A program made the translations under genes and the position numbers. A stretch of 64,000 bases of DNA, from the NCBI GenBank assembly GCA_902590505.1, contig CACIWZ010000003.1, positions 62,001-126,000 on the forward strand. The letters are read 5' to 3'. The stretch is from an uncultured Pelagibacteraceae bacterium. GTDB taxonomy: Bacteria; Pseudomonadota; Alphaproteobacteria; Pelagibacterales; Pelagibacteraceae. Positions 1 through 64,000 of this stretch are shown here, in pieces. Each line of letters starts with the position of its first letter. Within the stretch, counting starts at the first letter, position 1. The notes beneath the pieces are model-generated. The model was given only the letters and a program-made list of their open reading frames with translations. It was not told the origin of the DNA and did no database searches.

Positions 1-111
1 TAAATTACAAGGCTCATGCCCTAATATGTATTGAATGAAATAAGCTATAGCTAAAGATATAAAACTAAAAGCTAAAATACTGTTTAAAATTAACTTATTA
101 TTGTTCAACAT
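1..111 (-). CDS. dsbB: DsbB-like disulfide bond formation protein, N-terminal fragment
   Basis: The reverse strand reads an ATG at 111 followed by 36 residues up to the window edge. It has a short charged start, a hydrophobic first membrane segment (LILNSILAFSFISLAIAY) and then YILGHEPCNL. This matches the start of DsbB/DsbI quinone-linked oxidases, in which the first transmembrane helix leads into a periplasmic Cys motif after a G-x-E-P-C stretch. The start codon overlaps the stop of the DedA gene by one base (TAATG), so the two are probably co-transcribed. Only the first Cys is visible and the rest lies outside the window. The family call rests on this short match and is moderately secure. 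Confidence 0.6.
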   Translation of the reverse strand, partial: MLNNNKLILNSILAFSFISLAIAYFIQYILGHEPCNL

Positions 112-710
112 TAGGTGAAAATTATATAAAGGACGACAGCTAAAACTACAATAAAGATTCCAGTCAAAGTAAACCATATCGCACCTCTTTTTTCGATAAA
201 TTCACCGAATTTTTTTCCAAAAAGAAATGTTAAATAAGAAACTAAGAAAAATCTTAGCCCTCTAGTAAATAAACATATAAAGAAAAAAACTGGAAGATTA
301 TAGGCGATCACTCCACTCGTAATAGTAAAAACTTTAAAAGGAAGCGGGGTAAAGCCAGCTAAAAACATAATTCCAAGCCAAGCTAAAAATCCACCTTTTG
401 TAGACATCTTATCTTGCATTTCAAAAACTCTTTCTTCATAACCGTAAAATTCAATAATCACCATCGATGCATCTAAAAAGAAAACTCCTAGCATGTATCC
501 AAATAATCCACCTAAAACAGAGCCCGTTGTAGCTATAAGAAATATTTTAAGATAATCCTCTCGCTTTGCTACTACCATTGGAACAATCATTAGGTCAGGT
601 GGAACTGGAAAAAAGAAACTTTCGATAAATGCTACAAAACCTAATAAAGGCTTTGAAAATTTATGTCTAGCAAGCTCAACGCATCTATCGTATAATTTTT
701 TTAAAATCAT
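111..710 (-). CDS. DedA / YqaA-family membrane protein
   Basis: This is a polytopic inner-membrane protein of about 199 residues. The motif FIESFFFPVPPDLMIVPMV followed by GGLFGYMLG is typical of the DedA/SNARE-associated (YqaA-type) family, linked to membrane lipid handling and envelope integrity. A further hydrophobic block (LAGFTPLPFKVFTITSG) and a C-terminal helix are visible. I chose the internal ATG at 710 (MILKKLYDRC) over the track start at 770. The extra 20 residues are antisense to the divergent gene, and family members normally begin a few residues before the first helix. With this start the gene shares two bases with the divergent start codon at 709. It is translationally coupled to the downstream dsbB-like gene. 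The exact substrate is unknown. Confidence 0.8.
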   Translation of the reverse strand: MILKKLYDRCVELARHKFSKPLLGFVAFIESFFFPVPPDLMIVPMVVAKREDYLKIFLIATTGSVLGGLFGYMLGVFFLDASMVIIEFYGYEERVFEMQDKMSTKGGFLAWLGIMFLAGFTPLPFKVFTITSGVIAYNLPVFFFICLFTRGLRFFLVSYLTFLFGKKFGEFIEKRGAIWFTLTGIFIVVLAVVLYIIFT

Positions 711-894
711 GAATTTAAAATGCACAATCCTTAGGTATCTGGCAAGTTTAATATTATCTACAGTTGCCATTTATTCAATCGTTATAGTTGCAGGAATGTT
801 TGGTGCTGATTACGGGTTTTCACCAGAGGGGACATTTATTATTTGGATTTTGATGGCTATTTTAATCAATCAAAGCGTAACGTGGAAAAAATAA
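709..894 (+). CDS. Small two-helix membrane protein
   Basis: A 61-residue ORF with two predicted membrane segments (about residues 9-29 and 41-54), a short loop containing DYGFSPEG, and a basic C-terminus (TWKK). I do not recognise a family. Support comes from context: its TAA is followed immediately by the ATG of the winged-helix gene at 895, the geometry of translational coupling. Its start codon also interlocks with the divergent dedA start (CAT/ATG share two bases), so any promoter for this gene must lie inside dedA; a TATAAT-like hexamer is visible near 691. It may be a membrane partner or sensor for the downstream DNA-binding protein, but that is inference. Confidence 0.55.
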   Translation: MNLKCTILRYLASLILSTVAIYSIVIVAGMFGADYGFSPEGTFIIWILMAILINQSVTWKK

Positions 895-1944
895 ATGTCT
901 AAGCCAATAGATCTAAAAACTGTAAACATTTTCGAGCCTTTAAAAAAAAAACCATCTTTTGAAAACAAAATTTTTAATACATTAAATGCTGATGAGGTTT
1001 ATGATGTTTTATCCAGTCATTCTAATGAAACGGTAACTTTGTGGTTTAAATTGCAACAATCATGGTGCAATAACGCTTATAGAACGTTTAAAGATTATGA
1101 TAGTTACTTAATTTTAGTTTATCTAATTAACACTGTATTTCAAAAATATTCAGATCGTTTTCAGTATTTATCCTATACAGAATTTTATGAAAAAAATGAA
1201 CTTTTGATTGATAAAATTAACTTAATTGAAATTTCAAAAGAATTAAATATTCCGAAGGAAACTATAAGAAGAAAAGTAAATTTTTTACAAAATCAAAATA
1301 TTATATATAGAAAAGGAAAATCAATTTTCTTCAATAGAAAGTTAACAGAACTTCAAAGACCAGCAAATTCAAAAAGATTTATGGCTAGTTTTTTAGAAAA
1401 GACTAGTCAAATTCTCTCAAAAGAACCTTGGTTTGGTAGAGCATTTTCAAAAGAAGAAATAGAAGCATTTATTGATAAATATTTTACAATATGCTGGCAA
1501 CATTGGTTTAGAATGCAAATTCCCTTTTTAGTTAGACATAGGTCTTTTTTTGGTGACTTAGAAACCTGGAATGTATGGGGTGCAATAGGTATCTCACAAT
1601 TTACCGATTATTCAAAACAAGTAAAAAGCAGAGTTGTTGAGGATCCTCAAACTTACGCGGACTTATATTTACACCTTTTAAGGCATACTCCTAAAAATGG
1701 AATAAACGCCTCTTCTATTTCAGAAATTTCAACAATCCCAAGAGCTACAGTAATTAGAAAATTAAAGTATCTTATAAAAGAAAAGCTAGTAACGAAAAAT
1801 AAAAAGCTAGAATATATGCTTTTACCGTCTCCTAAAAATATCAAATCCTTCGAACAAAATTATATGCATAACCAAAAGCATAAAGCTGGATTTGTAACTA
1901 CTATTTTCGACCTCATGAAAAACTCTTCATTTAAAGTAGAATAG
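895..1944 (+). CDS. Tandem winged-helix DNA-binding protein
   Basis: A 349-residue protein with two similar helix-turn-helix blocks. One is near residues 105-145 (LIEISKELNIPKETIRRKV, then a QNQNIIYRKGKSIFF wing). The second is near residues 270-310 (SISEISTIPRATVIRKLKY, then KEKLVTKNKKLEYMLL). Both follow the pattern of winged-helix regulators, with a recognition helix ending in R-x-K-hydrophobic and a beta wing. The region between them is aromatic-rich (FTICWQHWFRMQIPF) and may be a ligand or dimerisation module. It follows the small membrane protein with no gap and precedes a BASS transporter by 14 bases, so it could regulate that transporter. I cannot assign a named family. Confidence 0.7.
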   Translation: MSKPIDLKTVNIFEPLKKKPSFENKIFNTLNADEVYDVLSSHSNETVTLWFKLQQSWCNNAYRTFKDYDSYLILVYLINTVFQKYSDRFQYLSYTEFYEKNELLIDKINLIEISKELNIPKETIRRKVNFLQNQNIIYRKGKSIFFNRKLTELQRPANSKRFMASFLEKTSQILSKEPWFGRAFSKEEIEAFIDKYFTICWQHWFRMQIPFLVRHRSFFGDLETWNVWGAIGISQFTDYSKQVKSRVVEDPQTYADLYLHLLRHTPKNGINASSISEISTIPRATVIRKLKYLIKEKLVTKNKKLEYMLLPSPKNIKSFEQNYMHNQKHKAGFVTTIFDLMKNSSFKVE

Positions 1945-1958
1945 GAACTTACAAAATT

Positions 1959-2804
1959 ATGGAAATCGTAACTACAATAGCACCCGTTTGTCTTGCCATA
2001 ATAATGTTCGGTTTAGGTCTTGGCTTAACAATTGGGGATTTTACAAGAGTGCTTAAAAACCCAAGAGATTTCCTAGTAGGTTTTTTATGTCAGGTTATTT
2101 TGCTTCCAATAATTGCTTTTATTTTAATTAGTATTATCTCACTACCACCAGAAATAGCTTTAGGAGTTATGGTAATAGCCGCTGCTCCAGGTGGTGTTAC
2201 TTCAAATATCCTTACTAAGTTTGCAGATGGAGATGTAGCTTTATCAGTCAGTTTGACAGCGATTGTCAGTTTATTAAGTATTTTCATCGTTCCTTTGATA
2301 GTTTTTAATTCTGCCGATTTTTTAGGGATTGAAACAGCAAAAGATATATCAATGCTCAATATTGCAATGAAGATGTTCCTTGTAGTAACTGTGCCTGTTA
2401 TTTTTGGAATGATTGTTAGAAGTTTAATGACTAATTTTATTATTTCTAAAACTCTTATTATTCAAAGATTATCAGTAATTTTATTCTTAATAGTATTTAT
2501 TGCAATTTGGGTAGAGGAATGGGATAGGATTGTTTCTTATATAACTAGAGCAGGTTTAATAGCTTTCATTTTGAATATGACTATGATTTTTGTTGGATAT
2601 TATGTTGCAAAATTTTGGACATCGGGTATCGCACAAAGAAAATGTATTTCATTAGAATGTGGCTTACAAAATGGAACTCTAGCAGTATTTGTAACTACAC
2701 AATTATTTGATGATATTGTATTCATGGTACCAACAGCAGCGTATGCTTTAATAATGTTTTGTACCTCTATTATTTTTGTTCTCATAGTAAGAAAAATCAA
2801 TTAA
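1959..2804 (+). CDS. BASS-family (bile acid:Na+ symporter-like) transporter
   Basis: A 281-residue, almost entirely hydrophobic protein with around nine membrane segments. The conserved core MVIAAAPGGVTSNILTKFA and the later ECGLQNGTLAVFV block are diagnostic of the bile acid/sodium symporter (SBF, BASS) family. Sodium-coordinating residues normally sit in the two crossing helices that contain these motifs. Bacterial members move organic anions such as pantoate, pyruvate-like acids or taurocholate-like compounds; the substrate here cannot be read from sequence. It sits 14 bases after the winged-helix gene and 15 bases before tRNA-Leu, so the tRNA is probably made from the same transcript. Confidence 0.85.
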   Translation: MEIVTTIAPVCLAIIMFGLGLGLTIGDFTRVLKNPRDFLVGFLCQVILLPIIAFILISIISLPPEIALGVMVIAAAPGGVTSNILTKFADGDVALSVSLTAIVSLLSIFIVPLIVFNSADFLGIETAKDISMLNIAMKMFLVVTVPVIFGMIVRSLMTNFIISKTLIIQRLSVILFLIVFIAIWVEEWDRIVSYITRAGLIAFILNMTMIFVGYYVAKFWTSGIAQRKCISLECGLQNGTLAVFVTTQLFDDIVFMVPTAAYALIMFCTSIIFVLIVRKIN

Positions 2805-2819
2805 ATTGTTAAATAAAAA

Positions 2820-2906
2820 GGGCGAATGGTGGAACTGGTAGACGCGCCGGACTCAAAATCCGGTGGTAGCAATACCTTGAGAGTTCGAGTCTCTCTTCGC
2901 CCACCA
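2820..2906 (+). tRNA. tRNA-Leu (CAA)
   Basis: The acceptor stem GGGCGAA pairs perfectly with TTCGCCC and is followed by discriminator A and an encoded CCA. The anticodon arm CCGGA-CTCAAAA-TCCGG gives anticodon CAA. The long variable arm (GGTAGCAATACC) and T arm (GAGTTCGAGTCTC) fit a class II leucine tRNA. It lies 15 bases after the BASS transporter and only 4 bases before the ATG of the acyl-CoA synthetase. Confidence 0.97.
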
Positions 2907-2910
2907 ATTT

Positions 2911-4587
2911 ATGGATATAAGTAAATTAAATAGCTTAGTTGAGCTTTACTTTAAAAAGACAGAAGAAGTTGATGGTAAAAGACCATTTTTAAAATGGTTA
3001 AAACCAGATAAACGAACTTATAATTGGGAAGATATAACTGAAAGAATTTATAAGCTTACAGTAAAAATAAAATCATTAATAAAACAAGGTGATAGATGTT
3101 TAATACTTTCTGAGAATAGACCTTATTGGTTAATGACCGATATTGCTATTATGAACGCTGGAGGAATTTCAGTTCCTATTTTTACAACTTATTCAGCAAA
3201 CGATTACGAGTATATTTTAAATGATTGTAAACCCTCGTTAATATTTGTCTCAAATCAAGATCAATTCAAAAAAATTAAAAACTTTATAAACAATGATGTT
3301 AAGAAAATAATATCTTTTGAAAAGATAGATACTGATAGTTTATTAATCAAAGAAATTTTAGATGAAGAAATAAAAGAAAAAATAGTAAATAAAGATTTAA
3401 AAAGAAATATGCCTGCTTGTATAATTTATACTTCAGGTACGTCAGGAAATCCTAAAGGAGTTGTTTTAAGTCACGGAGGTATTTTGTCAAACTGTGAAGG
3501 AGCAGTTGAGTTACTAGAAGTTTTAACTAAAAAACAAGATCCAGTATTTTTGACTTGGTTACCTTTATCGCATTCCTATGAACACACAGTTCAATTTATA
3601 CAAATTATAGTTGGAGCAAAAGTTTTTTATGCCGAAAGTTTAGAAAAACTGATCTCTAATATGGGAGTAGCAAAACCTACAATCATGACAGCCGTTCCTA
3701 GATTTTATCAAAATCTTTTTACAAAAATAAATATGAATTTTGAGAAGCAATCTGGATTAAAAAGAAAACTTATAAACCAGACATTAAATTTAGGTAAAAA
3801 AATACTCAAAAAAGAGAAATTTAAATTAAGCGAAAAAATCATAAATTTTTTATGTGAAAAATTAGTTAGAAAAAAAATCAGAAATCAGTTTGGAGGAAAT
3901 CTCCAAGCTTTCGTATCTGGGGGAGGGGCTTTAGATCAAAATATTGGAGAATTTCTAAATGCTGTCGGTTTACCCACATTACAAGGATATGGCTTAACCG
4001 AAGCTTCTCCGGTCGTTAGCTGTAATTTACCAGATCTAGTCAAGGTCGAGTCAGTAGGACCTCCGTTTAGGACAAATAAAGTCAAAATAGCAGAGGATGG
4101 AGAAATTCTTATTAAAGGTGAAAATGTTATGTTGGGATATTGGAATTTAAAAGAGGAGACAGAAAAAGTAATTAAAGATGGGTGGCTTCATACTGGGGAC
4201 ATAGGAGAACTTGATAATAATAATTATTTAAAAATTACAGATAGAAAAAAAGATATTATTGTGAGTCTTGGTGGAGATAATATTTCTCCGAGCAAAGTAG
4301 AAAATATTTTGTGTTTAAATGAAAACATTAAACAATCTTTTGTTTACGGAGATAAAAAAAATTATTTAGTTGCATTAATTGTTAGTGAAAAAGGAATTAA
4401 TAAAGAAAAAATTAAACTTATAATTGAAAACATAAATAAAAATTTAACATTAATAGAAAAAATTAAAAAATTTATCTTAATTTACGAGGAATTTACAATT
4501 GAAAACGGAATGTTAACACCAACTTTAAAGTTAAAAAGAAAAGAAATAATAAAAAATTATAAACAACAACTAGAAAATCTTTATTAA
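2911..4587 (+). CDS. fadD: Long-chain acyl-CoA synthetase (AMP-forming)
   Basis: A 558-residue member of the ANL adenylating superfamily, which activates a carboxylic acid to acyl-AMP and then acyl-CoA. Visible motifs are the P-loop YTSGTSGNPKGVVLSHGG (about residue 170), the A5 motif GYGLTEASPVVS (about 360), GWLHTGDIG (about 425) and the hinge DRKKDIIVSLGG (about 445). Overall architecture resembles FadD/FAA-type long-chain synthetases. The C-terminal domain looks short and ends in a Lys-rich tail. The ATG lies 4 bases after the encoded CCA of tRNA-Leu, so there is no room for a ribosome binding site outside the tRNA. The chain-length preference is not readable, and medium-chain or aromatic acids are possible. 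Confidence 0.88.
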   Translation: MDISKLNSLVELYFKKTEEVDGKRPFLKWLKPDKRTYNWEDITERIYKLTVKIKSLIKQGDRCLILSENRPYWLMTDIAIMNAGGISVPIFTTYSANDYEYILNDCKPSLIFVSNQDQFKKIKNFINNDVKKIISFEKIDTDSLLIKEILDEEIKEKIVNKDLKRNMPACIIYTSGTSGNPKGVVLSHGGILSNCEGAVELLEVLTKKQDPVFLTWLPLSHSYEHTVQFIQIIVGAKVFYAESLEKLISNMGVAKPTIMTAVPRFYQNLFTKINMNFEKQSGLKRKLINQTLNLGKKILKKEKFKLSEKIINFLCEKLVRKKIRNQFGGNLQAFVSGGGALDQNIGEFLNAVGLPTLQGYGLTEASPVVSCNLPDLVKVESVGPPFRTNKVKIAEDGEILIKGENVMLGYWNLKEETEKVIKDGWLHTGDIGELDNNNYLKITDRKKDIIVSLGGDNISPSKVENILCLNENIKQSFVYGDKKNYLVALIVSEKGINKEKIKLIIENINKNLTLIEKIKKFILIYEEFTIENGMLTPTLKLKRKEIIKNYKQQLENLY

Positions 4588-4719
4588 AAATTAAATTAAA
4601 ACTTATTTAATTTGCTTAAAAAAACATTGATATTACTAACTTTTTTTTAATTTTATTAAAAATTAAAAAAATAATTAAAAAAATTAAATTTTGAATCAAA
4701 TTTGCAAACTAATTTATGT

Positions 4720-4747
4720 TTGACATGAATTTTTAATTAATTAATGT
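4720..4747 (+). promoter_or_regulatory. Candidate sigma70 promoter for the polybasic peptide gene
   Basis: A perfect -35 hexamer TTGACA at 4720-4725 is followed after 16 bases by TAATGT (4742-4747); TGTAAT three bases further on is an alternative -10. It lies in the 211-base AT-rich gap after fadD and about 50 bases before the small ORF at 4799. In so AT-rich a background the -35 is more telling than the -10. Confidence 0.5.
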
Positions 4748-4757
4748 AATTATTAAC

Positions 4758-4780
4758 AAACGAATCATTAAGATTTGTTT
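4758..4780 (+). promoter_or_regulatory. Leader hairpin just upstream of the polybasic peptide RBS
   Basis: AAACGAATC (4758-4766) can pair with GATTTGTTT (4772-4780) around a five-base loop, giving a nine-pair stem with one G-U. It ends about ten bases before the AAGGGAG ribosome binding site of the ORF at 4799. It would lie in the 5' untranslated region and could affect translation or transcript stability. The function is inferred. Confidence 0.4.
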
Positions 4781-4798
4781 ACTAACAAGGGAGAAAAG

Positions 4799-4870
4799 AT
4801 GGCTAAAAGAAGAAAAAAAGCTAAAAAGAAAACTAAAAAGAAAGCAAAAAAGAGAAGAAGAAGAAGATAG
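4799..4870 (+). CDS. 23-residue polybasic (Lys/Arg) peptide
   Basis: ATG at 4799 opens MAKRRKKAKKKTKKKAKK followed by five Arg and TAG. Of 23 residues all but Met, three Ala and one Thr are Lys or Arg. It is too short for the ORF track, but the expression signals are the best in the window: a TTGACA promoter, an AAGGGAG site 8 bases before the ATG, and a strong intrinsic terminator starting 17 bases after the stop. Such a peptide should bind nucleic acid, either as a histone-H1-tail-like DNA compactor or as a tiny ribosome-associated protein comparable in size and charge to bTHX or eL41. I do not claim homology to either. It is convergent with CarD, itself led by a Lys-rich tail. Confidence 0.7.
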   Translation: MAKRRKKAKKKTKKKAKKRRRRR

Positions 4871-4887
4871 TTTTCTCTTTAACTAAG

Positions 4888-4932
4888 CGCCCTTTTTATA
4901 ATTTTTATAATGTAAAGAGGGCGTTTTTTTTA
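4888..4932 (+). terminator. Intrinsic terminator after the polybasic peptide
   Basis: CGCCCTTTTTA (4888-4898) pairs with TAAAGAGGGCG (4913-4923) over 11 pairs with one G-U, followed by a run of eight T. It ends transcription of the small basic peptide gene and touches the stop codon of the convergent CarD gene at 4930. The minus-strand side lacks a T tract, so it looks one-directional. Confidence 0.9.
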
Positions 4933-5601
4933 TGCGTCTTCTGAAATTTTAACTCTTCCTAAAGCTTTATCCATTTTTTTTTGTACTTCTTCAGGACTAA
5001 CTTTCAATACTGCTTCAAATTCAGATTTTAATCTTTCATAAGCCTTTTCAAATAACTGTCTCTCAGAATAAGACTGATCAGCTATAATGTCAGTATTTTT
5101 GTTAAGATCTTTTACAACCTCAGCTAATTCATAAATTTTTCCTGAATTTATTTTTTGATCATATTCTTGAGCACGTCTACTCCACATTGTTCTTTTAATT
5201 TTTGGTTTAGTTTTTAAAATTGATACACATTTATTAATCTGATTTATTGTAGCTATTGGTCTTAATTTAGACTGCTGATTTATTGGAACGGTAAGAGTTA
5301 ATTTCTCTTTCTCAACTAAAATTTTATAAAATTGAATATCAATTTCACCTATATTGGCTTTTTCGATCGCAGTAATTTTTCCAACACCATGTTTAGGATA
5401 AACAACAAAATCTTTCAAATTATATACTCTTTTTTCTGTAGGTTGTTTTTTAATTTTTTTTATTTCGGGTTTTTCATCTGGTCCAGAAATTGAAGTTTTT
5501 TTTTCGTTAGTTTTTAAAATTGATTTAGACTTAACTTTAGATTTACTTTTTTTTAAGATCTTTAAGTTTTTTATTTTTTTTGTTTTTTTCTTTTTAGGCA
5601 T
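4930..5601 (-). CDS. carD: CarD/CdnL-family RNA polymerase-binding regulator with Lys-rich tail
   Basis: A 223-residue protein. Residues from about 61 form the CarD/TRCF RNA-polymerase interaction domain (YNLKDFVVYPKHGVGKITAI, then LTVPINQQSKLRPI). The helical C-terminal DNA-binding part follows (MWSRRAQEYDQKINSGKIYELAEVV, then YSERQLFEKAYERLKSEF). CarD stabilises the open promoter complex, especially at rRNA and growth-related promoters. The first ~60 residues are an extension of mostly Lys, Ser and Thr (MPKKKKTKKIKNLKILKK and onward), absent from short family members and probably disordered. It is last in a minus-strand set with helicase, TerB-like protein and FdxA; the gap to fdxA is 5 bases. 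Confidence 0.9.
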   Translation of the reverse strand: MPKKKKTKKIKNLKILKKSKSKVKSKSILKTNEKKTSISGPDEKPEIKKIKKQPTEKRVYNLKDFVVYPKHGVGKITAIEKANIGEIDIQFYKILVEKEKLTLTVPINQQSKLRPIATINQINKCVSILKTKPKIKRTMWSRRAQEYDQKINSGKIYELAEVVKDLNKNTDIIADQSYSERQLFEKAYERLKSEFEAVLKVSPEEVQKKMDKALGRVKISEDA

Positions 5602-5606
5602 ATATT

Positions 5607-5948
5607 TTATTGTCCTGGTTTTTCAGAAAAATATTTAGCATATTTATCAGTCTCATTTTCAAATTTTTTATGATCTGGCATAGGATCTTTTTTTTTAGAT
5701 ATATTTGGCCACACTCTTGAATATTTGTCATTTAATGAAAGCCATTTTTCCTTATCTTTTAAAGCTGGATCGTCATCTGATACGATTGCATCAATCGGAC
5801 ACTCAGGCTCACAGACTCCACAATCAATACATTCATCTGGATTTATCACAAGCATATTTTCACCTTCATAAAAACAATCTACAGGACACACTTCAACACA
5901 ATCAGTGAGTTTACATTTTATACATTCATCTTTTACAATATAAGTCAT
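5607..5948 (-). CDS. fdxA: 7Fe/8Fe ferredoxin (FdxA type)
   Basis: A 113-residue soluble electron carrier. Two Cys clusters near the N-terminus ([14 protein letters not shown] and [12 protein letters not shown]) bind a [3Fe-4S] and a [4Fe-4S] centre, in the arrangement of FdxA/ferredoxin II proteins. The C-terminal ~45 residues ([20 protein letters not shown] and beyond) are the usual FdxA extension. The ATG overlaps the TerB-like gene's TGA (ATGA), so translation is coupled. The redox partner is not indicated by the context. Its placement between a SUV3-like helicase and CarD is a familiar alphaproteobacterial arrangement. Confidence 0.93.
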
Positions 5949-6334
5949 TTCGTATTTAATAGTTTCAATTTTATTTCAGCGCTAATTTTATCAGGAACAT
6001 ATATCAAGCCACAAATTCTACGCAACAAATTTGATTCGAATTGATCGATGGTTTTATCAGAAATTACTATTTTCCATAAATGTTCCAGTATTTCTTTTTT
6101 TGTATCCATAGAGTTTTCTTTTATTATTTTGGTAAAACTTAATAATTGATTTGAATTATTTTCTATCTCTTCAGCCTTTGACAATATTTGACTAGTATCT
6201 TCATCTTTTAAATATGAATTTATGAAATTTTTTATCAAATTTTTTTCCGAATCAGAATAATGTTCATCTATCTTGGCTGCATGAACGAGTAGAGCTGAGA
6301 TACCAATTACACTTTCTTTATTAATTTTATTCAT
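5945..6334 (-). CDS. TerB-like (tellurite resistance TerB family) protein
   Basis: A 129-residue all-helical protein. [20 protein letters not shown] near the start and [27 protein letters not shown] near the end match the TerB/DUF533 fold, in which two helical repeats carry acidic residues that can bind metal (ID..YS, DKTID.FE). Its biochemical role is not established, and single-copy TerB proteins need not confer tellurite resistance. Its start abuts the helicase stop at 6335 and its stop overlaps the fdxA start. In related genomes I would expect an S4-type RNA-binding gene at this place, and here I find only this protein. Confidence 0.7.
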
Positions 6335-8800
6335 CTATTTAATATTTAAAGAAAGAAGCTTATTAAATGGATTTTCTTTTTTGTCAAACTGTATTATTTT
6401 CTTTTTTTTTCTTTTATCACCTTTAAAAATGTAAGTATCTACTGCTTTATCTTTTTTATAATCCATATATGTCATTAATTTGTAAAAATTTTCTTTAGAG
6501 CAGCCTAATAAATTCATCATATCAGCATTAACAGTGAATTTTTTATCTTTTGTACTATCAATTATCTTTAAAAATAATTTTTCTAAGATGTCTATTCTGA
6601 CAAAGAATTCTCTAAACTTTTCAAATCCACATAGTAAAAGAAAATCCTTGTCAAATTTAAGTCCAATTAAAAAATTAAGCCCTGATTTTGGAATTTTATT
6701 TTTAGCTGATAAATTATGATAGATTTTCCATAAACTAATTCTAAATTCAACAGCTTTAGGTTTTAGCATCTTTGGTAAGTAAATATGATATCTTCCTATC
6801 TTTATTCCCATACCCCACAATTTCTTTCTTTCCTCTGCAGGTATTAATTTAACAATTTTGTCTACATTGTTTCGTTTTATTACACCATTATTTTCATAAA
6901 GCTGAAATACTAAACCTCTAAGATATTGATTATTTATTTTGTATTTTGTAAGTTTTATTAGGTCACCCAATATTTCATTTATATATTCTGATAACCATGA
7001 ATTTAAAAATTTTACTAACTTAAGTTTTGAGTCTTCATTTAAAGATTCATCTGCAATAATGTCTATATCTGGGTTAAGATAATCATTTCCTTTTTTTAAT
7101 CTAGCTATAGGGTGGTTTTTCCAAATAATTTTACTTTCATGGTTTATCTTAATTTCTTTAGTTCTTAGGATTTCATCCACTCTTTTTACCAACTCTTCTT
7201 CCAAACCCTTCCTAGCAGCTTTTTTTATAGATTTTATATCAGTGTCCAAAGTCTTTGGCGTAATTTCGATTAAAAATTTTAAACCTTTCAATTCCCCGAC
7301 TAATTGATTGTCTATAAATATTTTATTTTCTTCATTTATTTCCGTATTTAAAACTAGATCTTGCTTTAAGCTTCTAGACAGCAAACTTATTTTTTTATCT
7401 ATAAAGCTTTTAGTTAGTTCTTCGTGTAATTTATCGGATAATTTATCCTCAATACTTTTTGTAAGTTGAACCCAATAGTCAGAATTTTCAACCCAATTTT
7501 TTTTATTAGCTACGTATGACCAAGTTCTTACATTTGAAAGTCTGTGAGAAAGCAAGTCAACATTTCCATGATCTTTTTCCAATCCTTTTAATTGTTCTTT
7601 CATAAATGTACTTGGAATTCTATTTTTTCGTGTTGATAAAAATTGAAAAACTTTATCAATAACATTTATATGCTGTCCATAAGCCTTCTTCTCAAAATCT
7701 GGTATTTGGCAACATTCCCAAAGTAATTCTAAGTTCTTGTGATAAATAATGTTATTTGAACCTTTTTTTAGAAAAAATCTTAGTACGCTTTCATCAAGAG
7801 AATCATTAGTTCTCAAAAGATTTTTATGATTAGGCTTACGTTCTAAAGAAGAAATAAGTTGTTCAGGATTTTTAAAATCTAATTTGGAATTTCTCCAAAA
7901 AATTGTTTTGGTTTCAGGCAATTGATGTTTTTCAATTTTCTCAATTTCATCGGAATTTAACGTTTCGCAGTCTCCCGTTGTTCCAAAACCACCATCATTT
8001 TTATATCTACCTGCTCTACCAGCAATTTGTGACATCTCAACTAAATTTAATCTTCTAGTTTTCTTGCCATCAAATTTTTTAAGATTAGAAAAATAAATTT
8101 CATTTATATCCATGTTTAATCCCATTCCAATTGCATCTGTAGCTATCAAATAATCAACGTCACCTGATTGATATAATCCCACCTGCGAGTTTCTGGTTTT
8201 TGGGCTTAATGATCCCATTATTAAAGCAGCCCCACCTTTTTGCCTCCTAACTAATTCAGCTATTGCGTAAACTTCTTCAATTGAAAAAGCAATTATTGCA
8301 ACTTTTCGATCAAGCCTTGAGATTTTTTTTATGCCGGTATAACTCAATTTTGAAAATCTCTCTTTTTTCTCAAACACTACATTTTTGACTAAATCATTTA
8401 TAATTTTCCCCATAATTTGTGAACCTAAAAACATAGTTAACTTATTACCTCTAGCTTCCAAAAGTCTTTCAGTAAAAATATGTCCTCTTTCACGATCAGC
8501 ACACATTTGTATTTCATCTATTGCAATAAAATCTACTTTTTTATCCTTTGGCATAGACTCGACGGTACATATGAAATAATTTGCAGTGCTTGGTATTATT
8601 TTTTCTTCACCTGTGATGAGTGCAACTTTTTCAACTCCAACTTTTTGAACACATTTATCGTAAACTTCTCTTGCTAAAAGTCTTAAAGGTAAACCAAATA
8701 TTCCTGTATCGAACTCAAGCATCTTTTCTATGGCAACGTATGTTTTGCCAGTATTAGTAGGTCCCAATAGCGCTATTATTTTTTGTTCAGAGGTATTCAT
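6335..8800 (-). CDS. SUV3-like superfamily II ATP-dependent RNA helicase
   Basis: An 821-residue protein. The N-terminal ~330 residues are a SUV3-type helicase core: Walker A ALLGPTNTGKTYVA, DEIQMCADRERG (motif II), FLGSQIM, GGAALIMGSLSPKTRN, the TDAIGMGLNMDI block and QIAGRAGRYKNDGG (motif VI). The C-terminal ~450 residues contain SUV3-like helical regions and a basic tail (KGDKRKKKKIIQFDKKEN). Mitochondrial SUV3 unwinds RNA for degradation with PNPase; the bacterial homologue probably acts in RNA turnover or ribosome-related RNA handling. It heads the minus-strand set helicase-TerB-FdxA-CarD. The ATG at 8800 is well placed before the P-loop. Confidence 0.88.
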   Translation of the reverse strand: MNTSEQKIIALLGPTNTGKTYVAIEKMLEFDTGIFGLPLRLLAREVYDKCVQKVGVEKVALITGEEKIIPSTANYFICTVESMPKDKKVDFIAIDEIQMCADRERGHIFTERLLEARGNKLTMFLGSQIMGKIINDLVKNVVFEKKERFSKLSYTGIKKISRLDRKVAIIAFSIEEVYAIAELVRRQKGGAALIMGSLSPKTRNSQVGLYQSGDVDYLIATDAIGMGLNMDINEIYFSNLKKFDGKKTRRLNLVEMSQIAGRAGRYKNDGGFGTTGDCETLNSDEIEKIEKHQLPETKTIFWRNSKLDFKNPEQLISSLERKPNHKNLLRTNDSLDESVLRFFLKKGSNNIIYHKNLELLWECCQIPDFEKKAYGQHINVIDKVFQFLSTRKNRIPSTFMKEQLKGLEKDHGNVDLLSHRLSNVRTWSYVANKKNWVENSDYWVQLTKSIEDKLSDKLHEELTKSFIDKKISLLSRSLKQDLVLNTEINEENKIFIDNQLVGELKGLKFLIEITPKTLDTDIKSIKKAARKGLEEELVKRVDEILRTKEIKINHESKIIWKNHPIARLKKGNDYLNPDIDIIADESLNEDSKLKLVKFLNSWLSEYINEILGDLIKLTKYKINNQYLRGLVFQLYENNGVIKRNNVDKIVKLIPAEERKKLWGMGIKIGRYHIYLPKMLKPKAVEFRISLWKIYHNLSAKNKIPKSGLNFLIGLKFDKDFLLLCGFEKFREFFVRIDILEKLFLKIIDSTKDKKFTVNADMMNLLGCSKENFYKLMTYMDYKKDKAVDTYIFKGDKRKKKKIIQFDKKENPFNKLLSLNIK

Positions 8801-8914
8801 TTTTTGTGTTAGTTATTTTTTTTTATACTATATGTAGATCAAAGTTGAGAACAAAGTAAGATTAAAACATGACCGAATCGATTTGTCAAATGTTCCTATT
8901 TTTAAACAATTGAT

Positions 8915-8944
8915 TTGACTTCCGATAGGCAGTCCCCGTATAGG
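8915..8944 (+). promoter_or_regulatory. Candidate sigma70 promoter for the aminotransferase
   Basis: TTGACT (8915-8920) and TATAGG (8939-8944) are separated by 18 bases containing an unusually GC-rich stretch for this genome (GGCAGTCCCCG). Transcription would start about nine bases before the ATG at 8960, leaving a very short leader. Confidence 0.45.
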
Positions 8945-8959
8945 TAATTCAAAGTTAAA

Positions 8960-10198
8960 ATGTCATCTAAAGTAAAAAAAAATATTTTAAAATTAAAAGA
9001 GTCCTCAACTTTAGCGATCAACGAAAAATCAAAAGAATTGATTAAGTCTGGTAAAAAAATTTACAGATTTGGTTTTGGCCAATCACCGTTTCAAATTCCA
9101 GAAAAAGTTGTTGATACGCTAAAACTTAATGCTCATAAAAAAGAGTACTTACCTATACAAGGTTTACCCGAATTAAGAGAGAAAATTTCTAATCATTTAT
9201 TTAAAAATACAGGCGTAAGATATTCAAAAGAAAATATCCTGATTACTCCTGGATCTAAAGAAGCTATGTTGTTAATGCACGTTACATTTAACGGAGAAAT
9301 TTTAACTCCAGCCCCAAGCTGGGTGTCTTATGAACCACAAGCACAAATAGGTTCTAATAAAGTTCATTGGCTAGAAACATCTAGAGAGAACAACTGGTTT
9401 CCAACAGCAATTGAACTTGAAAAAAAATTAAAGAAAATTGGAAAAAATAAAAATATTATTTTTATTTTAAACTCACCGAATAACCCTTCTGGTGCAATCT
9501 GTAAAAATTTGAAAGAATTAGCTCAAGTAGCTAAAAAATATAAACTAATAATTTTATCAGATGAAATATATACAGATCTCTCATTTGATAATAGGTACAA
9601 ATCTATTTCCGAATTTTACCCAAAAGCCACATTCATTAGTGGTGGATTAAGCAAATGGTGTGGTGCAGGAGGTTGGAGACTTGGGTTTTTAGCAGTCCCT
9701 AATGAATCAAAACAATTTATGAATAGTTTAAAATCATTAGCAAGTGAGTCATATTCGACTGTAAATACACCTACCCAATTTGCTGCGGTCGAAGCTTATA
9801 AAGGTGACTATGAGCAGTACAAACTCAAAGTAAGATCTATACTTAATTCAGTTGGAAACTATGTTTATAATAATCTTAAATCAAATAAAGTTATAATAAA
9901 TCCACCTCAAGGGGCTTTTTATTTGATGCCTGAATTTAAAAATAAAAAATTTAAAACTTCTTCAAAATTATGTGAAGTAATTTTAAACGAGACTGGAGTT
10001 GCTATGTTACCAGGCTCAGATTTTGGTTTTAAACCTGATAAAATGTTAACAAGATTGAGTTATACAGATTTTGATGGAACTCAATTCTTTAAAAATGTTA
10101 AAGATTATAAAACTATTAGTGATGAAATGGTCAGGAAGTATGCCCCAAATGTAGTTGAAGGCACTACTAAGCTCTCAAATTGGGCCAAAAATTTATAA
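8960..10198 (+). CDS. PLP-dependent class I/II aminotransferase
   Basis: A 412-residue fold-type I aminotransferase. The substrate-arm glycine motif IYRFGFGQSPF, the Asn contact in NSPNNPSGAI (about residue 175), the DEIYTDLSF motif (about 202) and the PLP lysine in SGGLSKWCGAGGWRLGF (about 235) are all present. The conserved C-terminal Arg is in TRLSYTDFDG. The profile is closest to aspartate/aromatic-type aminotransferases, but the substrate is not determined. It is followed 63 bases later by a TAXI-TRAP uptake system, so it may process an imported amino or keto acid; this is inference because a separate promoter precedes the transporter. Confidence 0.85.
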   Translation: MSSKVKKNILKLKESSTLAINEKSKELIKSGKKIYRFGFGQSPFQIPEKVVDTLKLNAHKKEYLPIQGLPELREKISNHLFKNTGVRYSKENILITPGSKEAMLLMHVTFNGEILTPAPSWVSYEPQAQIGSNKVHWLETSRENNWFPTAIELEKKLKKIGKNKNIIFILNSPNNPSGAICKNLKELAQVAKKYKLIILSDEIYTDLSFDNRYKSISEFYPKATFISGGLSKWCGAGGWRLGFLAVPNESKQFMNSLKSLASESYSTVNTPTQFAAVEAYKGDYEQYKLKVRSILNSVGNYVYNNLKSNKVIINPPQGAFYLMPEFKNKKFKTSSKLCEVILNETGVAMLPGSDFGFKPDKMLTRLSYTDFDGTQFFKNVKDYKTISDEMVRKYAPNVVEGTTKLSNWAKNL

Positions 10199-10206
10199 GA
10201 ATCTCT

Positions 10207-10235
10207 TTGACCTCAATTAAATATCGTAGTTAAAT
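10207..10235 (+). promoter_or_regulatory. Candidate promoter of the TAXI solute-binding protein
   Basis: TTGACC (10207-10212) and TTAAAT (10230-10235) are 17 bases apart. A strong Shine-Dalgarno AGAGGAG ends five bases before the ATG at 10262, one of the clearest in the window and fitting a highly expressed periplasmic binding protein. Confidence 0.5.
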
Positions 10236-10261
10236 TAATTATAAATAAAAGAGGAGTACAC

Positions 10262-11266
10262 ATGAAAAAAATGATGTCATTGATTTCAGCGGTATTAGTA
10301 ATGTTTGCTTTTTCAAGCCCCATTACATCAATCGCTAAATCAGCAGAGTTCTTTACTATAGGAACAGGCGGACCTACTGGAGTTTATTTCCAAACGGGTA
10401 ACGCTATATGTAAAATGTTACACAAATCAGCAATTAGTGCTGATCATGGTAGAAAGAAAGGTACAGCTAAAGCTTATAGATGTACTGCGCCTTCAACAGG
10501 TGGTTCTAACTACAATATTGGACAAATCAAAGATGGTGAGTTTCAATTTGGTGTTGCTCAGTCAGACTGGCAGTATCATGCTTACAATGGTTCAAGCAAA
10601 TGGGAGGGAAAACAGTTTAGCGATTTAAGAGCTGTATTTTCAGTCCACAATGAACCTTTTCAAATTTGGGCAAGTAAAAAATCTGGAATTAAAAATTTCA
10701 AAGGCCTAAAAGGAAAAACAGTAAACATCGGTAACCCAGGTTCTGGTCAAAGAGGAACTATGGAAGAATTAATGAAAGCTATGGGAGCAGATATGAGTAT
10801 GTTCAAAGCGACGACAGAACTTACTTCTTCTGAACAAGTAAAAGCTCTTTGTGACGGTAAAATAGATGCATTTGGTTATTCAGTAGGATTTCCAAATGGT
10901 GCTATGGAGCAAGCAGCTACTTGCAAAGCAAAAGCTAGCCCAATTAATTTAACTGGTGCACCAGTTCAAGGTTTAATTGATGGCGCAGACTATTATGCTA
11001 AAGCAGTTATTCCAAAAGGAACTTACTCAAACCAGAAAAAAGATGCTACAACATTTGGTGTAAAAGCTACTGTTGTAACAAGTGCTAATGTTTCTGAAGA
11101 GCTTGTATACTTAGTAACAAAAGCGGTAATGGAAAACTTTGATGATTTCAGAGCTCAACACCCTGCTTTTGGACCACTGGAAAAGAAAAACATGATAGCT
11201 GATGGATTATCAGCTCCGTTACATCCAGGTGCAATTAAGTACTACAAAGAAGCTGGATTAATGTAA
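10262..11266 (+). CDS. TAXI-family TRAP transporter solute-binding protein
   Basis: A 334-residue exported protein. Residues 1 to about 28 (MKKMMSLISAVLVMFAFSS, then a TSIAKSAE cleavage region) are a signal peptide. The mature part starts with FFTIGTGGPTGVYFQTGNA, the hallmark of TRAP-associated extracytoplasmic immunogenic (TAXI) proteins, and continues with GGSNYNIGQIKDGEFQFGV and GKTVNIGNPGSGQRGTMEEL. It captures a small organic acid or amino acid in the periplasm and delivers it to the fused permease encoded downstream. A terminator separates the two genes, which would give much more binding protein than permease. Confidence 0.93.
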   Translation: MKKMMSLISAVLVMFAFSSPITSIAKSAEFFTIGTGGPTGVYFQTGNAICKMLHKSAISADHGRKKGTAKAYRCTAPSTGGSNYNIGQIKDGEFQFGVAQSDWQYHAYNGSSKWEGKQFSDLRAVFSVHNEPFQIWASKKSGIKNFKGLKGKTVNIGNPGSGQRGTMEELMKAMGADMSMFKATTELTSSEQVKALCDGKIDAFGYSVGFPNGAMEQAATCKAKASPINLTGAPVQGLIDGADYYAKAVIPKGTYSNQKKDATTFGVKATVVTSANVSEELVYLVTKAVMENFDDFRAQHPAFGPLEKKNMIADGLSAPLHPGAIKYYKEAGLM

Positions 11267-11286
11267 TTCAACTTTATAGTTAAATT

Positions 11287-11320
11287 AAAAAAGGCCCAAT
11301 ATTTTTTGGGCCTTTTTTTT
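11287..11320 (+). terminator. Intrinsic terminator between TRAP binding protein and permease genes
   Basis: AAGGCCCAA and TTGGGCCTT form a perfect GC-cored stem with a small loop (TATTTT), flanked by an A run and eight T. It starts about 20 bases after the binding-protein stop and ends 23 bases before the permease ATG. Read-through would supply the permease at a lower level. Confidence 0.92.
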
Positions 11321-11343
11321 TAGAATAAGGTATCTTAGCTAAA

Positions 11344-13680
11344 ATGAATCAAAACATTCAAAGTAAGATAAAAGATAAAATACAAGAAGATATTTCTCCA
11401 ACTCGAAATTTATCAGGCATTCATTTAAAAATAGTTTTTGGAATTGCTATTCTTTGGACATTTTTTCAACTTTGGTATGCCTCTCCATTTCCTTTTTGGT
11501 TTAATTTTGGAATGTTCAAAGGTTTACCCGCAAGAGCTATTCACTTAGGTTTCGCTTTAACTTTAGCTTTTTTAATTTTTCCAGCAGTTAGAGGTAAAAA
11601 GATATCAGTAATTGATATTATCATTAGTATTACCGGGGCATTGAGTTGCTTATATATTTATTTTTTCTATGACGATTTAGTAAATAGAGGTGGTATTCTT
11701 TTAGTAAAAGAAATATTTGGTTTTAAAGTTCCAGTTGAACTTATAATTGGGGCCATAGGTATAGTAATTTTATTAGAAGCAACTAGACGAGCCATAGGCT
11801 TACCTTTAGTTATCATTGCAGTCTGTTTTCTCTTATTTTCTTATTTTGGAAAATATGCTCCTGATATTATTTCTCACGGCGGACTTTCTGTTAAAAGGTT
11901 AGTAGGATTTCAATGGTTTGATCAAGAAGCAATTTTTGGAATACCAATTGGAGTTTCAGTAGATTTTATATTTTTGTTTGTACTCTTTGGAGCTTTATTA
12001 GAAACCGCTGGTGGTGGAAAGTATTTTTTAGATTTAGCTTTTGCGATGGTTGGAAAAATGCGAGGAGGTCCAGCTAAAGCTGCAATATTAGGATCTGGAA
12101 TGACTGGTATGATTTCAGGTTCCTCAATTGCAAATACTGTGACAACAGGAACTTTTACGATTCCAATAATGAAAAAAACAGGTTTCTCTCAAGAAAAAGC
12201 AGGAGCTATTGAAGTTTCTTCATCTGTTAACGGACAAATAATGCCTCCGGTTATGGGAGCAGCTGCGTTTGTTATGGCAAGTTTTATAGGTGTTACTTAT
12301 TTTGAAGTCGTAAAACATGCTTTTTTACCAGCTATCATTTCATACATCGCTTTATTTTATATCTCTCATTTAGAAGCCCTTAAATTAGGATTAAAAGGAA
12401 TGGATGATGCTGATGTACCTCACTTAAAGAAAACTTTTTTGTCTGGTTTACATTTTTTAATACCCATTTTTGTTTTGATTTTTTTACTTGTTTACATGAG
12501 ATATACAGCGGGCTTTTCCATCTTTTACGCAACGTTATCTTTAATATTAGTTAACTTAGTAAGCCGTATTATCAAAAATCCAGATTTTAAAACTGGTTTA
12601 ATTGATTGGTACAATCAAACTATTGTTGGTCTACAAAAAGGTGCAATTAATATGGTAGGGGTAGGGATTGCAATCGCCACAGCAGGGATAATTGTTGGTG
12701 CAGTTGGATCTACAGGTCTAAGTACAAATTTAATCATAGTGATTGAGACAATTGCAAGAGACAATGTAATTATATTAATTTTATTAACTATTATACTTTG
12801 CTTGTTACTTGGTATGGGTCTTCCTACAACTGCAAACTATGTAGTAGTGGCTTCTCTAATGGCTACAGTTTTAGTTGATGTTGGAAATGCCTCTGGCTTT
12901 ATTTTTCCTTTAATTGCTGTTCACTTATTCGTATTTTATTTTGGATTGATGGCCGATGTAACACCCCCTGTTGGTTTAGCATCTTATGCAGCAGCTGCAA
13001 TTTCTGGTGGCGATCCTTTAAGAACAGGACTTCAAGCTATTTGGTATAGTTTAAGAACTGGAATTTTACCAATAGTCTTTTTGTTTAATCACGAGCTACT
13101 ATTAATAGGGGTAGATAGTATCTGGCAAGCTTTATTAGTTATAGTAACTTCATTGATTGGAATTTTAGTTTTTACTGCTGCTACACAACAATGGTTTATA
13201 AATAGATTAAGATGGTATGAGATCATAGCGTTTTTAATAATATCTTTATCTTTTTTAGCTCCAGATTATGTTTTAGGTAAATTCTATCCTAAATTTAATG
13301 AGCAAAAACTTTCGGCAGAAAGTATTCAAAATTTATCTTTTGACCCATCAAAAGAAGTTCATATAAAAGTTACACGAATTACTGAGTATGGTGAAAGATA
13401 TAAACTATTTGTTATTGATAAAGGGAAATTTGAAAATAATTATAACCTTGAAGAATATGGCGTAACATTAGTCGATCAGAATGATCAATTAACCGTTGAT
13501 AAGTTAAATTGGAAAGGGGAAGCAAAAAAATCTGGTATTCAAATGGGTGATATCATAAGTAATTTTAAAATTGAAAATCCAGAAAGACCAAATAAAGCAA
13601 TAGTATATCCTTTTGCATTATTATTTTTATTGGTTTTTGGATATTTAAATTATAGAAGCAAGTCTTCTCCAGCAACATAA
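11344..13680 (+). CDS. TRAP transporter permease, fused DctQ-DctM type with DUF3394 tail
   Basis: A 778-residue multi-pass protein combining the small (4-helix) and large (12-helix) TRAP subunits. The N-terminal ~190 residues are the Q-like part. The large subunit follows, with GALLETAGGGKYFLDLAFA, GSGMTGMISGSSIANTVTTG and MGLPTTANYVVVASLMA motifs. The last ~140 residues hold a soluble segment with a PDZ-like stretch (WKGEAKKSGIQMGDIISNF) and a final helix, matching the DUF3394 tail found on TAXI-type permeases. With the TAXI protein upstream it forms a secondary, ion-driven high-affinity uptake system at the inner membrane. The substrate is unknown. Confidence 0.93.
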   Translation: MNQNIQSKIKDKIQEDISPTRNLSGIHLKIVFGIAILWTFFQLWYASPFPFWFNFGMFKGLPARAIHLGFALTLAFLIFPAVRGKKISVIDIIISITGALSCLYIYFFYDDLVNRGGILLVKEIFGFKVPVELIIGAIGIVILLEATRRAIGLPLVIIAVCFLLFSYFGKYAPDIISHGGLSVKRLVGFQWFDQEAIFGIPIGVSVDFIFLFVLFGALLETAGGGKYFLDLAFAMVGKMRGGPAKAAILGSGMTGMISGSSIANTVTTGTFTIPIMKKTGFSQEKAGAIEVSSSVNGQIMPPVMGAAAFVMASFIGVTYFEVVKHAFLPAIISYIALFYISHLEALKLGLKGMDDADVPHLKKTFLSGLHFLIPIFVLIFLLVYMRYTAGFSIFYATLSLILVNLVSRIIKNPDFKTGLIDWYNQTIVGLQKGAINMVGVGIAIATAGIIVGAVGSTGLSTNLIIVIETIARDNVIILILLTIILCLLLGMGLPTTANYVVVASLMATVLVDVGNASGFIFPLIAVHLFVFYFGLMADVTPPVGLASYAAAAISGGDPLRTGLQAIWYSLRTGILPIVFLFNHELLLIGVDSIWQALLVIVTSLIGILVFTAATQQWFINRLRWYEIIAFLIISLSFLAPDYVLGKFYPKFNEQKLSAESIQNLSFDPSKEVHIKVTRITEYGERYKLFVIDKGKFENNYNLEEYGVTLVDQNDQLTVDKLNWKGEAKKSGIQMGDIISNFKIENPERPNKAIVYPFALLFLLVFGYLNYRSKSSPAT

Positions 13681-13721
13681 GAGCGCAGTGCTTTTATCTA
13701 AAAATCTATTTAAATAATTAA

Positions 13722-14420
13722 ATGAGAATTTTTTTAAAAGCTTTCATTTTTAGTGTATTTTTAAATTCGATTAGTTTTGCTGAAGTTAATTTTCAGCAAA
13801 AAAAATTTTATTACGAAAACCTCGTCAAAAATTGGTCTAAAATATTTCCAGACAGTAACAGGAATGCTGCAGGCCCAAGGTTTTTCAAGTATTTAATAGA
13901 TCAAGACTTAACTTATGAAGAGTTTAAAGAATATAATAAATTTTATTGCCCTGTTTCAGGTTCTTTAATAAATCCAGGAGAAAAACCTGATTATATCTAT
14001 GTTAAGGAGTTAAGAACACAAAAAAATATTTGTGGTGAGCTTTATAGATGTTGTTGGCCTTGTTCCTGTGATCTAATGAATTATACAAAAGTTAAAAAAA
14101 TTAAACACAAGTTTAAAGACGGTCTTAAAAAAATTGATGTTTTACTAATTAATAATCCTTGTTCAAAAAAAGATTTTCCTGCGGAAGTAAATAGAAATTA
14201 TTTTTGTAAAAATCAAAGACTAAATGATGACGAAGTATTTGTCGTCGACGGTAAGCTTGTGATAGGTCTTTTCTATGAAGCCAAAAAATGTCAAAAAGCT
14301 GATATCAAAAAGATAGAGGCCAATGAAATTACAGGTAGATTTTGTGCTTTTAAAAATGATATTCCGTTAGAAGAAATGAATATTGGTATGGGTGATATTT
14401 TTATTAGGATGGCGAGATAA
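13722..14420 (+). CDS. Cys-rich exported protein of unknown function
   Basis: A 232-residue protein with a signal peptide (MRIFLKAFIFSVFLNSISFA, cut before EVNF). I do not recognise a family. The mature part carries ten Cys, including the dense motif CCWPCSCD near residue 110 and single Cys in YCPVSG, NNPCSK, NYFCKN, KKCQK and GRFCAF. This suggests multiple disulfides or a metal site in the periplasm. The later VFVVDGKLVIGLFYEAKKC resembles the strand-turn-strand end of a thioredoxin-like fold, but that is a weak impression. It begins 41 bases after the TRAP permease and its 3' end overlaps the convergent FG-GAP gene by 17 bases. Confidence 0.7.
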   Translation: MRIFLKAFIFSVFLNSISFAEVNFQQKKFYYENLVKNWSKIFPDSNRNAAGPRFFKYLIDQDLTYEEFKEYNKFYCPVSGSLINPGEKPDYIYVKELRTQKNICGELYRCCWPCSCDLMNYTKVKKIKHKFKDGLKKIDVLLINNPCSKKDFPAEVNRNYFCKNQRLNDDEVFVVDGKLVIGLFYEAKKCQKADIKKIEANEITGRFCAFKNDIPLEEMNIGMGDIFIRMAR

Positions 14421-15855
14421 TCATTTTACTTTGTTTAAAAATATAAGTCTTCCCTGTTTCTTTTATTTTATAATTATTTGTTTTCCCATTTGTCCATTTA
14501 ATTTGTACTTCAAAGTCTTTCTCACCATTTCTAATTCCATAATGGGCAACAGGCTCCATTTGGCATAGATATCCTGAACCAGAGTCTATTGTTTTAGAAT
14601 GTTTTCTTAAATTGGATGTTAGTGTCACTGTTGCACCTCTAGCTGGAGCTCCATTTTTATTCAAAGCTTTTATTCTTAAATAATTCTTATCTTTTTTTAC
14701 ATTTGCTTTGTAAAGTGTAAGTATTTGATTTCCTGTTTCTCCGTGGGCAATCAATAATTCTAAAATTCCGTCTTTATCAATGTCTGCTACAGCAGCACCA
14801 GTTCCAAGACCATTTGCTTCAGAGTTAGAAGTGATATCTATTTCCTCTAATTTTCCATTTTCCTTAATTTTGAATAATTTATTTGCTTCGCCGATATTAT
14901 TAAGAAATATTTCATCATATCCATCATTATCAAAATCAGCTGAGATAACCGTTCGAATTTTAGATGGCCTTTTAAAATTGCTATCGGCAATGTCTTTAAA
15001 AGAGTTTTCTTTCTTTATAAAAATACGGTGCTCTCCATCCCAATTTCCACTAACAATATCTAATTGACCTCTGTACAAAATATCACTTAACGCAGTTCCT
15101 CTTCCATTTTCATAAGGGTCTAAAACATTGTATCCTGATGCCACATCATAAAAAACACCATCAACATTCTTGTATAAAAAATTTACTCCTCTTTCATTAG
15201 CTGCGAAAATATCAATATTGTTTGATAATATATGTCCAGCAACGACTGCTCTTCCCCCAGTAACTTTATCCAAGCCAAACTCTGCTGCCCTATCTTTTAT
15301 TTTTCCCTTAAACTTTTCATAAAATCTTGTTGGACCTCCATAATTAGCAACATAAATACCATATTTTCCATTTCCGTTTCTATCAACACAAACAACGGAA
15401 CGACCAGCTGTAAAGTTTAAATCTATTTGATTCTTCTTTTGTTCAAAAAGATCAAAAAATTTTGTATTTTTTAAATCTATTAATCGGTCGGAATATTTTT
15501 TTTCACCACTATAAGTATCAGTATTTAAAAAATAAATCTCTTCGTATCCATCAGAATCAATATCGCAAGCAGCTACACCAATAGTAAAACTTCTTTTATC
15601 TGCAAACTTAGTATCATTTACAATATTTATTAGTTTATTATTTTTGTATGACAATGCTAAATTTTCACTTCCAAAACCAGCTACTATAAATTCATAAGTA
15701 CCGTCGTTATTAACATCAGCCACAGAAATACCATATCTAAGACTTTCGTAGTTGTTATCTATTAAATCTGTAATATTTTTAAAAAAATTCGCAGACGCAC
15801 TTTTAATTGAAATAAAAATAAATAAAATTGAAACGAAGACAGTTTTTGATTTCAT
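14404..15855 (-). CDS. FG-GAP/VCBS repeat exported protein with ASPIC/UnbV domain
   Basis: A 483-residue protein with a signal peptide (MKSKTVFVSILFIFISIKSASA). Repeated calcium-binding-like blades are visible: VADVNNDGTYEF, ACDIDSDGYEEIY, CVDRNGNGKYGIY, SADFDNDGYDEIF and AVADIDKDGILELL, as in FG-GAP/integrin-alpha beta propellers. The C-terminal ~90 residues (NGAPARGATVTLTSN through VQIKWTNGKTNNYKI) match the ASPIC/UnbV domain. It is probably periplasmic or on the cell surface, binding a ligand or carbohydrate; no catalytic site is evident. The track starts at a TTG one codon upstream; I use the ATG at 15855. Confidence 0.85.
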   Translation of the reverse strand: MKSKTVFVSILFIFISIKSASANFFKNITDLIDNNYESLRYGISVADVNNDGTYEFIVAGFGSENLALSYKNNKLINIVNDTKFADKRSFTIGVAACDIDSDGYEEIYFLNTDTYSGEKKYSDRLIDLKNTKFFDLFEQKKNQIDLNFTAGRSVVCVDRNGNGKYGIYVANYGGPTRFYEKFKGKIKDRAAEFGLDKVTGGRAVVAGHILSNNIDIFAANERGVNFLYKNVDGVFYDVASGYNVLDPYENGRGTALSDILYRGQLDIVSGNWDGEHRIFIKKENSFKDIADSNFKRPSKIRTVISADFDNDGYDEIFLNNIGEANKLFKIKENGKLEEIDITSNSEANGLGTGAAVADIDKDGILELLIAHGETGNQILTLYKANVKKDKNYLRIKALNKNGAPARGATVTLTSNLRKHSKTIDSGSGYLCQMEPVAHYGIRNGEKDFEVQIKWTNGKTNNYKIKETGKTYIFKQSKMIISPS

Positions 15856-15861
15856 CAAATA

Positions 15862-16254
15862 CTATTGTAGTATTTTCCAAGTACCACTTGCAGAGGCAAC
15901 TATGTCGCTTGAATTTAAAATTTCACAAGAAATAAAAACCAGTGTTTTAGTTTTTTTTAATATTTTTACTTTTCCGGTAAGTTTATCACCAAGTTGGCCT
16001 ACAGAGATAAATTTCATATCTAAATTAATTGTTACACATCTCTTGTCGCCAGCAACTCTGTGAGCAGCAGTTCCCATACCAGTATCTGCTATAGTGGAAA
16101 GAAAACCACCATGTGCAATTTTACCAGTGTTTAAATGTATTTCTTTTACCTCTACTGTAAACTCATATTGAGTATCGCTAATTTTTTTTAGCTCTAACCC
16201 GCCAAGATGTTTCATAAACCCTTGATTAGACTCGTCCATACTTTTTTTTATCAT
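15862..16254 (-). CDS. PaaI-like hotdog-fold thioesterase
   Basis: A 130-residue single hotdog domain. The motif LNTGKIAHGGFLSTIADTGMGTAA matches the PaaI/YdiI class, in which the HGG(x)n-D segment positions the catalytic acidic residue against the acyl-CoA thioester. The strand pattern CVTINLDMKFISVGQLGDKLTG is typical. It likely hydrolyses a small or aromatic acyl-CoA. The ORF overlaps the end of the EamA gene by 29 bases; ATG at 16239 (MDESNQG) is an equally plausible start and would shorten the overlap to 14. Confidence 0.85.
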   Translation of the reverse strand: MIKKSMDESNQGFMKHLGGLELKKISDTQYEFTVEVKEIHLNTGKIAHGGFLSTIADTGMGTAAHRVAGDKRCVTINLDMKFISVGQLGDKLTGKVKILKKTKTLVFISCEILNSSDIVASASGTWKILQ

Positions 16255-17125
16255 ATAACGGAGCTAATTGTGAAAAAATAACTGCAAATAAAATAAGAAT
16301 TATTCCTATAATTTTAATTTCATTTAAAAACTGACTTAAAATAATCCATCCGAAAATTGAAGCGAATACACCTTCAAGCGAAAATATAATAGCTACAGGC
16401 GCTGGAGAAAGATTTTGTTGTCCGTAAATTTGAAGAAGAAAGGCTACTCCGCTCGAGAGAATTCCAGCGTATAACATCTCTTTTCCATCTAAAACCATAT
16501 TTGAAAATTTAACGCTTTCAAAAACAAAAGCTGGCATCAATGCAAATAAAGATGCAATTAAGCATTGAAGGCATGCAATAGTAATTGGATAATTAAATAT
16601 TCTCAAAAATCTTGAAATAAAAACAATGTGGAACGCCCAAAATAATGCATTAAAAACTGCAATACTATCTCCTATTCTTACTTGAATATTATCGAACTCG
16701 GTTAAAAGTATACCTCCAAATAAACAAATAATAATAGATAGCCAAACAGATTTATGAATATTTTTTGAAAAAAAATAGTAAGCAACAAATGGAACTAAAA
16801 CTACATAAAAAATTGTAAATACTGCTGTATTAGCTACATCTGTATAAAGTAGGGCATACTGCTGTAAAACATTACCCATTGAAAGAAGAAATCCAATTAG
16901 CAATAGATTTAAAATGTTAACTTTTTTAAAAATTATTGAACTAACCTTTTTATATTCGAAAATAAATAAAAATGGGAGTAGCGTAAGAAATCCAAGAAAA
17001 AGTCTGCCAAAAGTAAAAGTAAATGGTCCGTTATAATCCATTCCCATATCTTGAGCGACGAAAGCTGATCCCCAAATTAAAGAACAGCTAATAGCACAAA
17101 TAAGAGAGAAAACTTTTTTATTCAT
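16226..17125 (-). CDS. EamA/DMT-superfamily transporter
   Basis: A 299-residue inner-membrane protein with ten predicted helices in two EamA repeats. The first repeat starts at CAISCSLIWGSAFVAQDMG and the second near IAVFNALFWAFHIVFISRF. Conserved family stretches include YTDVANTAVFTIFYVVLVP and LSPAPVAIIFSLEGVFASIFGW. Members export or exchange amino acids and other metabolites, and the substrate is unknown. It overlaps the thioesterase gene downstream and lies 23 bases after the aceF stop on the minus strand, so it may be the distal part of the aceE-aceF transcript. Confidence 0.88.
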   Translation of the reverse strand: MNKKVFSLICAISCSLIWGSAFVAQDMGMDYNGPFTFTFGRLFLGFLTLLPFLFIFEYKKVSSIIFKKVNILNLLLIGFLLSMGNVLQQYALLYTDVANTAVFTIFYVVLVPFVAYYFFSKNIHKSVWLSIIICLFGGILLTEFDNIQVRIGDSIAVFNALFWAFHIVFISRFLRIFNYPITIACLQCLIASLFALMPAFVFESVKFSNMVLDGKEMLYAGILSSGVAFLLQIYGQQNLSPAPVAIIFSLEGVFASIFGWIILSQFLNEIKIIGIILILFAVIFSQLAPLYDKKKYGRV

Positions 17126-17148
17126 GCCTTGTACTATTTTATAATTGA

Positions 17149-18408
17149 TTAAACGGCAAGTTTAAAAGCGAAGTCCTTGCCAAGACATTTCCCTAGATAA
17201 ACGCAGAACCTAGCACCTTCCGCGCCATCAATTATTCTATGATCGTATGAGAGTGAAATAGGTAAAATTTTTCTTGAAACAAACTTGTCATTAACTTTTA
17301 CTAACCTGTCGAAACTTTTTCCAACCCCAAGTATTGCGACTTCAGGAGGATTTATAATTGGGGTAAAGAAAGTTCCTCCAATTCCACCCAAGCTTGATAT
17401 CGTCATCGACCCGCCAAAAAATTCCTTTTTATCAATTTTTAAATCTCTACACAGTCTACTTGTTTTCCTTAACGCGCTTCCGATTTCTTTTATACTCATT
17501 TGGTCAACATCTCTTATTTTGGGCACCATTAAACCATGAGGAGTATCTACTGCAAAACCAACATGAAAATATTTTTTATAAATGATTTTGTCATTAGCAC
17601 TATCAATTGAAGCATTAAAATTTGGAAATTTCTTCAAAGCACTGACAAGCGCTTTTGCTATAAAAGCAAGAGGTGTCACTTTTATTTTCTCACCAGTATA
17701 GTAATCATATAATGATGATCTAAATTGCTCCATTTCTGTTATATCAACTTCATCATGCTGTGTTACATGTGGAATTTCAGTCCAAGATCTTACTAAGTGA
17801 GGTCCAGATAATCTTTTAACTCTTGGTATATCTTTTAATTCGATTTCACCAAACTCTTCATGCGGATACTCTTCTTTATGGACTTTCTTTTCTATTTTTC
17901 CACCGCTGACTGTAACCTGAGATCTTACAAAATTTTTTACATCTTCCTCTGAAACTCTACCACCTCTTTGAGAACCAGGTATTTCAACTACATTGGCACC
18001 TAACTCTCTTGCAAATTTTCTAACTTTTGGACTAGCTGACTTACTACCTGATTGTAATGTAGGCGCTATAGGAATAATTTCTTTTAGTTTCTGAGGTTTG
18101 ATCTCTTTTATTTCTGTCTTTTCTACTTTTTTTTGCTCACTGACTTCTTCTTTTTTTTCCTCAGTAGCACTCTCTGCATTCAGACTAAGAATTAAGTCTC
18201 CCTTGTTAACTTTATCGCCTACTTTAATATTTATTTTTTCAATAACTCCTTCGTGAGTGGAAGGCACCTCAACGCTTGATTTGTCACTTTCCAATGTAAT
18301 TAGAGAATCATTTTTTTTTATTTGTTGACCCTCTTTGACTAGAACTTCAATAATCTCTACATCCTTGAAGTCACCCATATCTGGAACTAAAATTTTTGTA
18401 CTAGCCAT
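17149..18408 (-). CDS. aceF: Pyruvate dehydrogenase E2, dihydrolipoamide acetyltransferase
   Basis: A 419-residue E2 protein. Residues 1-77 are one lipoyl domain (lipoyl-lysine in ESDKSSVEVPS). After a charged linker comes the peripheral-subunit-binding domain (about residues 125-160, SPKVRKFARELGANVVEIPG). From about 190 the catalytic core ends with the active-site SYDHRIIDGAEGARF. It transfers acetyl from lipoamide to CoA in the core of the pyruvate dehydrogenase complex. Its gene is two bases from aceE, clearly one operon. Only one lipoyl domain is present on E2; a second, closely similar one is on E1. No E3 gene is next to it in the window. Confidence 0.95.
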   Translation of the reverse strand: MASTKILVPDMGDFKDVEIIEVLVKEGQQIKKNDSLITLESDKSSVEVPSTHEGVIEKINIKVGDKVNKGDLILSLNAESATEEKKEEVSEQKKVEKTEIKEIKPQKLKEIIPIAPTLQSGSKSASPKVRKFARELGANVVEIPGSQRGGRVSEEDVKNFVRSQVTVSGGKIEKKVHKEEYPHEEFGEIELKDIPRVKRLSGPHLVRSWTEIPHVTQHDEVDITEMEQFRSSLYDYYTGEKIKVTPLAFIAKALVSALKKFPNFNASIDSANDKIIYKKYFHVGFAVDTPHGLMVPKIRDVDQMSIKEIGSALRKTSRLCRDLKIDKKEFFGGSMTISSLGGIGGTFFTPIINPPEVAILGVGKSFDRLVKVNDKFVSRKILPISLSYDHRIIDGAEGARFCVYLGKCLGKDFAFKLAV

Positions 18409-18410
18409 AT

Positions 18411-21400
18411 TTATAAATTAGATGGAAAATCTCTATCTTTATCAATCTTAAATTTTTTCATCGCTTTCTCAGCTTTTTTAGTTTCAATTAATTGCTCTTT
18501 TGCTAGGGCACTTAAAGTATAAGCAACTATGTGTTCTTTATCGACTTCGAAAAATTTTCTTAGATTTTTTCTTGTGTCACTTCTTCCATAACCATCTGTA
18601 CCTAAAGAGTAAAACGGTTTTTCAACATAAGGTCTTATTTGATCAGAAAATGATCTTGTATAATCGGATGCAGCAATAATTGGTCCATCTCTTTTTGATA
18701 AACATTTTTGCACATAAGATTTTTTTCTTTTTTCATCTGGATTAAGAAGATTCCATCTTTCTGTCTCCATTCCGTCTCTTCTTAGTTCATTAAAACTTGT
18801 AACGCTCCAAACATCAGAGTCTATACCGTAATCCTTAGATAGAATTTCTGCTGCTGAAATTATTTCTCTTAAAATTGTTCCTGATCCTAAAAGCTGCACT
18901 TTAGTTTTATTGTTGTTTTTATTTTCTTTAAACAAATACATTCCCTTAAGAATTCCCTCATCTGAGCCCTCCGGTTTTTCCGGGTGAGAATAATTTTCAT
19001 TCATTGCTGTAATGTAATAGAAAATGTTTTCTTTTTTCTCATGCATTCTTTTCAGCCCGTCTCTAAGTATAACAGCCATTTCGTAAGCAAATGTGGGATC
19101 ATAACTAATACAGTTTGGAATATTTGATGCTAGCAAATGACTATGACCATCTTGGTGCTGAAGTCCTTCTCCAGCTAAAGTAGTTCTACCTGCAGTAGCC
19201 CCAATCAAGAAACCTCTTGCTTGAGAATCTCCAGCGGCCCAAGCCAAATCTCCAACCCTTTGAAAACCAAACATAGAGTAAAAAATATAAATTGGTATCA
19301 TTTCTAAATCATGATTTGTGTAAGCAGTGCCAGCTGCGATCCAAGATGACATTGCTCCTGACTCGTTTATTCCTTCTTCTAATACTTGGCCACTTTTATC
19401 TTCCCTGTAAGAGCTTAACTGTTCTGAGTCCACAGGCTCATATTTTTGACCTTCATGAGCATATATTCCAATTTTTTGGAAAAAACCTTCCATCCCAAAA
19501 GTTCTTGCTTCATCTGGGATGATAGGAACCAATCTTGGTGATATATTTTTATCTCTTAATAATGCAGTGAGCATTCTAACTAATGCCATCGTAGTCGACA
19601 TTTCTTTATCTCCTGTAGATTTCATAAAGTTATCGAAAATTTCCTTAGGAGGAGCTTTTATTTGTTTTGCAAATGAAGTTCTTTCTGGGATAAAACCACC
19701 AAGCTTAATTCTTTGATTTTTAAGATATTTAATTTCTTCAGAGTTTTCATCTGGTTTGTAATACTCAATATTTTTTACCTGTTTATCAGTGAGCGGCACA
19801 CCGAACCGATCTCTGTAATAAAGTAAATCCTCCTCATCTAATTTTTTTTGCTGGTGGGTTGTATTAATACTTTCACCAGATTTCCCCATACCGTAACCTT
19901 TAATGGTTTTAGCAAGAATAACAGTTGGAGAACCAGTGTGCTGCATTGCCGAATGGTAGGCAGCATAAACTTTATGTGGATCATGACCCCCTCTATTTAG
20001 TCTCCAAATGTCTTTGTCTGTCATAGTAGATACCATTTCTTTTAGTTCAGGATACTTGCCAAAGAATTTTTCCCGAACATATAAACCATCCTTCGCTTTA
20101 AAAGCCTGGTACTCTCCATCAACACATTCATTCATTCTTTTCACCAGAAGGCCAGACTTATCTTTCATTAATAGTTTATCCCAATAAGATCCCCAAATAA
20201 CTTTGATCACATTCCAACCTGTTCCTCTAAAACTTCCTTCAAGCTCTTGAATAATTTTTCCATTACCCCTTACTGGTCCATCAAGTCTTTGAAGGTTACA
20301 ATTAATTACAAATATTAAATTATCTAATTTTTCTCTTGCAGCCAAACCGATTGCTCCCATAGACTCCGGCTCATCCATTTCTCCATCTCCTAAGAATACC
20401 CAAATTTTTCTACCCTCATCTTTGACTAAACCTCTATTGATAAGATATTTTAAGAACCGAGCTTGATAAATTGCCATGATAGGACCAAGACCCATCGACA
20501 CTGTTGGAAATTGCCAAAAGTCGGGCATTAACCAAGGGTGAGGATAAGATGATAGACCATCTTTACCAACCTCTTGTCTAAATCCATCTAATTGTTTTGC
20601 AGAGAGTCGTCCTTCCAAAAAAGCTCTTGCGTACATACCTGGTGCAGAGTGACCTTGAAAATATACTAAGTCTCCACCAAATTTATTATTTTTTGCTCTC
20701 CAAAAATGATTCATACCAACATCATACAATGTTGCTGCTGACGCAAAAGTTCCAATGTGTCCGCCTAGTTCAGAACTTTTTTTATTAGCTTTTACAACCA
20801 TGGCAGCGGCATTCCATCTAATAATTGCTCTTAATTTTTTTTCAATATTTTGATCACCCGGGGATTTAGCTTCTGCCTCGGGTGGAATAGTATTTATATA
20901 TGGCGTTGTTCTAGTATCAGGCAAAACCAAACCAGATTTATAAGCTTGATCAATTACTTTATTTAATAGATAGCTTGCTCTTGGTGCTCCATCAGATTCA
21001 ATTACAGAGTTTAATGACTCTATCCATTCATTAGTTTCAACTGGATCAATGTCATCCTTTGAAGCTGGTTCTGCAAAAACTTTTTTAACTTGTTTTACAG
21101 GATTTAAGTTACCATTAGATTTTGGTTGTTCTTTAACCACCTCCTCTTTCACAGCTTCTTTTCTTATTTCTTGTTTTGGTGAAGAAGCTGCTTGACCATT
21201 TTCAATAGTTGCTAATAAGCTTCCCTCAGATACTTTATCTCCTATTTTTACTTTTAAATCTTTGATTAGGCCAGCTGAAGGAGATGGAATTTCTACACTA
21301 GATTTATCACTTTCAATGGTAACTATAGGATCGTTTTTATTTATTTGATCGCCAGGTTTGACTAAAATTTCTATTACTTCAACGTCTTTAAAATCACCTA

Positions 21401-21428
21401 TATCTGGAACTGAAATATTCTGAGCCAT
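18411..21428 (-). CDS. aceE: Pyruvate dehydrogenase E1, homodimeric type, with N-terminal lipoyl domain
   Basis: A 1005-residue protein starting at ATG 21428 (MAQNISVPDIGDF); the track's extra nine residues upstream do not fit. Residues 1-80 are a lipoyl domain with its lysine in ESDKSSVEIPS, nearly the same as that of the adjacent AceF. A Lys/Glu/Pro linker spans about 81-135. The remainder is a full AceE-type E1: WNAAAMVVKANKKSSELGGHI, the thiamine motif GDGEMDEPESMGA...NCN and GEGLQHQDGHSHLLAS. It decarboxylates pyruvate and acetylates a lipoyl group. A homodimeric AceE is unusual for an alphaproteobacterium, where the alpha/beta E1 pair is common, and an N-terminal lipoyl domain is not part of the standard enzyme. 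Confidence 0.95.
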   Translation of the reverse strand: MAQNISVPDIGDFKDVEVIEILVKPGDQINKNDPIVTIESDKSSVEIPSPSAGLIKDLKVKIGDKVSEGSLLATIENGQAASSPKQEIRKEAVKEEVVKEQPKSNGNLNPVKQVKKVFAEPASKDDIDPVETNEWIESLNSVIESDGAPRASYLLNKVIDQAYKSGLVLPDTRTTPYINTIPPEAEAKSPGDQNIEKKLRAIIRWNAAAMVVKANKKSSELGGHIGTFASAATLYDVGMNHFWRAKNNKFGGDLVYFQGHSAPGMYARAFLEGRLSAKQLDGFRQEVGKDGLSSYPHPWLMPDFWQFPTVSMGLGPIMAIYQARFLKYLINRGLVKDEGRKIWVFLGDGEMDEPESMGAIGLAAREKLDNLIFVINCNLQRLDGPVRGNGKIIQELEGSFRGTGWNVIKVIWGSYWDKLLMKDKSGLLVKRMNECVDGEYQAFKAKDGLYVREKFFGKYPELKEMVSTMTDKDIWRLNRGGHDPHKVYAAYHSAMQHTGSPTVILAKTIKGYGMGKSGESINTTHQQKKLDEEDLLYYRDRFGVPLTDKQVKNIEYYKPDENSEEIKYLKNQRIKLGGFIPERTSFAKQIKAPPKEIFDNFMKSTGDKEMSTTMALVRMLTALLRDKNISPRLVPIIPDEARTFGMEGFFQKIGIYAHEGQKYEPVDSEQLSSYREDKSGQVLEEGINESGAMSSWIAAGTAYTNHDLEMIPIYIFYSMFGFQRVGDLAWAAGDSQARGFLIGATAGRTTLAGEGLQHQDGHSHLLASNIPNCISYDPTFAYEMAVILRDGLKRMHEKKENIFYYITAMNENYSHPEKPEGSDEGILKGMYLFKENKNNNKTKVQLLGSGTILREIISAAEILSKDYGIDSDVWSVTSFNELRRDGMETERWNLLNPDEKRKKSYVQKCLSKRDGPIIAASDYTRSFSDQIRPYVEKPFYSLGTDGYGRSDTRKNLRKFFEVDKEHIVAYTLSALAKEQLIETKKAEKAMKKFKIDKDRDFPSNL

Positions 21429-21518
21429 AACTCTATTATAAACTGGTTGGAACATATAAAAAAGTTATTGAATAATAAACTAGAAAGAATAGCGCTCATA
21501 AGTTGAATAGTTCAATTT

Positions 21519-21547
21519 TTGACACATTTTTTGCCATTTTTTGTCAT
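21519..21547 (+). promoter_or_regulatory. Candidate promoter and TGACA/TGTCA inverted repeat upstream of aacS
   Basis: A consensus -35 TTGACA (21519-21524) is followed after 17 bases by TGTCAT (21542-21547), a 4/6 match to a -10. The same bases form the inverted repeat TGACA-N17-TGTCA, so a regulator could cover the whole promoter. It lies in the ~270-base gap between aceE and aacS, the longest in the window. Confidence 0.4.
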
Positions 21548-21568
21548 GTCTGAATGTTTCTATTAAGT

Positions 21569-21670
21569 ATGAAATGGTTAATTAATTTTTTGTTTAAAAA
21601 GAAGGAAATTAGAGGCAATCAAGGTCATATTGTTCAGAAATTTCTTCTAAAAAAATATATATTAAAATAA
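21569..21670 (+). CDS. Possible 33-residue basic leader peptide upstream of aacS
   Basis: ATG at 21569 opens MKWLINFLFKKKEIRGNQGH and ends in LLKKYILK-TAA at 21670, 25 bases before the aacS ATG. It is too short for the ORF track. It follows a TTGACA promoter candidate by about 22 bases and has an amphipathic, strongly basic character. I see no clear ribosome binding site and no known family. It could be a real small membrane-associated peptide, a leader ORF or chance. Confidence 0.25.
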   Translation: MKWLINFLFKKKEIRGNQGHIVQKFLLKKYILK

Positions 21671-21695
21671 TTTCATAAAAGCTAAGTTAGCTCTT

Positions 21696-23624
21696 ATGAA
21701 TAAACCTCTCTGGCAACCTTCTAAGAAGTTAAAACAGGACTCTATCTTACAAGATTTTTGCAATTATATAAATTTCAAATCCTCAAGTAATTTTAAAGAA
21801 TTGTGGCAATGGTCAGTAAAAAATCCTGAAGAGTTCTGGTCAAAGTTTTGGGATTACTCAAAAATTATAGGAGACAAAGGATCAGTAATAATTCAAAAAG
21901 ATAAAGTTTTTAACAAATCAAAATTTTTTCCAGACTCAAAATTAAATTACACGGAAAATATTCTTAAGAAAAAATCAAATGATATCGCTATAAACTTTTT
22001 GTCTGAAAAAGGTTTTGAAGAATATATAACTTGGAATAATTTATATGAAAAGGTTTGTAAATTTTCTAATTATCTCAAAAAGTTGAGTTTAAAAAAAGGT
22101 GATAGAGTTGCTGCGTATGTACCGAACAAAATAGAAACCATAATCAGTTTTTTAGCCTGTGCTAAAAATGGGATTATATGGTCATCGTGTTCCCCAGATT
22201 TTGGAGTTCAGGGTGTGGTTGATAGGTTTAAACAAATTGAGCCAAAAGTTTTAATTACAAGTGATTATTATTTTTATAATGGAAAAAAAATTAATATTTT
22301 AGACAAAGTTAATGAAGTGATTAAACAAATCCCATCGATTGAAAAAGTAATAGTTTATAGTTATTACAAAAATGAAAAAGAAAACTTAAAAAATTTTATC
22401 GATTTTGAAGAGGCTTTAAATATTGAGTCAGATGAAACTTTTGAAAGGTTTGAATTTAATCATCCAATTTATATTCTTTTTTCAAGTGGTACGACTGGAA
22501 AACCAAAATGTATTACTCATGGAACTGGAAATGTACTAATTGAACATAACAAAGAGTTCATGCTTCATTGTGATATAAAAGATAATGAAAAGTTATTTTA
22601 TTACACAACAACTGGATGGATGATGTGGAATTGGTTGATAGGGGGGCTTGCTACAGGATCATCAATTTTTCTTTTTGATGGAGCTCCAGTTTATCCGAAG
22701 ATCGATGTTCTGCTTGAGTATTGTCAAAACAAAAAAATTAATTTATTCGGTGTTAGTGCAAAATATATAGATCATTTAAAAAACGAAAATTACAACAGTA
22801 AAAATTTAGATTTAAATTCCATTAAAATTATAACCTCGACTGGCTCCCCGCTAGCAGAGGAAAGTTTTAAATATGTATACGATAATATTAAGAAAGATGT
22901 TCACCTTGCTTCCATTGCTGGAGGAACTGATTTAGTTGGATGTTTAATACTTGGAAATCTTTTTTCAAATGTTCATAAAGGTGAGATTCAAGGACAAAGT
23001 CTGGGTATTGATGTCGATGTCTTCACCGACAATGGAAATAGTGCAGCAGATGGAGATAAGGGAGAATTAGTTGTTAAACAACCTTTTCCATCTATGCCAA
23101 TTAAGTTTTGGGGAGATGATGATGGCCAAAAATATTACAACGCTTACTTCGCCAGATTTAAAAATATTTGGCATCACGGAGATTTTATTGAAAGAACTAA
23201 AAACAATGGATTTATTATGCGCGGCAGATCTGATGCTACACTAAATCCAGGAGGTGTGAGAATCGGGACCTCTGAAATTTACCAGCAAGTGGAAGACATA
23301 GATTTTATAACTGAGGGTTTGGTCGTGGGTCAAGATTTCGATGATGACGTTAGAATCATTCTTTTCGTTACAACTAAAAATGATCAGGATATAGATGAAG
23401 AAAAAATTAAATTAATAAAATCTAGAATAAGAAAAAATTGCTCTCCAAAACATGTTCCTTCAATAGTTATTAAAGTTCCGGAGATTCCAAGAACTAAAAG
23501 TGGAAAAATTGTAGAGTTAGCTGTGCGACAAGTAATTAATGGTGAAAAAATAAATAATAAAGAAGCTATAGCCAATCCAGAGTCTCTTGAGTTTTTTGCA
23601 AATCTGCCACAGCTAAAATTTTAG
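21696..23624 (+). CDS. aacS: Acetoacetyl-CoA synthetase
   Basis: A 642-residue AMP-forming enzyme, the usual length of acetoacetate-CoA ligase (AacS/AcsA-like). Family signs are the N-terminal PLWQPSKKLKQDSILQDFC, the P-loop LFSSGTTGKPKCITHG (about residue 265), TTTGWMMWNWLIGGLATG (about 305), GGTDLVGCLILGN (about 408) and the C-terminal PRTKSGKIVELAVRQVI, containing the lysine commonly acetylated in this superfamily. It activates acetoacetate for use as acetyl-CoA, fitting the thiolase in the convergent operon. A deacetylase-like protein is also encoded there, so post-translational control is plausible. Confidence 0.93.
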   Translation: MNKPLWQPSKKLKQDSILQDFCNYINFKSSSNFKELWQWSVKNPEEFWSKFWDYSKIIGDKGSVIIQKDKVFNKSKFFPDSKLNYTENILKKKSNDIAINFLSEKGFEEYITWNNLYEKVCKFSNYLKKLSLKKGDRVAAYVPNKIETIISFLACAKNGIIWSSCSPDFGVQGVVDRFKQIEPKVLITSDYYFYNGKKINILDKVNEVIKQIPSIEKVIVYSYYKNEKENLKNFIDFEEALNIESDETFERFEFNHPIYILFSSGTTGKPKCITHGTGNVLIEHNKEFMLHCDIKDNEKLFYYTTTGWMMWNWLIGGLATGSSIFLFDGAPVYPKIDVLLEYCQNKKINLFGVSAKYIDHLKNENYNSKNLDLNSIKIITSTGSPLAEESFKYVYDNIKKDVHLASIAGGTDLVGCLILGNLFSNVHKGEIQGQSLGIDVDVFTDNGNSAADGDKGELVVKQPFPSMPIKFWGDDDGQKYYNAYFARFKNIWHHGDFIERTKNNGFIMRGRSDATLNPGGVRIGTSEIYQQVEDIDFITEGLVVGQDFDDDVRIILFVTTKNDQDIDEEKIKLIKSRIRKNCSPKHVPSIVIKVPEIPRTKSGKIVELAVRQVINGEKINNKEAIANPESLEFFANLPQLKF

Positions 23625-23681
23625 TGCGTCAGAAATATTAATTAAATTAAATTCTGAAATTGAATAAACTGCAATTAATCT

Positions 23682-23717
23682 TGGCTCTAGTCCCTAAATT
23701 TAAGTCATCTAGAGCCA
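23682..23717. repeat. Perfect 9-bp inverted repeat between convergent genes
   Basis: TGGCTCTAG (23682-23690) and CTAGAGCCA (23709-23717) are exact reverse complements around an 18-base spacer, centred in the 100-base gap between aacS and the deacetylase gene. It probably folds as a two-way transcription barrier or 3'-end stabiliser. Neither side has a T tract, so it is not a classic intrinsic terminator. Confidence 0.6.
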
Positions 23718-23724
23718 GGACCAA

Positions 23725-24618
23725 TTAAAAGTATTCAGCACAGTTTTTGTGTAACATTGAATGAAGCTCTATAAGTTTATCGAAACTATTGTTATAACCT
23801 CCGCCTAGAACACCACACAAAGGAATATTTTTTGAGTAGAAGTTTTCAATTACAATCTGATCTCTTTTGTTAATGCCCTCATCAGTTATTTTAAGTTTTC
23901 CCAACCTATCATTATGATGAATATCAACACCTGCAATATAAAAAACGAAATCATATTTGTTTTGATTTAATTTTTTTAGGTTTTCATTTAAAATATCAAG
24001 ATATTCATTATCTTCCATATTATCAGCGAGTTCAATATCGATATCACTTTTCGATTTTTTTGCAGGATAATTAGAGGCACAATGCATGCTAAAAGTAAGA
24101 ACATTCTTATCATTTTGAAATATTTCTGAATTTCCATTTCCTTGGTGAACATCTAAATCTAATATTAAAATCTTTTTTGCATGACCTTTACTTTTTAAAT
24201 AGTTTGCTGCAACTGCAGTATCATTAAAAACACAATATCCTGCTCCAAAATCAAAAGTTGCATGATGGCTGCCTCCTGCAGTATTACAAGCAAGCTTTGA
24301 GTCTAAAGCTAATTTACTTGCCAAAACAGTTCCCCCAGTTGCCACAAAAGATCTTCTTACAACACTATCATTTATTGGAAATCCAATTTTTTTTTGTGCT
24401 TTTATATCTAGTGTCTTATTTTTAATGTCGTTGATATATTTTAAAGAGTGAGAGGTTTTCATAGTTTCAATAGAGCACTCTTTAGGTATATGAAATTTTT
24501 TTACAATAGCAGCTTTTATAAGATGGTTAGCTAATGCACCGAATTTTTGTATTGGAAATTTATTATCATCATTTATTTTTGCAACATAGTCAGGATGATT
24601 TACAACTGGTAGCTCCAT
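23725..24618 (-). CDS. Histone-deacetylase/AcuC-family zinc hydrolase
   Basis: A 297-residue protein starting at ATG 24618 (MELPVVNHPDYVAK). The track's 17 extra residues overlap the thiolase gene and do not resemble the family. The arginase-like deacetylase fold is evident from CNTAGGSHHATFDFGAGYCVFN (active-site His pair), LDLDVHQGNGNSEIF (zinc-binding Asp and His), YIAGVDIHHNDRLGKL and GVLGGGYN. It removes acyl groups from lysines or small amines. It lies 13 bases after the thiolase on the same strand and converges on aacS. Bacterial AcuC deacetylates acetyl-CoA synthetase, so AacS is a natural candidate substrate here (inference). Confidence 0.88.
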   Translation of the reverse strand: MELPVVNHPDYVAKINDDNKFPIQKFGALANHLIKAAIVKKFHIPKECSIETMKTSHSLKYINDIKNKTLDIKAQKKIGFPINDSVVRRSFVATGGTVLASKLALDSKLACNTAGGSHHATFDFGAGYCVFNDTAVAANYLKSKGHAKKILILDLDVHQGNGNSEIFQNDKNVLTFSMHCASNYPAKKSKSDIDIELADNMEDNEYLDILNENLKKLNQNKYDFVFYIAGVDIHHNDRLGKLKITDEGINKRDQIVIENFYSKNIPLCGVLGGGYNNSFDKLIELHSMLHKNCAEYF

Positions 24619-24631
24619 TAAAAGATAATAT

Positions 24632-25804
24632 TTATCTTTCAACACACATTGCAATACCCATTCCACCACCGATACAAAGAGTCGCTAAACCTTTTTTGAC
24701 ATCTCTTTTGATCATTTCATGAATTAGAGTAACAAGAATTCTTGTCCCAGATGCGCCTATTGGATGACCTAAGGCAATTGCGCCACCATTTACATTTACT
24801 TTTTCACTCGGAATAGAAAGTGTTTTGATCACAGCTAAACTCTGGGCTGCAAAAGCTTCATTGATTTCAAATAAATCTACATCTTTGACCGTCCACCCAG
24901 CCAAATCTAAAGCTTTTTTTGCTGAAGGTATTGGACCTGTTCCCATTAAAGCTGGATCCACTCCACAACTAGCCCAAGATTTTATTGAAACTAATTTTTC
25001 TATATTTCTTTTTTCAGCTTCATCATTCGTCATAAGGGTAACAGCAGCTGCTCCATCATTAATTCCTGATGCGTTCCCTGCTGTAACAGTGCCATCTTTT
25101 TTAAATACTGGTTTCAATCTAGAAAGTACATCTAAACTAATCCCTTCTCTTGGGTGTTCATCTTTTTCAAAATCTAATTCAGCTTTTTTAGATTTAATTT
25201 TTAAATTTATTATTTCATCTTTAAACTTGCCGTCTTTCTGTGCTTTTAAAGCTTTTTCTTGAGAGTTTAGAGCAAATTTATCTTGTTCATCTCGTGTTAC
25301 TTGAAATTTTTCTGCAACATTCTCTGCTGTTATTCCCATGTGATAGCCATTAAACGCATCCCATAACCCGTCCTTAATCATCGTATCAATTAATTCTGCA
25401 TCCCCTAACTTTTTGCCGTCCCTTAAATGGATTACGTGAGGCGCTAATGACATGTTTTCTTGACCACCAGCGACAAGTATTTTTGCATCACCTGATTTAA
25501 TACTTTGAAAACCAGAAGCAACAGATCTTATACCTGAACCACAAACTTGATTTACAACGTAGGCAGGTTTTTCTTTTGGCACACCTGATTTCATTGCTGC
25601 TTGTCTAGCTGGATTTTGACCACTACCTCCTGTTAAAACTTGACCCATTATTATTTCATCTAAATCACTAGTCTTCAATTTAGATTGTACTACAGCGCCG
25701 GAAATAACAGTCGATCCTAAATCTTCCGCTTTAATATTTTTTAAAGATTTGCCTAGAGACCCAACAGCAGTTCTGATGGCGGATGTAATATAAATATTTT
25801 TCAT
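24632..25804 (-). CDS. phaA: Acetyl-CoA acetyltransferase (biosynthetic-type thiolase)
   Basis: A 390-residue thiolase of the PhaA/AtoB class. The nucleophilic Cys lies in VNQVCGSGIRSV (about residue 88), the catalytic His in GGAIALGHPIGASGTR (about 348) and the second Cys in LCIGGGMGIAM (about 378). The N-terminus IYITSAIRTAVGSLGKSLK is standard. It interconverts two acetyl-CoA with acetoacetyl-CoA. With AacS across the intergenic hairpin it would complete acetoacetate use: activation, then thiolysis to acetyl-CoA. I see no phaB or phaC in the window, so a polymer-synthesis role is not supported. Confidence 0.95.
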   Translation of the reverse strand: MKNIYITSAIRTAVGSLGKSLKNIKAEDLGSTVISGAVVQSKLKTSDLDEIIMGQVLTGGSGQNPARQAAMKSGVPKEKPAYVVNQVCGSGIRSVASGFQSIKSGDAKILVAGGQENMSLAPHVIHLRDGKKLGDAELIDTMIKDGLWDAFNGYHMGITAENVAEKFQVTRDEQDKFALNSQEKALKAQKDGKFKDEIINLKIKSKKAELDFEKDEHPREGISLDVLSRLKPVFKKDGTVTAGNASGINDGAAAVTLMTNDEAEKRNIEKLVSIKSWASCGVDPALMGTGPIPSAKKALDLAGWTVKDVDLFEINEAFAAQSLAVIKTLSIPSEKVNVNGGAIALGHPIGASGTRILVTLIHEMIKRDVKKGLATLCIGGGMGIAMCVER

Positions 25805-25822
25805 TATTATAAATCTATATCT

Positions 25823-27139
25823 TTAATATTTCTTTTCAATTAAAATATCTTTTCTGGCTAGACCAATTAAAATTCCTATTAATAGGAATAAATATGTTGT
25901 GTTTCCAGTTGTAAAAAAACTTCCCGTACTTTTAATTGGAAAAATTTCAGCAATAAATAAAAAAATAAAAGCTATAATAATTTTATTATCATCTAATTTT
26001 GATTTCATGAAATATTTTTTTAAAAATGTAAGATACAAAATTATCATGAAAATAATAAATATTAGCAAAAATCCAACAATACCTGTTTCGGTAAGTATCT
26101 CTAAATAATAATTATGGGGGTGCATATTACAAATAAATTTTGAATCTTTATCAATATTAGATCTTTCATGACAATAATACCTAAAGTTTTTTATACCTCC
26201 TCCAATATATTTATTCATTAACCATGTGCCGTGAAATGAAGCGAATTCTTTAAGGTATGGAGGCATATTTTTATTATTAAAATCTTTATTTAAAACAATT
26301 ATAGTCATTGTGGAAACTTGACCGTAAAAACCTCCAAAATTTTCCCTTACTTTTGAATTAAAACTAAATAATAAATACAAAACTAGAGTAAAAGTAATGA
26401 TTGAGGGAAAAAAATATTTTCTAGTATGTTTTTGAAAAATGATAATCAGAGTGACTGTTAATAAAAATAACAATAGTGGCATTCTATTTCCAGATAACAC
26501 AATTGCTATTAAGAATATTATAAATAAAAAAGGTGTAGTAAATTTTAAATATTTCAAATATTTTTCAGAATAAAAAAGTGGGATTAAAAAAAAAGAAAAG
26601 ATAGAAAATCTTTGTATATATCCCCCTGCTATTAATTCATCACCAAAAGGGCCTCCAAGGTTATTCTTAATTCCCTTATGTCCAAAGATATCTGTTCCAT
26701 TGAAAAATTGATAAATAATATCAAAACTGACAAATAAAGACATCAGTGTACATGAAGTGAAAAAATACTTAAAATTTAAAGTATTTGTCTCAATTAAATA
26801 TCTTAAAACAATATAAAAAAGTAAATATTTTAAGAAAAAAACAGATTTTACAATTGTTGCAAAATATCCTTTCCACGCTAAACTTATAGAATAAAAATAG
26901 TAATCATTGACTATTCCAGTTAATAAAACCAAAAAAAAGAATGCAAAAAATAACTTATCTACAAGAAAATATTTAATTTTAAATACTTTTTTACCGTGTA
27001 AAAGTAATGTTGACAGAATTAACAATATTAAATTGATATTTATAATCATATTACCAGCAACAAAACTTACTGGAATAATAAATATTAGCAAATTCAAATA
27101 ATTTGATTTTGTAATGGGAAATTTTGATAATAAATACAT
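25823..27139 (-). CDS. O-antigen ligase / Wzy-like polysaccharide membrane protein
   Basis: A 438-residue polytopic protein with about 11-12 membrane segments. The large periplasmic loop ends with CNMHPHNYYLEILTETGIVGF, the H-x-x-x-L-E-x-x-x-E-x-G pattern of the O-antigen ligase/polymerase family (WaaL/Wzy). It would join or polymerise surface glycans on a lipid carrier at the periplasmic face. Ligase and polymerase functions cannot be separated from sequence. It is the first of a surface-carbohydrate group around tRNA-Arg, with a GT39-like protein and the undecaprenyl-phosphate recycling enzyme UppP nearby. Confidence 0.8.
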   Translation of the reverse strand: MYLLSKFPITKSNYLNLLIFIIPVSFVAGNMIININLILLILSTLLLHGKKVFKIKYFLVDKLFFAFFFLVLLTGIVNDYYFYSISLAWKGYFATIVKSVFFLKYLLFYIVLRYLIETNTLNFKYFFTSCTLMSLFVSFDIIYQFFNGTDIFGHKGIKNNLGGPFGDELIAGGYIQRFSIFSFFLIPLFYSEKYLKYLKFTTPFLFIIFLIAIVLSGNRMPLLLFLLTVTLIIIFQKHTRKYFFPSIITFTLVLYLLFSFNSKVRENFGGFYGQVSTMTIIVLNKDFNNKNMPPYLKEFASFHGTWLMNKYIGGGIKNFRYYCHERSNIDKDSKFICNMHPHNYYLEILTETGIVGFLLIFIIFMIILYLTFLKKYFMKSKLDDNKIIIAFIFLFIAEIFPIKSTGSFFTTGNTTYLFLLIGILIGLARKDILIEKKY

Positions 27140-27215
27140 TTTTTAAAAACTATGTTATTTATTTATCACATGAAATAAATATAAAAAATTAAATTTAATA
27201 ATTTATATAAATACC

Positions 27216-27292
27216 GCGCCTGTAGCTCAACTGGATAGAGCGCTTGGCTACGGACCAGGAGGTTCTGGGTTCAAATCCTAGCAGGCGCGCCA
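27216..27292 (+). tRNA. tRNA-Arg (ACG)
   Basis: The acceptor stem GCGCCTG pairs with CAGGCGC, followed by discriminator G and an encoded CCA. The D arm is GCTCAACTGGATAGAGC, and the anticodon arm TTGG-CTACGGA-CCAG gives ACG, the inosine-modified arginine anticodon. The T arm is CTGGGTTCAAATCCTAG. The ATG of the next gene lies three bases after the CCA. Confidence 0.97.
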
Positions 27293-27295
27293 AAA

Positions 27296-28531
27296 ATGAA
27301 AAATATATTTAAACATAAAGAGATAATTTACCTTTTATTTGCAAGTTTTGTTGTAAGAGTTTTTGTATCTTATTTTTATTCAGATACTGTTTTGAAAAAT
27401 GAGTGGTCAATGATTCTTCACAATTATCAAATTTCAGGAATATTTGGATTTAATGTCGTCATTAGTGATAGTCTTGCAATTCCAAAGTTTGCAGAAATTG
27501 GTGAGAGAGTCTTGCCAACAGCTTTTATGCCACCATTATATTTATATTTTATTTATATTGTAAAAAATTTATCAAATGAATTAGTTGGTATAGCTCCTCT
27601 AATAGTTTTTTTACAAATTGTGTTGAGTTTAATCTCTATAATTATGATTTATAAAATTATTAAGAATCTTACAGAGAGTAAATTTTTAATAAGATTTTTG
27701 ACTATTGCTTTTGCTTTTTTTCCAATAAATATTTATGCGTCATCACAAATATCTTCAGTAAGTTTACAATTATTATTATCATTAATATTTTTTTATTACT
27801 TAATATTAATTTTAAAAAAAGATAAATTGAAGTATATCATAATTTTTTCAGTACTAGGTGGTTTGTTGATTTTAATTAGAGGTGAATTTTTAATACTGTA
27901 CTTTTTCACTTTATTCTACTTTTTTATTTTTTACAAAAGACAGTTAAAATTAATTTTAGTTTCTTTATCTTTAACGTTACTCACTATTTCACCATACCTC
28001 ATAAGAAACTATTTATATTTTGATAACTTAACTCTTACCAAATCATTTGGATATAATTTGCTTAAAGGCAACAACCCATCATTCAAAGTGGAGGGTGATA
28101 TAGAACTAATTGAAAAAATAAAAAAGGAAAACAATTTAGCATTAGACAATAATTATGAATTTGAGCTTGATAATATATTAAGAGATAAAGCTTTAAGTTT
28201 TATTAGAAATAATCCTATAGAATATTTTAAACTATATTTGCTAAAAATTTTTTCTTTCTTATTTTTTGATATTAACTCGTCATATCCACATTACTATAAC
28301 TTTTTTCACATAGTCCCGAAACTGATTATATCAATCACAAGTTTAGTCGGCGCCATTATAGCTATAAATAAAAAAGGATTCTTCCAGTACTTATCTTTAT
28401 ACTTTTTTTTAAATATTTTTTTATTTTCTGTTTTTTTTATTTTGCCGAGGTATAGTTTGATTCTACTACCGGTTCAAATTTTGTTATCAATCGATTTTAT
28501 TAAATATCTAAGAAGAAAATTCTTTGATTAA
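27296..28531 (+). CDS. Polytopic GT39/ArnT-like glycosyltransferase
   Basis: A 411-residue membrane protein with around ten helices. The first helix is followed by a periplasmic loop (YFYSDTVLKNEWSMIL, later PTAFMPPLYLYFIYIV) where ArnT/PMT-type enzymes carry their catalytic acidic residue. Further on, ILIRGEFLILYFFTLFYFF and ISPYLIRNYLYFDNLTLTKS match the general GT39/DUF2029-like pattern. It probably transfers a sugar from a polyprenyl phosphate carrier in the periplasm. The ATG is only three bases after tRNA-Arg, and no internal Met can replace it without losing the first helix. The family is assigned by overall pattern; confidence is moderate. Confidence 0.65.
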   Translation: MKNIFKHKEIIYLLFASFVVRVFVSYFYSDTVLKNEWSMILHNYQISGIFGFNVVISDSLAIPKFAEIGERVLPTAFMPPLYLYFIYIVKNLSNELVGIAPLIVFLQIVLSLISIIMIYKIIKNLTESKFLIRFLTIAFAFFPINIYASSQISSVSLQLLLSLIFFYYLILILKKDKLKYIIIFSVLGGLLILIRGEFLILYFFTLFYFFIFYKRQLKLILVSLSLTLLTISPYLIRNYLYFDNLTLTKSFGYNLLKGNNPSFKVEGDIELIEKIKKENNLALDNNYEFELDNILRDKALSFIRNNPIEYFKLYLLKIFSFLFFDINSSYPHYYNFFHIVPKLIISITSLVGAIIAINKKGFFQYLSLYFFLNIFLFSVFFILPRYSLILLPVQILLSIDFIKYLRRKFFD

Positions 28532-28598
28532 TTTTTTTATAATTATTTATATTGTTTTTTTGAGAAAATACTATTAAATATAAAAAAATAGATTAGTT

Positions 28599-28676
28599 AT
28601 GTCGTTACAAAAATCAGTAATTATATTTTTTATATTAGTATTAGTGATCTTATTAATTTTAACTTATATTTTATAA
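28599..28676 (+). CDS. Possible 25-residue single-helix membrane peptide
   Basis: ATG at 28599 opens MSLQKSVIIFFILVLVILLI and ends LTYIL-TAA, overlapping the convergent uppP stop by 6 bases. A short polar start followed by 18 hydrophobic residues looks like a genuine one-pass membrane peptide. AT-rich DNA readily encodes such strings by chance, and I see no ribosome binding site. It is listed because it fills the only gap after the GT39-like gene. Confidence 0.25.
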   Translation: MSLQKSVIIFFILVLVILLILTYIL

Positions 28677-29429
28677 GTAGCTTAAAAATAGCAAGATTAC
28701 ACCAAGTAATACTCTATAAATAACAAATATTTTTAAACTAAACTTTCTCACGAAATTTAAAAAATATTTTATTGTTAATATTGAGAATAAAAAAGATAAA
28801 ATAATACAAAGTATATTCGTTATTGAAAAATTCATATTGTTTGAAGACAATGTATTATTTAATCCAAAAAGTGATACAGCACCTAAAGTTGGCAAAGACA
28901 ATAGAAATGATATTTTTGCGGAGTCAAACCTATTGAAATTTAAGATCCTTGCAGCTGATAGGGTTATACCTGATCTACTTACGCCAGGAATCAAAGACAA
29001 AATTTGAAAAGTACCAATAAATATTGCTGATTTAAAACTAAAGTTACTTTCAATATTTTTACTTAGATCGCACTTATCACTAAAATATAGTATTATACCG
29101 AATATCAAAGTGGTCCATGCAATTACCTTTATGTTTCTTAAATTTTCAATTAAATTGGTTTCAACTAAAAAAAAACCAATTAACATTACTGGTATAGAGG
29201 AAATTAAGATCTTTAAAAAAAGAATTTTATTTTTTACAAAATCTAATATATCTTTATAGAAATAACAAAGTACTGCTAAAAAAGAACCAATATGTAAACT
29301 AACATCTACTAAAAGACTCTGTTCTTCAAAATTAGTATAACTTGAAAATAAAATTAAATGAGAAGAAGAGCTTACAGGTATAAACTCTGTTATTCCTTGA
29401 ATTAAAGATAATAAAAATATTTCAATCAT
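28671..29429 (-). CDS. uppP: Undecaprenyl-diphosphate phosphatase
   Basis: A 252-residue inner-membrane enzyme that dephosphorylates undecaprenyl diphosphate to recycle the lipid carrier for peptidoglycan and surface glycans. The two catalytic motifs are clear: SLIQGITEFIPVSSSSHLIL near residue 10 and SLIPGVSRSGITLSAARIL near residue 145. Length and about eight hydrophobic segments fit BacA/UppP. It is divergent from gltD and convergent with the GT39-like gene; its role supports the neighbouring glycan genes. It also confers bacitracin tolerance in many bacteria when overexpressed. Confidence 0.95.
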   Translation of the reverse strand: MIEIFLLSLIQGITEFIPVSSSSHLILFSSYTNFEEQSLLVDVSLHIGSFLAVLCYFYKDILDFVKNKILFLKILISSIPVMLIGFFLVETNLIENLRNIKVIAWTTLIFGIILYFSDKCDLSKNIESNFSFKSAIFIGTFQILSLIPGVSRSGITLSAARILNFNRFDSAKISFLLSLPTLGAVSLFGLNNTLSSNNMNFSITNILCIILSFLFSILTIKYFLNFVRKFSLKIFVIYRVLLGVILLFLSYL

Positions 29430-29483
29430 AGTCTCTTAAAAATTAATAAAATTGAAGGTTGTTTTTTTGATGTCATTATAGAT

Positions 29484-29500
29484 TGCATATCAGGTATGCA
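29484..29500. promoter_or_regulatory. 17-bp palindrome upstream of gltD (NtrC-type geometry)
   Basis: TGCATA (29484-29489) and TATGCA (29495-29500) form a perfect inverted repeat with a five-base centre. The outer TGCA-N9-TGCA matches the ends and 17-bp length of NtrC boxes (TGCACC-N5-GGTGCA), though the inner bases differ. It sits about 90 bases upstream of the predicted gltD transcription start, a typical upstream-activator distance, in front of a nitrogen-assimilation operon. Confidence 0.4.
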
Positions 29501-29548
29501 TAAAAATACATTAAAAATAAAGGAATATTAAATTATTGGTAAATAATA

Positions 29549-29577
29549 TTGACCTTAAAATTCTATTAATTTAAATA
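29549..29577 (+). promoter_or_regulatory. Candidate gltDB promoter
   Basis: TTGACC (29549-29554) and TAAATA (29572-29577) are separated by 17 bases and would start transcription about 16 bases before the gltD ATG. The -35 is the same TTGACC seen before the TAXI binding-protein gene. Confidence 0.5.
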
Positions 29578-29600
29578 TTTATTTACTATTTTGCAAAATT

Positions 29601-31040
29601 ATGAAGAAAAAAATGCTCCAATTTGTAGATTTAAATCAGGAAACACCGGTTAAAAGATCTACAGTAAAGAGAAAAAAAGATTTTAACGAGATTTATAATG
29701 AATTCGTTACTGAAAAAGCAAAAGAACAATCGAGCAGATGTTCACAATGCGGCGTACCTTTTTGCCAAATTCATTGTCCTCTAAGCAACAATATACCTGA
29801 TTGGTTAAAATTAACAGCCGAGGGAAGGTTAAAAGAGGCTTACGAAATTTCACAAAGCACAAATAATATGCCTGAAGTATGTGGAAGAATTTGTCCTCAA
29901 GATAGATTATGCGAAGGAAATTGCGTAATCGAACAATCTGGTCATGGAACAGTTACTATTGGTTCAGTAGAAAAATATATTAATGATACGGCTTGGGAGA
30001 AAGGTTGGGTAAAACCAATAAAAGTTAAGAAAGAGTTAAAACAGTCAATCGGAATTATAGGCGCAGGACCAGCTGGAATGGCATGTGCTGAAGAATTAAG
30101 AAAATCTGGTTACCAAGTTACTATATACGATAGATATGATAGACCAGGGGGACTTTTAATATACGGGATTCCAAACTTTAAGCTTGAAAAATTTGTTGTT
30201 GAGAGAAGAACTAAACTTTTAAAAGATAGTGGTATTAAGTTTGTTCAAAATTTCGAAGTTGGTAAAAATGATACACTTTATGGTCTAAAGAAAAAGCATG
30301 ATGCTGTTTTAATTGCAACTGGAGTTTACAAAGCTAGAGAAATCGACATTGAGGGTCATAGTTTGAAAAATATTTTCCCCGCTATGGATTTTTTAACAGC
30401 ATCAAATAGAAAAGGATTAGGAGATAAAGTTCAGTTATTCGACGACGGTACTTTAAACGCTGAAGGCAAAGATGTAGTAGTCATTGGTGGCGGAGATACT
30501 GCTATGGATTGTGTAAGAACATCTATAAGACAAAAAGCAAAATCAGTAAAATGTTTATATCGTAGGGATAGAGAAAATATGCCTGGTTCAGCAAGGGAAG
30601 TTGGTAATGCCATAGAAGAGGGAGTAGAGTTTGTATGGTTAACAAGCCCAAAGAGATTTATTGGAAATTCGAAAGTTGAAGAAGTAGAAGTGCTTAAAAT
30701 GAAATTAGGAGATCCAGATTCTTCAGGAAGAAGACGACCAGAAATACAATCAGGATCAGAATATAAAATAAAAGCAGACCTGGTGATAAAATCTCTGGGA
30801 TTTGATCCAGAAAATTTACCCAAATTATTTAATGCGGAAGAGTTAGTTATTTCAAAATGGGGAACAATAAAAATTGATCTTAAAACGATGCAGACAAATT
30901 TAGACGGTGTATTTGCTGCAGGAGATATAGTTAGAGGAGCTTCATTAGTAGTTTGGGCAATAAGAGATGGCAGAGATGCTGCAGTCCAAATTGAGAAATA
31001 TTTACAATCAAAAGAAAATAAATCAGTTAAAGCAGCTTAA
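29601..31040 (+). CDS. gltD: Glutamate synthase (NADPH) small subunit
   Basis: A 479-residue flavoprotein. The N-terminal ~150 residues carry the Cys clusters CSQCGVPFCQIHCPLSNNIP and CGRICPQDRLCEGNC for two [4Fe-4S] centres. The FAD-binding GIIGAGPAGMACAEELRKSG starts near residue 151, the NADPH-binding VVIGGGDTAMDCVRTSIRQ near 296, and the C-terminal GVFAAGDIVRGASLVVWAI contacts FAD. It passes electrons from NADPH to GltB to make glutamate from 2-oxoglutarate and glutamine. The order gltD-gltB is reversed relative to E. coli gltBD. The gap to gltB is one base. Confidence 0.96.
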   Translation: MKKKMLQFVDLNQETPVKRSTVKRKKDFNEIYNEFVTEKAKEQSSRCSQCGVPFCQIHCPLSNNIPDWLKLTAEGRLKEAYEISQSTNNMPEVCGRICPQDRLCEGNCVIEQSGHGTVTIGSVEKYINDTAWEKGWVKPIKVKKELKQSIGIIGAGPAGMACAEELRKSGYQVTIYDRYDRPGGLLIYGIPNFKLEKFVVERRTKLLKDSGIKFVQNFEVGKNDTLYGLKKKHDAVLIATGVYKAREIDIEGHSLKNIFPAMDFLTASNRKGLGDKVQLFDDGTLNAEGKDVVVIGGGDTAMDCVRTSIRQKAKSVKCLYRRDRENMPGSAREVGNAIEEGVEFVWLTSPKRFIGNSKVEEVEVLKMKLGDPDSSGRRRPEIQSGSEYKIKADLVIKSLGFDPENLPKLFNAEELVISKWGTIKIDLKTMQTNLDGVFAAGDIVRGASLVVWAIRDGRDAAVQIEKYLQSKENKSVKAA

Positions 31041-31041
31041 A

Positions 31042-34000
31042 ATGGATGCGTATAAAAAAAATAAATCTCTTTTAGAAAGAACTCATAATTATAAATCTGA
31101 TATGGAACATGATGCATGTGGTGTTGGACTTATTGCATCAACTAATGGAAAAAAAACTAGAAAAGTTGTTGAATACGGTATTGAAGCTTTAAAAGCCATT
31201 TGGCACCGAGGAGCAGTGGACGCAGATGGTAAATCTGGTGATGGGGCAGGCATACAAATAGAAATTGCCCCTGAATTTTTCAAGGAGAAAATTTTAGCTA
31301 CAGGCCATACACCAGATGACAATAACAGAATTTGCGTGGGAATGGTTTTCTTGCCAAGAACCGATTACTCAGAACAGGAAAAATGCAGGGAGATAATTGA
31401 GTCCGCCTTACTTGAAGGAAACTATTATATTTACGGATGGAGGCAGGTACCAATCAACCCTAGTGTTCTTGGAAAAACTGCTGATCAAAGTCGACCTGAA
31501 ATAGCCCAAGTAATGTTTAAAAAAAATGAAAATTTAGAAACTAATGACCTTGAAAGGGATCTTTTTGAAACTCGAAAGAAAATAGAGAAAATTGCGAGAA
31601 ATAGTCAACTAAAGGAATTCTATATTTGCTCGTTTAGTTCAAGATCTATCGTTTATAAAGGAATGTTTTTAGCAGAAATGCTCTCCGAATTCTATCCCGA
31701 CCTAAATGATAAAAAACTTACATCAAGATTTGCCGTTTTTCATCAAAGATATTCAACTAACACCTTTCCTAGTTGGGACCTGGCTCAACCATTTAGGACG
31801 CTGGCACATAATGGTGAAATCAATACTCTCAAAGGTAATATAAATTGGATGAAAATCCATGAGCAAGATATGTCTAGCTCATTATTTAAAAATGTAAAAA
31901 ACCTTCAACCTGTAATTAGAAGTACATCAGACTCAGGCGCACTTGATAACGTATTTGAATTGTTAGTACATTCTGGAAAGTTAGCTCCTCTGATAAAATT
32001 AATGATGATACCTGATGCTTGGTCGAAAAGAAGTAAAACAGTTCCAAAAAATCATCAGGACTTGTTTAACTTTTTAAATAGCACAATAGAACCTTGGGAT
32101 GGACCTGCTGCAATTTGTGCAACAGATGCAAAATGGGTTCTAGCATCATCGGATAGAAATGGGTTGAGACCACTTAGGTATACCATTACATCAGATAATT
32201 TATTTTTTGCCGGTTCAGAGACAGGAATGATTAAAATACCTGAGGAAAATATTATTGAAAAAGGAAAATTAGGTCCAGGTCAAATCATCGCGATTGATTT
32301 GAAAAAAGGCAAACTGTTCAAAGATAAAGAAATTAAAGATAAGTTAGCTAAAGATTATAAAAAATATAGTAAACAAATAATTGATTTAGAAAAGAAAATT
32401 TCAAATGAAAATGAGAAACCTAATTTTTTAAGTGAAGATTTAAGAAAGAGGCAATATTTATCAGGTTTAAGTGTAGAAGACTTAGAATTAATACTTCATC
32501 CAATGGCTGAAGAAGGAAAAGAGGCATCAGGCTCAATGGGGGACGATACCCCAGTTGCCGTGTTGTCTAGTCATTTCAGACCAGTATCTCATTATTTTAG
32601 ACAAAATTTTAGTCAGGTAACCAATCCACCAATCGACTCATTAAGAGAAAATAAGGTCATGAGTTTAAAAACAAGATTTGGAAATCTTGGTAATATTTTA
32701 GATTTTGACAACCTAACAGAGGAAAATATTTATGTGTTAGATAGCCCAATTCTTACAAATTCACAGCTTAAAAAATTTAAGAGGTTTTTTTCAAAAAAAA
32801 CAAAAGAAATTGATTGTACATTTGACATATCTTCTTCACTTAAAGATAGAATTGAACAAATTAGAGAGGAAGCTGAAACTTCTGTAAGAGAAGGAAGTAC
32901 TTGCCTAATTCTTTCTGATAAAAATATTTCAAATAAAAAAGCTAGCATACCAAGTATATTAACTGTGGGAGCAGTACACTCGCACTTAGTAAAGCTTGGT
33001 CTTAGAGGGTATTGTTCATTAAATGTTGAATGCGCTGATGCTTTAGACACACATTCTTTTGCAATTTTAATTGGAGTAGGAGCAACAACTATTAACCCAT
33101 ATTTAGCAATAGATAGTATTTATCAAAGATATGAAAAAAAATTATTTGGAAAATCTGATTTTGAAAGCTGTGTTGTTAAGTTTAAAAAATCAATTGATGC
33201 TGGTTTACTTAAAATAATGTCTAAAATGGGCATATCAGTGATAAGTTCATATAGAGGAGGATGTAATTTTGAAGCTGTTGGTCTTAGTAGAGCTATTGTG
33301 TCGGACTATTTTCCTGGCATGTCATCAAGAATATCGGGTATAGGGGTCATCGGGATAGAGAAAAAAATTAAAGAGCTCCATGCAAAATTTAATTCAAAAA
33401 ATGTTTTTACTTTACCTATCGGAGGTCTTTACAGATATAGAAAAAGCGGTGAAGATCATCAGTATCAAGGAAAACTTATTCATTTGCTTCAAAGTGCGGT
33501 GGGAAGTGGATCCTATGAACAATACAAAAGGTATTCGGCTGGAATACATAATCTACCACCAATAAATATTAGAGATTTATTAGAATTTAAAAAATCTAGA
33601 GATAAAATAAATATCGATGAAGTCGAACCACTAGAAAACATTTTGAAAAGATTTGGCAGCGGAAGTATGTCACACGGTGCTTTATCTGCTGAAGCTCATG
33701 AAACATTAGCAACAGGCATGAATAGGATCAAGGGTGCTTCTTGCAGTGGAGAAGGAGGTGAAGATGCTAAAAGATTTAAAGTTTTATCTAACGGTGATAG
33801 TGCAAATTCAAGAGTAAAGCAGATCGCTTCTGCGAGGTTTGGCGTAACAGTAGATTATTTAAATAATGCTAATGAAATAGAAATTAAAATTGCTCAAGGT
33901 GCGAAACCAGGAGAGGGAGGTCAGCTGCCAGGTTTTAAAGTAACTGATGAAATAGCTCGACTGAGACACTCTACACCTGGAGTAACTTTAATTTCTCCCC

Positions 34001-35538
34001 CTCCGCATCATGATATTTATTCTATAGAAGATTTGGCTCAATTAATTTACGATTTAAAACAAATTAATCCAAAAGCACGAGTAGGAGTTAAGCTTGTTGC
34101 ATCGACTGGAATTGGAACTATTGCTGCTGGAGTTGCAAAAGCAAAAGCAGATATAATCTTGATATCTGGTCATTCAGGTGGAACTGGAGCAAGCCCCCAA
34201 ACAAGCATCAAATATGCAGGAATACCTTGGGAGATGGGATTAACTGAAGCTAATCAGGTTTTAACTTTGAACAATTTAAGACACAACGTAACACTTCGTA
34301 CTGATGGAGGATTGAAAACCGGAAGAGACGTAGTAATTGCAGCAATGATGGGAGCAGAAGAATATGGTATGGGAACATCTTCATTGGTTGCAATGGGATG
34401 TATAATGGTAAGGCAATGTCACTCTAATACTTGTCCAGTTGGAGTTTGTAGTCAAGACACCTCTTTAAGGGAAAAATTTAGTGGCACTCCTGAAAAAGTT
34501 GTAAACTTATTCAAATTTGTAGCAACTGAAGTTAGAGAAATTTTAGCCTCGTTAGGATTTAAATCTATTAATGAAATTATTGGGCGCACTGATCTTCTTT
34601 CTCAAGTAAATAAAGGCGCGTCAAATTTGGACGATTTAGATTTAAATCCATTGCTAGTTCAAACAGACCCAGGAGAAAACTTAAGATATTGTAAAGATAA
34701 TCATATTAATAAAGTACCTGAAACATTAGATGAAAAGATTTGGTCTGAAATAAAAGACAAAATTAATACGTCTGCACAAAATAGTTTTGAATATGAGATT
34801 GAAAATACATCAAGATCTGTTGGTACGAGGCTATCTCATCATGTTTATAAAAAATATGGTAATGAAAAACTAAACGATGATACCATTAATATTAAATTAA
34901 CTGGTTCTGCTGGTCAGTCCTTAGGAGCCTTTTTAACTAAGGGAATAAGTTTAACAGTTGAAGGAGATTGTAATGATTATGTCGGCAAAGGGCTCTCAGG
35001 TGGTAAAATTATAGTAAAAACTTCAAAAAAGAGTAAATTAGTTGCTGATCAAAACACCATAATTGGAAATACGGTTTTATATGGAGCTACAAAAGGAAAA
35101 CTTTATGCATCTGGACAAGCAGGAGAAAGATTTGCAGTAAGAAATTCCGGAAGTTTTGCAATTGTTGAGGGATGTGGAGCACATGGATGTGAATACATGA
35201 CAGGCGGAACTGCGATTATCCTAGGCTCAGTTGGAGATAATTTCGGTGCTGGAATGACCGGCGGTATGGCGTTTATTTACGATGAAAAAAACGAATTTGA
35301 AAACTTTGCTAATCCCGCATCAATAATATGGCAATCTGTAGAAACTGACTATTGGAAAAAGTTCTTAAAAGAAAATATTAAAGATTTTGAAAATAAAACT
35401 TTTTCTTCAAAGGCAAATAAAATACTTAAAAATTTTGAGGCTGAATTAAAAAATTTCAAACAAGTTTGCCCTGTTGAAATGCTTGATAAGTTAGAAAATC
35501 CAATCAGTTTAAAGCCTCATATTAAGAAGGCTGGTTAA
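31042..35538 (+). CDS. gltB: Glutamate synthase (NADPH) large subunit
   Basis: A 1498-residue protein starting at ATG 31042 (MDAYKKNKSLLERTHNYK), one base after the gltD stop; the track start inside gltD is rejected. A short propeptide precedes the glutaminase nucleophile Cys in MEHDACGVGLIAS. The class II glutaminase domain covers about residues 25-430 (FAVFHQRYSTNTFPSWDLAQ). The central and FMN-binding synthase domains follow (GEGGQLPGFKV, ISGHSGGTGASPQTSIKYAG). The [3Fe-4S] ligands lie in MVRQCHSNTCPVGVCSQD. The C-terminal beta-helix GXGXG domain ends the chain. It is the main ammonium-assimilation enzyme together with GltD. Confidence 0.97.
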   Translation: MDAYKKNKSLLERTHNYKSDMEHDACGVGLIASTNGKKTRKVVEYGIEALKAIWHRGAVDADGKSGDGAGIQIEIAPEFFKEKILATGHTPDDNNRICVGMVFLPRTDYSEQEKCREIIESALLEGNYYIYGWRQVPINPSVLGKTADQSRPEIAQVMFKKNENLETNDLERDLFETRKKIEKIARNSQLKEFYICSFSSRSIVYKGMFLAEMLSEFYPDLNDKKLTSRFAVFHQRYSTNTFPSWDLAQPFRTLAHNGEINTLKGNINWMKIHEQDMSSSLFKNVKNLQPVIRSTSDSGALDNVFELLVHSGKLAPLIKLMMIPDAWSKRSKTVPKNHQDLFNFLNSTIEPWDGPAAICATDAKWVLASSDRNGLRPLRYTITSDNLFFAGSETGMIKIPEENIIEKGKLGPGQIIAIDLKKGKLFKDKEIKDKLAKDYKKYSKQIIDLEKKISNENEKPNFLSEDLRKRQYLSGLSVEDLELILHPMAEEGKEASGSMGDDTPVAVLSSHFRPVSHYFRQNFSQVTNPPIDSLRENKVMSLKTRFGNLGNILDFDNLTEENIYVLDSPILTNSQLKKFKRFFSKKTKEIDCTFDISSSLKDRIEQIREEAETSVREGSTCLILSDKNISNKKASIPSILTVGAVHSHLVKLGLRGYCSLNVECADALDTHSFAILIGVGATTINPYLAIDSIYQRYEKKLFGKSDFESCVVKFKKSIDAGLLKIMSKMGISVISSYRGGCNFEAVGLSRAIVSDYFPGMSSRISGIGVIGIEKKIKELHAKFNSKNVFTLPIGGLYRYRKSGEDHQYQGKLIHLLQSAVGSGSYEQYKRYSAGIHNLPPINIRDLLEFKKSRDKINIDEVEPLENILKRFGSGSMSHGALSAEAHETLATGMNRIKGASCSGEGGEDAKRFKVLSNGDSANSRVKQIASARFGVTVDYLNNANEIEIKIAQGAKPGEGGQLPGFKVTDEIARLRHSTPGVTLISPPPHHDIYSIEDLAQLIYDLKQINPKARVGVKLVASTGIGTIAAGVAKAKADIILISGHSGGTGASPQTSIKYAGIPWEMGLTEANQVLTLNNLRHNVTLRTDGGLKTGRDVVIAAMMGAEEYGMGTSSLVAMGCIMVRQCHSNTCPVGVCSQDTSLREKFSGTPEKVVNLFKFVATEVREILASLGFKSINEIIGRTDLLSQVNKGASNLDDLDLNPLLVQTDPGENLRYCKDNHINKVPETLDEKIWSEIKDKINTSAQNSFEYEIENTSRSVGTRLSHHVYKKYGNEKLNDDTINIKLTGSAGQSLGAFLTKGISLTVEGDCNDYVGKGLSGGKIIVKTSKKSKLVADQNTIIGNTVLYGATKGKLYASGQAGERFAVRNSGSFAIVEGCGAHGCEYMTGGTAIILGSVGDNFGAGMTGGMAFIYDEKNEFENFANPASIIWQSVETDYWKKFLKENIKDFENKTFSSKANKILKNFEAELKNFKQVCPVEMLDKLENPISLKPHIKKAG

Positions 35539-36416
35539 TGAGTAAATTAAAAGTCTTTTGCTTTGGCTTTGGACAGGTTGCAGAAAGTTTCATTAACAAA
35601 TTAATTATTGAGAAAAAAGATTTTGATTTAAGTATTACCTCAAGGCAAGAAACTCACCAAATAGAATTTAATAATTTGAAGATAACGTCCTTCTTTTTTA
35701 ATAATGATCAGTTTGACGATACTTTAATGACAAAACTAGAGGATGCGAATTACATATTAATTTCTATTCCACCTATAAACGGTGAAGATATAGTGGCAAA
35801 CTTTTTTAATACTCACTATAAAAAAATAGAAAATTGTAATTGGGTTACCTATCTATCAGCTACTAGCGTTTATGGTGACCACAAAGGTGACTGGGTAAAT
35901 GAAAAAAGTGAAACTAAACCAACATCACCAACTGGCATAAATAGATTAAAGGCAGAAAATATTTGGAAAAGTTTATCAAGTAAAAAAAATTTTCCGTTAC
36001 AAATTTTTAGATTAGCTGGAATTTATTCAAATAAGTTTAATATTTTAAAAAGATTACAAAATGGCAATGTTCAAATAATAGATAAAAAAAATCATTTTTT
36101 TTCAAGAATTCATGTTGAAGATATAGCTAATATTTTATTTAAGTCATTAGATAATTTTAAAAATAACGAGACATATAATATTTCTGACGATAAGCCAGCT
36201 TCACAATTTGATGTAGCCAACTACGGCGCAAGATTATTGAAATTAGATCTACCAAAATCAGTGAAACTCGAAGAAGTAGAAAGTGGAATGCTAAAAAATT
36301 TTTATAAAGACTCTAAAAAAGTGGATAATAAGAAAATGAAACTATTCTTCAATTACAATTTAAAATATCCAACTTACGAAGAGGGATTAAACAATATTTT
36401 TAACAATAATATTTAA
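35538..36416 (+). CDS. NAD(P)-binding SDR/epimerase-like protein (YeeZ type)
   Basis: A 292-residue protein with an N-terminal Rossmann fold (KVFCFGFGQVAESFINKL) and the substrate-side YLSATSVYGDHKGDWVNE segment, where the SDR Ser/Tyr would act. It continues with LQIFRLAGIYSNKFNIL and IHVEDIANILFKSL, as in extended SDRs. It resembles the YeeZ/sugar-nucleotide epimerase-like group, but a specific substrate is not readable. Its ATG shares one base with the gltB stop (TAATG), so it is in the glt operon. Its 3' end overlaps the convergent hydrolase gene by 30 bases. Confidence 0.8.
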   Translation: MSKLKVFCFGFGQVAESFINKLIIEKKDFDLSITSRQETHQIEFNNLKITSFFFNNDQFDDTLMTKLEDANYILISIPPINGEDIVANFFNTHYKKIENCNWVTYLSATSVYGDHKGDWVNEKSETKPTSPTGINRLKAENIWKSLSSKKNFPLQIFRLAGIYSNKFNILKRLQNGNVQIIDKKNHFFSRIHVEDIANILFKSLDNFKNNETYNISDDKPASQFDVANYGARLLKLDLPKSVKLEEVESGMLKNFYKDSKKVDNKKMKLFFNYNLKYPTYEEGLNNIFNNNI

Positions 36417-37142
36417 TTCCTTAATTATTTTTCTTAATTGATTTTGATTAGATAAGCTATGGTCTCCACCTTTAATTATAACTATTTTCTTTTTTGCTTT
36501 ACTGAATAACTTTAAAACGTATTTAGAGAAAATAGTAGGCACAACTTCATCCTGTTGTCCGTGTATCATTGTAATACTAATATTTGAGTTTACTTTTTTA
36601 TGTAAAACTTTATTTTTTCTTCCATCCTTTATTAATTGTAAAGTAATTGGGTATTCATATCCTCCATTCTTTATTAAAACTTTTCCTGTTTTAAGTAACT
36701 CCTTCTTTGTTTTCATTGGAAATTTATTCCACATTAATCTTGTTAAAAATTCTGGAGCTGAACCTATTCCAACAAAACCTTTAATTTGTGATTTAAAGTA
36801 TTTGAATTGATTAATTGCAATCCAACTACCCATGCTAGATCCAATTAGAATAAAATTTTTCTTTTTGATAATTTTTTTAATTATTCTCTTTGTATCACTA
36901 GTCCAAATACTAATATTACCTTTAGTGAAAACTCCCGAGGACTTTCCATGCCCAGAGTATTCTAAACCTAAAAAGCCCAATTTGTTCTTTCTAGCAAACT
37001 CAAAAAAAGTTTGAGGTTTTTTGCCTTCTAAATCAGACATGAAACCATGTAAAAAAACCAAATAAATTTTTTCTTTAGAGTAATTATGAGAATATCTTAG
37101 CTTTTTAGTCTTTGAAAATTTTAAAAATTTAAATTTTTTCAT
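36387..37142 (-). CDS. Alpha/beta hydrolase
   Basis: A 251-residue serine hydrolase-like protein. The oxyanion segment VFLHGFMSDLEGKKP, LEYSGHGKSSG, the nucleophile elbow LIGSSMGSW (Ser), the acid in IHGQQDEVVP and the His in KGGDHSLSN make a complete catalytic triad. It resembles small cytoplasmic esterases/thioesterases of the alpha/beta superfamily. The first ~20 residues are strongly basic (MKKFKFLKFSKTKKLRYSH). Its 3' end overlaps the SDR gene on the other strand. The substrate is unknown. Confidence 0.85.
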   Translation of the reverse strand: MKKFKFLKFSKTKKLRYSHNYSKEKIYLVFLHGFMSDLEGKKPQTFFEFARKNKLGFLGLEYSGHGKSSGVFTKGNISIWTSDTKRIIKKIIKKKNFILIGSSMGSWIAINQFKYFKSQIKGFVGIGSAPEFLTRLMWNKFPMKTKKELLKTGKVLIKNGGYEYPITLQLIKDGRKNKVLHKKVNSNISITMIHGQQDEVVPTIFSKYVLKLFSKAKKKIVIIKGGDHSLSNQNQLRKIIKELNIIVKNIV

Positions 37143-37179
37143 ATAACGAACACTTAATTTGTTATTATATATAAAGAAT

Positions 37180-38337
37180 ATGATTACTAAAATAAACGTT
37201 TTACAAGTTATTCCTAAACTTGGTTATGGAGGAGCCGAGACCGGTTGTTATGATATTGCTCATTTTTTGGCGGAACAAAACTGTGGTTCATTTATCGCAA
37301 CATCTGGTGGAGATTTATTGAAATTCGTAAAAAAAAATAAAGTAGGAATTTTTAAACTCCCTGTTCATTCAAAAAATCCAATCATGATTATTCTTAATTC
37401 CTTAATCCTATCTTTATTAATTCTTATAAAAAAAATAAATATTGTTCACGCAAGAAGCAGGGCACCAGCATGGTCTTGCTACTTTGCATGTTTAATGACT
37501 AATACAAATTTTGTTACCACTTTTCATGGCACTTATAATTTTAAAAGTAAGTTAAAAAAATTTTACAATAGTATAATGCTGAGATCAAAACTTACTATAG
37601 CGGGATCTAATTTTATTTTTGGACATATAAATGACAATTATAGTGAATATTTAAATAAAAAAAAAAAATTAAGAGTTATTTTTAGGGGTATTAATATTGA
37701 TTATTTTAATCCGAAAAATATTTCTATTTTGAAACAAGAAAAATTAAAAAAAGATTGGAATTTAGAGGCTAATAAATTTACTATTTTAATGCCAGGTAGA
37801 TTGACGTATTGGAAAGGACAAGATAAATTTATTGAAGCATTAAATATTCTAGTTGAAGACTACAACTTAACTAATTTCCAAGCTATTTTACTTGGTTCGG
37901 ATCAAGGAAGAAAGGTCTATACTAAAAAACTTTTAAGTTTAGTTGAAAGATATAGTCTTACAAAAAAAATTCATTTTATAAATCATTGTAAAGAAATGCC
38001 ATTAGCTTATTCTCTTGCTGATGTGGTAGTTTCTGCTTCAATTGAGCCAGAAGCATTTGGTCGAGTCGCAGTCGAGTCTCAGTCTATGGGAAAACCGATT
38101 GTTGCAAGCAATATTGGAGGATCAAAAGAAACAGTTTTAAATAAAAAATCTGGTTTTTTATACAAACATGACGATCCAAGAGAACTTGCTAAAAATTTAA
38201 ATACTGTTATTCAATTAAATCAAGAGGAGTTGAAATTAATGGGAAACGAGGGTAGAAAAAACGTTACTAAAAAGTTTGATGTTGATTTAATGTGTGACTC
38301 GAATTTAAGAGAATATAAAAAGTTATTAGTTAAATAA
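37180..38337 (+). CDS. GT4-family glycosyltransferase
   Basis: A 385-residue GT-B fold enzyme. The track starts at a TTG; I use the ATG at 37180 (MITKINVLQVIPKLGYGGAE), which begins just before the first strand and the family's G-G-A-E acceptor-site motif. The donor-site E-x7-E motif is SASIEPEAFGRVAVESQS, and LMPGRLTYWKGQDKFIEAL is typical of group 1 transferases. It probably adds a sugar during lipopolysaccharide or surface glycan assembly at the cytoplasmic face. It shares one base with the thrS start (TAATG), so it heads the translation superoperon transcript or is read into it. Confidence 0.88.
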   Translation: MITKINVLQVIPKLGYGGAETGCYDIAHFLAEQNCGSFIATSGGDLLKFVKKNKVGIFKLPVHSKNPIMIILNSLILSLLILIKKINIVHARSRAPAWSCYFACLMTNTNFVTTFHGTYNFKSKLKKFYNSIMLRSKLTIAGSNFIFGHINDNYSEYLNKKKKLRVIFRGINIDYFNPKNISILKQEKLKKDWNLEANKFTILMPGRLTYWKGQDKFIEALNILVEDYNLTNFQAILLGSDQGRKVYTKKLLSLVERYSLTKKIHFINHCKEMPLAYSLADVVVSASIEPEAFGRVAVESQSMGKPIVASNIGGSKETVLNKKSGFLYKHDDPRELAKNLNTVIQLNQEELKLMGNEGRKNVTKKFDVDLMCDSNLREYKKLLVK

Positions 38338-40256
38338 TGCCAGAAATTCAATTATTAGATGGAAAAAAAATTTCTTTTGTAAAATCTATTAGTGGATTTG
38401 AACTTACAAAAAAAATTAGTAAATCACTTGAGAAGTCAGCATTAATTATGGAAGTTGATGGTGAGTTAAAAGACCTTAGTCATGAAATAAAAAAAGATTC
38501 AAAAGTAAGACTTATAACTTCTAAAGATAAAGAAGGTTTAGAAGTCATAAGACATGATGCTGCCCATATTATGGCTATGGCTGTTCAAGAACTATATCCA
38601 GGTACCCAAGTGACTATTGGTCCTGTAATAGAAAATGGTTTTTATTATGATTTTGCAAGAAAAGAACCTTTTACTAGCGATGATTTAAAAAAAATTGAAA
38701 AAAGAATGTCTGAAATAATTGATAGAGATGTTAAAACTAAAAGAGAGGTTTGGAAAAGAGAAAAAGCTATAAAACATTTTAAAAATATTGGTGAAAAATA
38801 TAAAGCAGAAATTATTGAGAGCATTCCTTTGAACGAGGAACTTTCTATTTATCATCATGGAGATACTTGGCACGATCTGTGTAGAGGTCCACACCTAGCC
38901 TCATCAAGTAAAATTGGAAAAGCTTTCAAACTAACTAAAGTATCTGGAGCATATTGGCGAGGTAACTCTGATAACGAAATGTTGCAAAGAATTTATGGAA
39001 CTTGCTGGAGTTCTAAAAAAGAGTTAGACGAATATCTTCATCGTTTAGAAGAAGCTGAGAAAAGGGACCACAGAAAACTTGGTAAGGAGATGGACCTTTT
39101 TCACTTTAGGGAAGAGAGTCCAGGGTCAGTCTTTTGGCATGAGAAAGGTTGGCTATTATTTCAAAGACTAATCGAATATATGCGAATGAAACAACGTTTA
39201 GCAGGGTATAAAGAAATTAATACCCCTGAACTTTTAGATAAAACTTTATGGGAAAAATCTGGCCATTGGGAAAAGTTTGGCGAACATATGTTTACATCTG
39301 AAACTCCAGATGAAAAAACTTTTGCTGTAAAACCCATGAACTGTCCAGGATGTGTTCAGGTTTTTAACCAAGGTTTGAAAAGTTATAGAGATTTACCCTT
39401 GAAGCTTTCGGAGTTTGGAAAAGTTCATCGATATGAACCTTCGGGTGCCTTACATGGATTATTAAGAGTAAGAGCTTTTACGCAGGACGACGCTCATATA
39501 TTTTGTACAGAGGATCAAATTACAGAGGAGTCTTTATCAGTAACAAATTTAATTTTAGAAATATATAAAGATTTAGGTTTTAAAGATGTAATTTTGAAAT
39601 ACTCTGATAGACCAGAGCAAAGAGTTGGAGACGATAGTGTTTGGGATAAATCAGAGGCTGCCCTTCTAACTGCAATAAAAAAATCAAAGCTTGAATATAC
39701 AATAAATAAAGGAGAGGGCGCTTTTTATGGTCCTAAAATTGAATTTGTTTTAAGAGATGCTATCGGAAGAGACTGGCAATGTGGAACACTTCAAGTAGAT
39801 TTAAATTTACCTGGGAGGTTAGGTGCAACATACGTTGCTAAGGATGGGACTAAAAAAATTCCAGTAATGTTACATCGAGCTTTATTCGGCTCATTAGAGA
39901 GATTTATTGGAATTTTAATTGAAAACTACGCCGGTAAGTTGCCATTTTGGTTATCTCCAGCACAAGCTGTAGTATGTCCAATTGCCGAAGAGAACAATAA
40001 TTATGTTAAAAAGTTATTTGAAGATTTGTTTAAAGAAGGTATAAAATGTGAGATGGATTTAAGGAATGAAAAAATAAATTATAAAGTTAGAGAACATTCT
40101 CTTGCAAAAATTCCTTATATAATTGTCTGTGGAAAAAAAGAAGTTGCAGAAAATACTGTTACTGTTAGAAAACTTGGGTCAGACAATCAAGAAGTTATCA
40201 AAAGAGAAGATCTTATCAAAAATATGCTAGACCTAAATAAGTTGCCTTTAAATTAA
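38337..40256 (+). CDS. thrS: Threonyl-tRNA synthetase
   Basis: A 639-residue class II synthetase with all ThrRS domains. An N-terminal TGS domain (about 1-60) is followed by the editing domain, with HDAAHIMAMAVQELYPG and the C-x3-H pair in DLCRGPHLAS. The catalytic core has the zinc Cys in KPMNCPGCVQVFN and motif 2 near KVHRYEPSGALHGLLRVR. The C-terminal anticodon-binding domain contains WLSPAQAVVCPIAEE. It charges tRNA-Thr and edits mischarged Ser. It starts the conserved thrS-infC-rpmI-rplT-pheS-pheT order. Its TAA is followed directly by the GTG of infC. Confidence 0.98.
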   Translation: MPEIQLLDGKKISFVKSISGFELTKKISKSLEKSALIMEVDGELKDLSHEIKKDSKVRLITSKDKEGLEVIRHDAAHIMAMAVQELYPGTQVTIGPVIENGFYYDFARKEPFTSDDLKKIEKRMSEIIDRDVKTKREVWKREKAIKHFKNIGEKYKAEIIESIPLNEELSIYHHGDTWHDLCRGPHLASSSKIGKAFKLTKVSGAYWRGNSDNEMLQRIYGTCWSSKKELDEYLHRLEEAEKRDHRKLGKEMDLFHFREESPGSVFWHEKGWLLFQRLIEYMRMKQRLAGYKEINTPELLDKTLWEKSGHWEKFGEHMFTSETPDEKTFAVKPMNCPGCVQVFNQGLKSYRDLPLKLSEFGKVHRYEPSGALHGLLRVRAFTQDDAHIFCTEDQITEESLSVTNLILEIYKDLGFKDVILKYSDRPEQRVGDDSVWDKSEAALLTAIKKSKLEYTINKGEGAFYGPKIEFVLRDAIGRDWQCGTLQVDLNLPGRLGATYVAKDGTKKIPVMLHRALFGSLERFIGILIENYAGKLPFWLSPAQAVVCPIAEENNNYVKKLFEDLFKEGIKCEMDLRNEKINYKVREHSLAKIPYIIVCGKKEVAENTVTVRKLGSDNQEVIKREDLIKNMLDLNKLPLN

Positions 40257-40802
40257 GTGTCAAACTCAAAACCAAATTATTTTCAAAGAAGAACAAAGCC
40301 TCAAGGGCCAAGAGCTAATGAACGTATACGTGCTTTAGATGTGCAAGTTATTGGAAGTGATGGAACGAACCTTGGCGCTATGCCTTTAAAAAAAGCTATA
40401 GATTTAGCTAAACAGGAAGATTTAGATCTTATTGAAATATCGCCTAATGCTAATCCTCCAGTTTGCAAAATTATGGATATTGGAAAATATAAATATGATT
40501 TGCAAAAAAAAGCTAATTTAGCAAAGAAAAAACAAAAAACAGTTTCTCTTAAAGAAATTAAATTAAGACCAGGCACAGAGGCTCACGATTATAATTTCAA
40601 AATTAAAAATGCAAAAAAATTTATTAACAAAGGTGATAAGGTTAAATTTACTGTGAAATTTAAAGGAAGAGAAATGCAGCATACTGAACTTGGCAAAGAA
40701 TTAATGAATAGAATTATCGAGGAGATAAAAGATATTGCCAAGGTTGAGAGCCAGCCTAAATTTGAGGGTAAACAAATGGTTATGATCATTCAGCCTATTT
40801 AA
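40257..40802 (+). CDS. infC: Translation initiation factor IF-3
   Basis: A 181-residue protein with the IF-3 N-domain (ANERIRALDVQVIGSDGTNLG, EDLDLIEISPNANPPVCKIMD), linker helix and C-domain (KEIKLRPGTEAHDYNFKIKNA, KFTVKFKGREMQHTELG). It binds the 30S subunit and checks initiation. The start codon is GTG, directly after the thrS stop with no spacer. Rare initiation codons are usual for infC because IF-3 discriminates against them and so controls its own synthesis; E. coli uses AUU. GTG is a weaker version of this, so autoregulation is uncertain here. Confidence 0.97.
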   Translation: MSNSKPNYFQRRTKPQGPRANERIRALDVQVIGSDGTNLGAMPLKKAIDLAKQEDLDLIEISPNANPPVCKIMDIGKYKYDLQKKANLAKKKQKTVSLKEIKLRPGTEAHDYNFKIKNAKKFINKGDKVKFTVKFKGREMQHTELGKELMNRIIEEIKDIAKVESQPKFEGKQMVMIIQPI

Positions 40803-40819
40803 TCAATCATAATAGCCAC

Positions 40820-40848
40820 TTGCTAAGATATCTTAATATCTATATAAG
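40820..40848 (+). promoter_or_regulatory. Internal promoter for rpmI-rplT
   Basis: TTGCTA (40820-40825) and TATAAG (40843-40848) are 17 bases apart in the 58-base infC-rpmI gap. Transcription would start roughly six bases before the rpmI ATG, almost leaderless. The spacer contains the exact palindrome AAGATATCTT (40825-40834). Confidence 0.55.
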
Positions 40849-40860
40849 TCCGGTTGATTT

Positions 40861-41067
40861 ATGCCAAAATTAAAAACAAAAAGCTCTGCAAAAAAAAGAT
40901 TTAGATTTACTGCCTCTGGAAAAATAAAAATGCCTCAGGCTGGAAAACGACACGGTATGATTAAAAGAACTAATTCACAAATAAGAAAACAAAGAGGTAC
41001 TACGATAATGTCAAAACAAGACACAAAAATTGTAAAATCGTATATGCCGTATAACTTAAGAGGGTAA
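40861..41067 (+). CDS. rpmI: 50S ribosomal protein bL35
   Basis: A 68-residue basic ribosomal protein. [23 protein letters not shown] and the later [17 protein letters not shown] are standard bL35 sequence and the length is normal. It precedes rplT by a single base. An internal promoter with a very short leader lies just upstream, so the E. coli-style L20-binding leader between infC and rpmI appears to be absent or much reduced. Confidence 0.97.
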
Positions 41068-41068
41068 T

Positions 41069-41425
41069 ATGGCTAGAACTAAACGTGGTGTTGTAAGTAG
41101 AGCTAAACATAAAAAAGTTTTAAAGTCTGTTAAAGGTCAATACGGCAGAAGAAAAAACACTATCAGAATAGCTCGTCAGGCTATGGAAAAAGCAATGCAA
41201 TATGCATATAGAGATAGAAAAGCAAAAAAAAGAGAATTTAGATCTTTATGGATTCAAAGGATCAACGCAGGAGTGAGAGCTGAGGGCTTGACTTACGCAA
41301 AATTTATTAATGGTTTAGCTAAATCTAAAATAAAACTTGATAGAAAAGTTTTAGCTGAATTAGCTTACAACAATCCAGAAGTCTTTAAATCAGTGGTAAA
41401 AAAGGTTCAATCCTCCCTTAATTAA
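41069..41425 (+). CDS. rplT: 50S ribosomal protein bL20
   Basis: A 118-residue protein with the full bL20 pattern: [40 protein letters not shown] and [20 protein letters not shown]. It is an early 23S rRNA-binding assembly protein and in many bacteria represses its own operon. Here it is translated one base after bL35. About 50 AT-rich bases, with no obvious terminator, separate it from pheS, so read-through is expected. Confidence 0.98.
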
Positions 41426-41474
41426 AAGGGTCTTTGATTTAAAGTAAACTTTAATATAAAAAATCAATTACCTA

Positions 41475-42542
41475 ATGAGTGATTTGGATAAAATAAATTC
41501 TATTTTCAACGCTAAAATTGATTCTGTTAAAACAAAGGAAGATTTACAAAATATAAAAACAGAGTTTTTTGGTAAAAATGGTGAAATTACAAAACAATTT
41601 AAAACTCTGAGTTCATTAGACCCTGACAAAAGAAAAGAGTTTGCTTCATATTTAAATAAAATAAAAGATGACCTGACCAATCAAATTAATCAAAAAGATT
41701 TTGAAATTAGCAATGTAGAAATAAACGAAAAATTAAAAAATGAAAAAGTTGATGTCACTTTACCGATTCGACCATACCAACAAGGAAAAATACACCCTGT
41801 ATCACAAGTTATTGATGAAATCTCTTCAATTTTTTCTGAGATAGGTTTTTCAGTTGCAGAGGGCCCTGATGTTGAGACGGAGTATAATAATTTTACAGCA
41901 TTAAATACTCCTGAAGACCATCCTGCAAGAGACATGCATGATACTTTTTATTTAGAAAAAAATAAGAAATTACTTTTGAGAACTCATACATCTCCTGTTC
42001 AAATTAGAACAATGCTTAATGGGAAACCGCCATTTAAAATTATTGTTCCTGGAAGAACTTATAGATGTGATAGTGATCAAACTCATGCTCCAATGTTTCA
42101 TCAACTTGAAGGTTTACATATAGATAAAAATATTACAATGGGCCATTTAAAAGGATGCCTAGATTATTTCATAAAAGAATTTTTTGAAGTCAAAAATGTG
42201 AAAATGAGATTTAGACCAAGTCATTTTCCATTCACCGAGCCTTCTGCCGAAGTAGATATTGGTTATAGAATAGAAAATGAAAAAATTGTCATTGGAGAAG
42301 GAGATAAATGGTTAGAAATTTTAGGGTGTGGGATGGTACATCCTAATGTACTCAAAAATGCAAAAGTAGATCCAAAAAAATATCAGGGATTTGCATTTGG
42401 TATGGGTATAGATCGATTAGCTATGTTAAAATATGGTATTAATGATTTAAGAGCTTTTTTTGAAACTGATTTTCGATGGTTAAGCCATTTTGGCTTTGAT
42501 CCCTTAGACGTACCTACAAATTATAGAGGTTTAAGCAAATGA
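41475..42542 (+). CDS. pheS: Phenylalanyl-tRNA synthetase alpha subunit
   Basis: A 355-residue class II synthetase subunit. The N-terminal ~90 residues form the tRNA-binding coiled coil. The catalytic core includes [33 protein letters not shown] (motif 2 region), [35 protein letters not shown] and [18 protein letters not shown] (motif 3). It acts with PheT as an alpha2-beta2 tetramer. The stop overlaps the pheT start (ATGA), which keeps subunit synthesis balanced. Confidence 0.98.
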
Positions 42543-44941
42543 TTATTACTTTACCATGGTTAAAAGAACATTTGAAAACTAAAGCCAATGAAAATGAAAT
42601 TATAGAAAAACTTACTAACATTGGATTAGAAGTTGAGGGTATAAAAGAAAACGTTGGAGAGCTTGATAAATTTAAAATTGCAAAAATTATTAAAGCAGAA
42701 AAACATCCTAATGCAGATAAATTAAAAGTTTGCGAAGTAAGCATTGGTGGGAAAGAAACTTTTAAAGTTGTTTGTGGAGCACCTAATGCAAGAGACGGTT
42801 TGATAACAATTTATGCGCCACCTGGAGCAGTTATTCCTAAAACAAAATTTGAATTAAAAATTGCTAAGATTAGAGGTGTAGAGTCTTTGGGGATGTTGTG
42901 TTCTGAAAGTGAGTTAAATTTATCAAATGATAGTGAAGGGATCATAGAATTAAATAACAAAGAAAAAGAAATAGGAAAAAGTTATTTTAAAAGTAAAACA
43001 GAAAAAACTATTGATATCTCAATCACACCCAATAGACCAGATTGTTTAGGCATTAGAGGGATAGCAAGAGATTTATCATCTACAGGAATAGGAAAATTAA
43101 TACCTTTTAAAAAGAAAAATTTAAAACAAACTTTTAAGCATTATATTAAGACATCGATAACTAAAGATAAGCACCAAGGCTGCTTAACTTTTGGAAGTTG
43201 TTATATAAAAAATATAATTAACAAAGAAAGTCCAGATTGGTTAAAAAGTAAACTTCTTGCATTAGGTTTAAAACCAATTTCAGCTGTAGTTGATATTACA
43301 AATTATGTGATGTTTGACCTAAATCGACCTCTTCATGCTTATGATGCTGATAGAATTGATAAAGAGATTATAATTAGGGACTCAAAAGATGGTGAAGAGT
43401 TTGAAGCATTAGATAATAAAAAATATAAACTTAAAAAGGGAATGTGCGTTATTGCGGATAAATCTAGCGTCCTTGGTTTAGGAGGAATAATTGGAGGAAC
43501 AAAAACTTCGACAGAATTTGAGACCAAAAATATCTTACTTGAATCTGCTTATTTTCTACCATCATCAATTAGAAGAACATCTAGAGAATTATCTATTGAA
43601 ACTGACGCAAAATATAGATTTGAAAGAGGTATCGATCCTAACTCTGTTATAAAGGGCCTAGAAATTGCAACAGATCTAATACTTAAAATATGTGGCGGCC
43701 AAGCTAGTAAATTTACAATTACAGGTAAAAATTTTCAAAAAAATAAAATCATAAAATTTGAGCTAGAAAGCTTTGAGAGTTTGATTGGTATACCAATATC
43801 GATCAGCGAAGCACAAAAAATTTTAAATCAATTAGGTTTTAATTGTAAAAAAAATAAAAAAAATCTTTTAGTCGAAATTCCCTCATGGAGACCTGATATA
43901 GTTCAGAGTGTCGATTTAATTGAAGAACTTATTCGGATAAAAGGTTTTAAAAATATAAAATTAATTTCACCAGAAAGAAAAAGAGAAAATGAAACCTTAA
44001 ATTTTAAACAGAAATTATTTCATTTATCTCAACGATCCCTTGCATCAAAAGGATATCTCGAGACAGTTACCTGGTCATTTACTGACTCAAAAATTGATAA
44101 ACAATTTTCAAAAGAAGAGAATGAAATTAAAATCATAAATCCAATTTCTTCTGACTTAGATGTTTTAAGAAGATCAATCTTTTCAAACCTTGCAATTCAC
44201 CTTAAAAAAAATCAAGATAGAGGTTATGAGGATGTCTCTTTATTTGAAACAGGTCCTGTATTTTTTGGTAAAAATCCTGGTGAACAACAAATTGTCGTTG
44301 GAGCTTTAAAATCAGGAAAAGTGGGCAGAAAAAGCTGGATTGAGAAGGAGAGAAATATTGATGTGTTTGATATCAAAGGTGATGCAGTTAAAACTTTAAT
44401 CGAACTAGGTATCTCTGATCAAGATCTTTTTATAAGTGATATTACAAAACATTGTTACCACCCGGGAAGATCAGGATCTATTACTTATAAATCTGAAAAA
44501 GGTCCGCATCTAGCTTACTTTGGAGAAATACACCCAGCAATAATTAAGAAATTAGATTTTAAAGAACCTAATATTTATGGTTTAGAAATATTTTTAAAAA
44601 ATATCCCAGAACAAAATAAAAAAATTAGGCAAACAAAGAAAAGTTTTCAACCATCAGATTTTCAAAAATCTCAAAGAGACTTTGCTTTTGTAATTGATAA
44701 AATTTTCAAGATAGGTTTACTAGAAAAGATCATTAAAGAAATTGATAGTTCTATAATTCAAGACGTAACAACTTTTGACGTCTATGAGGGTGAAAATATT
44801 CCAAAAGGAAAAAAATCTGTAGCAATTAATGTCTCGTTGCAGGCAAAAAATAAAACTTTAAATGAAAAAGATTTAGATCAAATTAGTAAAAAAATAATTG
44901 ATATAGTCAAAGATAAAACAGGCGCTACAATTAGGTCCTAA
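42539..44941 (+). CDS. pheT: Phenylalanyl-tRNA synthetase beta subunit
   Basis: An 800-residue subunit. It has the N-terminal [20 protein letters not shown], an OB-fold EMAP-like tRNA-binding domain ([16 protein letters not shown]), the editing B3/B4 module ([41 protein letters not shown]), the B5 domain, a degenerate synthetase core and the C-terminal ferredoxin-fold anticodon-binding domain ([18 protein letters not shown]). It hydrolyses Tyr-tRNA-Phe and supports PheS. It shares one base with the lepA start. Confidence 0.98.
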
Positions 44942-46749
44942 TGTCAGATATTAAAAGAATACGTAATTTTTCTATAATTGCGCATATTGATCATGGTAAA
45001 TCAACTATAGCAGACAGAATTATACATAAATGTGGTGGATTGACTGAAAGAGAAATGAAACAACAAGTTCTAGACTCAATGGATATAGAGAGAGAGCGAG
45101 GAATAACAATAAAAGCTCAAACAGTAAAATTAAATTACAAATCAAAAGATGGTAAAGATTATATATTGAACATTATAGATACACCTGGACATGTTGATTT
45201 TGGTTATGAGGTAAGTCGATCTTTATCTGCCTGTGAGGGCTCTCTTTTAATTGTCGATAGCACCCAAGGAGTAGAAGCACAAACCTTGGCTAATGTTTAT
45301 CAAGCACTTGAAATAAATCACGAGGTTATTCCTATTTTAAATAAGATTGATTTACCGGCTTCTGATGTTGAAAAAACAAAAAAAGAAATTGAAGACGTTG
45401 TCGGAATAGAAACAACAAATGCTATTTCTTGTTCAGGTAAAACCGGAGAGGGAATAGAAGATATTTTAGAAGCTATAATAGATAAGTTGCCACCACCAAA
45501 AGGACTACCTGTGGAAAAACTGAAATGTTTATTAGTAGATAGTTGGTATGATAGTTATTTGGGAGTAGTTATTTTAGTGAGAGTTATCAATGGAAAATTA
45601 AAAAAGAACATGAAAATAAAGCTAATGTCTAATGATCAGGAGCATGTAATCGAAAAAGTTGGAGTATTTACTCCAAAACCTAACGACATTGCTGAACTTA
45701 ACTCTGGAGAAATAGGGTTTATAATTACAGGTATTAAATCATTATCTGAAACAAAAGTGGGAGATACAATTTGTGATGCATCTAATCCAATTAATGAACC
45801 TTTACCAGGTTTTAAACCCAGTAAGCCAGTAGTATTTTGTGGACTTTTTCCAGTAGATAGTTCTGAATATCAAAAATTAAAAGATGGATTAGCTAAATTA
45901 AAGTTGAATGATGCCAGTTTTTCCTACGAACCAGAGTCATCAAGTGCACTTGGCTTGGGTTTTAGATGTGGATTTTTGGGATTGTTACATCTTGAAATTA
46001 TAACTGAGAGACTTGAGAGAGAATTTGACGTTAACTTAATCACAACGACTCCCGGTGTAATTTATAAAGTTCACACAACAAATGGTGAAATACTTGATTT
46101 ACAAAATCCATCAAATATGCCTGATCCTTCACAAATAGAAAAAATCGAAGAACCATGGATCAAATCTACAATAATCACACCTGATGAATATTTAGGTTCA
46201 ATAATCAAAATTTGCCAAGATAAAAGAGGCATACAAACAAATCTTTCCTATTCAGGAAATAGAGCTGTGCTCTCTTATGATTTACCTCTCAACGAAGTTG
46301 TTTTTGATTTTAACGATAGATTAAAATCTGTATCGAGTGGGTATGCAAGTTTTGATTATGAAATTTCTGGTTATAGAGAGGGAGATCTCGTTAAGTTAGG
46401 AATATTAGTAAATTCTGAACCAGTAGATGCTTTAGCAATGATCATACATAAAGATTTTGCTCAAAAAACAGGAAGACAAGTTTGTGAGAAATTAAAAGAT
46501 TTAATTCCAAGGCATAATTTCATGATACCCGTTCAAGCAGCAATCGGCGGAAAGATTGTAGCAAGAGAGTCTATAAAAGGATTCAAAAAAGATGTTTTAA
46601 CAAAAATTCATGGAGGTGGTGCGACTGATCGAAAAAGAAAACTTTTAGAAAAACAAAAAAGAGGAAAAGCAAGATCAAAACAATTTGGAAAGGTTGAGAT
46701 ACCACAAGAAGCTTTCATTGGGGTTTTGAAAATAAATAAAGAAACTTAA
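44941..46749 (+). CDS. lepA: Elongation factor 4
   Basis: A 602-residue translational GTPase. GTP motifs are clear: G1 [15 protein letters not shown]2/G3 with [18 protein letters not shown] and [16 protein letters not shown], and G4 [10 protein letters not shown]. Domain II, the EF-G-like domains and the LepA-specific C-terminal domain ([39 protein letters not shown]) follow. It acts on ribosomes in initiation, biogenesis or back-translocation. It is the last housekeeping gene of the superoperon; the next gene starts within its stop codon. Confidence 0.98.
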
Positions 46750-47768
46750 TGAAAAAAAAATTATTTATTTTTTCAAATGAAAGTATTTTTTCACAAGATG
46801 AAAAATTTTTCTGTGATAATATTGATATCAAATCAAGTCCGGAGGGTTTAAATAAAAAGTTCGAAGTTCATTTATTAGGAAGAAAGTCATATAAGAAAAG
46901 AGCTCACGAGATAAAATTAAAAAAGATTAAAATTTTTTCGAATATTTTTTCTTATCTATACGAGGTAATAAAATCTACAAAAATTGAAAATACGAAATAC
47001 TTAGTAATTTCTATTACTCCCTATACTCTTTTGATTTGTATATTTTTAAAACTTTTTGGAAAAACTCCAATAGTTTATTTAAGAAGTGACGGATATGGTG
47101 AATACAAGGCTATTTTTGGTACTTTCGGTAAAATAATTTATTATTTTTTGTTTACTTTCACATCACTTATTTCAAATTTTATAAGTTGTAGGAATTATAT
47201 TTTGAGAAAAAAAAAAGGCAAAGTTGTTTCTCCTTCTCAACTTGATTCTGTCTGGTTTAGAAAACCAAAGAGTCAAGAATTTAAAAAATTTAATCTCTTA
47301 TATGTTGGTAGAATTAGAGTAGAAAAAGGTATTTTTTCGCTTGCGAGTTTAATTAAAAACAAGAGAGATATCTCACTTACGATAGTTGGAGCAGAAAAGA
47401 ATACTTCTTATAAGATCAATCAAAGTAATATCAACATTCATCTTACGCAAAGTAACAAAGCCCGACTTATAAAATATTATGATGATCATGACATTTTTAT
47501 TCTACCGTCATTTACAGAGGGACATCCCATGGTGTTATTAGAGGCCTTAGCAAGAAGAAGACCTGTAATTGTTTTCAATGAAATTGAACATGTAGTTGGA
47601 AAAAAAAAAGGTATTTTTGTTACAAAGAGAAATTATTTAAATTTTTTTGGAACACTTAATTATATCAAGAAAAATTATAAAAAAATTCAAAAGGAAATGA
47701 TGAAGAATAAATTACCTACAAATAAAGAATTCATCGAAGAATTTGTTAAAGCTATTGATGAATATTAA
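46749..47768 (+). CDS. GT4-like glycosyltransferase
   Basis: A 339-residue GT-B enzyme. The N-terminal acceptor domain is short and contains a hydrophobic stretch (YFLFTFTSLISNFISC) that may dip into the membrane. The donor domain holds LLYVGRIRVEKGIFSLA and the E-x7-E type motif in LPSFTEGHPMVLLEALARRR. It is coupled to lepA by a TAATG overlap yet functionally unrelated, and is the first of three surface-type genes before tRNA-Ser. The acceptor and sugar are unknown. Confidence 0.82.
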   Translation: MKKKLFIFSNESIFSQDEKFFCDNIDIKSSPEGLNKKFEVHLLGRKSYKKRAHEIKLKKIKIFSNIFSYLYEVIKSTKIENTKYLVISITPYTLLICIFLKLFGKTPIVYLRSDGYGEYKAIFGTFGKIIYYFLFTFTSLISNFISCRNYILRKKKGKVVSPSQLDSVWFRKPKSQEFKKFNLLYVGRIRVEKGIFSLASLIKNKRDISLTIVGAEKNTSYKINQSNINIHLTQSNKARLIKYYDDHDIFILPSFTEGHPMVLLEALARRRPVIVFNEIEHVVGKKKGIFVTKRNYLNFFGTLNYIKKNYKKIQKEMMKNKLPTNKEFIEEFVKAIDEY

Positions 47769-47836
47769 TAAGAGAGATTGAAAACTAATCAACAGTTGCT
47801 TTAATATTACAAAACGTTAAATTAAAAAAATAGCAA

Positions 47837-49159
47837 ATGAAACTCAAAGGTAGAATTTTTCCAACAATATTTTTTGTTTTGTCAGTATTTTTACTTCTTT
47901 ATACATTTTATAAATCTGAAGTTGTTTGGAAAGGAACACGTATAAACTATTATACACTTTATTATCTATTAGGTTTGATTTTATTAGTTTCTTCTATTTT
48001 TATTTTTTTTATAAATTATAAGATTAGAGAGTATTTTTTTATTATTTTTCTGAGTTTTTTATCTACCTTATATATTTTTGAATTTTATTTAAATTCCATA
48101 GAAAGTATTATTATAAGTAAAATTTACAAAGATAGAACTGGGGAAAAATTTGACGAAAGAGAAAAATTTGAGATTTATAGTGATTTAAAAAAAAATGATG
48201 AAAGTGTAGTTTTAAATGTAGCACCCGTTTTTCACTTAACAAATAATAAATTAATTCCATTATCTGGAGTATCAAACTCACAAACTATACATTGTAACGA
48301 AAATGGATATTATTCAATTTACCAAAGTGATCGATATGGTTTTAATAATCCAGATAGTGAGTGGGATCAAAAAGAAATAGAATATTTATTGGTAGGAGAT
48401 TCTTATGTTCACAGCGCTTGCGTTAATAGACCAAATGATATTACATCTGTTTTGAGAACTCTATCAAATAAATCTGCTTTGAATTTAGGATACGGTGGCA
48501 ATGGACCTTTGCTACAATACGCTGGTCTAAGAGAATACCTTAGCAAAAAGGTAAATAAAGTGGTTTGGGTTTATTTTGAGGGAAATGATTTAATCAATTT
48601 AAATAATGAGTTGGAGAGTAGAATTTTAAACTATTACTTAGATAATCAAAACTTTTCTCAGGATCTAAAGAACAAACAAAAGAAAATTGATGATATAAAT
48701 AATTTTGCTATAGAAAAAGAATTTAAAAGACTAAAAGAAAGAAATTTTTCCAATAAACTGAACATCTTAAAATTAAGTAAAGTAAGAACTACACTTTATA
48801 ATTATGTACCTGAAAAATATAAACCTAAGCCCCAGCCTAGACCCAAGCCGAGTAAAAAATTTTATGAAGTTCTTGCTTTAGCTAAAAACTTAGCATTAAA
48901 AAATAATTCTAAATTTTACTTTGTATATTTACCTGAATATAGTCGTTACAAAGATAATTATGACAATACAAATTATCGTGAAGTTAAAAAAATAGTAAAA
49001 CAATTACAAATACCTTTTATTGATATACATACTGAGGTATTTGAAAAAGAGGAAAATCCACTTAATCTCTTTCCCTTCAAATTAAGTGGACATTTAAATG
49101 TTGATGGTTACAAAAAAGTATCAGAAAAAATATATAAACTAACATCAGACAATAAATGA
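47837..49159 (+). CDS. Membrane-anchored SGNH-hydrolase-like protein, copy A
   Basis: A 440-residue protein with three N-terminal membrane helices (about residues 9-24, 36-56, 63-82) and a periplasmic domain. The SGNH features are YLLVGDSYVHSACVNRP (block I, GDS) near residue 190, NLGYGGNGPLLQYAGLREYL (block III, GxN) near 218 and SGHLNVDGYKKVSEKI (block V, His) near the end. A catalytic-type Ser/Asn/His set is therefore present. It could be an esterase or O-acyl-transfer enzyme for a surface polysaccharide. A Pro/Lys repeat (KYKPKPQPRPKPSKK) precedes the last third. It is followed one base later by a paralogue with exact shared DNA blocks. Confidence 0.7.
   Translation: MKLKGRIFPTIFFVLSVFLLLYTFYKSEVVWKGTRINYYTLYYLLGLILLVSSIFIFFINYKIREYFFIIFLSFLSTLYIFEFYLNSIESIIISKIYKDRTGEKFDEREKFEIYSDLKKNDESVVLNVAPVFHLTNNKLIPLSGVSNSQTIHCNENGYYSIYQSDRYGFNNPDSEWDQKEIEYLLVGDSYVHSACVNRPNDITSVLRTLSNKSALNLGYGGNGPLLQYAGLREYLSKKVNKVVWVYFEGNDLINLNNELESRILNYYLDNQNFSQDLKNKQKKIDDINNFAIEKEFKRLKERNFSNKLNILKLSKVRTTLYNYVPEKYKPKPQPRPKPSKKFYEVLALAKNLALKNNSKFYFVYLPEYSRYKDNYDNTNYREVKKIVKQLQIPFIDIHTEVFEKEENPLNLFPFKLSGHLNVDGYKKVSEKIYKLTSDNK
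48270..48385 (+). repeat. Direct repeat block 1, copy A (116 bp)
   Basis: Bases 48270-48385 match 49603-49718 with one difference (T48340 against A49673). The block encodes the stretch around SNSQTIHCNENGYYSIYQSD just before block I. Confidence 0.9.
48870..49085 (+). repeat. Direct repeat block 3, copy A (216 bp, exact)
   Basis: I read 216 consecutive bases identical to 50191-50406, encoding LALAKNLALKNNSKFYFVYL through NPLNLFPFKL. The identity stops abruptly at both ends, inside the coding frame. Confidence 0.92.
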
Positions 49160-49160
49160 G

Positions 49161-50480
49161 ATGTTAAATTTTATTAAAAAAGTATTTTCACCAAGTTTTT
49201 TATTTTTTTCAATATTTTTATTGATATACACTTTTTATAAATCTGAAATAGTATGGAGTGGAAATAAAATTGATTATTATAAATTTTATTACATTCTATC
49301 AATTTTATTGATAGTGATAGCGATTATCTCTTTTTTTCTAAATGAAAAAATTAAATCTTTGCTTATCAAAATCATACTTTTTTTAATTTTTTTTGTCTAT
49401 TTAATAGAATTTTATATAATTTCTTATGATGGCTTTGCAAGAACACTTACTTACTATTTAAAAGAAGGTAAAAGTTATGAGGCCATAAGTATTATGGATA
49501 AATATAATAATTTGAAGCAAAAAGATAGTCAGGTTAAGTTAATTATTCGTCCACAATCACATTTAAAAAATACTGAAAAAAAACTGTTACCTTTATCTGG
49601 AATATCAAACTCACAAACTATACATTGTAACGAAAATGGATATTATTCAATTTACCAAAGTGATCGATATGGATTTAATAATCCAGATAGTGAGTGGGAT
49701 CAAAAAGAAATAGAATATCTGACGTTAGGAGACTCTTTTGTTCAGGGATCGTGTGTAAATAGACCAAATGATATTACATCTGTTTTGAGAACTCTATCAA
49801 ATAAATCTGCTTTGAATTTAGGATATGGTCTCAATGGACCTTTGCTACAATACGCTGGTCTAAGAGAATACTTAAGTAAAAACGTAAAGAACGTATTATG
49901 GTTTTATTATGAGGGTGATGATTTATTTAATTTAGAGATTTCATTAAAAAGTAAAATTTTAAATAAATATATAAATGATTTAAATTATTCACAAAATCTA
50001 AAAAAACTTCAGCCAGCAATAGATAATTTAAATGAGCTAAACATGAGTATTAAATTAAAAAATAATGAAAAATATGACTCTGAAATATCAAAGTCTAAAA
50101 TAACTAATTTTATAAAACTATATAGCTCTAGATCAAAATTTTTCTCAAAGTCAGATGATAAAGTTCTAAATAAAACGGAATTTAGTAAAATTCTTGCTTT
50201 AGCTAAAAACTTAGCATTAAAAAATAATTCTAAATTTTACTTTGTATATTTACCTGAATATAGTCGTTACAAAGATAATTATGACAATACAAATTATCGT
50301 GAAGTTAAAAAAATAGTAAAACAATTACAAATACCTTTTATTGATATACATACTGAGGTATTTGAAAAAGAGGAAAATCCACTTAATCTCTTTCCCTTCA
50401 AATTAAAAGGACATTATAATATTGAAGGATATAAGAAAATTGGAGTTAAAATAAATGAAATTACTAATATGTTAAATTAA
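49161..50480 (+). CDS. Membrane-anchored SGNH-hydrolase-like protein, copy B
   Basis: A 439-residue paralogue of the preceding gene with the same layout: three N-terminal helices, YLTLGDSFVQGSCVNRP (block I), NLGYGLNGPLLQYAGLREYL (block III) and KGHYNIEGYKKIGVKI (block V His). The Pro-rich linker of copy A is absent and replaced by KLYSSRSKFFSKSDDKV. Membrane helices, linker and the region after block III have diverged. Three blocks are nearly or fully identical in DNA, pointing to recent gene conversion. The two may act on different substrates in the same pathway. The gene ends about 115 bases before tRNA-Ser. Confidence 0.7.
   Translation: MLNFIKKVFSPSFLFFSIFLLIYTFYKSEIVWSGNKIDYYKFYYILSILLIVIAIISFFLNEKIKSLLIKIILFLIFFVYLIEFYIISYDGFARTLTYYLKEGKSYEAISIMDKYNNLKQKDSQVKLIIRPQSHLKNTEKKLLPLSGISNSQTIHCNENGYYSIYQSDRYGFNNPDSEWDQKEIEYLTLGDSFVQGSCVNRPNDITSVLRTLSNKSALNLGYGLNGPLLQYAGLREYLSKNVKNVLWFYYEGDDLFNLEISLKSKILNKYINDLNYSQNLKKLQPAIDNLNELNMSIKLKNNEKYDSEISKSKITNFIKLYSSRSKFFSKSDDKVLNKTEFSKILALAKNLALKNNSKFYFVYLPEYSRYKDNYDNTNYREVKKIVKQLQIPFIDIHTEVFEKEENPLNLFPFKLKGHYNIEGYKKIGVKINEITNMLN
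49603..49718 (+). repeat. Direct repeat block 1, copy B (116 bp)
   Basis: Partner of 48270-48385, one mismatch. Flanking DNA is diverged on both sides. Confidence 0.9.
50191..50406 (+). repeat. Direct repeat block 3, copy B (216 bp, exact)
   Basis: Partner of 48870-49085. Absence of even silent changes over 216 bp, against heavy divergence just outside, indicates recent conversion. Confidence 0.92.
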
Positions 50481-50595
50481 TAAAAAAATACCAATAAAAC
50501 AGTGGCTTCACAGACTCAAAATAATTCTGTAAAATAAAACCATGCTAATGCTTAAAACACTTGCTATATCCTCCTGAAACTTTTGCTCACGCGTA

Positions 50596-50685
50596 GGAGA
50601 GGTGGCCGAGTGGTTGAAGGCGCACGCTTGGAAAGCGTGTAAACGGGAAACCGTTTCGAGGGTTCGAATCCCTCTCTCTCCGCCA
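50596..50685 (+). tRNA. tRNA-Ser (GGA)
   Basis: The acceptor stem GGAGAGG pairs with TCTCTCC (one G-U), followed by discriminator G and an encoded CCA. The anticodon arm CACGC-TTGGAAA-GCGTG gives GGA. The long variable arm (AAACGGGAAACCGTTTC) and T arm GAGGGTTCGAATCCCTC fit a class II serine tRNA. It closes the small surface-gene island. Confidence 0.97.
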
Positions 50686-50750
50686 TTTTCTATCCACACT
50701 CAACTAAAAAGAGTCTTAAGTTAAGAAAGAGAATCAAATAAACTATGTCT

Positions 50751-50782
50751 AAGGGCAGTGGAGGGAGACTGAAGCTGCCTTT
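50751..50782 (+). terminator. GC-rich hairpin after tRNA-Ser
   Basis: AAGGGCAG (50751-50758) pairs with CTGCCTTT (50775-50782), eight pairs with one G-U and a 16-base purine-rich loop. Its GC content stands out in this gap. It may end the tRNA-Ser transcript, although the T tract is short and interrupted (TTTGCATTTT). Confidence 0.4.
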
Positions 50783-50795
50783 GCATTTTAAAAAT

Positions 50796-51911
50796 CTAAA
50801 TTTTCTCAGCTTTAACAACAATGTTCATTACCTTCATAGAAGGATCGTAAGCATCTGCTAAAACATTCACTTTTTTAAAACCCACCATCTTCAACAAATA
50901 AACTAAACTTTTTGATGAATGTCTTACAAAACCATCTTCCTCGATTTTAGCATTCAAATATTTATCGTTTTTAATTCCTTGAGTTTCTAGAATTAAAGTT
51001 TCATTGGTAACTTTATATAAATTTTCTAGAGCTAAGTAAGGATTTTTTAAATGGTAAAGAACTCCAAAACAAAAAACAAAATCAAATTTTTCATTTGATA
51101 AATTATATATATTCTCATACTCAAACTTAAAATTTTTTTTATTTTGTAAAGAGTATTCTTTAATAAGAAATTCTTGAGTATTAAGTATGTCGTCTCTTTT
51201 TCTGGTCGTTATTTCTTCAGGACGAGAATGCTCAGGAAAAAAGTCATATTCTTTAGCTTCATCAATATTTAGGCCTTTTGCAAAATTTGCCCCTTTAATT
51301 AATGCATTGAAAACTGAGTATCCTTCTTCTGATCCAATGTCCAAAAAAGTTTTTCCAGTCAGATTTGGTATAAAATTTAATCTATTTTTTACATCGCCTC
51401 CGTCCCCAATAGTTTTACCACCAGAGGGTAAAATAAAAGTTCCATTAAAAACATAAGATCTATGCGCAGATCCAATATTACTGACTTTAAAATTTTTTTT
51501 AGTATAAAAGAATCGATGTGGATAATTTTTTATTGGGAATTTCTTAATATAATTTTCTAAAAAATCTATTGAAACTATTTCTGTATAATAGGTGTCATTC
51601 CCATCGTAAGCAACATCACACTTTTCATTTTTTATAAGAAGTAATAATTCTTCTAATTTTTTTACAGGATAATCTTTGATTGATTTATTATGCGATATTA
51701 GAAAATAATCGTAATTTATTTTAAGATTATTAAAATTAGATAAATTTAATCTTAAAACTTTGGCTTTTAGAATTTGATCAGACGAGAAGTCTAATTTAAT
51801 AGGTATAAAAAATACTCCAAAACTATAATTATAATATATTTTTCTTAAGGTTTTATTTATAAATGGAAAATATGAAATTATCTTTTTTATAAATAAAAAT
51901 TTGTTGTTCAT
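50796..51911 (-). CDS. SAM-dependent methyltransferase (class I, CmoB/DUF1698-like)
   Basis: A 371-residue protein. The Rossmann-type methyltransferase domain starts near residue 185 with GKTFLDIGSEEGYSVFNALIKGA (motif I) and continues through FDFVFCFGVLYHLKNPYLALENL (motif IV/post). This resembles CmoB-type and sugar or lipid methyltransferases. The N-terminal ~170 residues are not recognised. The C-terminus (HSSKSLVYLLKMVGFKKVNVL) is the usual closing strand pair. Its ATG overlaps the NlpC/P60 stop (ATGA). Because CmoB normally has a characteristic tRNA context that is absent here, I regard the target as unknown. Confidence 0.75.
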   Translation of the reverse strand: MNNKFLFIKKIISYFPFINKTLRKIYYNYSFGVFFIPIKLDFSSDQILKAKVLRLNLSNFNNLKINYDYFLISHNKSIKDYPVKKLEELLLLIKNEKCDVAYDGNDTYYTEIVSIDFLENYIKKFPIKNYPHRFFYTKKNFKVSNIGSAHRSYVFNGTFILPSGGKTIGDGGDVKNRLNFIPNLTGKTFLDIGSEEGYSVFNALIKGANFAKGLNIDEAKEYDFFPEHSRPEEITTRKRDDILNTQEFLIKEYSLQNKKNFKFEYENIYNLSNEKFDFVFCFGVLYHLKNPYLALENLYKVTNETLILETQGIKNDKYLNAKIEEDGFVRHSSKSLVYLLKMVGFKKVNVLADAYDPSMKVMNIVVKAEKI

Positions 51912-52648
51912 ATTCTTTTGATGCCAATTACATTAAGATTAGCCGTTTTTTTTATTTTGTGAATTGTTTTATTTATATCCATAATAACAGTTTTTTTTAG
52001 TGGTCCATATGCATGAATTAGTTTCTTATCTGAAAGAGCTAATGCAACATGTCCTTTCCAAAAAATTATGTCATTTCTTCTTATATCCTCTAATTTTATA
52101 TTTTTCTTAAAAAATTTGACTTGGTCTTTTGCGTCCCTAGGACAAAATTTATTATTAAAATTAAAGAAAACTTGAATTAGTCCTGAGCAATCTATTCCTT
52201 TATAAGATTTTCCACCCCACTTATATTTTATATTTTTAAAGATAGATATTTTTCTAAAGATATTTTTCTCTTTATAATAAATAGGTTTGACATCTTTCTT
52301 ACTAATCCACCCTTTTGAAAATTTAAAAAACATTTTTTTACTGTCTAGTACCTTTATTTTTGAACCAAATGGTATTTTGTTTATTTTCATTTTTTTGTTC
52401 GGAAATTTGTATACGTTAGACTTTAAAATACTTACTTTATGTGTTGATTTTAACAATTTAGGAAAATTATTATTCTTTATATAGCCTTTATATCCATCTT
52501 CTTTGATTTTTATTTTAAGCCATTTTCCACTTTTTTTTAAGATTGAAAAGCTGTTTCCGTAAAGCATCTGAGTGACCACTTCTGATTTAATTGAAGGTTT
52601 TTTGTGAAGATTGATAATGACAAAATTATTTGTAAATTGTTTAGTCAT
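51908..52648 (-). CDS. NlpC/P60 cysteine peptidase with SH3 domains
   Basis: A 246-residue protein with two bacterial SH3-like segments (NLHKKPSIKSEVVTQMLYGN and VYKFPNKKMKINKIPFGSKI) and a C-terminal NlpC/P60 domain. The catalytic Cys is in YKGIDCSGLIQVFF (about residue 153), the His in FWKGHVALALSD (about 205), and LIHAYGPL holds the third polar residue. There is no obvious signal peptide, which suggests a cytoplasmic murein-peptide hydrolase of the YkfC type that cleaves gamma-D-Glu-diamino acid bonds. The gene overlaps the AmpG-like permease upstream by 8 bases, so uptake and cleavage of muropeptides are likely coupled. Confidence 0.85.
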   Translation of the reverse strand: MTKQFTNNFVIINLHKKPSIKSEVVTQMLYGNSFSILKKSGKWLKIKIKEDGYKGYIKNNNFPKLLKSTHKVSILKSNVYKFPNKKMKINKIPFGSKIKVLDSKKMFFKFSKGWISKKDVKPIYYKEKNIFRKISIFKNIKYKWGGKSYKGIDCSGLIQVFFNFNNKFCPRDAKDQVKFFKKNIKLEDIRRNDIIFWKGHVALALSDKKLIHAYGPLKKTVIMDINKTIHKIKKTANLNVIGIKRI

Positions 52649-54014
52649 TAAGCTTTAGCTTATCTTTGATCATATAAAGAAATATAAGAGAAGGTATTAC
52701 CATTATTGCAGTAATAATAAAAAATATTCCCCAATCTCCATTTAGCCAGTCAACTAATGCTCCTGATGAAGCTGCTAAAGTAGTTCTACCTGCGGTCCCA
52801 ATTGAGGCAAGAAGAGCATATTGAGTTGCAGTATAAGTTCTATCCACGAGCATAGAAATAAAAGCAACAAATGCAACTGTAGCAAAAGCTGCAGCCATAT
52901 CATCAAATATAACTGCGATAGCAAATAATAACTCAGACTTTCCTGACCAAGCTAGTAGCGAAAATAATAGATTTGTAGAAGCCATCATTATTCCAGAAAC
53001 AAACATTGCTTTTATAACACCTGAACGGATCGCAAATAACCCACCCAGTAATGTGAAAATTACAGTTGTTAACCAACCAAGTCCTTTAGAATATAAAGCG
53101 ATATCTGACTTGGTAAACCCTATTTCTTTATAAAAGATAACAGACATTCTACCCAAGAAAGCCTCACCTATTTTAAATAAAAAAACAAATCCTAAAATTG
53201 CTATGGCTATATTAAAGCCATTTTTCTTAAAGAAACTTATCACTGGACCAATTACGGTTCCTGTTAACCATGCAATAACTTTTGTGAATACATTAGAAGA
53301 ACCTAATTTACTCTCAATCATCCTATCAGTCCTCATTTGGTTTTCGGCTCTATTCACTTGCCGAGTCTCATTTACAAACATAAGACCAATATTGCATCCG
53401 ATTATTAGCACTCCCAAAACTAAAAAAGTTATTTGCCAATAATTTTCAAAACCTGCTTGTTGAAAAAACTCAGCTGAATTCAGAGCTACAACTCCACCTA
53501 ATTTATAACCAGTCCACCAACCAACTACTGACATTGCAGCGCCAGCTTGCATTGATTTACCTTCATTTTCACCAATTTGTTCAATTCTTAATGCATCTAC
53601 AGTGATATCTTGTGTTGCTGATGCTATTGCAATGATAAGCCCAATACTGATTACTAAAGCTAAATTTGCAGATGGATTTATTAAACTCCAAAAAATTAAA
53701 CAAATTAAAATTAAGGTTTGCATAGTGATTATCCAACCACGTCTATGGCCCACTTTATCTGTTAACCAAGGAATTTTAATTCTATCAACTAGTGGAGCCC
53801 AAAGATAATTAAAAGCGTATACAGCAAAAATTAAACCAGCCCATCCAATAGTACTTCTACTTAAACCGTCCTCTTTCAACCATAAGCTTAAACTACTTCC
53901 AATTATTACCCATGGAAAACCACTAATTGCTCCAAGCAATAATATTTTTATCATTCTCTGATCAAAATAAATTTTGAAAGCTTCAGTAATAGATTGTTTT
54001 TTATAAATTTCCAT
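52641..54014 (-). CDS. ampG: AmpG-like muropeptide permease (MFS)
   Basis: A 457-residue major facilitator protein with 12 or more helices. LLGAISGFPWVIIGSSLSLWL, the WAPLVDRIKIPWLTDKVGHRRGW cytoplasmic loop, ASATQDITVDALRIEQIGENEGKS and the late FVAFISMLVDRTYTATQYALLAS stretch are all characteristic of AmpG. It imports anhydro-muropeptides released from the cell wall. The overlapping NlpC/P60 gene supports a peptidoglycan-recycling unit. TrkH lies 3 bases upstream on the same strand. Confidence 0.9.
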   Translation of the reverse strand: MEIYKKQSITEAFKIYFDQRMIKILLLGAISGFPWVIIGSSLSLWLKEDGLSRSTIGWAGLIFAVYAFNYLWAPLVDRIKIPWLTDKVGHRRGWIITMQTLILICLIFWSLINPSANLALVISIGLIIAIASATQDITVDALRIEQIGENEGKSMQAGAAMSVVGWWTGYKLGGVVALNSAEFFQQAGFENYWQITFLVLGVLIIGCNIGLMFVNETRQVNRAENQMRTDRMIESKLGSSNVFTKVIAWLTGTVIGPVISFFKKNGFNIAIAILGFVFLFKIGEAFLGRMSVIFYKEIGFTKSDIALYSKGLGWLTTVIFTLLGGLFAIRSGVIKAMFVSGIMMASTNLLFSLLAWSGKSELLFAIAVIFDDMAAAFATVAFVAFISMLVDRTYTATQYALLASIGTAGRTTLAASSGALVDWLNGDWGIFFIITAIMVIPSLIFLYMIKDKLKLND

Positions 54015-54017
54015 TAT

Positions 54018-55466
54018 TTAATTTCTCCAAAAAGAAGGAAAGAATAAAACTAGTACCGCAAAGAGTTCTAGTCTACCTAATAACATTCCAGCTGACAAAA
54101 TCCATTTGGAAATATCTGGTATATCCTTATAATTTCCGTTTGGACCTATAATATCCCCTAGCCCGGGCCCAACATTTGAAATTGAACTTGCTGCACCAGA
54201 AATAGATGTAATAAAATCTAAACCGCTTATAGAGAGCAGCATAGCTATTATCAAAAAAATAAACAAAAAGGTGAAGATAAAGATTATGACTGAATTGATA
54301 AAGTTGTCAGATATTTTTTGATTATTATATTTTGTTATAATTACACTATTAGGAGAGATAAGTTTCTTAATTTGGTTTTTTAAAAAAATTAATAACATCT
54401 GCAATCTAAAAATTTTTATTCCGCATGCCGTAGAGCCTGCACAACCACCGATGAACATTAACAATAAGAAAAATACTAAAGAAAATTTTCCCCACAATCC
54501 GAAATCATCCGTGACATAACCTGTTCCTGATAATATTGAAATCACATTAAAAGAAGAAATTCTTATTTTATCAAATACACTACTTTCATAATTAATAGAT
54601 AAAAGATAAAGAAACATTATTATTATCGAACTAATAAGTAAATAAATTAAACCTTTTATTTGTACATCCTGAAAAAAAACTTTTTTGTTTCCTCTGGCAA
54701 ATTTTAAATAAGATATGAAAGGTATACTTCCTAGAATAATAAAAATGCTCGCTATTATTTCAATATTTGGGTTTTGAAAAAAACCTATAGAGTCATTATG
54801 CGTTGAAAAACCACCGGTAGCAATAGTTGTCATTGCATGACTCAGACTATCAAAAATTGTCATTCCGAAGATCCAATAAAAAAATCCGCACAATAGCGTG
54901 AGAATAATATAGACAGATATTATAATTGCAGCGACTTCAATTGTTCTAGGTAAAATTTTTTCAGTGCTATCAGGCCCTTCCATCTTAAACAATTGCATCC
55001 CACCGACTTTTAATAAAGGTAAAATAGTTATAGCCATGACTACTATTCCAATACCACCTAGCCATTGCATAATTGCTCTCCACAACAAAATACTTTTTGG
55101 ACTATTGTCTAGATCAGAAATTATTGTTGCGCCAGTGGTAGTAATGCCTGACATACTCTCGAAAAATGCTTCACTAAAACTAAAATTTTGAGTAGACAGT
55201 AAAAACGGCAAACTTCCAAATAGCGCAACCATAATCCACGCCAATGACGAAAATAGAAAAGTTTGTCTTAAATTTAATTTAAATTCTTTTTCTAGATTAG
55301 CTAGGATAAATAAAATACCAATGAAAATTGTAACAAATGACGAAGAAATAAAGCTATGACTACCTTCTTCAAAAATTATTTGCAAAGTATAAGGAGCCAA
55401 CATGGAAGCCCCTAAAACTATTAATAATATACCGATTAAAAAAAAGACTGTTTTGTTTGTGGACAT
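54018..55466 (-). CDS. trkH: Trk-type potassium uptake protein TrkH
   Basis: A 482-residue K+ channel-like subunit. The four selectivity-filter loops are visible: MSGITTTGATII (P1), AMTTIATGGFSTH (P2), ISILSGTGYVTDDFG (P3) and SGAASSISNVGPGLG (P4). About ten hydrophobic helices surround them. It takes up K+ at the inner membrane and normally needs the NAD-binding regulator TrkA, which is not in this window. It is first in a tightly packed minus-strand set with ampG, the NlpC/P60 gene and the methyltransferase, and is divergent from lysK. Confidence 0.95.
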   Translation of the reverse strand: MSTNKTVFFLIGILLIVLGASMLAPYTLQIIFEEGSHSFISSSFVTIFIGILFILANLEKEFKLNLRQTFLFSSLAWIMVALFGSLPFLLSTQNFSFSEAFFESMSGITTTGATIISDLDNSPKSILLWRAIMQWLGGIGIVVMAITILPLLKVGGMQLFKMEGPDSTEKILPRTIEVAAIIISVYIILTLLCGFFYWIFGMTIFDSLSHAMTTIATGGFSTHNDSIGFFQNPNIEIIASIFIILGSIPFISYLKFARGNKKVFFQDVQIKGLIYLLISSIIIMFLYLLSINYESSVFDKIRISSFNVISILSGTGYVTDDFGLWGKFSLVFFLLLMFIGGCAGSTACGIKIFRLQMLLIFLKNQIKKLISPNSVIITKYNNQKISDNFINSVIIFIFTFLFIFLIIAMLLSISGLDFITSISGAASSISNVGPGLGDIIGPNGNYKDIPDISKWILSAGMLLGRLELFAVLVLFFPSFWRN

Positions 55467-55559
55467 AAAAATTGAGATTATTTAAATAGTTTTAAAATTC
55501 AACTTAATATCATGCTATTATAACTGTATTTTGCGTATAAAATTTAATAAACCATAATA

Positions 55560-57122
55560 ATGCTTGATAATAACTTAATTCAATCAACTTCATCTTGGCC
55601 TTTTGTTGAAGTGAGAAAACTATTGAAGGATAGAAAAGACATTATAAAAAAAAATAATAAGATTACATTTCAAACAGGATACGGCCCAAGTGGGCTTCCT
55701 CACATTGGGACTTTTGGAGAAGTAGCAAGAACTACAATGATGATTAATGCGCTTAATCATATTCAAGATATAAAGCATGAGCTTATTACTTTTTCTGATG
55801 ATATGGATGGATTAAGAAAAGTCCCAGAAAATATTCCTAATGATGAGTTATTGAGAAAAAATTTAGGAAAACCCTTAACCTCGATTCCTGATCCTTTTAA
55901 AAAGTACAAAAGTTTTGGAGAGCACAACAATGAAATGCTAAAAGAATTTCTCAAAAACTTTAAATTTAAATTTAATTTTAAAAGCTCAACTGAAAATTAC
56001 CAAAAAGGAGTTTTCAATAATTCATTAATGCGAGTTTTAGAAAAATACGAGGAAATAATGAATATTATTTTACCAACTTTGAGACAAGAGAGACGAAAGA
56101 CTTATTGTCCCTTTTTACCTATTTGTCCAAAAACAGGCAAAGTTCTTGAGATACCTTTAATTAGTAAAGATTTAAAAAGTGGAAAAGTTATATTTGAAAA
56201 TGAAGGTAACAAATTTGAGACAAATATTTTAGATGGAAATTGTAAACTTCAATGGAAAGTAGATTGGGCAATGCGGTGGTTTACCTTTGATGTAGATTTT
56301 GAAATGTACGGAAAAGATTTAACTGAAAGCGCTATACTATCAAGTAAGATTTGTAGAACTCTTGGAAAAACCCCACCAAATGGCTTTGCTTACGAATTGT
56401 TTTTAGATGAAAATGGAGAAAAAATTTCTAAGTCGAAAGGTAATGGTATCTCAATAGAGCAATGGTTGAGATATGCTTCTCCCGAAAGTCTAGCTTTATA
56501 CATGTATCCAAATCCGAAAAGAGCTAAGAAACTATATTCTGAAGTCGTACCCAAAACTGTTGATGATTATCTTTTAAACATAGAGAAATATTCGTCTCAA
56601 GAAACAAAGGACAAAATAATAAATCCTGTATGGCACGTTCATAATGGTAAGCCGCCGCAAGAAAAAATTGTTATGCCTTTTTCAATGTTATTAAATTTAG
56701 TTGGCTCTAGTAATGCTGACACAAAGGAAGTGCTTTGGAAATTTATAAATAGGTTTCACAAAGAAATTAATCCTAAGGATCATAAAATTTTAAATCAACT
56801 CACTGAATATGCAATTAATTATTTTAAAGATAAAGTTGAACCTAATAAAAAATATAAAAAACCAAACAGCAGTGAAAAAAAAGCTTTAGAAAATTTAGTG
56901 AGAAAACTAAAGCAACTAGACCAATCGTTAAAGCCAGAAGAAATCCAAACCCAAGTTTATACGGTTGGAAAAGAAAATGGGTATAAAAAAAATTTGAGAG
57001 AATGGTTTAAACTTATTTATGAAGTTGTTTTTGGGGAAGAAAATGGACCAAGAATGGGATTTTTTATTAGTTTTTTTGGACTTAAACAAACAATTGATCT
57101 AATTAATGATAAAATAAAATAA
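55560..57122 (+). CDS. lysK: Lysyl-tRNA synthetase, class I
   Basis: A 520-residue class I LysRS, the archaeal-type enzyme also used by most alphaproteobacteria instead of class II LysS. The HIGH-like motif is in GPSGLPHIGTFGEVAR (about residue 40) and the KMSKS-like motif in GEKISKSKGNGIS (about 290). WKVDWAMRWFTFDVDFEMYGKD and the C-terminal alpha-helix cage (NGYKKNLREWFKLIYEVVFG) fit. It charges tRNA-Lys. The stop shares one base with the pyrD start. Confidence 0.96.
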   Translation: MLDNNLIQSTSSWPFVEVRKLLKDRKDIIKKNNKITFQTGYGPSGLPHIGTFGEVARTTMMINALNHIQDIKHELITFSDDMDGLRKVPENIPNDELLRKNLGKPLTSIPDPFKKYKSFGEHNNEMLKEFLKNFKFKFNFKSSTENYQKGVFNNSLMRVLEKYEEIMNIILPTLRQERRKTYCPFLPICPKTGKVLEIPLISKDLKSGKVIFENEGNKFETNILDGNCKLQWKVDWAMRWFTFDVDFEMYGKDLTESAILSSKICRTLGKTPPNGFAYELFLDENGEKISKSKGNGISIEQWLRYASPESLALYMYPNPKRAKKLYSEVVPKTVDDYLLNIEKYSSQETKDKIINPVWHVHNGKPPQEKIVMPFSMLLNLVGSSNADTKEVLWKFINRFHKEINPKDHKILNQLTEYAINYFKDKVEPNKKYKKPNSSEKKALENLVRKLKQLDQSLKPEEIQTQVYTVGKENGYKKNLREWFKLIYEVVFGEENGPRMGFFISFFGLKQTIDLINDKIK

Positions 57123-58168
57123 TGTATTCAATATTTAAACCGTATATCTTTTCGTTAGATCCTGAAATTGCACATGATTTAGCAATTAAATCCTTGAAAT
57201 TTAATGTTTTACCTAAAAGTATTTTTAATGTGCAAGGCGAAGAACAATTAGAAACAAATTTATTAAATGAAAGAATTCCTAACCCGATTGGTCTTGCTGC
57301 TGGATTTGATAAGAGCGCAGAAGTCTATAACTCTTTATTTAAACTTGGATATGGATTTGTTGAAGTAGGGACTATAACTCCAAAAAGACAACTTGGTAAT
57401 TCAAAGCCAAGAGTTTTTAGATTGGAAAAAGATCGAGCCCTTATAAATCGTCTTGGCTTTAATAATCATGGTTCAGAAATTGTATCTAAAAGAATATCTG
57501 ATAACCTTCCAAGTGGTTTTTTAGGTATCAACATTGGTCCAAATAAAGATACTAAAAATAAAGATGAAGATTATTTTATATGTTTATCAAGACTTTCATC
57601 TTTTGCAGGGTATATAACAATAAATATATCTTCTCCTAATACCGAAGGTTTAAGAAATTTTCATGAAAAGAAAGCTCTAGAAAAACTTCTTCTTGGATTA
57701 AATAAAATTAAAAAAGATAAAAATATAGTTAAACCTTTAGTAGTAAAAATATCTCCAGATATAAAAGATAATGAAATTAGTATTATAATTGAATTAATTT
57801 TGAAACATAAAATTGAAGGTATAATTGTATCAAATACAACAGACTCTCACCGCGAAAAATTATCAGACATTCAGAAAAATGAAAAAGGAGGTTTGTCAGG
57901 CCAACCTCTAAAAGATCTTTCAACAAAGTTGATAAAAAAATTTTATAGAGAAACAAAAGGTAAAATTCAAATTATTGGAGTTGGAGGAGTTGACTCAGGT
58001 TATGCAGCCTTTGAAAAAATATGTGCTGGAGCTGATGCAGTCCAGTTATACACTGGTATGGTTTATAAAGGTCCAGGGATAGTAAAAGAGATGAAAAAAG
58101 AGTTAATTGCAATTTTAAAAAAAGAAAAATTGAAAAATATAAGTGAAGCAGTCGGAATTAATGCTTGA
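57122..58168 (+). CDS. pyrD: Dihydroorotate dehydrogenase (quinone), class 2
   Basis: A 348-residue FMN enzyme. The N-terminal membrane-associating helix and YSIFKPYIFSLDPEIAHDLA precede the TIM barrel. Key motifs are NPIGLAAGFDKSAEVYN, GFVEVGTITPKRQLGN, FNNHG, TINISSPNTEGLRNFH (near the catalytic Ser), VVKISPD, VSNTTDS, and GVGGVDSGYAAFEKICAGADAVQLYTGM, which binds the FMN phosphate. It oxidises dihydroorotate to orotate in pyrimidine synthesis and passes electrons to quinone. The stop codon lies within the -35 element of the rpmB promoter. Confidence 0.97.
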   Translation: MYSIFKPYIFSLDPEIAHDLAIKSLKFNVLPKSIFNVQGEEQLETNLLNERIPNPIGLAAGFDKSAEVYNSLFKLGYGFVEVGTITPKRQLGNSKPRVFRLEKDRALINRLGFNNHGSEIVSKRISDNLPSGFLGINIGPNKDTKNKDEDYFICLSRLSSFAGYITINISSPNTEGLRNFHEKKALEKLLLGLNKIKKDKNIVKPLVVKISPDIKDNEISIIIELILKHKIEGIIVSNTTDSHREKLSDIQKNEKGGLSGQPLKDLSTKLIKKFYRETKGKIQIIGVGGVDSGYAAFEKICAGADAVQLYTGMVYKGPGIVKEMKKELIAILKKEKLKNISEAVGINA

Positions 58169-58193
58169 CGGGTCGTAAGACTACTTTTATATA
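58165..58193 (+). promoter_or_regulatory. Promoter for rpmB
   Basis: TTGACG (58165-58170) and TATATA (58188-58193) are separated by 17 bases. The -35 includes the pyrD stop codon TGA. Transcription would start about ten bases before the rpmB ATG at 58210. It is one of the best sigma70-like matches in the window. Confidence 0.65.
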
Positions 58194-58209
58194 GCGTTAG
58201 GAAAATTTT

Positions 58210-58488
58210 ATGTCAAAAAGATGCGAGTTAACAGGAATATCACCTTTGAAAGGCCACAACGTAAGTCACGCAAAAAATAAAACTAAGAGAAGATTTTTGC
58301 CTAATCTAAAAAAAGTTATCTTCAGAAGTGATGTGCTGAAAAAAGATATAAAATTAAATGTTGCTAATGCAGCTTTGAGAACGGTTGATTTTAAAGGTGG
58401 ATTAGATAAATTTCTTAAGACTGCAAAAAACGCTAATTTGTCAAAGAAAGTAAAAAAAATCAAAGCCTCTATATCAGCAAAATTATAA
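58210..58488 (+). CDS. rpmB: 50S ribosomal protein bL28
   Basis: A 92-residue ribosomal protein: MSKRCELTGISPLKGHNVSH, KTKRRFLPNLKKVIFRSDVL and NAALRTVDFKGGLDKFLKTA match bL28 of alphaproteobacteria, including their longer C-terminus. It has its own promoter inside the end of pyrD. It is followed one base later by the YhhQ-like transporter. Confidence 0.97.
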   Translation: MSKRCELTGISPLKGHNVSHAKNKTKRRFLPNLKKVIFRSDVLKKDIKLNVANAALRTVDFKGGLDKFLKTAKNANLSKKVKKIKASISAKL

Positions 58489-58489
58489 T

Positions 58490-59065
58490 ATGAATTTATA
58501 TTACAAACTGTCAATATTGATGGGAGTTGTAGTTGTAGTTTCTAATTATCTGGTCCAATTCCCTGTACAGCTGATGGGTTTGAACGAAATTTTAACATAT
58601 GGTGCTTTTAGTTATCCTGTTACATTTTTAATAACTGACTTAGCAAACCGTGCATATGGAAAAGCGGTAGCAAAAAAAGTTGTGTATGTAGGGTTTGTAA
58701 TTGGAATATTGCTTACGTTGTTTGTCTCAACTAATTTTGAAGATATAATTTCAATTAGAATTGCTATTGGATCAGGTGTAGCATTCTTTGTTGCACAAAA
58801 TTTAGATATTCAGATTTTTGATCAATTAAGGAAAAAAAGCTGGTTCGTAGCTCCACTATACTCATCTACTTTTGGATCATTAACGGATACTTTTTTATTT
58901 TTCTCAATATCATTTTATGCAACTGGAATTCCTTGGATAACATTAGCTCTAGGGGACCTGGCTGTTAAATTAATGATCACACTTGTAATGCTGATTCCTT
59001 TTAAATTTTTAATATTAAAAATTAGGGATTATACCGATACTTCTTCTTCTAAGTTTAAAGTTTAG
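58490..59065 (+). CDS. Queuosine precursor transporter (YhhQ/VUT family)
   Basis: A 191-residue membrane protein with six helices. [26 protein letters not shown] is the family's signature region, followed by [26 protein letters not shown] and [21 protein letters not shown]. YhhQ imports preQ0/preQ1 or queuine for tRNA modification. No other queuosine gene is in the window. It follows rpmB by one base and its last 4 bases overlap the convergent cobT. Confidence 0.9.
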
Positions 59066-60861
59066 TGTATAGTTTTTTTATTTTTTTCTACAAATAATTC
59101 AGTTAATTGATTTATCATTACATCTCCTAAATCTTGGACATCTGTAATTTTAACTGCTCTATTATAATATCTTGTCACATCGTGACCTATACCTATCGCT
59201 AACAATTCAATATTTGATTTACTCTCAATCCACTTAACAGTTTTCTTTAAATTAGTTTCTAAATAGTCGCTTGTATTAGTAGATAATGTAGAGTCATCTA
59301 CAGGAGCACCGTCAGATATAACCATTAAAATTTTTCTATCCTCTTTTCTTTTATTCATTTTGTTGAAAGCCCATTTTAAAGCTTCCCCGTCAATATTCTC
59401 TTTTAATAAGCCTTCTTTCAACATTAAGCCCATATTATTTTTTGCTTGTCTCCATTGTGTATCTGCCGATTTATAAATAATGTGTCTTAAATCATTTAGT
59501 CTTCCAGGTAACACTGGCTTATTATTTTTCATCCATTTCTCTCTTGAAGAACCACCTTTCCAATGTTTGGTTGTAAATCCTAGTATCTCCACTTTAACCA
59601 TACATCTTTCTAAAGTTCTTGAGAGAATATCAGCGCAAATAGCTGCGACTGATATAGGTTTACCTCTCATAGAACCTGAATTATCTATAAGTATTGTGAC
59701 TAAAGTATCTTTAAATTCAATATCTTTTTCTTTTTTAAATGATAGTGAGTTAAAGGGATCCATAATTATCCTAGGAAGTTTTGAAGTATCTAATAACCCC
59801 TCTTCCAAGTCAAAATTCCAAGATCTATTTTGTTTTGCTAATAATTTTCTTTGTAATTTATTTGCTAATTTAGATATAAAGCTTTTTAGTTGATGGAGTT
59901 GTTGATCTAAGTTTTTTCTAAGCCTTGATAGTTCATCAGCACTTTCTAGTTCTTCAGCTTTAATAATTTCATCAAATTCTTCTGTATAAGTTTTATATTT
60001 CAGGTCTCCGAAATTCGTTTTCGCACTTTTTTTTAGCTCTGGCCTTGAACTATCCTCTATTTCTAATTCTTCATCTGCAATATCTGTATCTTTTGCCTCG
60101 TTCTCTAAATCTGGAACACCACTGTCTATAGACATTTCCTCATTTTTCTCATCTTTTTCTTTGGTTTTTTGTTCTTGATTCTGAGGTTTTGACTGCTTAT
60201 CGTCATTATCATTTTCTTCGTCTCTTTTCTCTTCTTGATTAATATTTTCATCTAAACTCATATCAGTTATCATTTTTGAAACTAAGGAATTAAATTTCTC
60301 TTGATCTAGGGCTAAATCTTTAAGTTCGTTTATTCTATTTTTTAATTGATCATTTAGATCTTTTTTAAAAGGTTTTAATCTTTTATCAATTTGACTTTCG
60401 TTTTTGAAATTAAGAAATTTTACCCTTAGATAATTCTCGAAAGACTCAACAATTTTATCTTCGCTACTTTTAAGGTCTAAACCAGATAATCTTTTATAAT
60501 AGTATTTTTCGATATTTTTTTTTACACCCTTAAAATAGCTTGTCCCAATTTTTTCACATCTTATCTTCTCAGAAATACTATAAAGCTTTTTTGAAATATT
60601 TCCTTCCGGCTCATATTTCTTTAAAGTTTTCACATTTGAAAATCTTAAATTTAATGATTTGGAGTCAGCAATTGCCCTTATTTTTTCATAGTTTAATTTA
60701 TTGCTACCTTGTTCCAAATCAGGCAATCTTAAAGAATTTTTAGATGATTTTATTGCTTGGTTTCCAAAAGAAATCTCTATCTCTTGAGAATTGGATAATG
60801 ACCTTACAGTAGAACTAATTGCTGTTTTAAAATCTTCCAGTTTTTCTTTCTTATTTTCCAC
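59062..60861 (-). CDS. cobT: CobT-like cobaltochelatase subunit (VWA protein)
   Basis: A 599-residue protein. A basic N-terminal region is followed by a very acidic Asp/Glu linker (about residues 210-270) and a C-terminal von Willebrand A domain with the metal-ion site [15 protein letters not shown], plus [16 protein letters not shown]. The track start at 60906 is a TTG inside cobS. I prefer the GTG at 60861 ([20 protein letters not shown]), one base after the cobS stop. With CobS (AAA+ ATPase) it forms the chaperone-like ring that drives CobN in late cobalt insertion into cobalamin precursors. No CobN or other cob gene is visible nearby. Confidence 0.9.
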
Positions 60862-60862
60862 T

Positions 60863-61840
60863 TTATATTGAGACGTTAATTGAAGACTCAGGCAGATCCT
60901 CGCCAAAACATCTTTGATAATATTCGGATATGATTTTTTTTTCTAAATCATCACATTTATTGAGAAATGTAATCCTAAAAGCATAACCTTTATCTTTAAA
61001 AATATCTGTATTTTCAGCCCAATGTAGTACCGTTCTAGGACTCATTACAGTTGATATGTCTCCATTAATAAATCCTTTTCTTGTTAAGTCCGCAACTTTT
61101 ATCATATTAGATAATAACTCTTTCCCTTCTTTGTTATTAAAAATTTTGTTTTTGGCTAAAACTATTTCTAATTCTTTTTCAAAAGAGAGATAATTTAAAG
61201 TTGAAACTATATTCCATCTGTCCATTTGACCTTGGTTGATTTGTTGAGTTCCGTGATAAAGCCCTGTTGTATCTCCTAAACCAACAGTGTTTGTAGTTGC
61301 AAATATTCTAAAAAAATCGTGCTGCTCTAAAATTTTGTTCTTATCTAATAAAGTGAAATTGCCCTCGCTTTCAAGAACTCTTTGAATTACAAACATTACA
61401 TCAGGTCTACCCGCGTCATACTCATCAAACACTAAAGCAACTGGATTTTGAATTGACCATGGTAGAATTCCTTCTTTAAATTCAGTAACTTGTTTACCAT
61501 CTTTTAAAACTATTGCATCCTTACCTATTAAGTCAATTCTACTGATATGGCTGTCCAAGTTAACTCTAATGCATGGCCAATTTAATCTGGCAGCAACCTG
61601 TTCTATGTGAGTGGACTTTCCAGTTCCATGATATCCTTGTATCAAAACTCGTTTGTTAAAAGAAAATCCAGCAAGGATTGCTAATGTAGTATCTTTATCA
61701 AATTTATAATCAGGATCTATTTTTGGAACATATTCATTCTTTTTTGAGAAAGCTCCAACTTTCATATCGCTGTCAAAACCAAAAGTCTGTTTAACAGATA
61801 ACTTAATGTCAGGTTTTTGCAATAATTGCTCTGAATTCAT
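60863..61840 (-). CDS. cobS: CobS-like AAA+ ATPase of cobaltochelatase
   Basis: A 325-residue MoxR-type AAA+ protein. Walker A is [19 protein letters not shown] (about residue 65), Walker [18 protein letters not shown] (about 135), and sensor 1 [13 protein letters not shown] (about 180). The N-terminal ~40 residues ([20 protein letters not shown]) are typical of CobS. Its ATG overlaps the J-protein stop and cobT follows by one base, so the three genes make a single translational unit. Confidence 0.95.
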
Positions 61841-62352
61841 TTTTTTCCTAAAGTTTTTTTTAATTGACTATAAGCTAAAGTAATTTTTTTTAATTTATCT
61901 TCAAATTTCTTATCGCCTTGATTTTTATCAGGATGATATTTTTTTACAAGCTCTTTAAATTTTGAGTGTATTTGTTCCCATTTTACATCATCATTTAACT
62001 CCATAACGGTTAAGGCGTCCCTATCTGTTTGTGAAACTTTTGTTTTTTTAAAATCTTTGAAATTCGAGCCATTGAAAATATTCATTTTATCGTCAAGTGC
62101 GTTATTCCACAAAATATTAAAAAAATTATCAGAAGACCCGAATTTCTTAGTAGTTTTGTGCCAGGTCAAATCAGACTTAATAAAGAACTCTATTTCATGG
62201 TCGTTCATATTTTCAAAATAATTCCAATTTTTGTTGAATTCTTTTATATGATTAAGGCATAGCAGCCTATATTTTTTGCTGTTATCCTTTTCAATAGGTG
62301 CTTTATAAGCTCCAATCTCTTTACAGTTTTTCCAATCACAAATTATTTTCAT
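61837..62352 (-). CDS. DnaJ-domain protein
   Basis: A 171-residue protein. The last ~65 residues form a J domain with HPD in [26 protein letters not shown]. The N-terminal part contains possible metal ligands [10 protein letters not shown] and [11 protein letters not shown], a Cys/His set like a small zinc finger. It starts a minus-strand operon with cobS and cobT, a common arrangement in alphaproteobacteria. It might recruit DnaK to the CobS/CobT complex, which is inference. Confidence 0.88.
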
Positions 62353-62382
62353 TAATTAATTCTATATAGTAAAATTTAAATA

Positions 62383-62640
62383 ATGAAAAATTATTTTGAA
62401 GAAATTGAGAAAAAACTTAGAATGCAAGTAAAGTTTGAAAGCTTAGAGATTGTTGATAATTCACATAAACATAAAGGCCACAAGTTTTTTTCAGAAGAAA
62501 AATTTCATCTTCATTTAAAAATTAAATCTTTATATCTAAGTTCTATCTCTAGATTAAGTGCTCAAAAGTTAATCATGAAAGTTCTTAAAGATGATCTAAA
62601 ATCAAGAATTCATGCTTTAGAAATTAGTATCGAGCAATAA
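62383..62640 (+). CDS. BolA-family protein
   Basis: An 85-residue BolA/IbaG-type protein: MKNYFEEIEKKLRMQVK, LEIVDNSHKHKGH with the conserved His residues, FHLHLKIKSLYLSSISRL and the C-terminal IHALEISIEQ. It normally pairs with a monothiol glutaredoxin to bind or deliver a [2Fe-2S] cluster. It is divergent from the J-protein gene with only 30 bases between, and its last 17 bases overlap the end of aroB. Confidence 0.93.
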   Translation: MKNYFEEIEKKLRMQVKFESLEIVDNSHKHKGHKFFSEEKFHLHLKIKSLYLSSISRLSAQKLIMKVLKDDLKSRIHALEISIEQ

Positions 62641-63736
62641 ATTTTGACAATTTTTTTAATTTAGATATTGAAATCTTAAATTTGTTAGGCAGGGTAGTTT
62701 TTCCTATTCTTTTTAATAAAATAAAATTAATCTTATCATCATTGTTTTTTTTGTCATTTTTCAAATAAGGAATTAAGCTATTAATTTTATTTACATTTGA
62801 AAAATTTTTGAATGTATAAGAAAGAGAATTATTTTTATAAATTTCTTTTAATTGATTTAAAACACTTGAACTACATACTTTTTTAATCACTGATAACCTT
62901 GTAGCTAAGATCATCCCAGATAATACTGCTTCTCCGTGTGTAGTTTTTTTTGAAAATTTGTTCTTTGCTTCAATAGCATGGGCAAATGTATGTCCAAAAT
63001 TCAACATCATTCTTATTCCTTTTTCATTGACGTCTTTATTTACAAAAAAGATTTTTATTTCACAGCTTTTTTTAATGGCGTGAATAAGCTTTTTTTTATT
63101 TTTTGACAGAATTTTTTTTGTATTTTTTTTTAACCATTTAAAAAAATCTAAATCTTTAATTATTGAGTGTTTTAATATTTCAGCATAACCACAGATCATT
63201 TCTTTTTTAGGAAGAGAGTTTAAAAAAGAGGTATCACTTAAAACTAATTTTGGTTGGTAAAAAGAACCAATCAAGTTTTTTCCATAAATAGAATTAATTC
63301 CAGTTTTTCCACCTATGGCCGAATCAACTTGTGCTAACAAAGTTGTAGGAAGATTGATAAAATTTATACCTCTCTTAAATATACTTGCAACAAAGCCAAC
63401 TGTATCCCCAACTATTCCACCACCAACAGCAATTACTAAATCTGAACGATTAAAATTTCCTTGTAATAATTTATTCATATAAAATTCAACTGATTTTAAT
63501 GATTTAGTTTTTTCATTAGCATTGAATTTTAAAAATGTAATTTTGTAATTTCTTAATTTTGACTTTAAAGCATCTCTGAATTTTGAGGGAACTTTGCTAT
63601 CATAAATTATCGCGATTTGTTTTGTGTTTGGACATATTAATCTAATTTTCTTTTGAAGAACCCCAAAAAGATTATTTCCAATTATTATCGAGTATCTTTG
63701 ACAAGAGTCGTTAAATCTAATTTCCTGATTTTTCAT
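62624..63736 (-). CDS. aroB: 3-Dehydroquinate synthase
   Basis: A 370-residue NAD- and metal-dependent enzyme of the shikimate pathway. The NAD site lies in LVIAVGGGIVGDTVGFVAS (about residue 100), followed by KRGINFINLPTTLLAQVDSAIGGKTGINSI. The metal ligands are Glu/His in GYAEILKHSIIKD and LNFGHTFAHAIEAKNKFSKKTTHGEAV. It converts DAHP to 3-dehydroquinate. It overlaps the end of the upstream shikimate kinase gene by 20 bases, the usual aroK-aroB order. Confidence 0.97.
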   Translation of the reverse strand: MKNQEIRFNDSCQRYSIIIGNNLFGVLQKKIRLICPNTKQIAIIYDSKVPSKFRDALKSKLRNYKITFLKFNANEKTKSLKSVEFYMNKLLQGNFNRSDLVIAVGGGIVGDTVGFVASIFKRGINFINLPTTLLAQVDSAIGGKTGINSIYGKNLIGSFYQPKLVLSDTSFLNSLPKKEMICGYAEILKHSIIKDLDFFKWLKKNTKKILSKNKKKLIHAIKKSCEIKIFFVNKDVNEKGIRMMLNFGHTFAHAIEAKNKFSKKTTHGEAVLSGMILATRLSVIKKVCSSSVLNQLKEIYKNNSLSYTFKNFSNVNKINSLIPYLKNDKKNNDDKINFILLKRIGKTTLPNKFKISISKLKKLSKFIARY

Positions 63737-64000
63737 AAAGTTTTAAAATTTTGTCTACAATTTTGTCTGGGCCTAAAAAATTACATTTTATTCTAAAATC
63801 TGCTTCACTATAAGTTTTCTTCCGTTCCAAGTAAATTTTATTGACCGTGACATTTAAATTTTTATTATATAACAAAGGCCTTTTTTTAGTCTTTTTTAGT
63901 CTTTTTATTAATTCAGATACATCAACATCCAGCCAGAAACTTACAGATGTATTTTTAATTTCTCGCCTAATAGATTTATTAAGAAAAGCACCACCTCCTA
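63717..64000 (-). CDS. aroK: Shikimate kinase, C-terminal part
   Basis: The reverse strand reads into the window as GGGAFLNKSIRREI, then VSFWLDVDVSELIKRLKKTK, KRPLLYN and YSEADFRIKC, ending in KIVDKILKLYEKSGN-TAG. This is the second half of a shikimate kinase: the substrate-binding GGG, the adenine/lid region R-P-L-L and the Y-x-x-A-D motif. The N-terminal P-loop half is outside the window. It overlaps aroB by 20 bases and supplies the next-but-two step of the same pathway. Confidence 0.93.
   Translation of the reverse strand, partial: GGGAFLNKSIRREIKNTSVSFWLDVDVSELIKRLKKTKKRPLLYNKNLNVTVNKIYLERKKTYSEADFRIKCNFLGPDKIVDKILKLYEKSGN

Follow-up and report, generated by a model that had tools for sequence, protein, structure and literature searches.

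A conserved carD-linked gene of the Pelagibacterales that appears to encode a minimal histone-H1-like peptide

Protamines are tiny, strongly basic peptides presumed to serve as counter-ions of DNA, and the ribosomal proteins bTHX and eL41 are likewise very basic, at about 25 residues. Lysine-rich proteins that resemble histone H1 are already known in bacteria. Chlamydial Hc2 (165 to 237 residues) and Bordetella BpH1 (182 to 206 residues) are rich in lysine, arginine and alanine, built from repeats and variable in length, while the KPAA repeats in the C-terminal domains of AlgP and PhaF are H1-tail-like and DNA binding. More generally, H1-like repeat peptides of other bacteria bind DNA and shift in length through changes in repeat number (PMC9239181, PMC2848022).

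Here we describe a gene in the SAR11 bacteria (Pelagibacterales) whose predicted product, at 20 to 25 residues in the genus studied, is far shorter than Hc2 or BpH1. Its longer orthologues in a sister family carry Ala-Pro-Lys repeats similar to those of these two proteins; however, there is no detectable profile match, the gene neighborhood differs, and Hc2 is developmental whereas the SAR11 cassette looks constitutive. In AlgP and PhaF the repeats are tails of larger proteins, AlgP having in addition a helical N-terminal domain, whereas in SAR11 the tail is the whole protein and its binding is predicted only. Unlike the SAR11 peptide, protamines are arginine-rich, eukaryotic proteins of sperm; the likeness does not imply homology.

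The window, that is, the whole stretch of DNA analyzed, comprises 64,000 nucleotides from an uncultured Pelagibacteraceae bacterium (assembly GCA_902590505.1, contig CACIWZ010000003.1). The cassette as a whole occupies positions 4720 to 4931 and is convergent with a carD-family gene. Its features, in window coordinates, are as follows.

4720..4725, + strand: -35-like box TTGACA (direct read of the sequence; conservation)
4758..4780, + strand: leader hairpin AAACGAATC-ATTAA-GATTTGTTT (fold; conservation)
4787..4793, + strand: ribosome-binding site AAGGGAG (direct read; conservation)
4799..4870, + strand: ORF of 23 residues, MAKRRKKAKKKTKKKAKKRRRRR, H1-tail/protamine-like (ATG at 4799-4801, TAG at 4868-4870)
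4885..4931, + strand: intrinsic terminator, stem 4885-4926 followed by a T tract, up to the carD stop codon (fold)
4930..5601, - strand: carD-family gene, convergent neighbor and synteny anchor, outside the cassette (Pfam PF21095, PF02559)

A preliminary description had listed TTGACA, a hairpin, AAGGGAG, ATG, 23 codons and a strong terminator, and had called the peptide almost only lysine and arginine. All of these parts were recovered when the sequence was read again, and 18 of the 23 residues (78%) are lysine or arginine, giving a charge of +18; the intact peptide would have a mass of 2.97 kDa. The weak point is the promoter: a simple scan found no TATAAT-like -10 box, and the putative promoter is called from the -35 box, its fixed distance of 38 to 42 nt to the hairpin, and conservation. 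The leader hairpin comprises 9 bp (-7.2 kcal/mol, z -3.5). A simple terminator rule, which allowed loops no larger than 8, gave no match at 4885-4931, but folding reveals the terminator clearly (-19.7 kcal/mol, z -5.1). Its T tract runs up to the carD stop codon, so that the two genes converge and overlap at their 3' ends. For comparison, 40 sequences of 64 kb and like composition were simulated with Markov models of order 1 and order 3, and none of their ORFs of 20 residues or more went above 52% lysine plus arginine.

The neighboring RNA-polymerase regulator CarD (4930-5601, - strand, as well as L121, L141, L159 and L166) has a lysine-rich N-terminal tail of about 60 to 120 residues that is probably unfolded and that is H1-like in genus g4. 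Both CarD and the convergent peptide contain polycationic stretches.

Close relatives in public records are single-cell genomes and metagenome assemblies of Pelagibacteraceae, Candidatus Pelagibacter among them. Of 101 genomes of the same genus, about three quarters gave a clear match to the block (E < 1e-8). In 11 family genera and three sister-family genera, the ORF lies beside carD wherever the locus is fully assembled; the remaining loci without it are contig ends. The frame is intact in every one of the 91 distinct same-genus ORFs, which span 20 to 25 codons and differ by whole codons. The ORF of L138 starts with GTG instead of ATG. The lone frameshift among the fetched loci lies in L118 (G106, another genus), where an A run close to the ORF end is one A longer and shifts the last codons; this may be a sequencing error or true decay, and the ORF is intact in the congeners L119 and L301.

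Nine same-genus genomes yielded no carD. For five of them (G178, G006, G010, G245 and G065) the match to the block's neighbor gene stops inside that gene, in at least some cases at a contig end, so that an assembly gap is likely; in the other four (G118, G061, G198 and G016) the gene neighboring the block was not clearly found either. Many contigs, mostly from single cells, stop within the 200-base block (G045, G046, G051, G056, G057, G064, G074, G080, G086, G090, G091, G237 and others), presumably because its sequence is of low complexity and rich in GAA and A, and such breaks may hide the gene from annotation. Inverted duplicates of the carD region or its neighbor were seen in G129:C6, G245:C11 and CACNAY010000020.1 (L220, L224) and are probably amplification chimeras of single-cell genomes.

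Evidence for coding came from inferred changes per site, counted with the CarD tree as a yardstick. Within the genus, the peptide ORF accumulated 1.3, 3.3 and 5.9 changes per site at codon positions 1, 2 and 3, compared to 3.4, 1.2 and 20.0 for CarD. The 1,998 residues that follow the initial methionine in the 91 distinct ORFs are K, R, A and T, with one G only, and single-base changes in these ORFs would lead to a residue outside the K/R/A/T/G set in 63% of cases and to a stop in 9%. At both ends of the ORF, in the first codons and in the final arginines, several third positions are unusually constrained, which points to some selection on the RNA besides the protein. The retained frame, the restricted composition and the conserved cassette are all features of sequence, and taken together they indicate that the block is a real protein gene. 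This agrees with the self-contained, functional gene originally proposed, for which relatives were to be searched for codons that change under a constant Lys/Arg composition and for frame disruptions: position 3 changes fastest, and every distinct same-genus copy keeps its frame.

The H1 likeness becomes apparent in more distant genera. At the same spot in g5, g7, g9 and g12, the ORF encodes 20 to 58 residues, mostly 29 to 58, with alanine and proline (e.g., MAKKRKKAAKKKVAKKPAKRKVAKKKPAAKKRKPAAKKKAPAKKRKPAKKKTAKKRKR). In the sister family it encodes 40 to 91 residues (e.g., MEELKVIFAKARKKAKKKAAPKKKRKAAKRKPAKKK), lies about 64 nt from carD, and is preceded by the same ACGAATCA hairpin. The sister-family proteins (51% Lys, 25% Ala, 7% Pro) contain AAPKKK/AAKRKPAKKK repeats of the textbook histone-H1-tail type (e.g., AAPKKKKRKAAKRKPAKKK). 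These low-complexity Lys/Ala/Pro repeats stand against a 23-mer in the window that has no proline and has lost most of its alanine. Length changes with the number of repeats without loss of the frame, from 20 to 58 residues in the family and from 40 to 91 in the sister family, and on the CarD tree it runs in order from the sister family (long) through a middle group to the short clade of g1 to g4, g6, g8 and g13; in g5 the ORF became short once more, independently. Reduction from long to short would be the simpler reading. Among the other alphaproteobacteria examined, none showed an H1-like gene adjacent to carD; given that no outgroup has the gene beside carD, the origin is unrooted and the direction of length change is one that we infer.

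Pfam and NCBIfam returned no family for the 23-mer or for four longer f1 orthologues, although composition filters suppress such matches, and the PDB held no relative (best E 0.57). A class-wide search with an 85-residue relative as the query gave no match, but the same search missed a known orthologue in G109, so this blank is uninformative. The likeness to H1 is drawn from composition, repeats and synteny, and these suggest that the 23-mer represents the short extreme of a lysine-rich protein resembling H1.

The leader is even more uniform than the ORF interior. Every one of the order's 157 distinct leaders contains TTGAC and CGAATC together with a ribosome site of the GGAG type, 150 have the full TTGACA, and the spacing from TTGAC to CGAATC is 38 to 42 nt in 156; within the genus, TTGACA, CGAATC and GGGAG show zero inferred changes. 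Given the fixed distance from TTGACA, the mRNA probably begins at the first hairpin or close to it. CGAATC is paired with GATTYG in most lineages, and in g5, g7, g9 and g12 a shifted hairpin, TCACTTA/TAAGTGA, comes after the invariant CGAATC stretch. In this hairpin, as seen in a small set whose loops were hand-trimmed, both sides have changed in four of eight pairs and standard pairs far exceed those of slid versions. Both mRNA stabilization and translational control are plausible roles for the 5' hairpin. This genome contains a single instance of the leader motif plus TTGAC box, which at that strictness rules out the leader as a shared regulon signal, and Rfam searches over the block, at the gathering threshold and at E values up to 5, returned sub-threshold chance matches only.

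We also noted an element, CTCCAAAC (CCTCT in the sister family), that follows the first hairpin and is predicted to pair with the ribosome-binding site (L116, L117, L120, L131-L135, L139 and L282-L294). It is absent from the window's genus and looks like a translational switch that has since been lost.

From these features we propose, with a probability of roughly 0.6, that the gene encodes a minimal histone-H1-like (protamine-like) peptide that binds nucleic acid, mainly chromosomal DNA. Such a peptide would be produced in quantity, would have no fold, and would bind through its charge, neutralizing DNA and contributing, together with HU/IHF-type proteins, to nucleoid packing in a very small cell. 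This genome has three HU/IHF-family genes, so the peptide would add to these proteins and not replace them. In the streamlined genera, the H1 tail would have been pared to little beyond charge, and the hairpin near the mRNA start would probably stabilize the message or tune its translation. The DNA binding and repeat-number length changes documented elsewhere (PMC9239181, PMC2848022) make DNA binding a reasonable, not a proven, expectation here. Charge alone does not discriminate between DNA and RNA, and the peptide possibly binds RNA as well.

The main rival to DNA packing is that the peptide binds RNA or the ribosome, stabilizing rRNA or acting as an RNA chaperone in the manner of bTHX and eL41, with an autoregulatory mRNA leader as is often seen for ribosomal proteins. 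The universal, constitutive-looking cassette and the structured, highly conserved leader would suit such a role, as would the CTCC or CCTCT stretch able to pair with the ribosome site in g7, g9, g12 and the sister family, and H1-like Hc2 is itself a strong RNA binder (PMC2848022). However, lengths of 20 to 91 residues and the free exchange of lysine, arginine and alanine are ill-suited to a snug ribosomal site, and no aromatic or other specific residue is conserved, whereas bTHX and eL41 have a fixed length and specific residues. We regard this role as unlikely, if still deserving of serious weight. The preliminary description had put forward both nucleoid compaction and an RNA- or ribosome-binding role, with bTHX and eL41 as points of comparison; the H1-tail-like orthologues lend support to the former, and their range of lengths and divergence into AAPKKK repeats leave the comparison with bTHX and eL41 unsupported.

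It is improbable that the locus is mainly a small or dual-function RNA, bounded by the 5' hairpin and the terminator, with the peptide secondary. The leader is more conserved than the ORF interior, synonymous sites are constrained in the first and last codons, and the hairpin covaries, all of which would fit an RNA; the frame, by contrast, is kept in 91 of 91 copies, an ATG (rarely GTG) follows a consensus ribosome site, K/R/A/T/G residues alone are used despite indels, and the ORF grows into H1 repeats in relatives. Still more improbable is a polyphosphate organizer modeled on Pseudomonas AlgP, whose H1-like tail accompanies a role in spacing polyphosphate granules (PMC9239181). The window's genome does encode a polyphosphate kinase, but among 21 relatives only 7 have this enzyme, as do only 3 of the 9 that are near-complete, and it is missing from G264 (99% complete) and G265 (98%), both of which have the H1-like gene. 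That near-complete relatives keep the gene without the kinase disfavors a dedicated polyphosphate role. (The kinase, PF02503, is patchy in the order as a whole, at 7 of 21 genomes, e.g., G000:C2:81098-81616.) Finally, a chance frame in AT-rich, purine-rich DNA or an attenuator leader peptide, to which the low-complexity sequence and 30% GC genome might seem to lend themselves, is refuted by the conservation, by the simulations, and by the next downstream genes, carD and ferredoxin, which lie on the opposite strand and leave nothing to attenuate.

Returning to the H1-like, DNA-packing peptide, we suggest tentatively, as a bolder proposal that may well prove wrong, that this Lys/Arg protein of 20 to 25 residues is a universal and abundant chromatin-like component of SAR11 and, of the proteins dedicated to nucleoid packing in free-living bacteria, the smallest known. 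Its synthesis would be controlled via the conserved leader hairpin ACGAATCA, with the peptide itself perhaps acting as the regulator.

Few bacterial groups in the sea rival SAR11 in abundance, and hardly any of the DNA in its genomes is considered unexplained. In the searchable literature on SAR11 RNAs, transcription start site maps and proteomes, we found no mention of this peptide gene, which is apparently unannotated; nor did that literature yield a stand-alone H1-like gene of 20 to 25 residues kept throughout a dominant marine order. Trypsin would cut the peptide into fragments of one to three residues, leaving standard proteomics blind to it. An order-wide gene would thus have escaped annotation, being below the length that gene callers accept and of a composition that search filters mask. 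The series from 91 to 20 residues behind one conserved leader would amount to a natural experiment on the minimal sufficient H1 tail, and the sufficiency of a short tail is directly testable with synthetic peptides.
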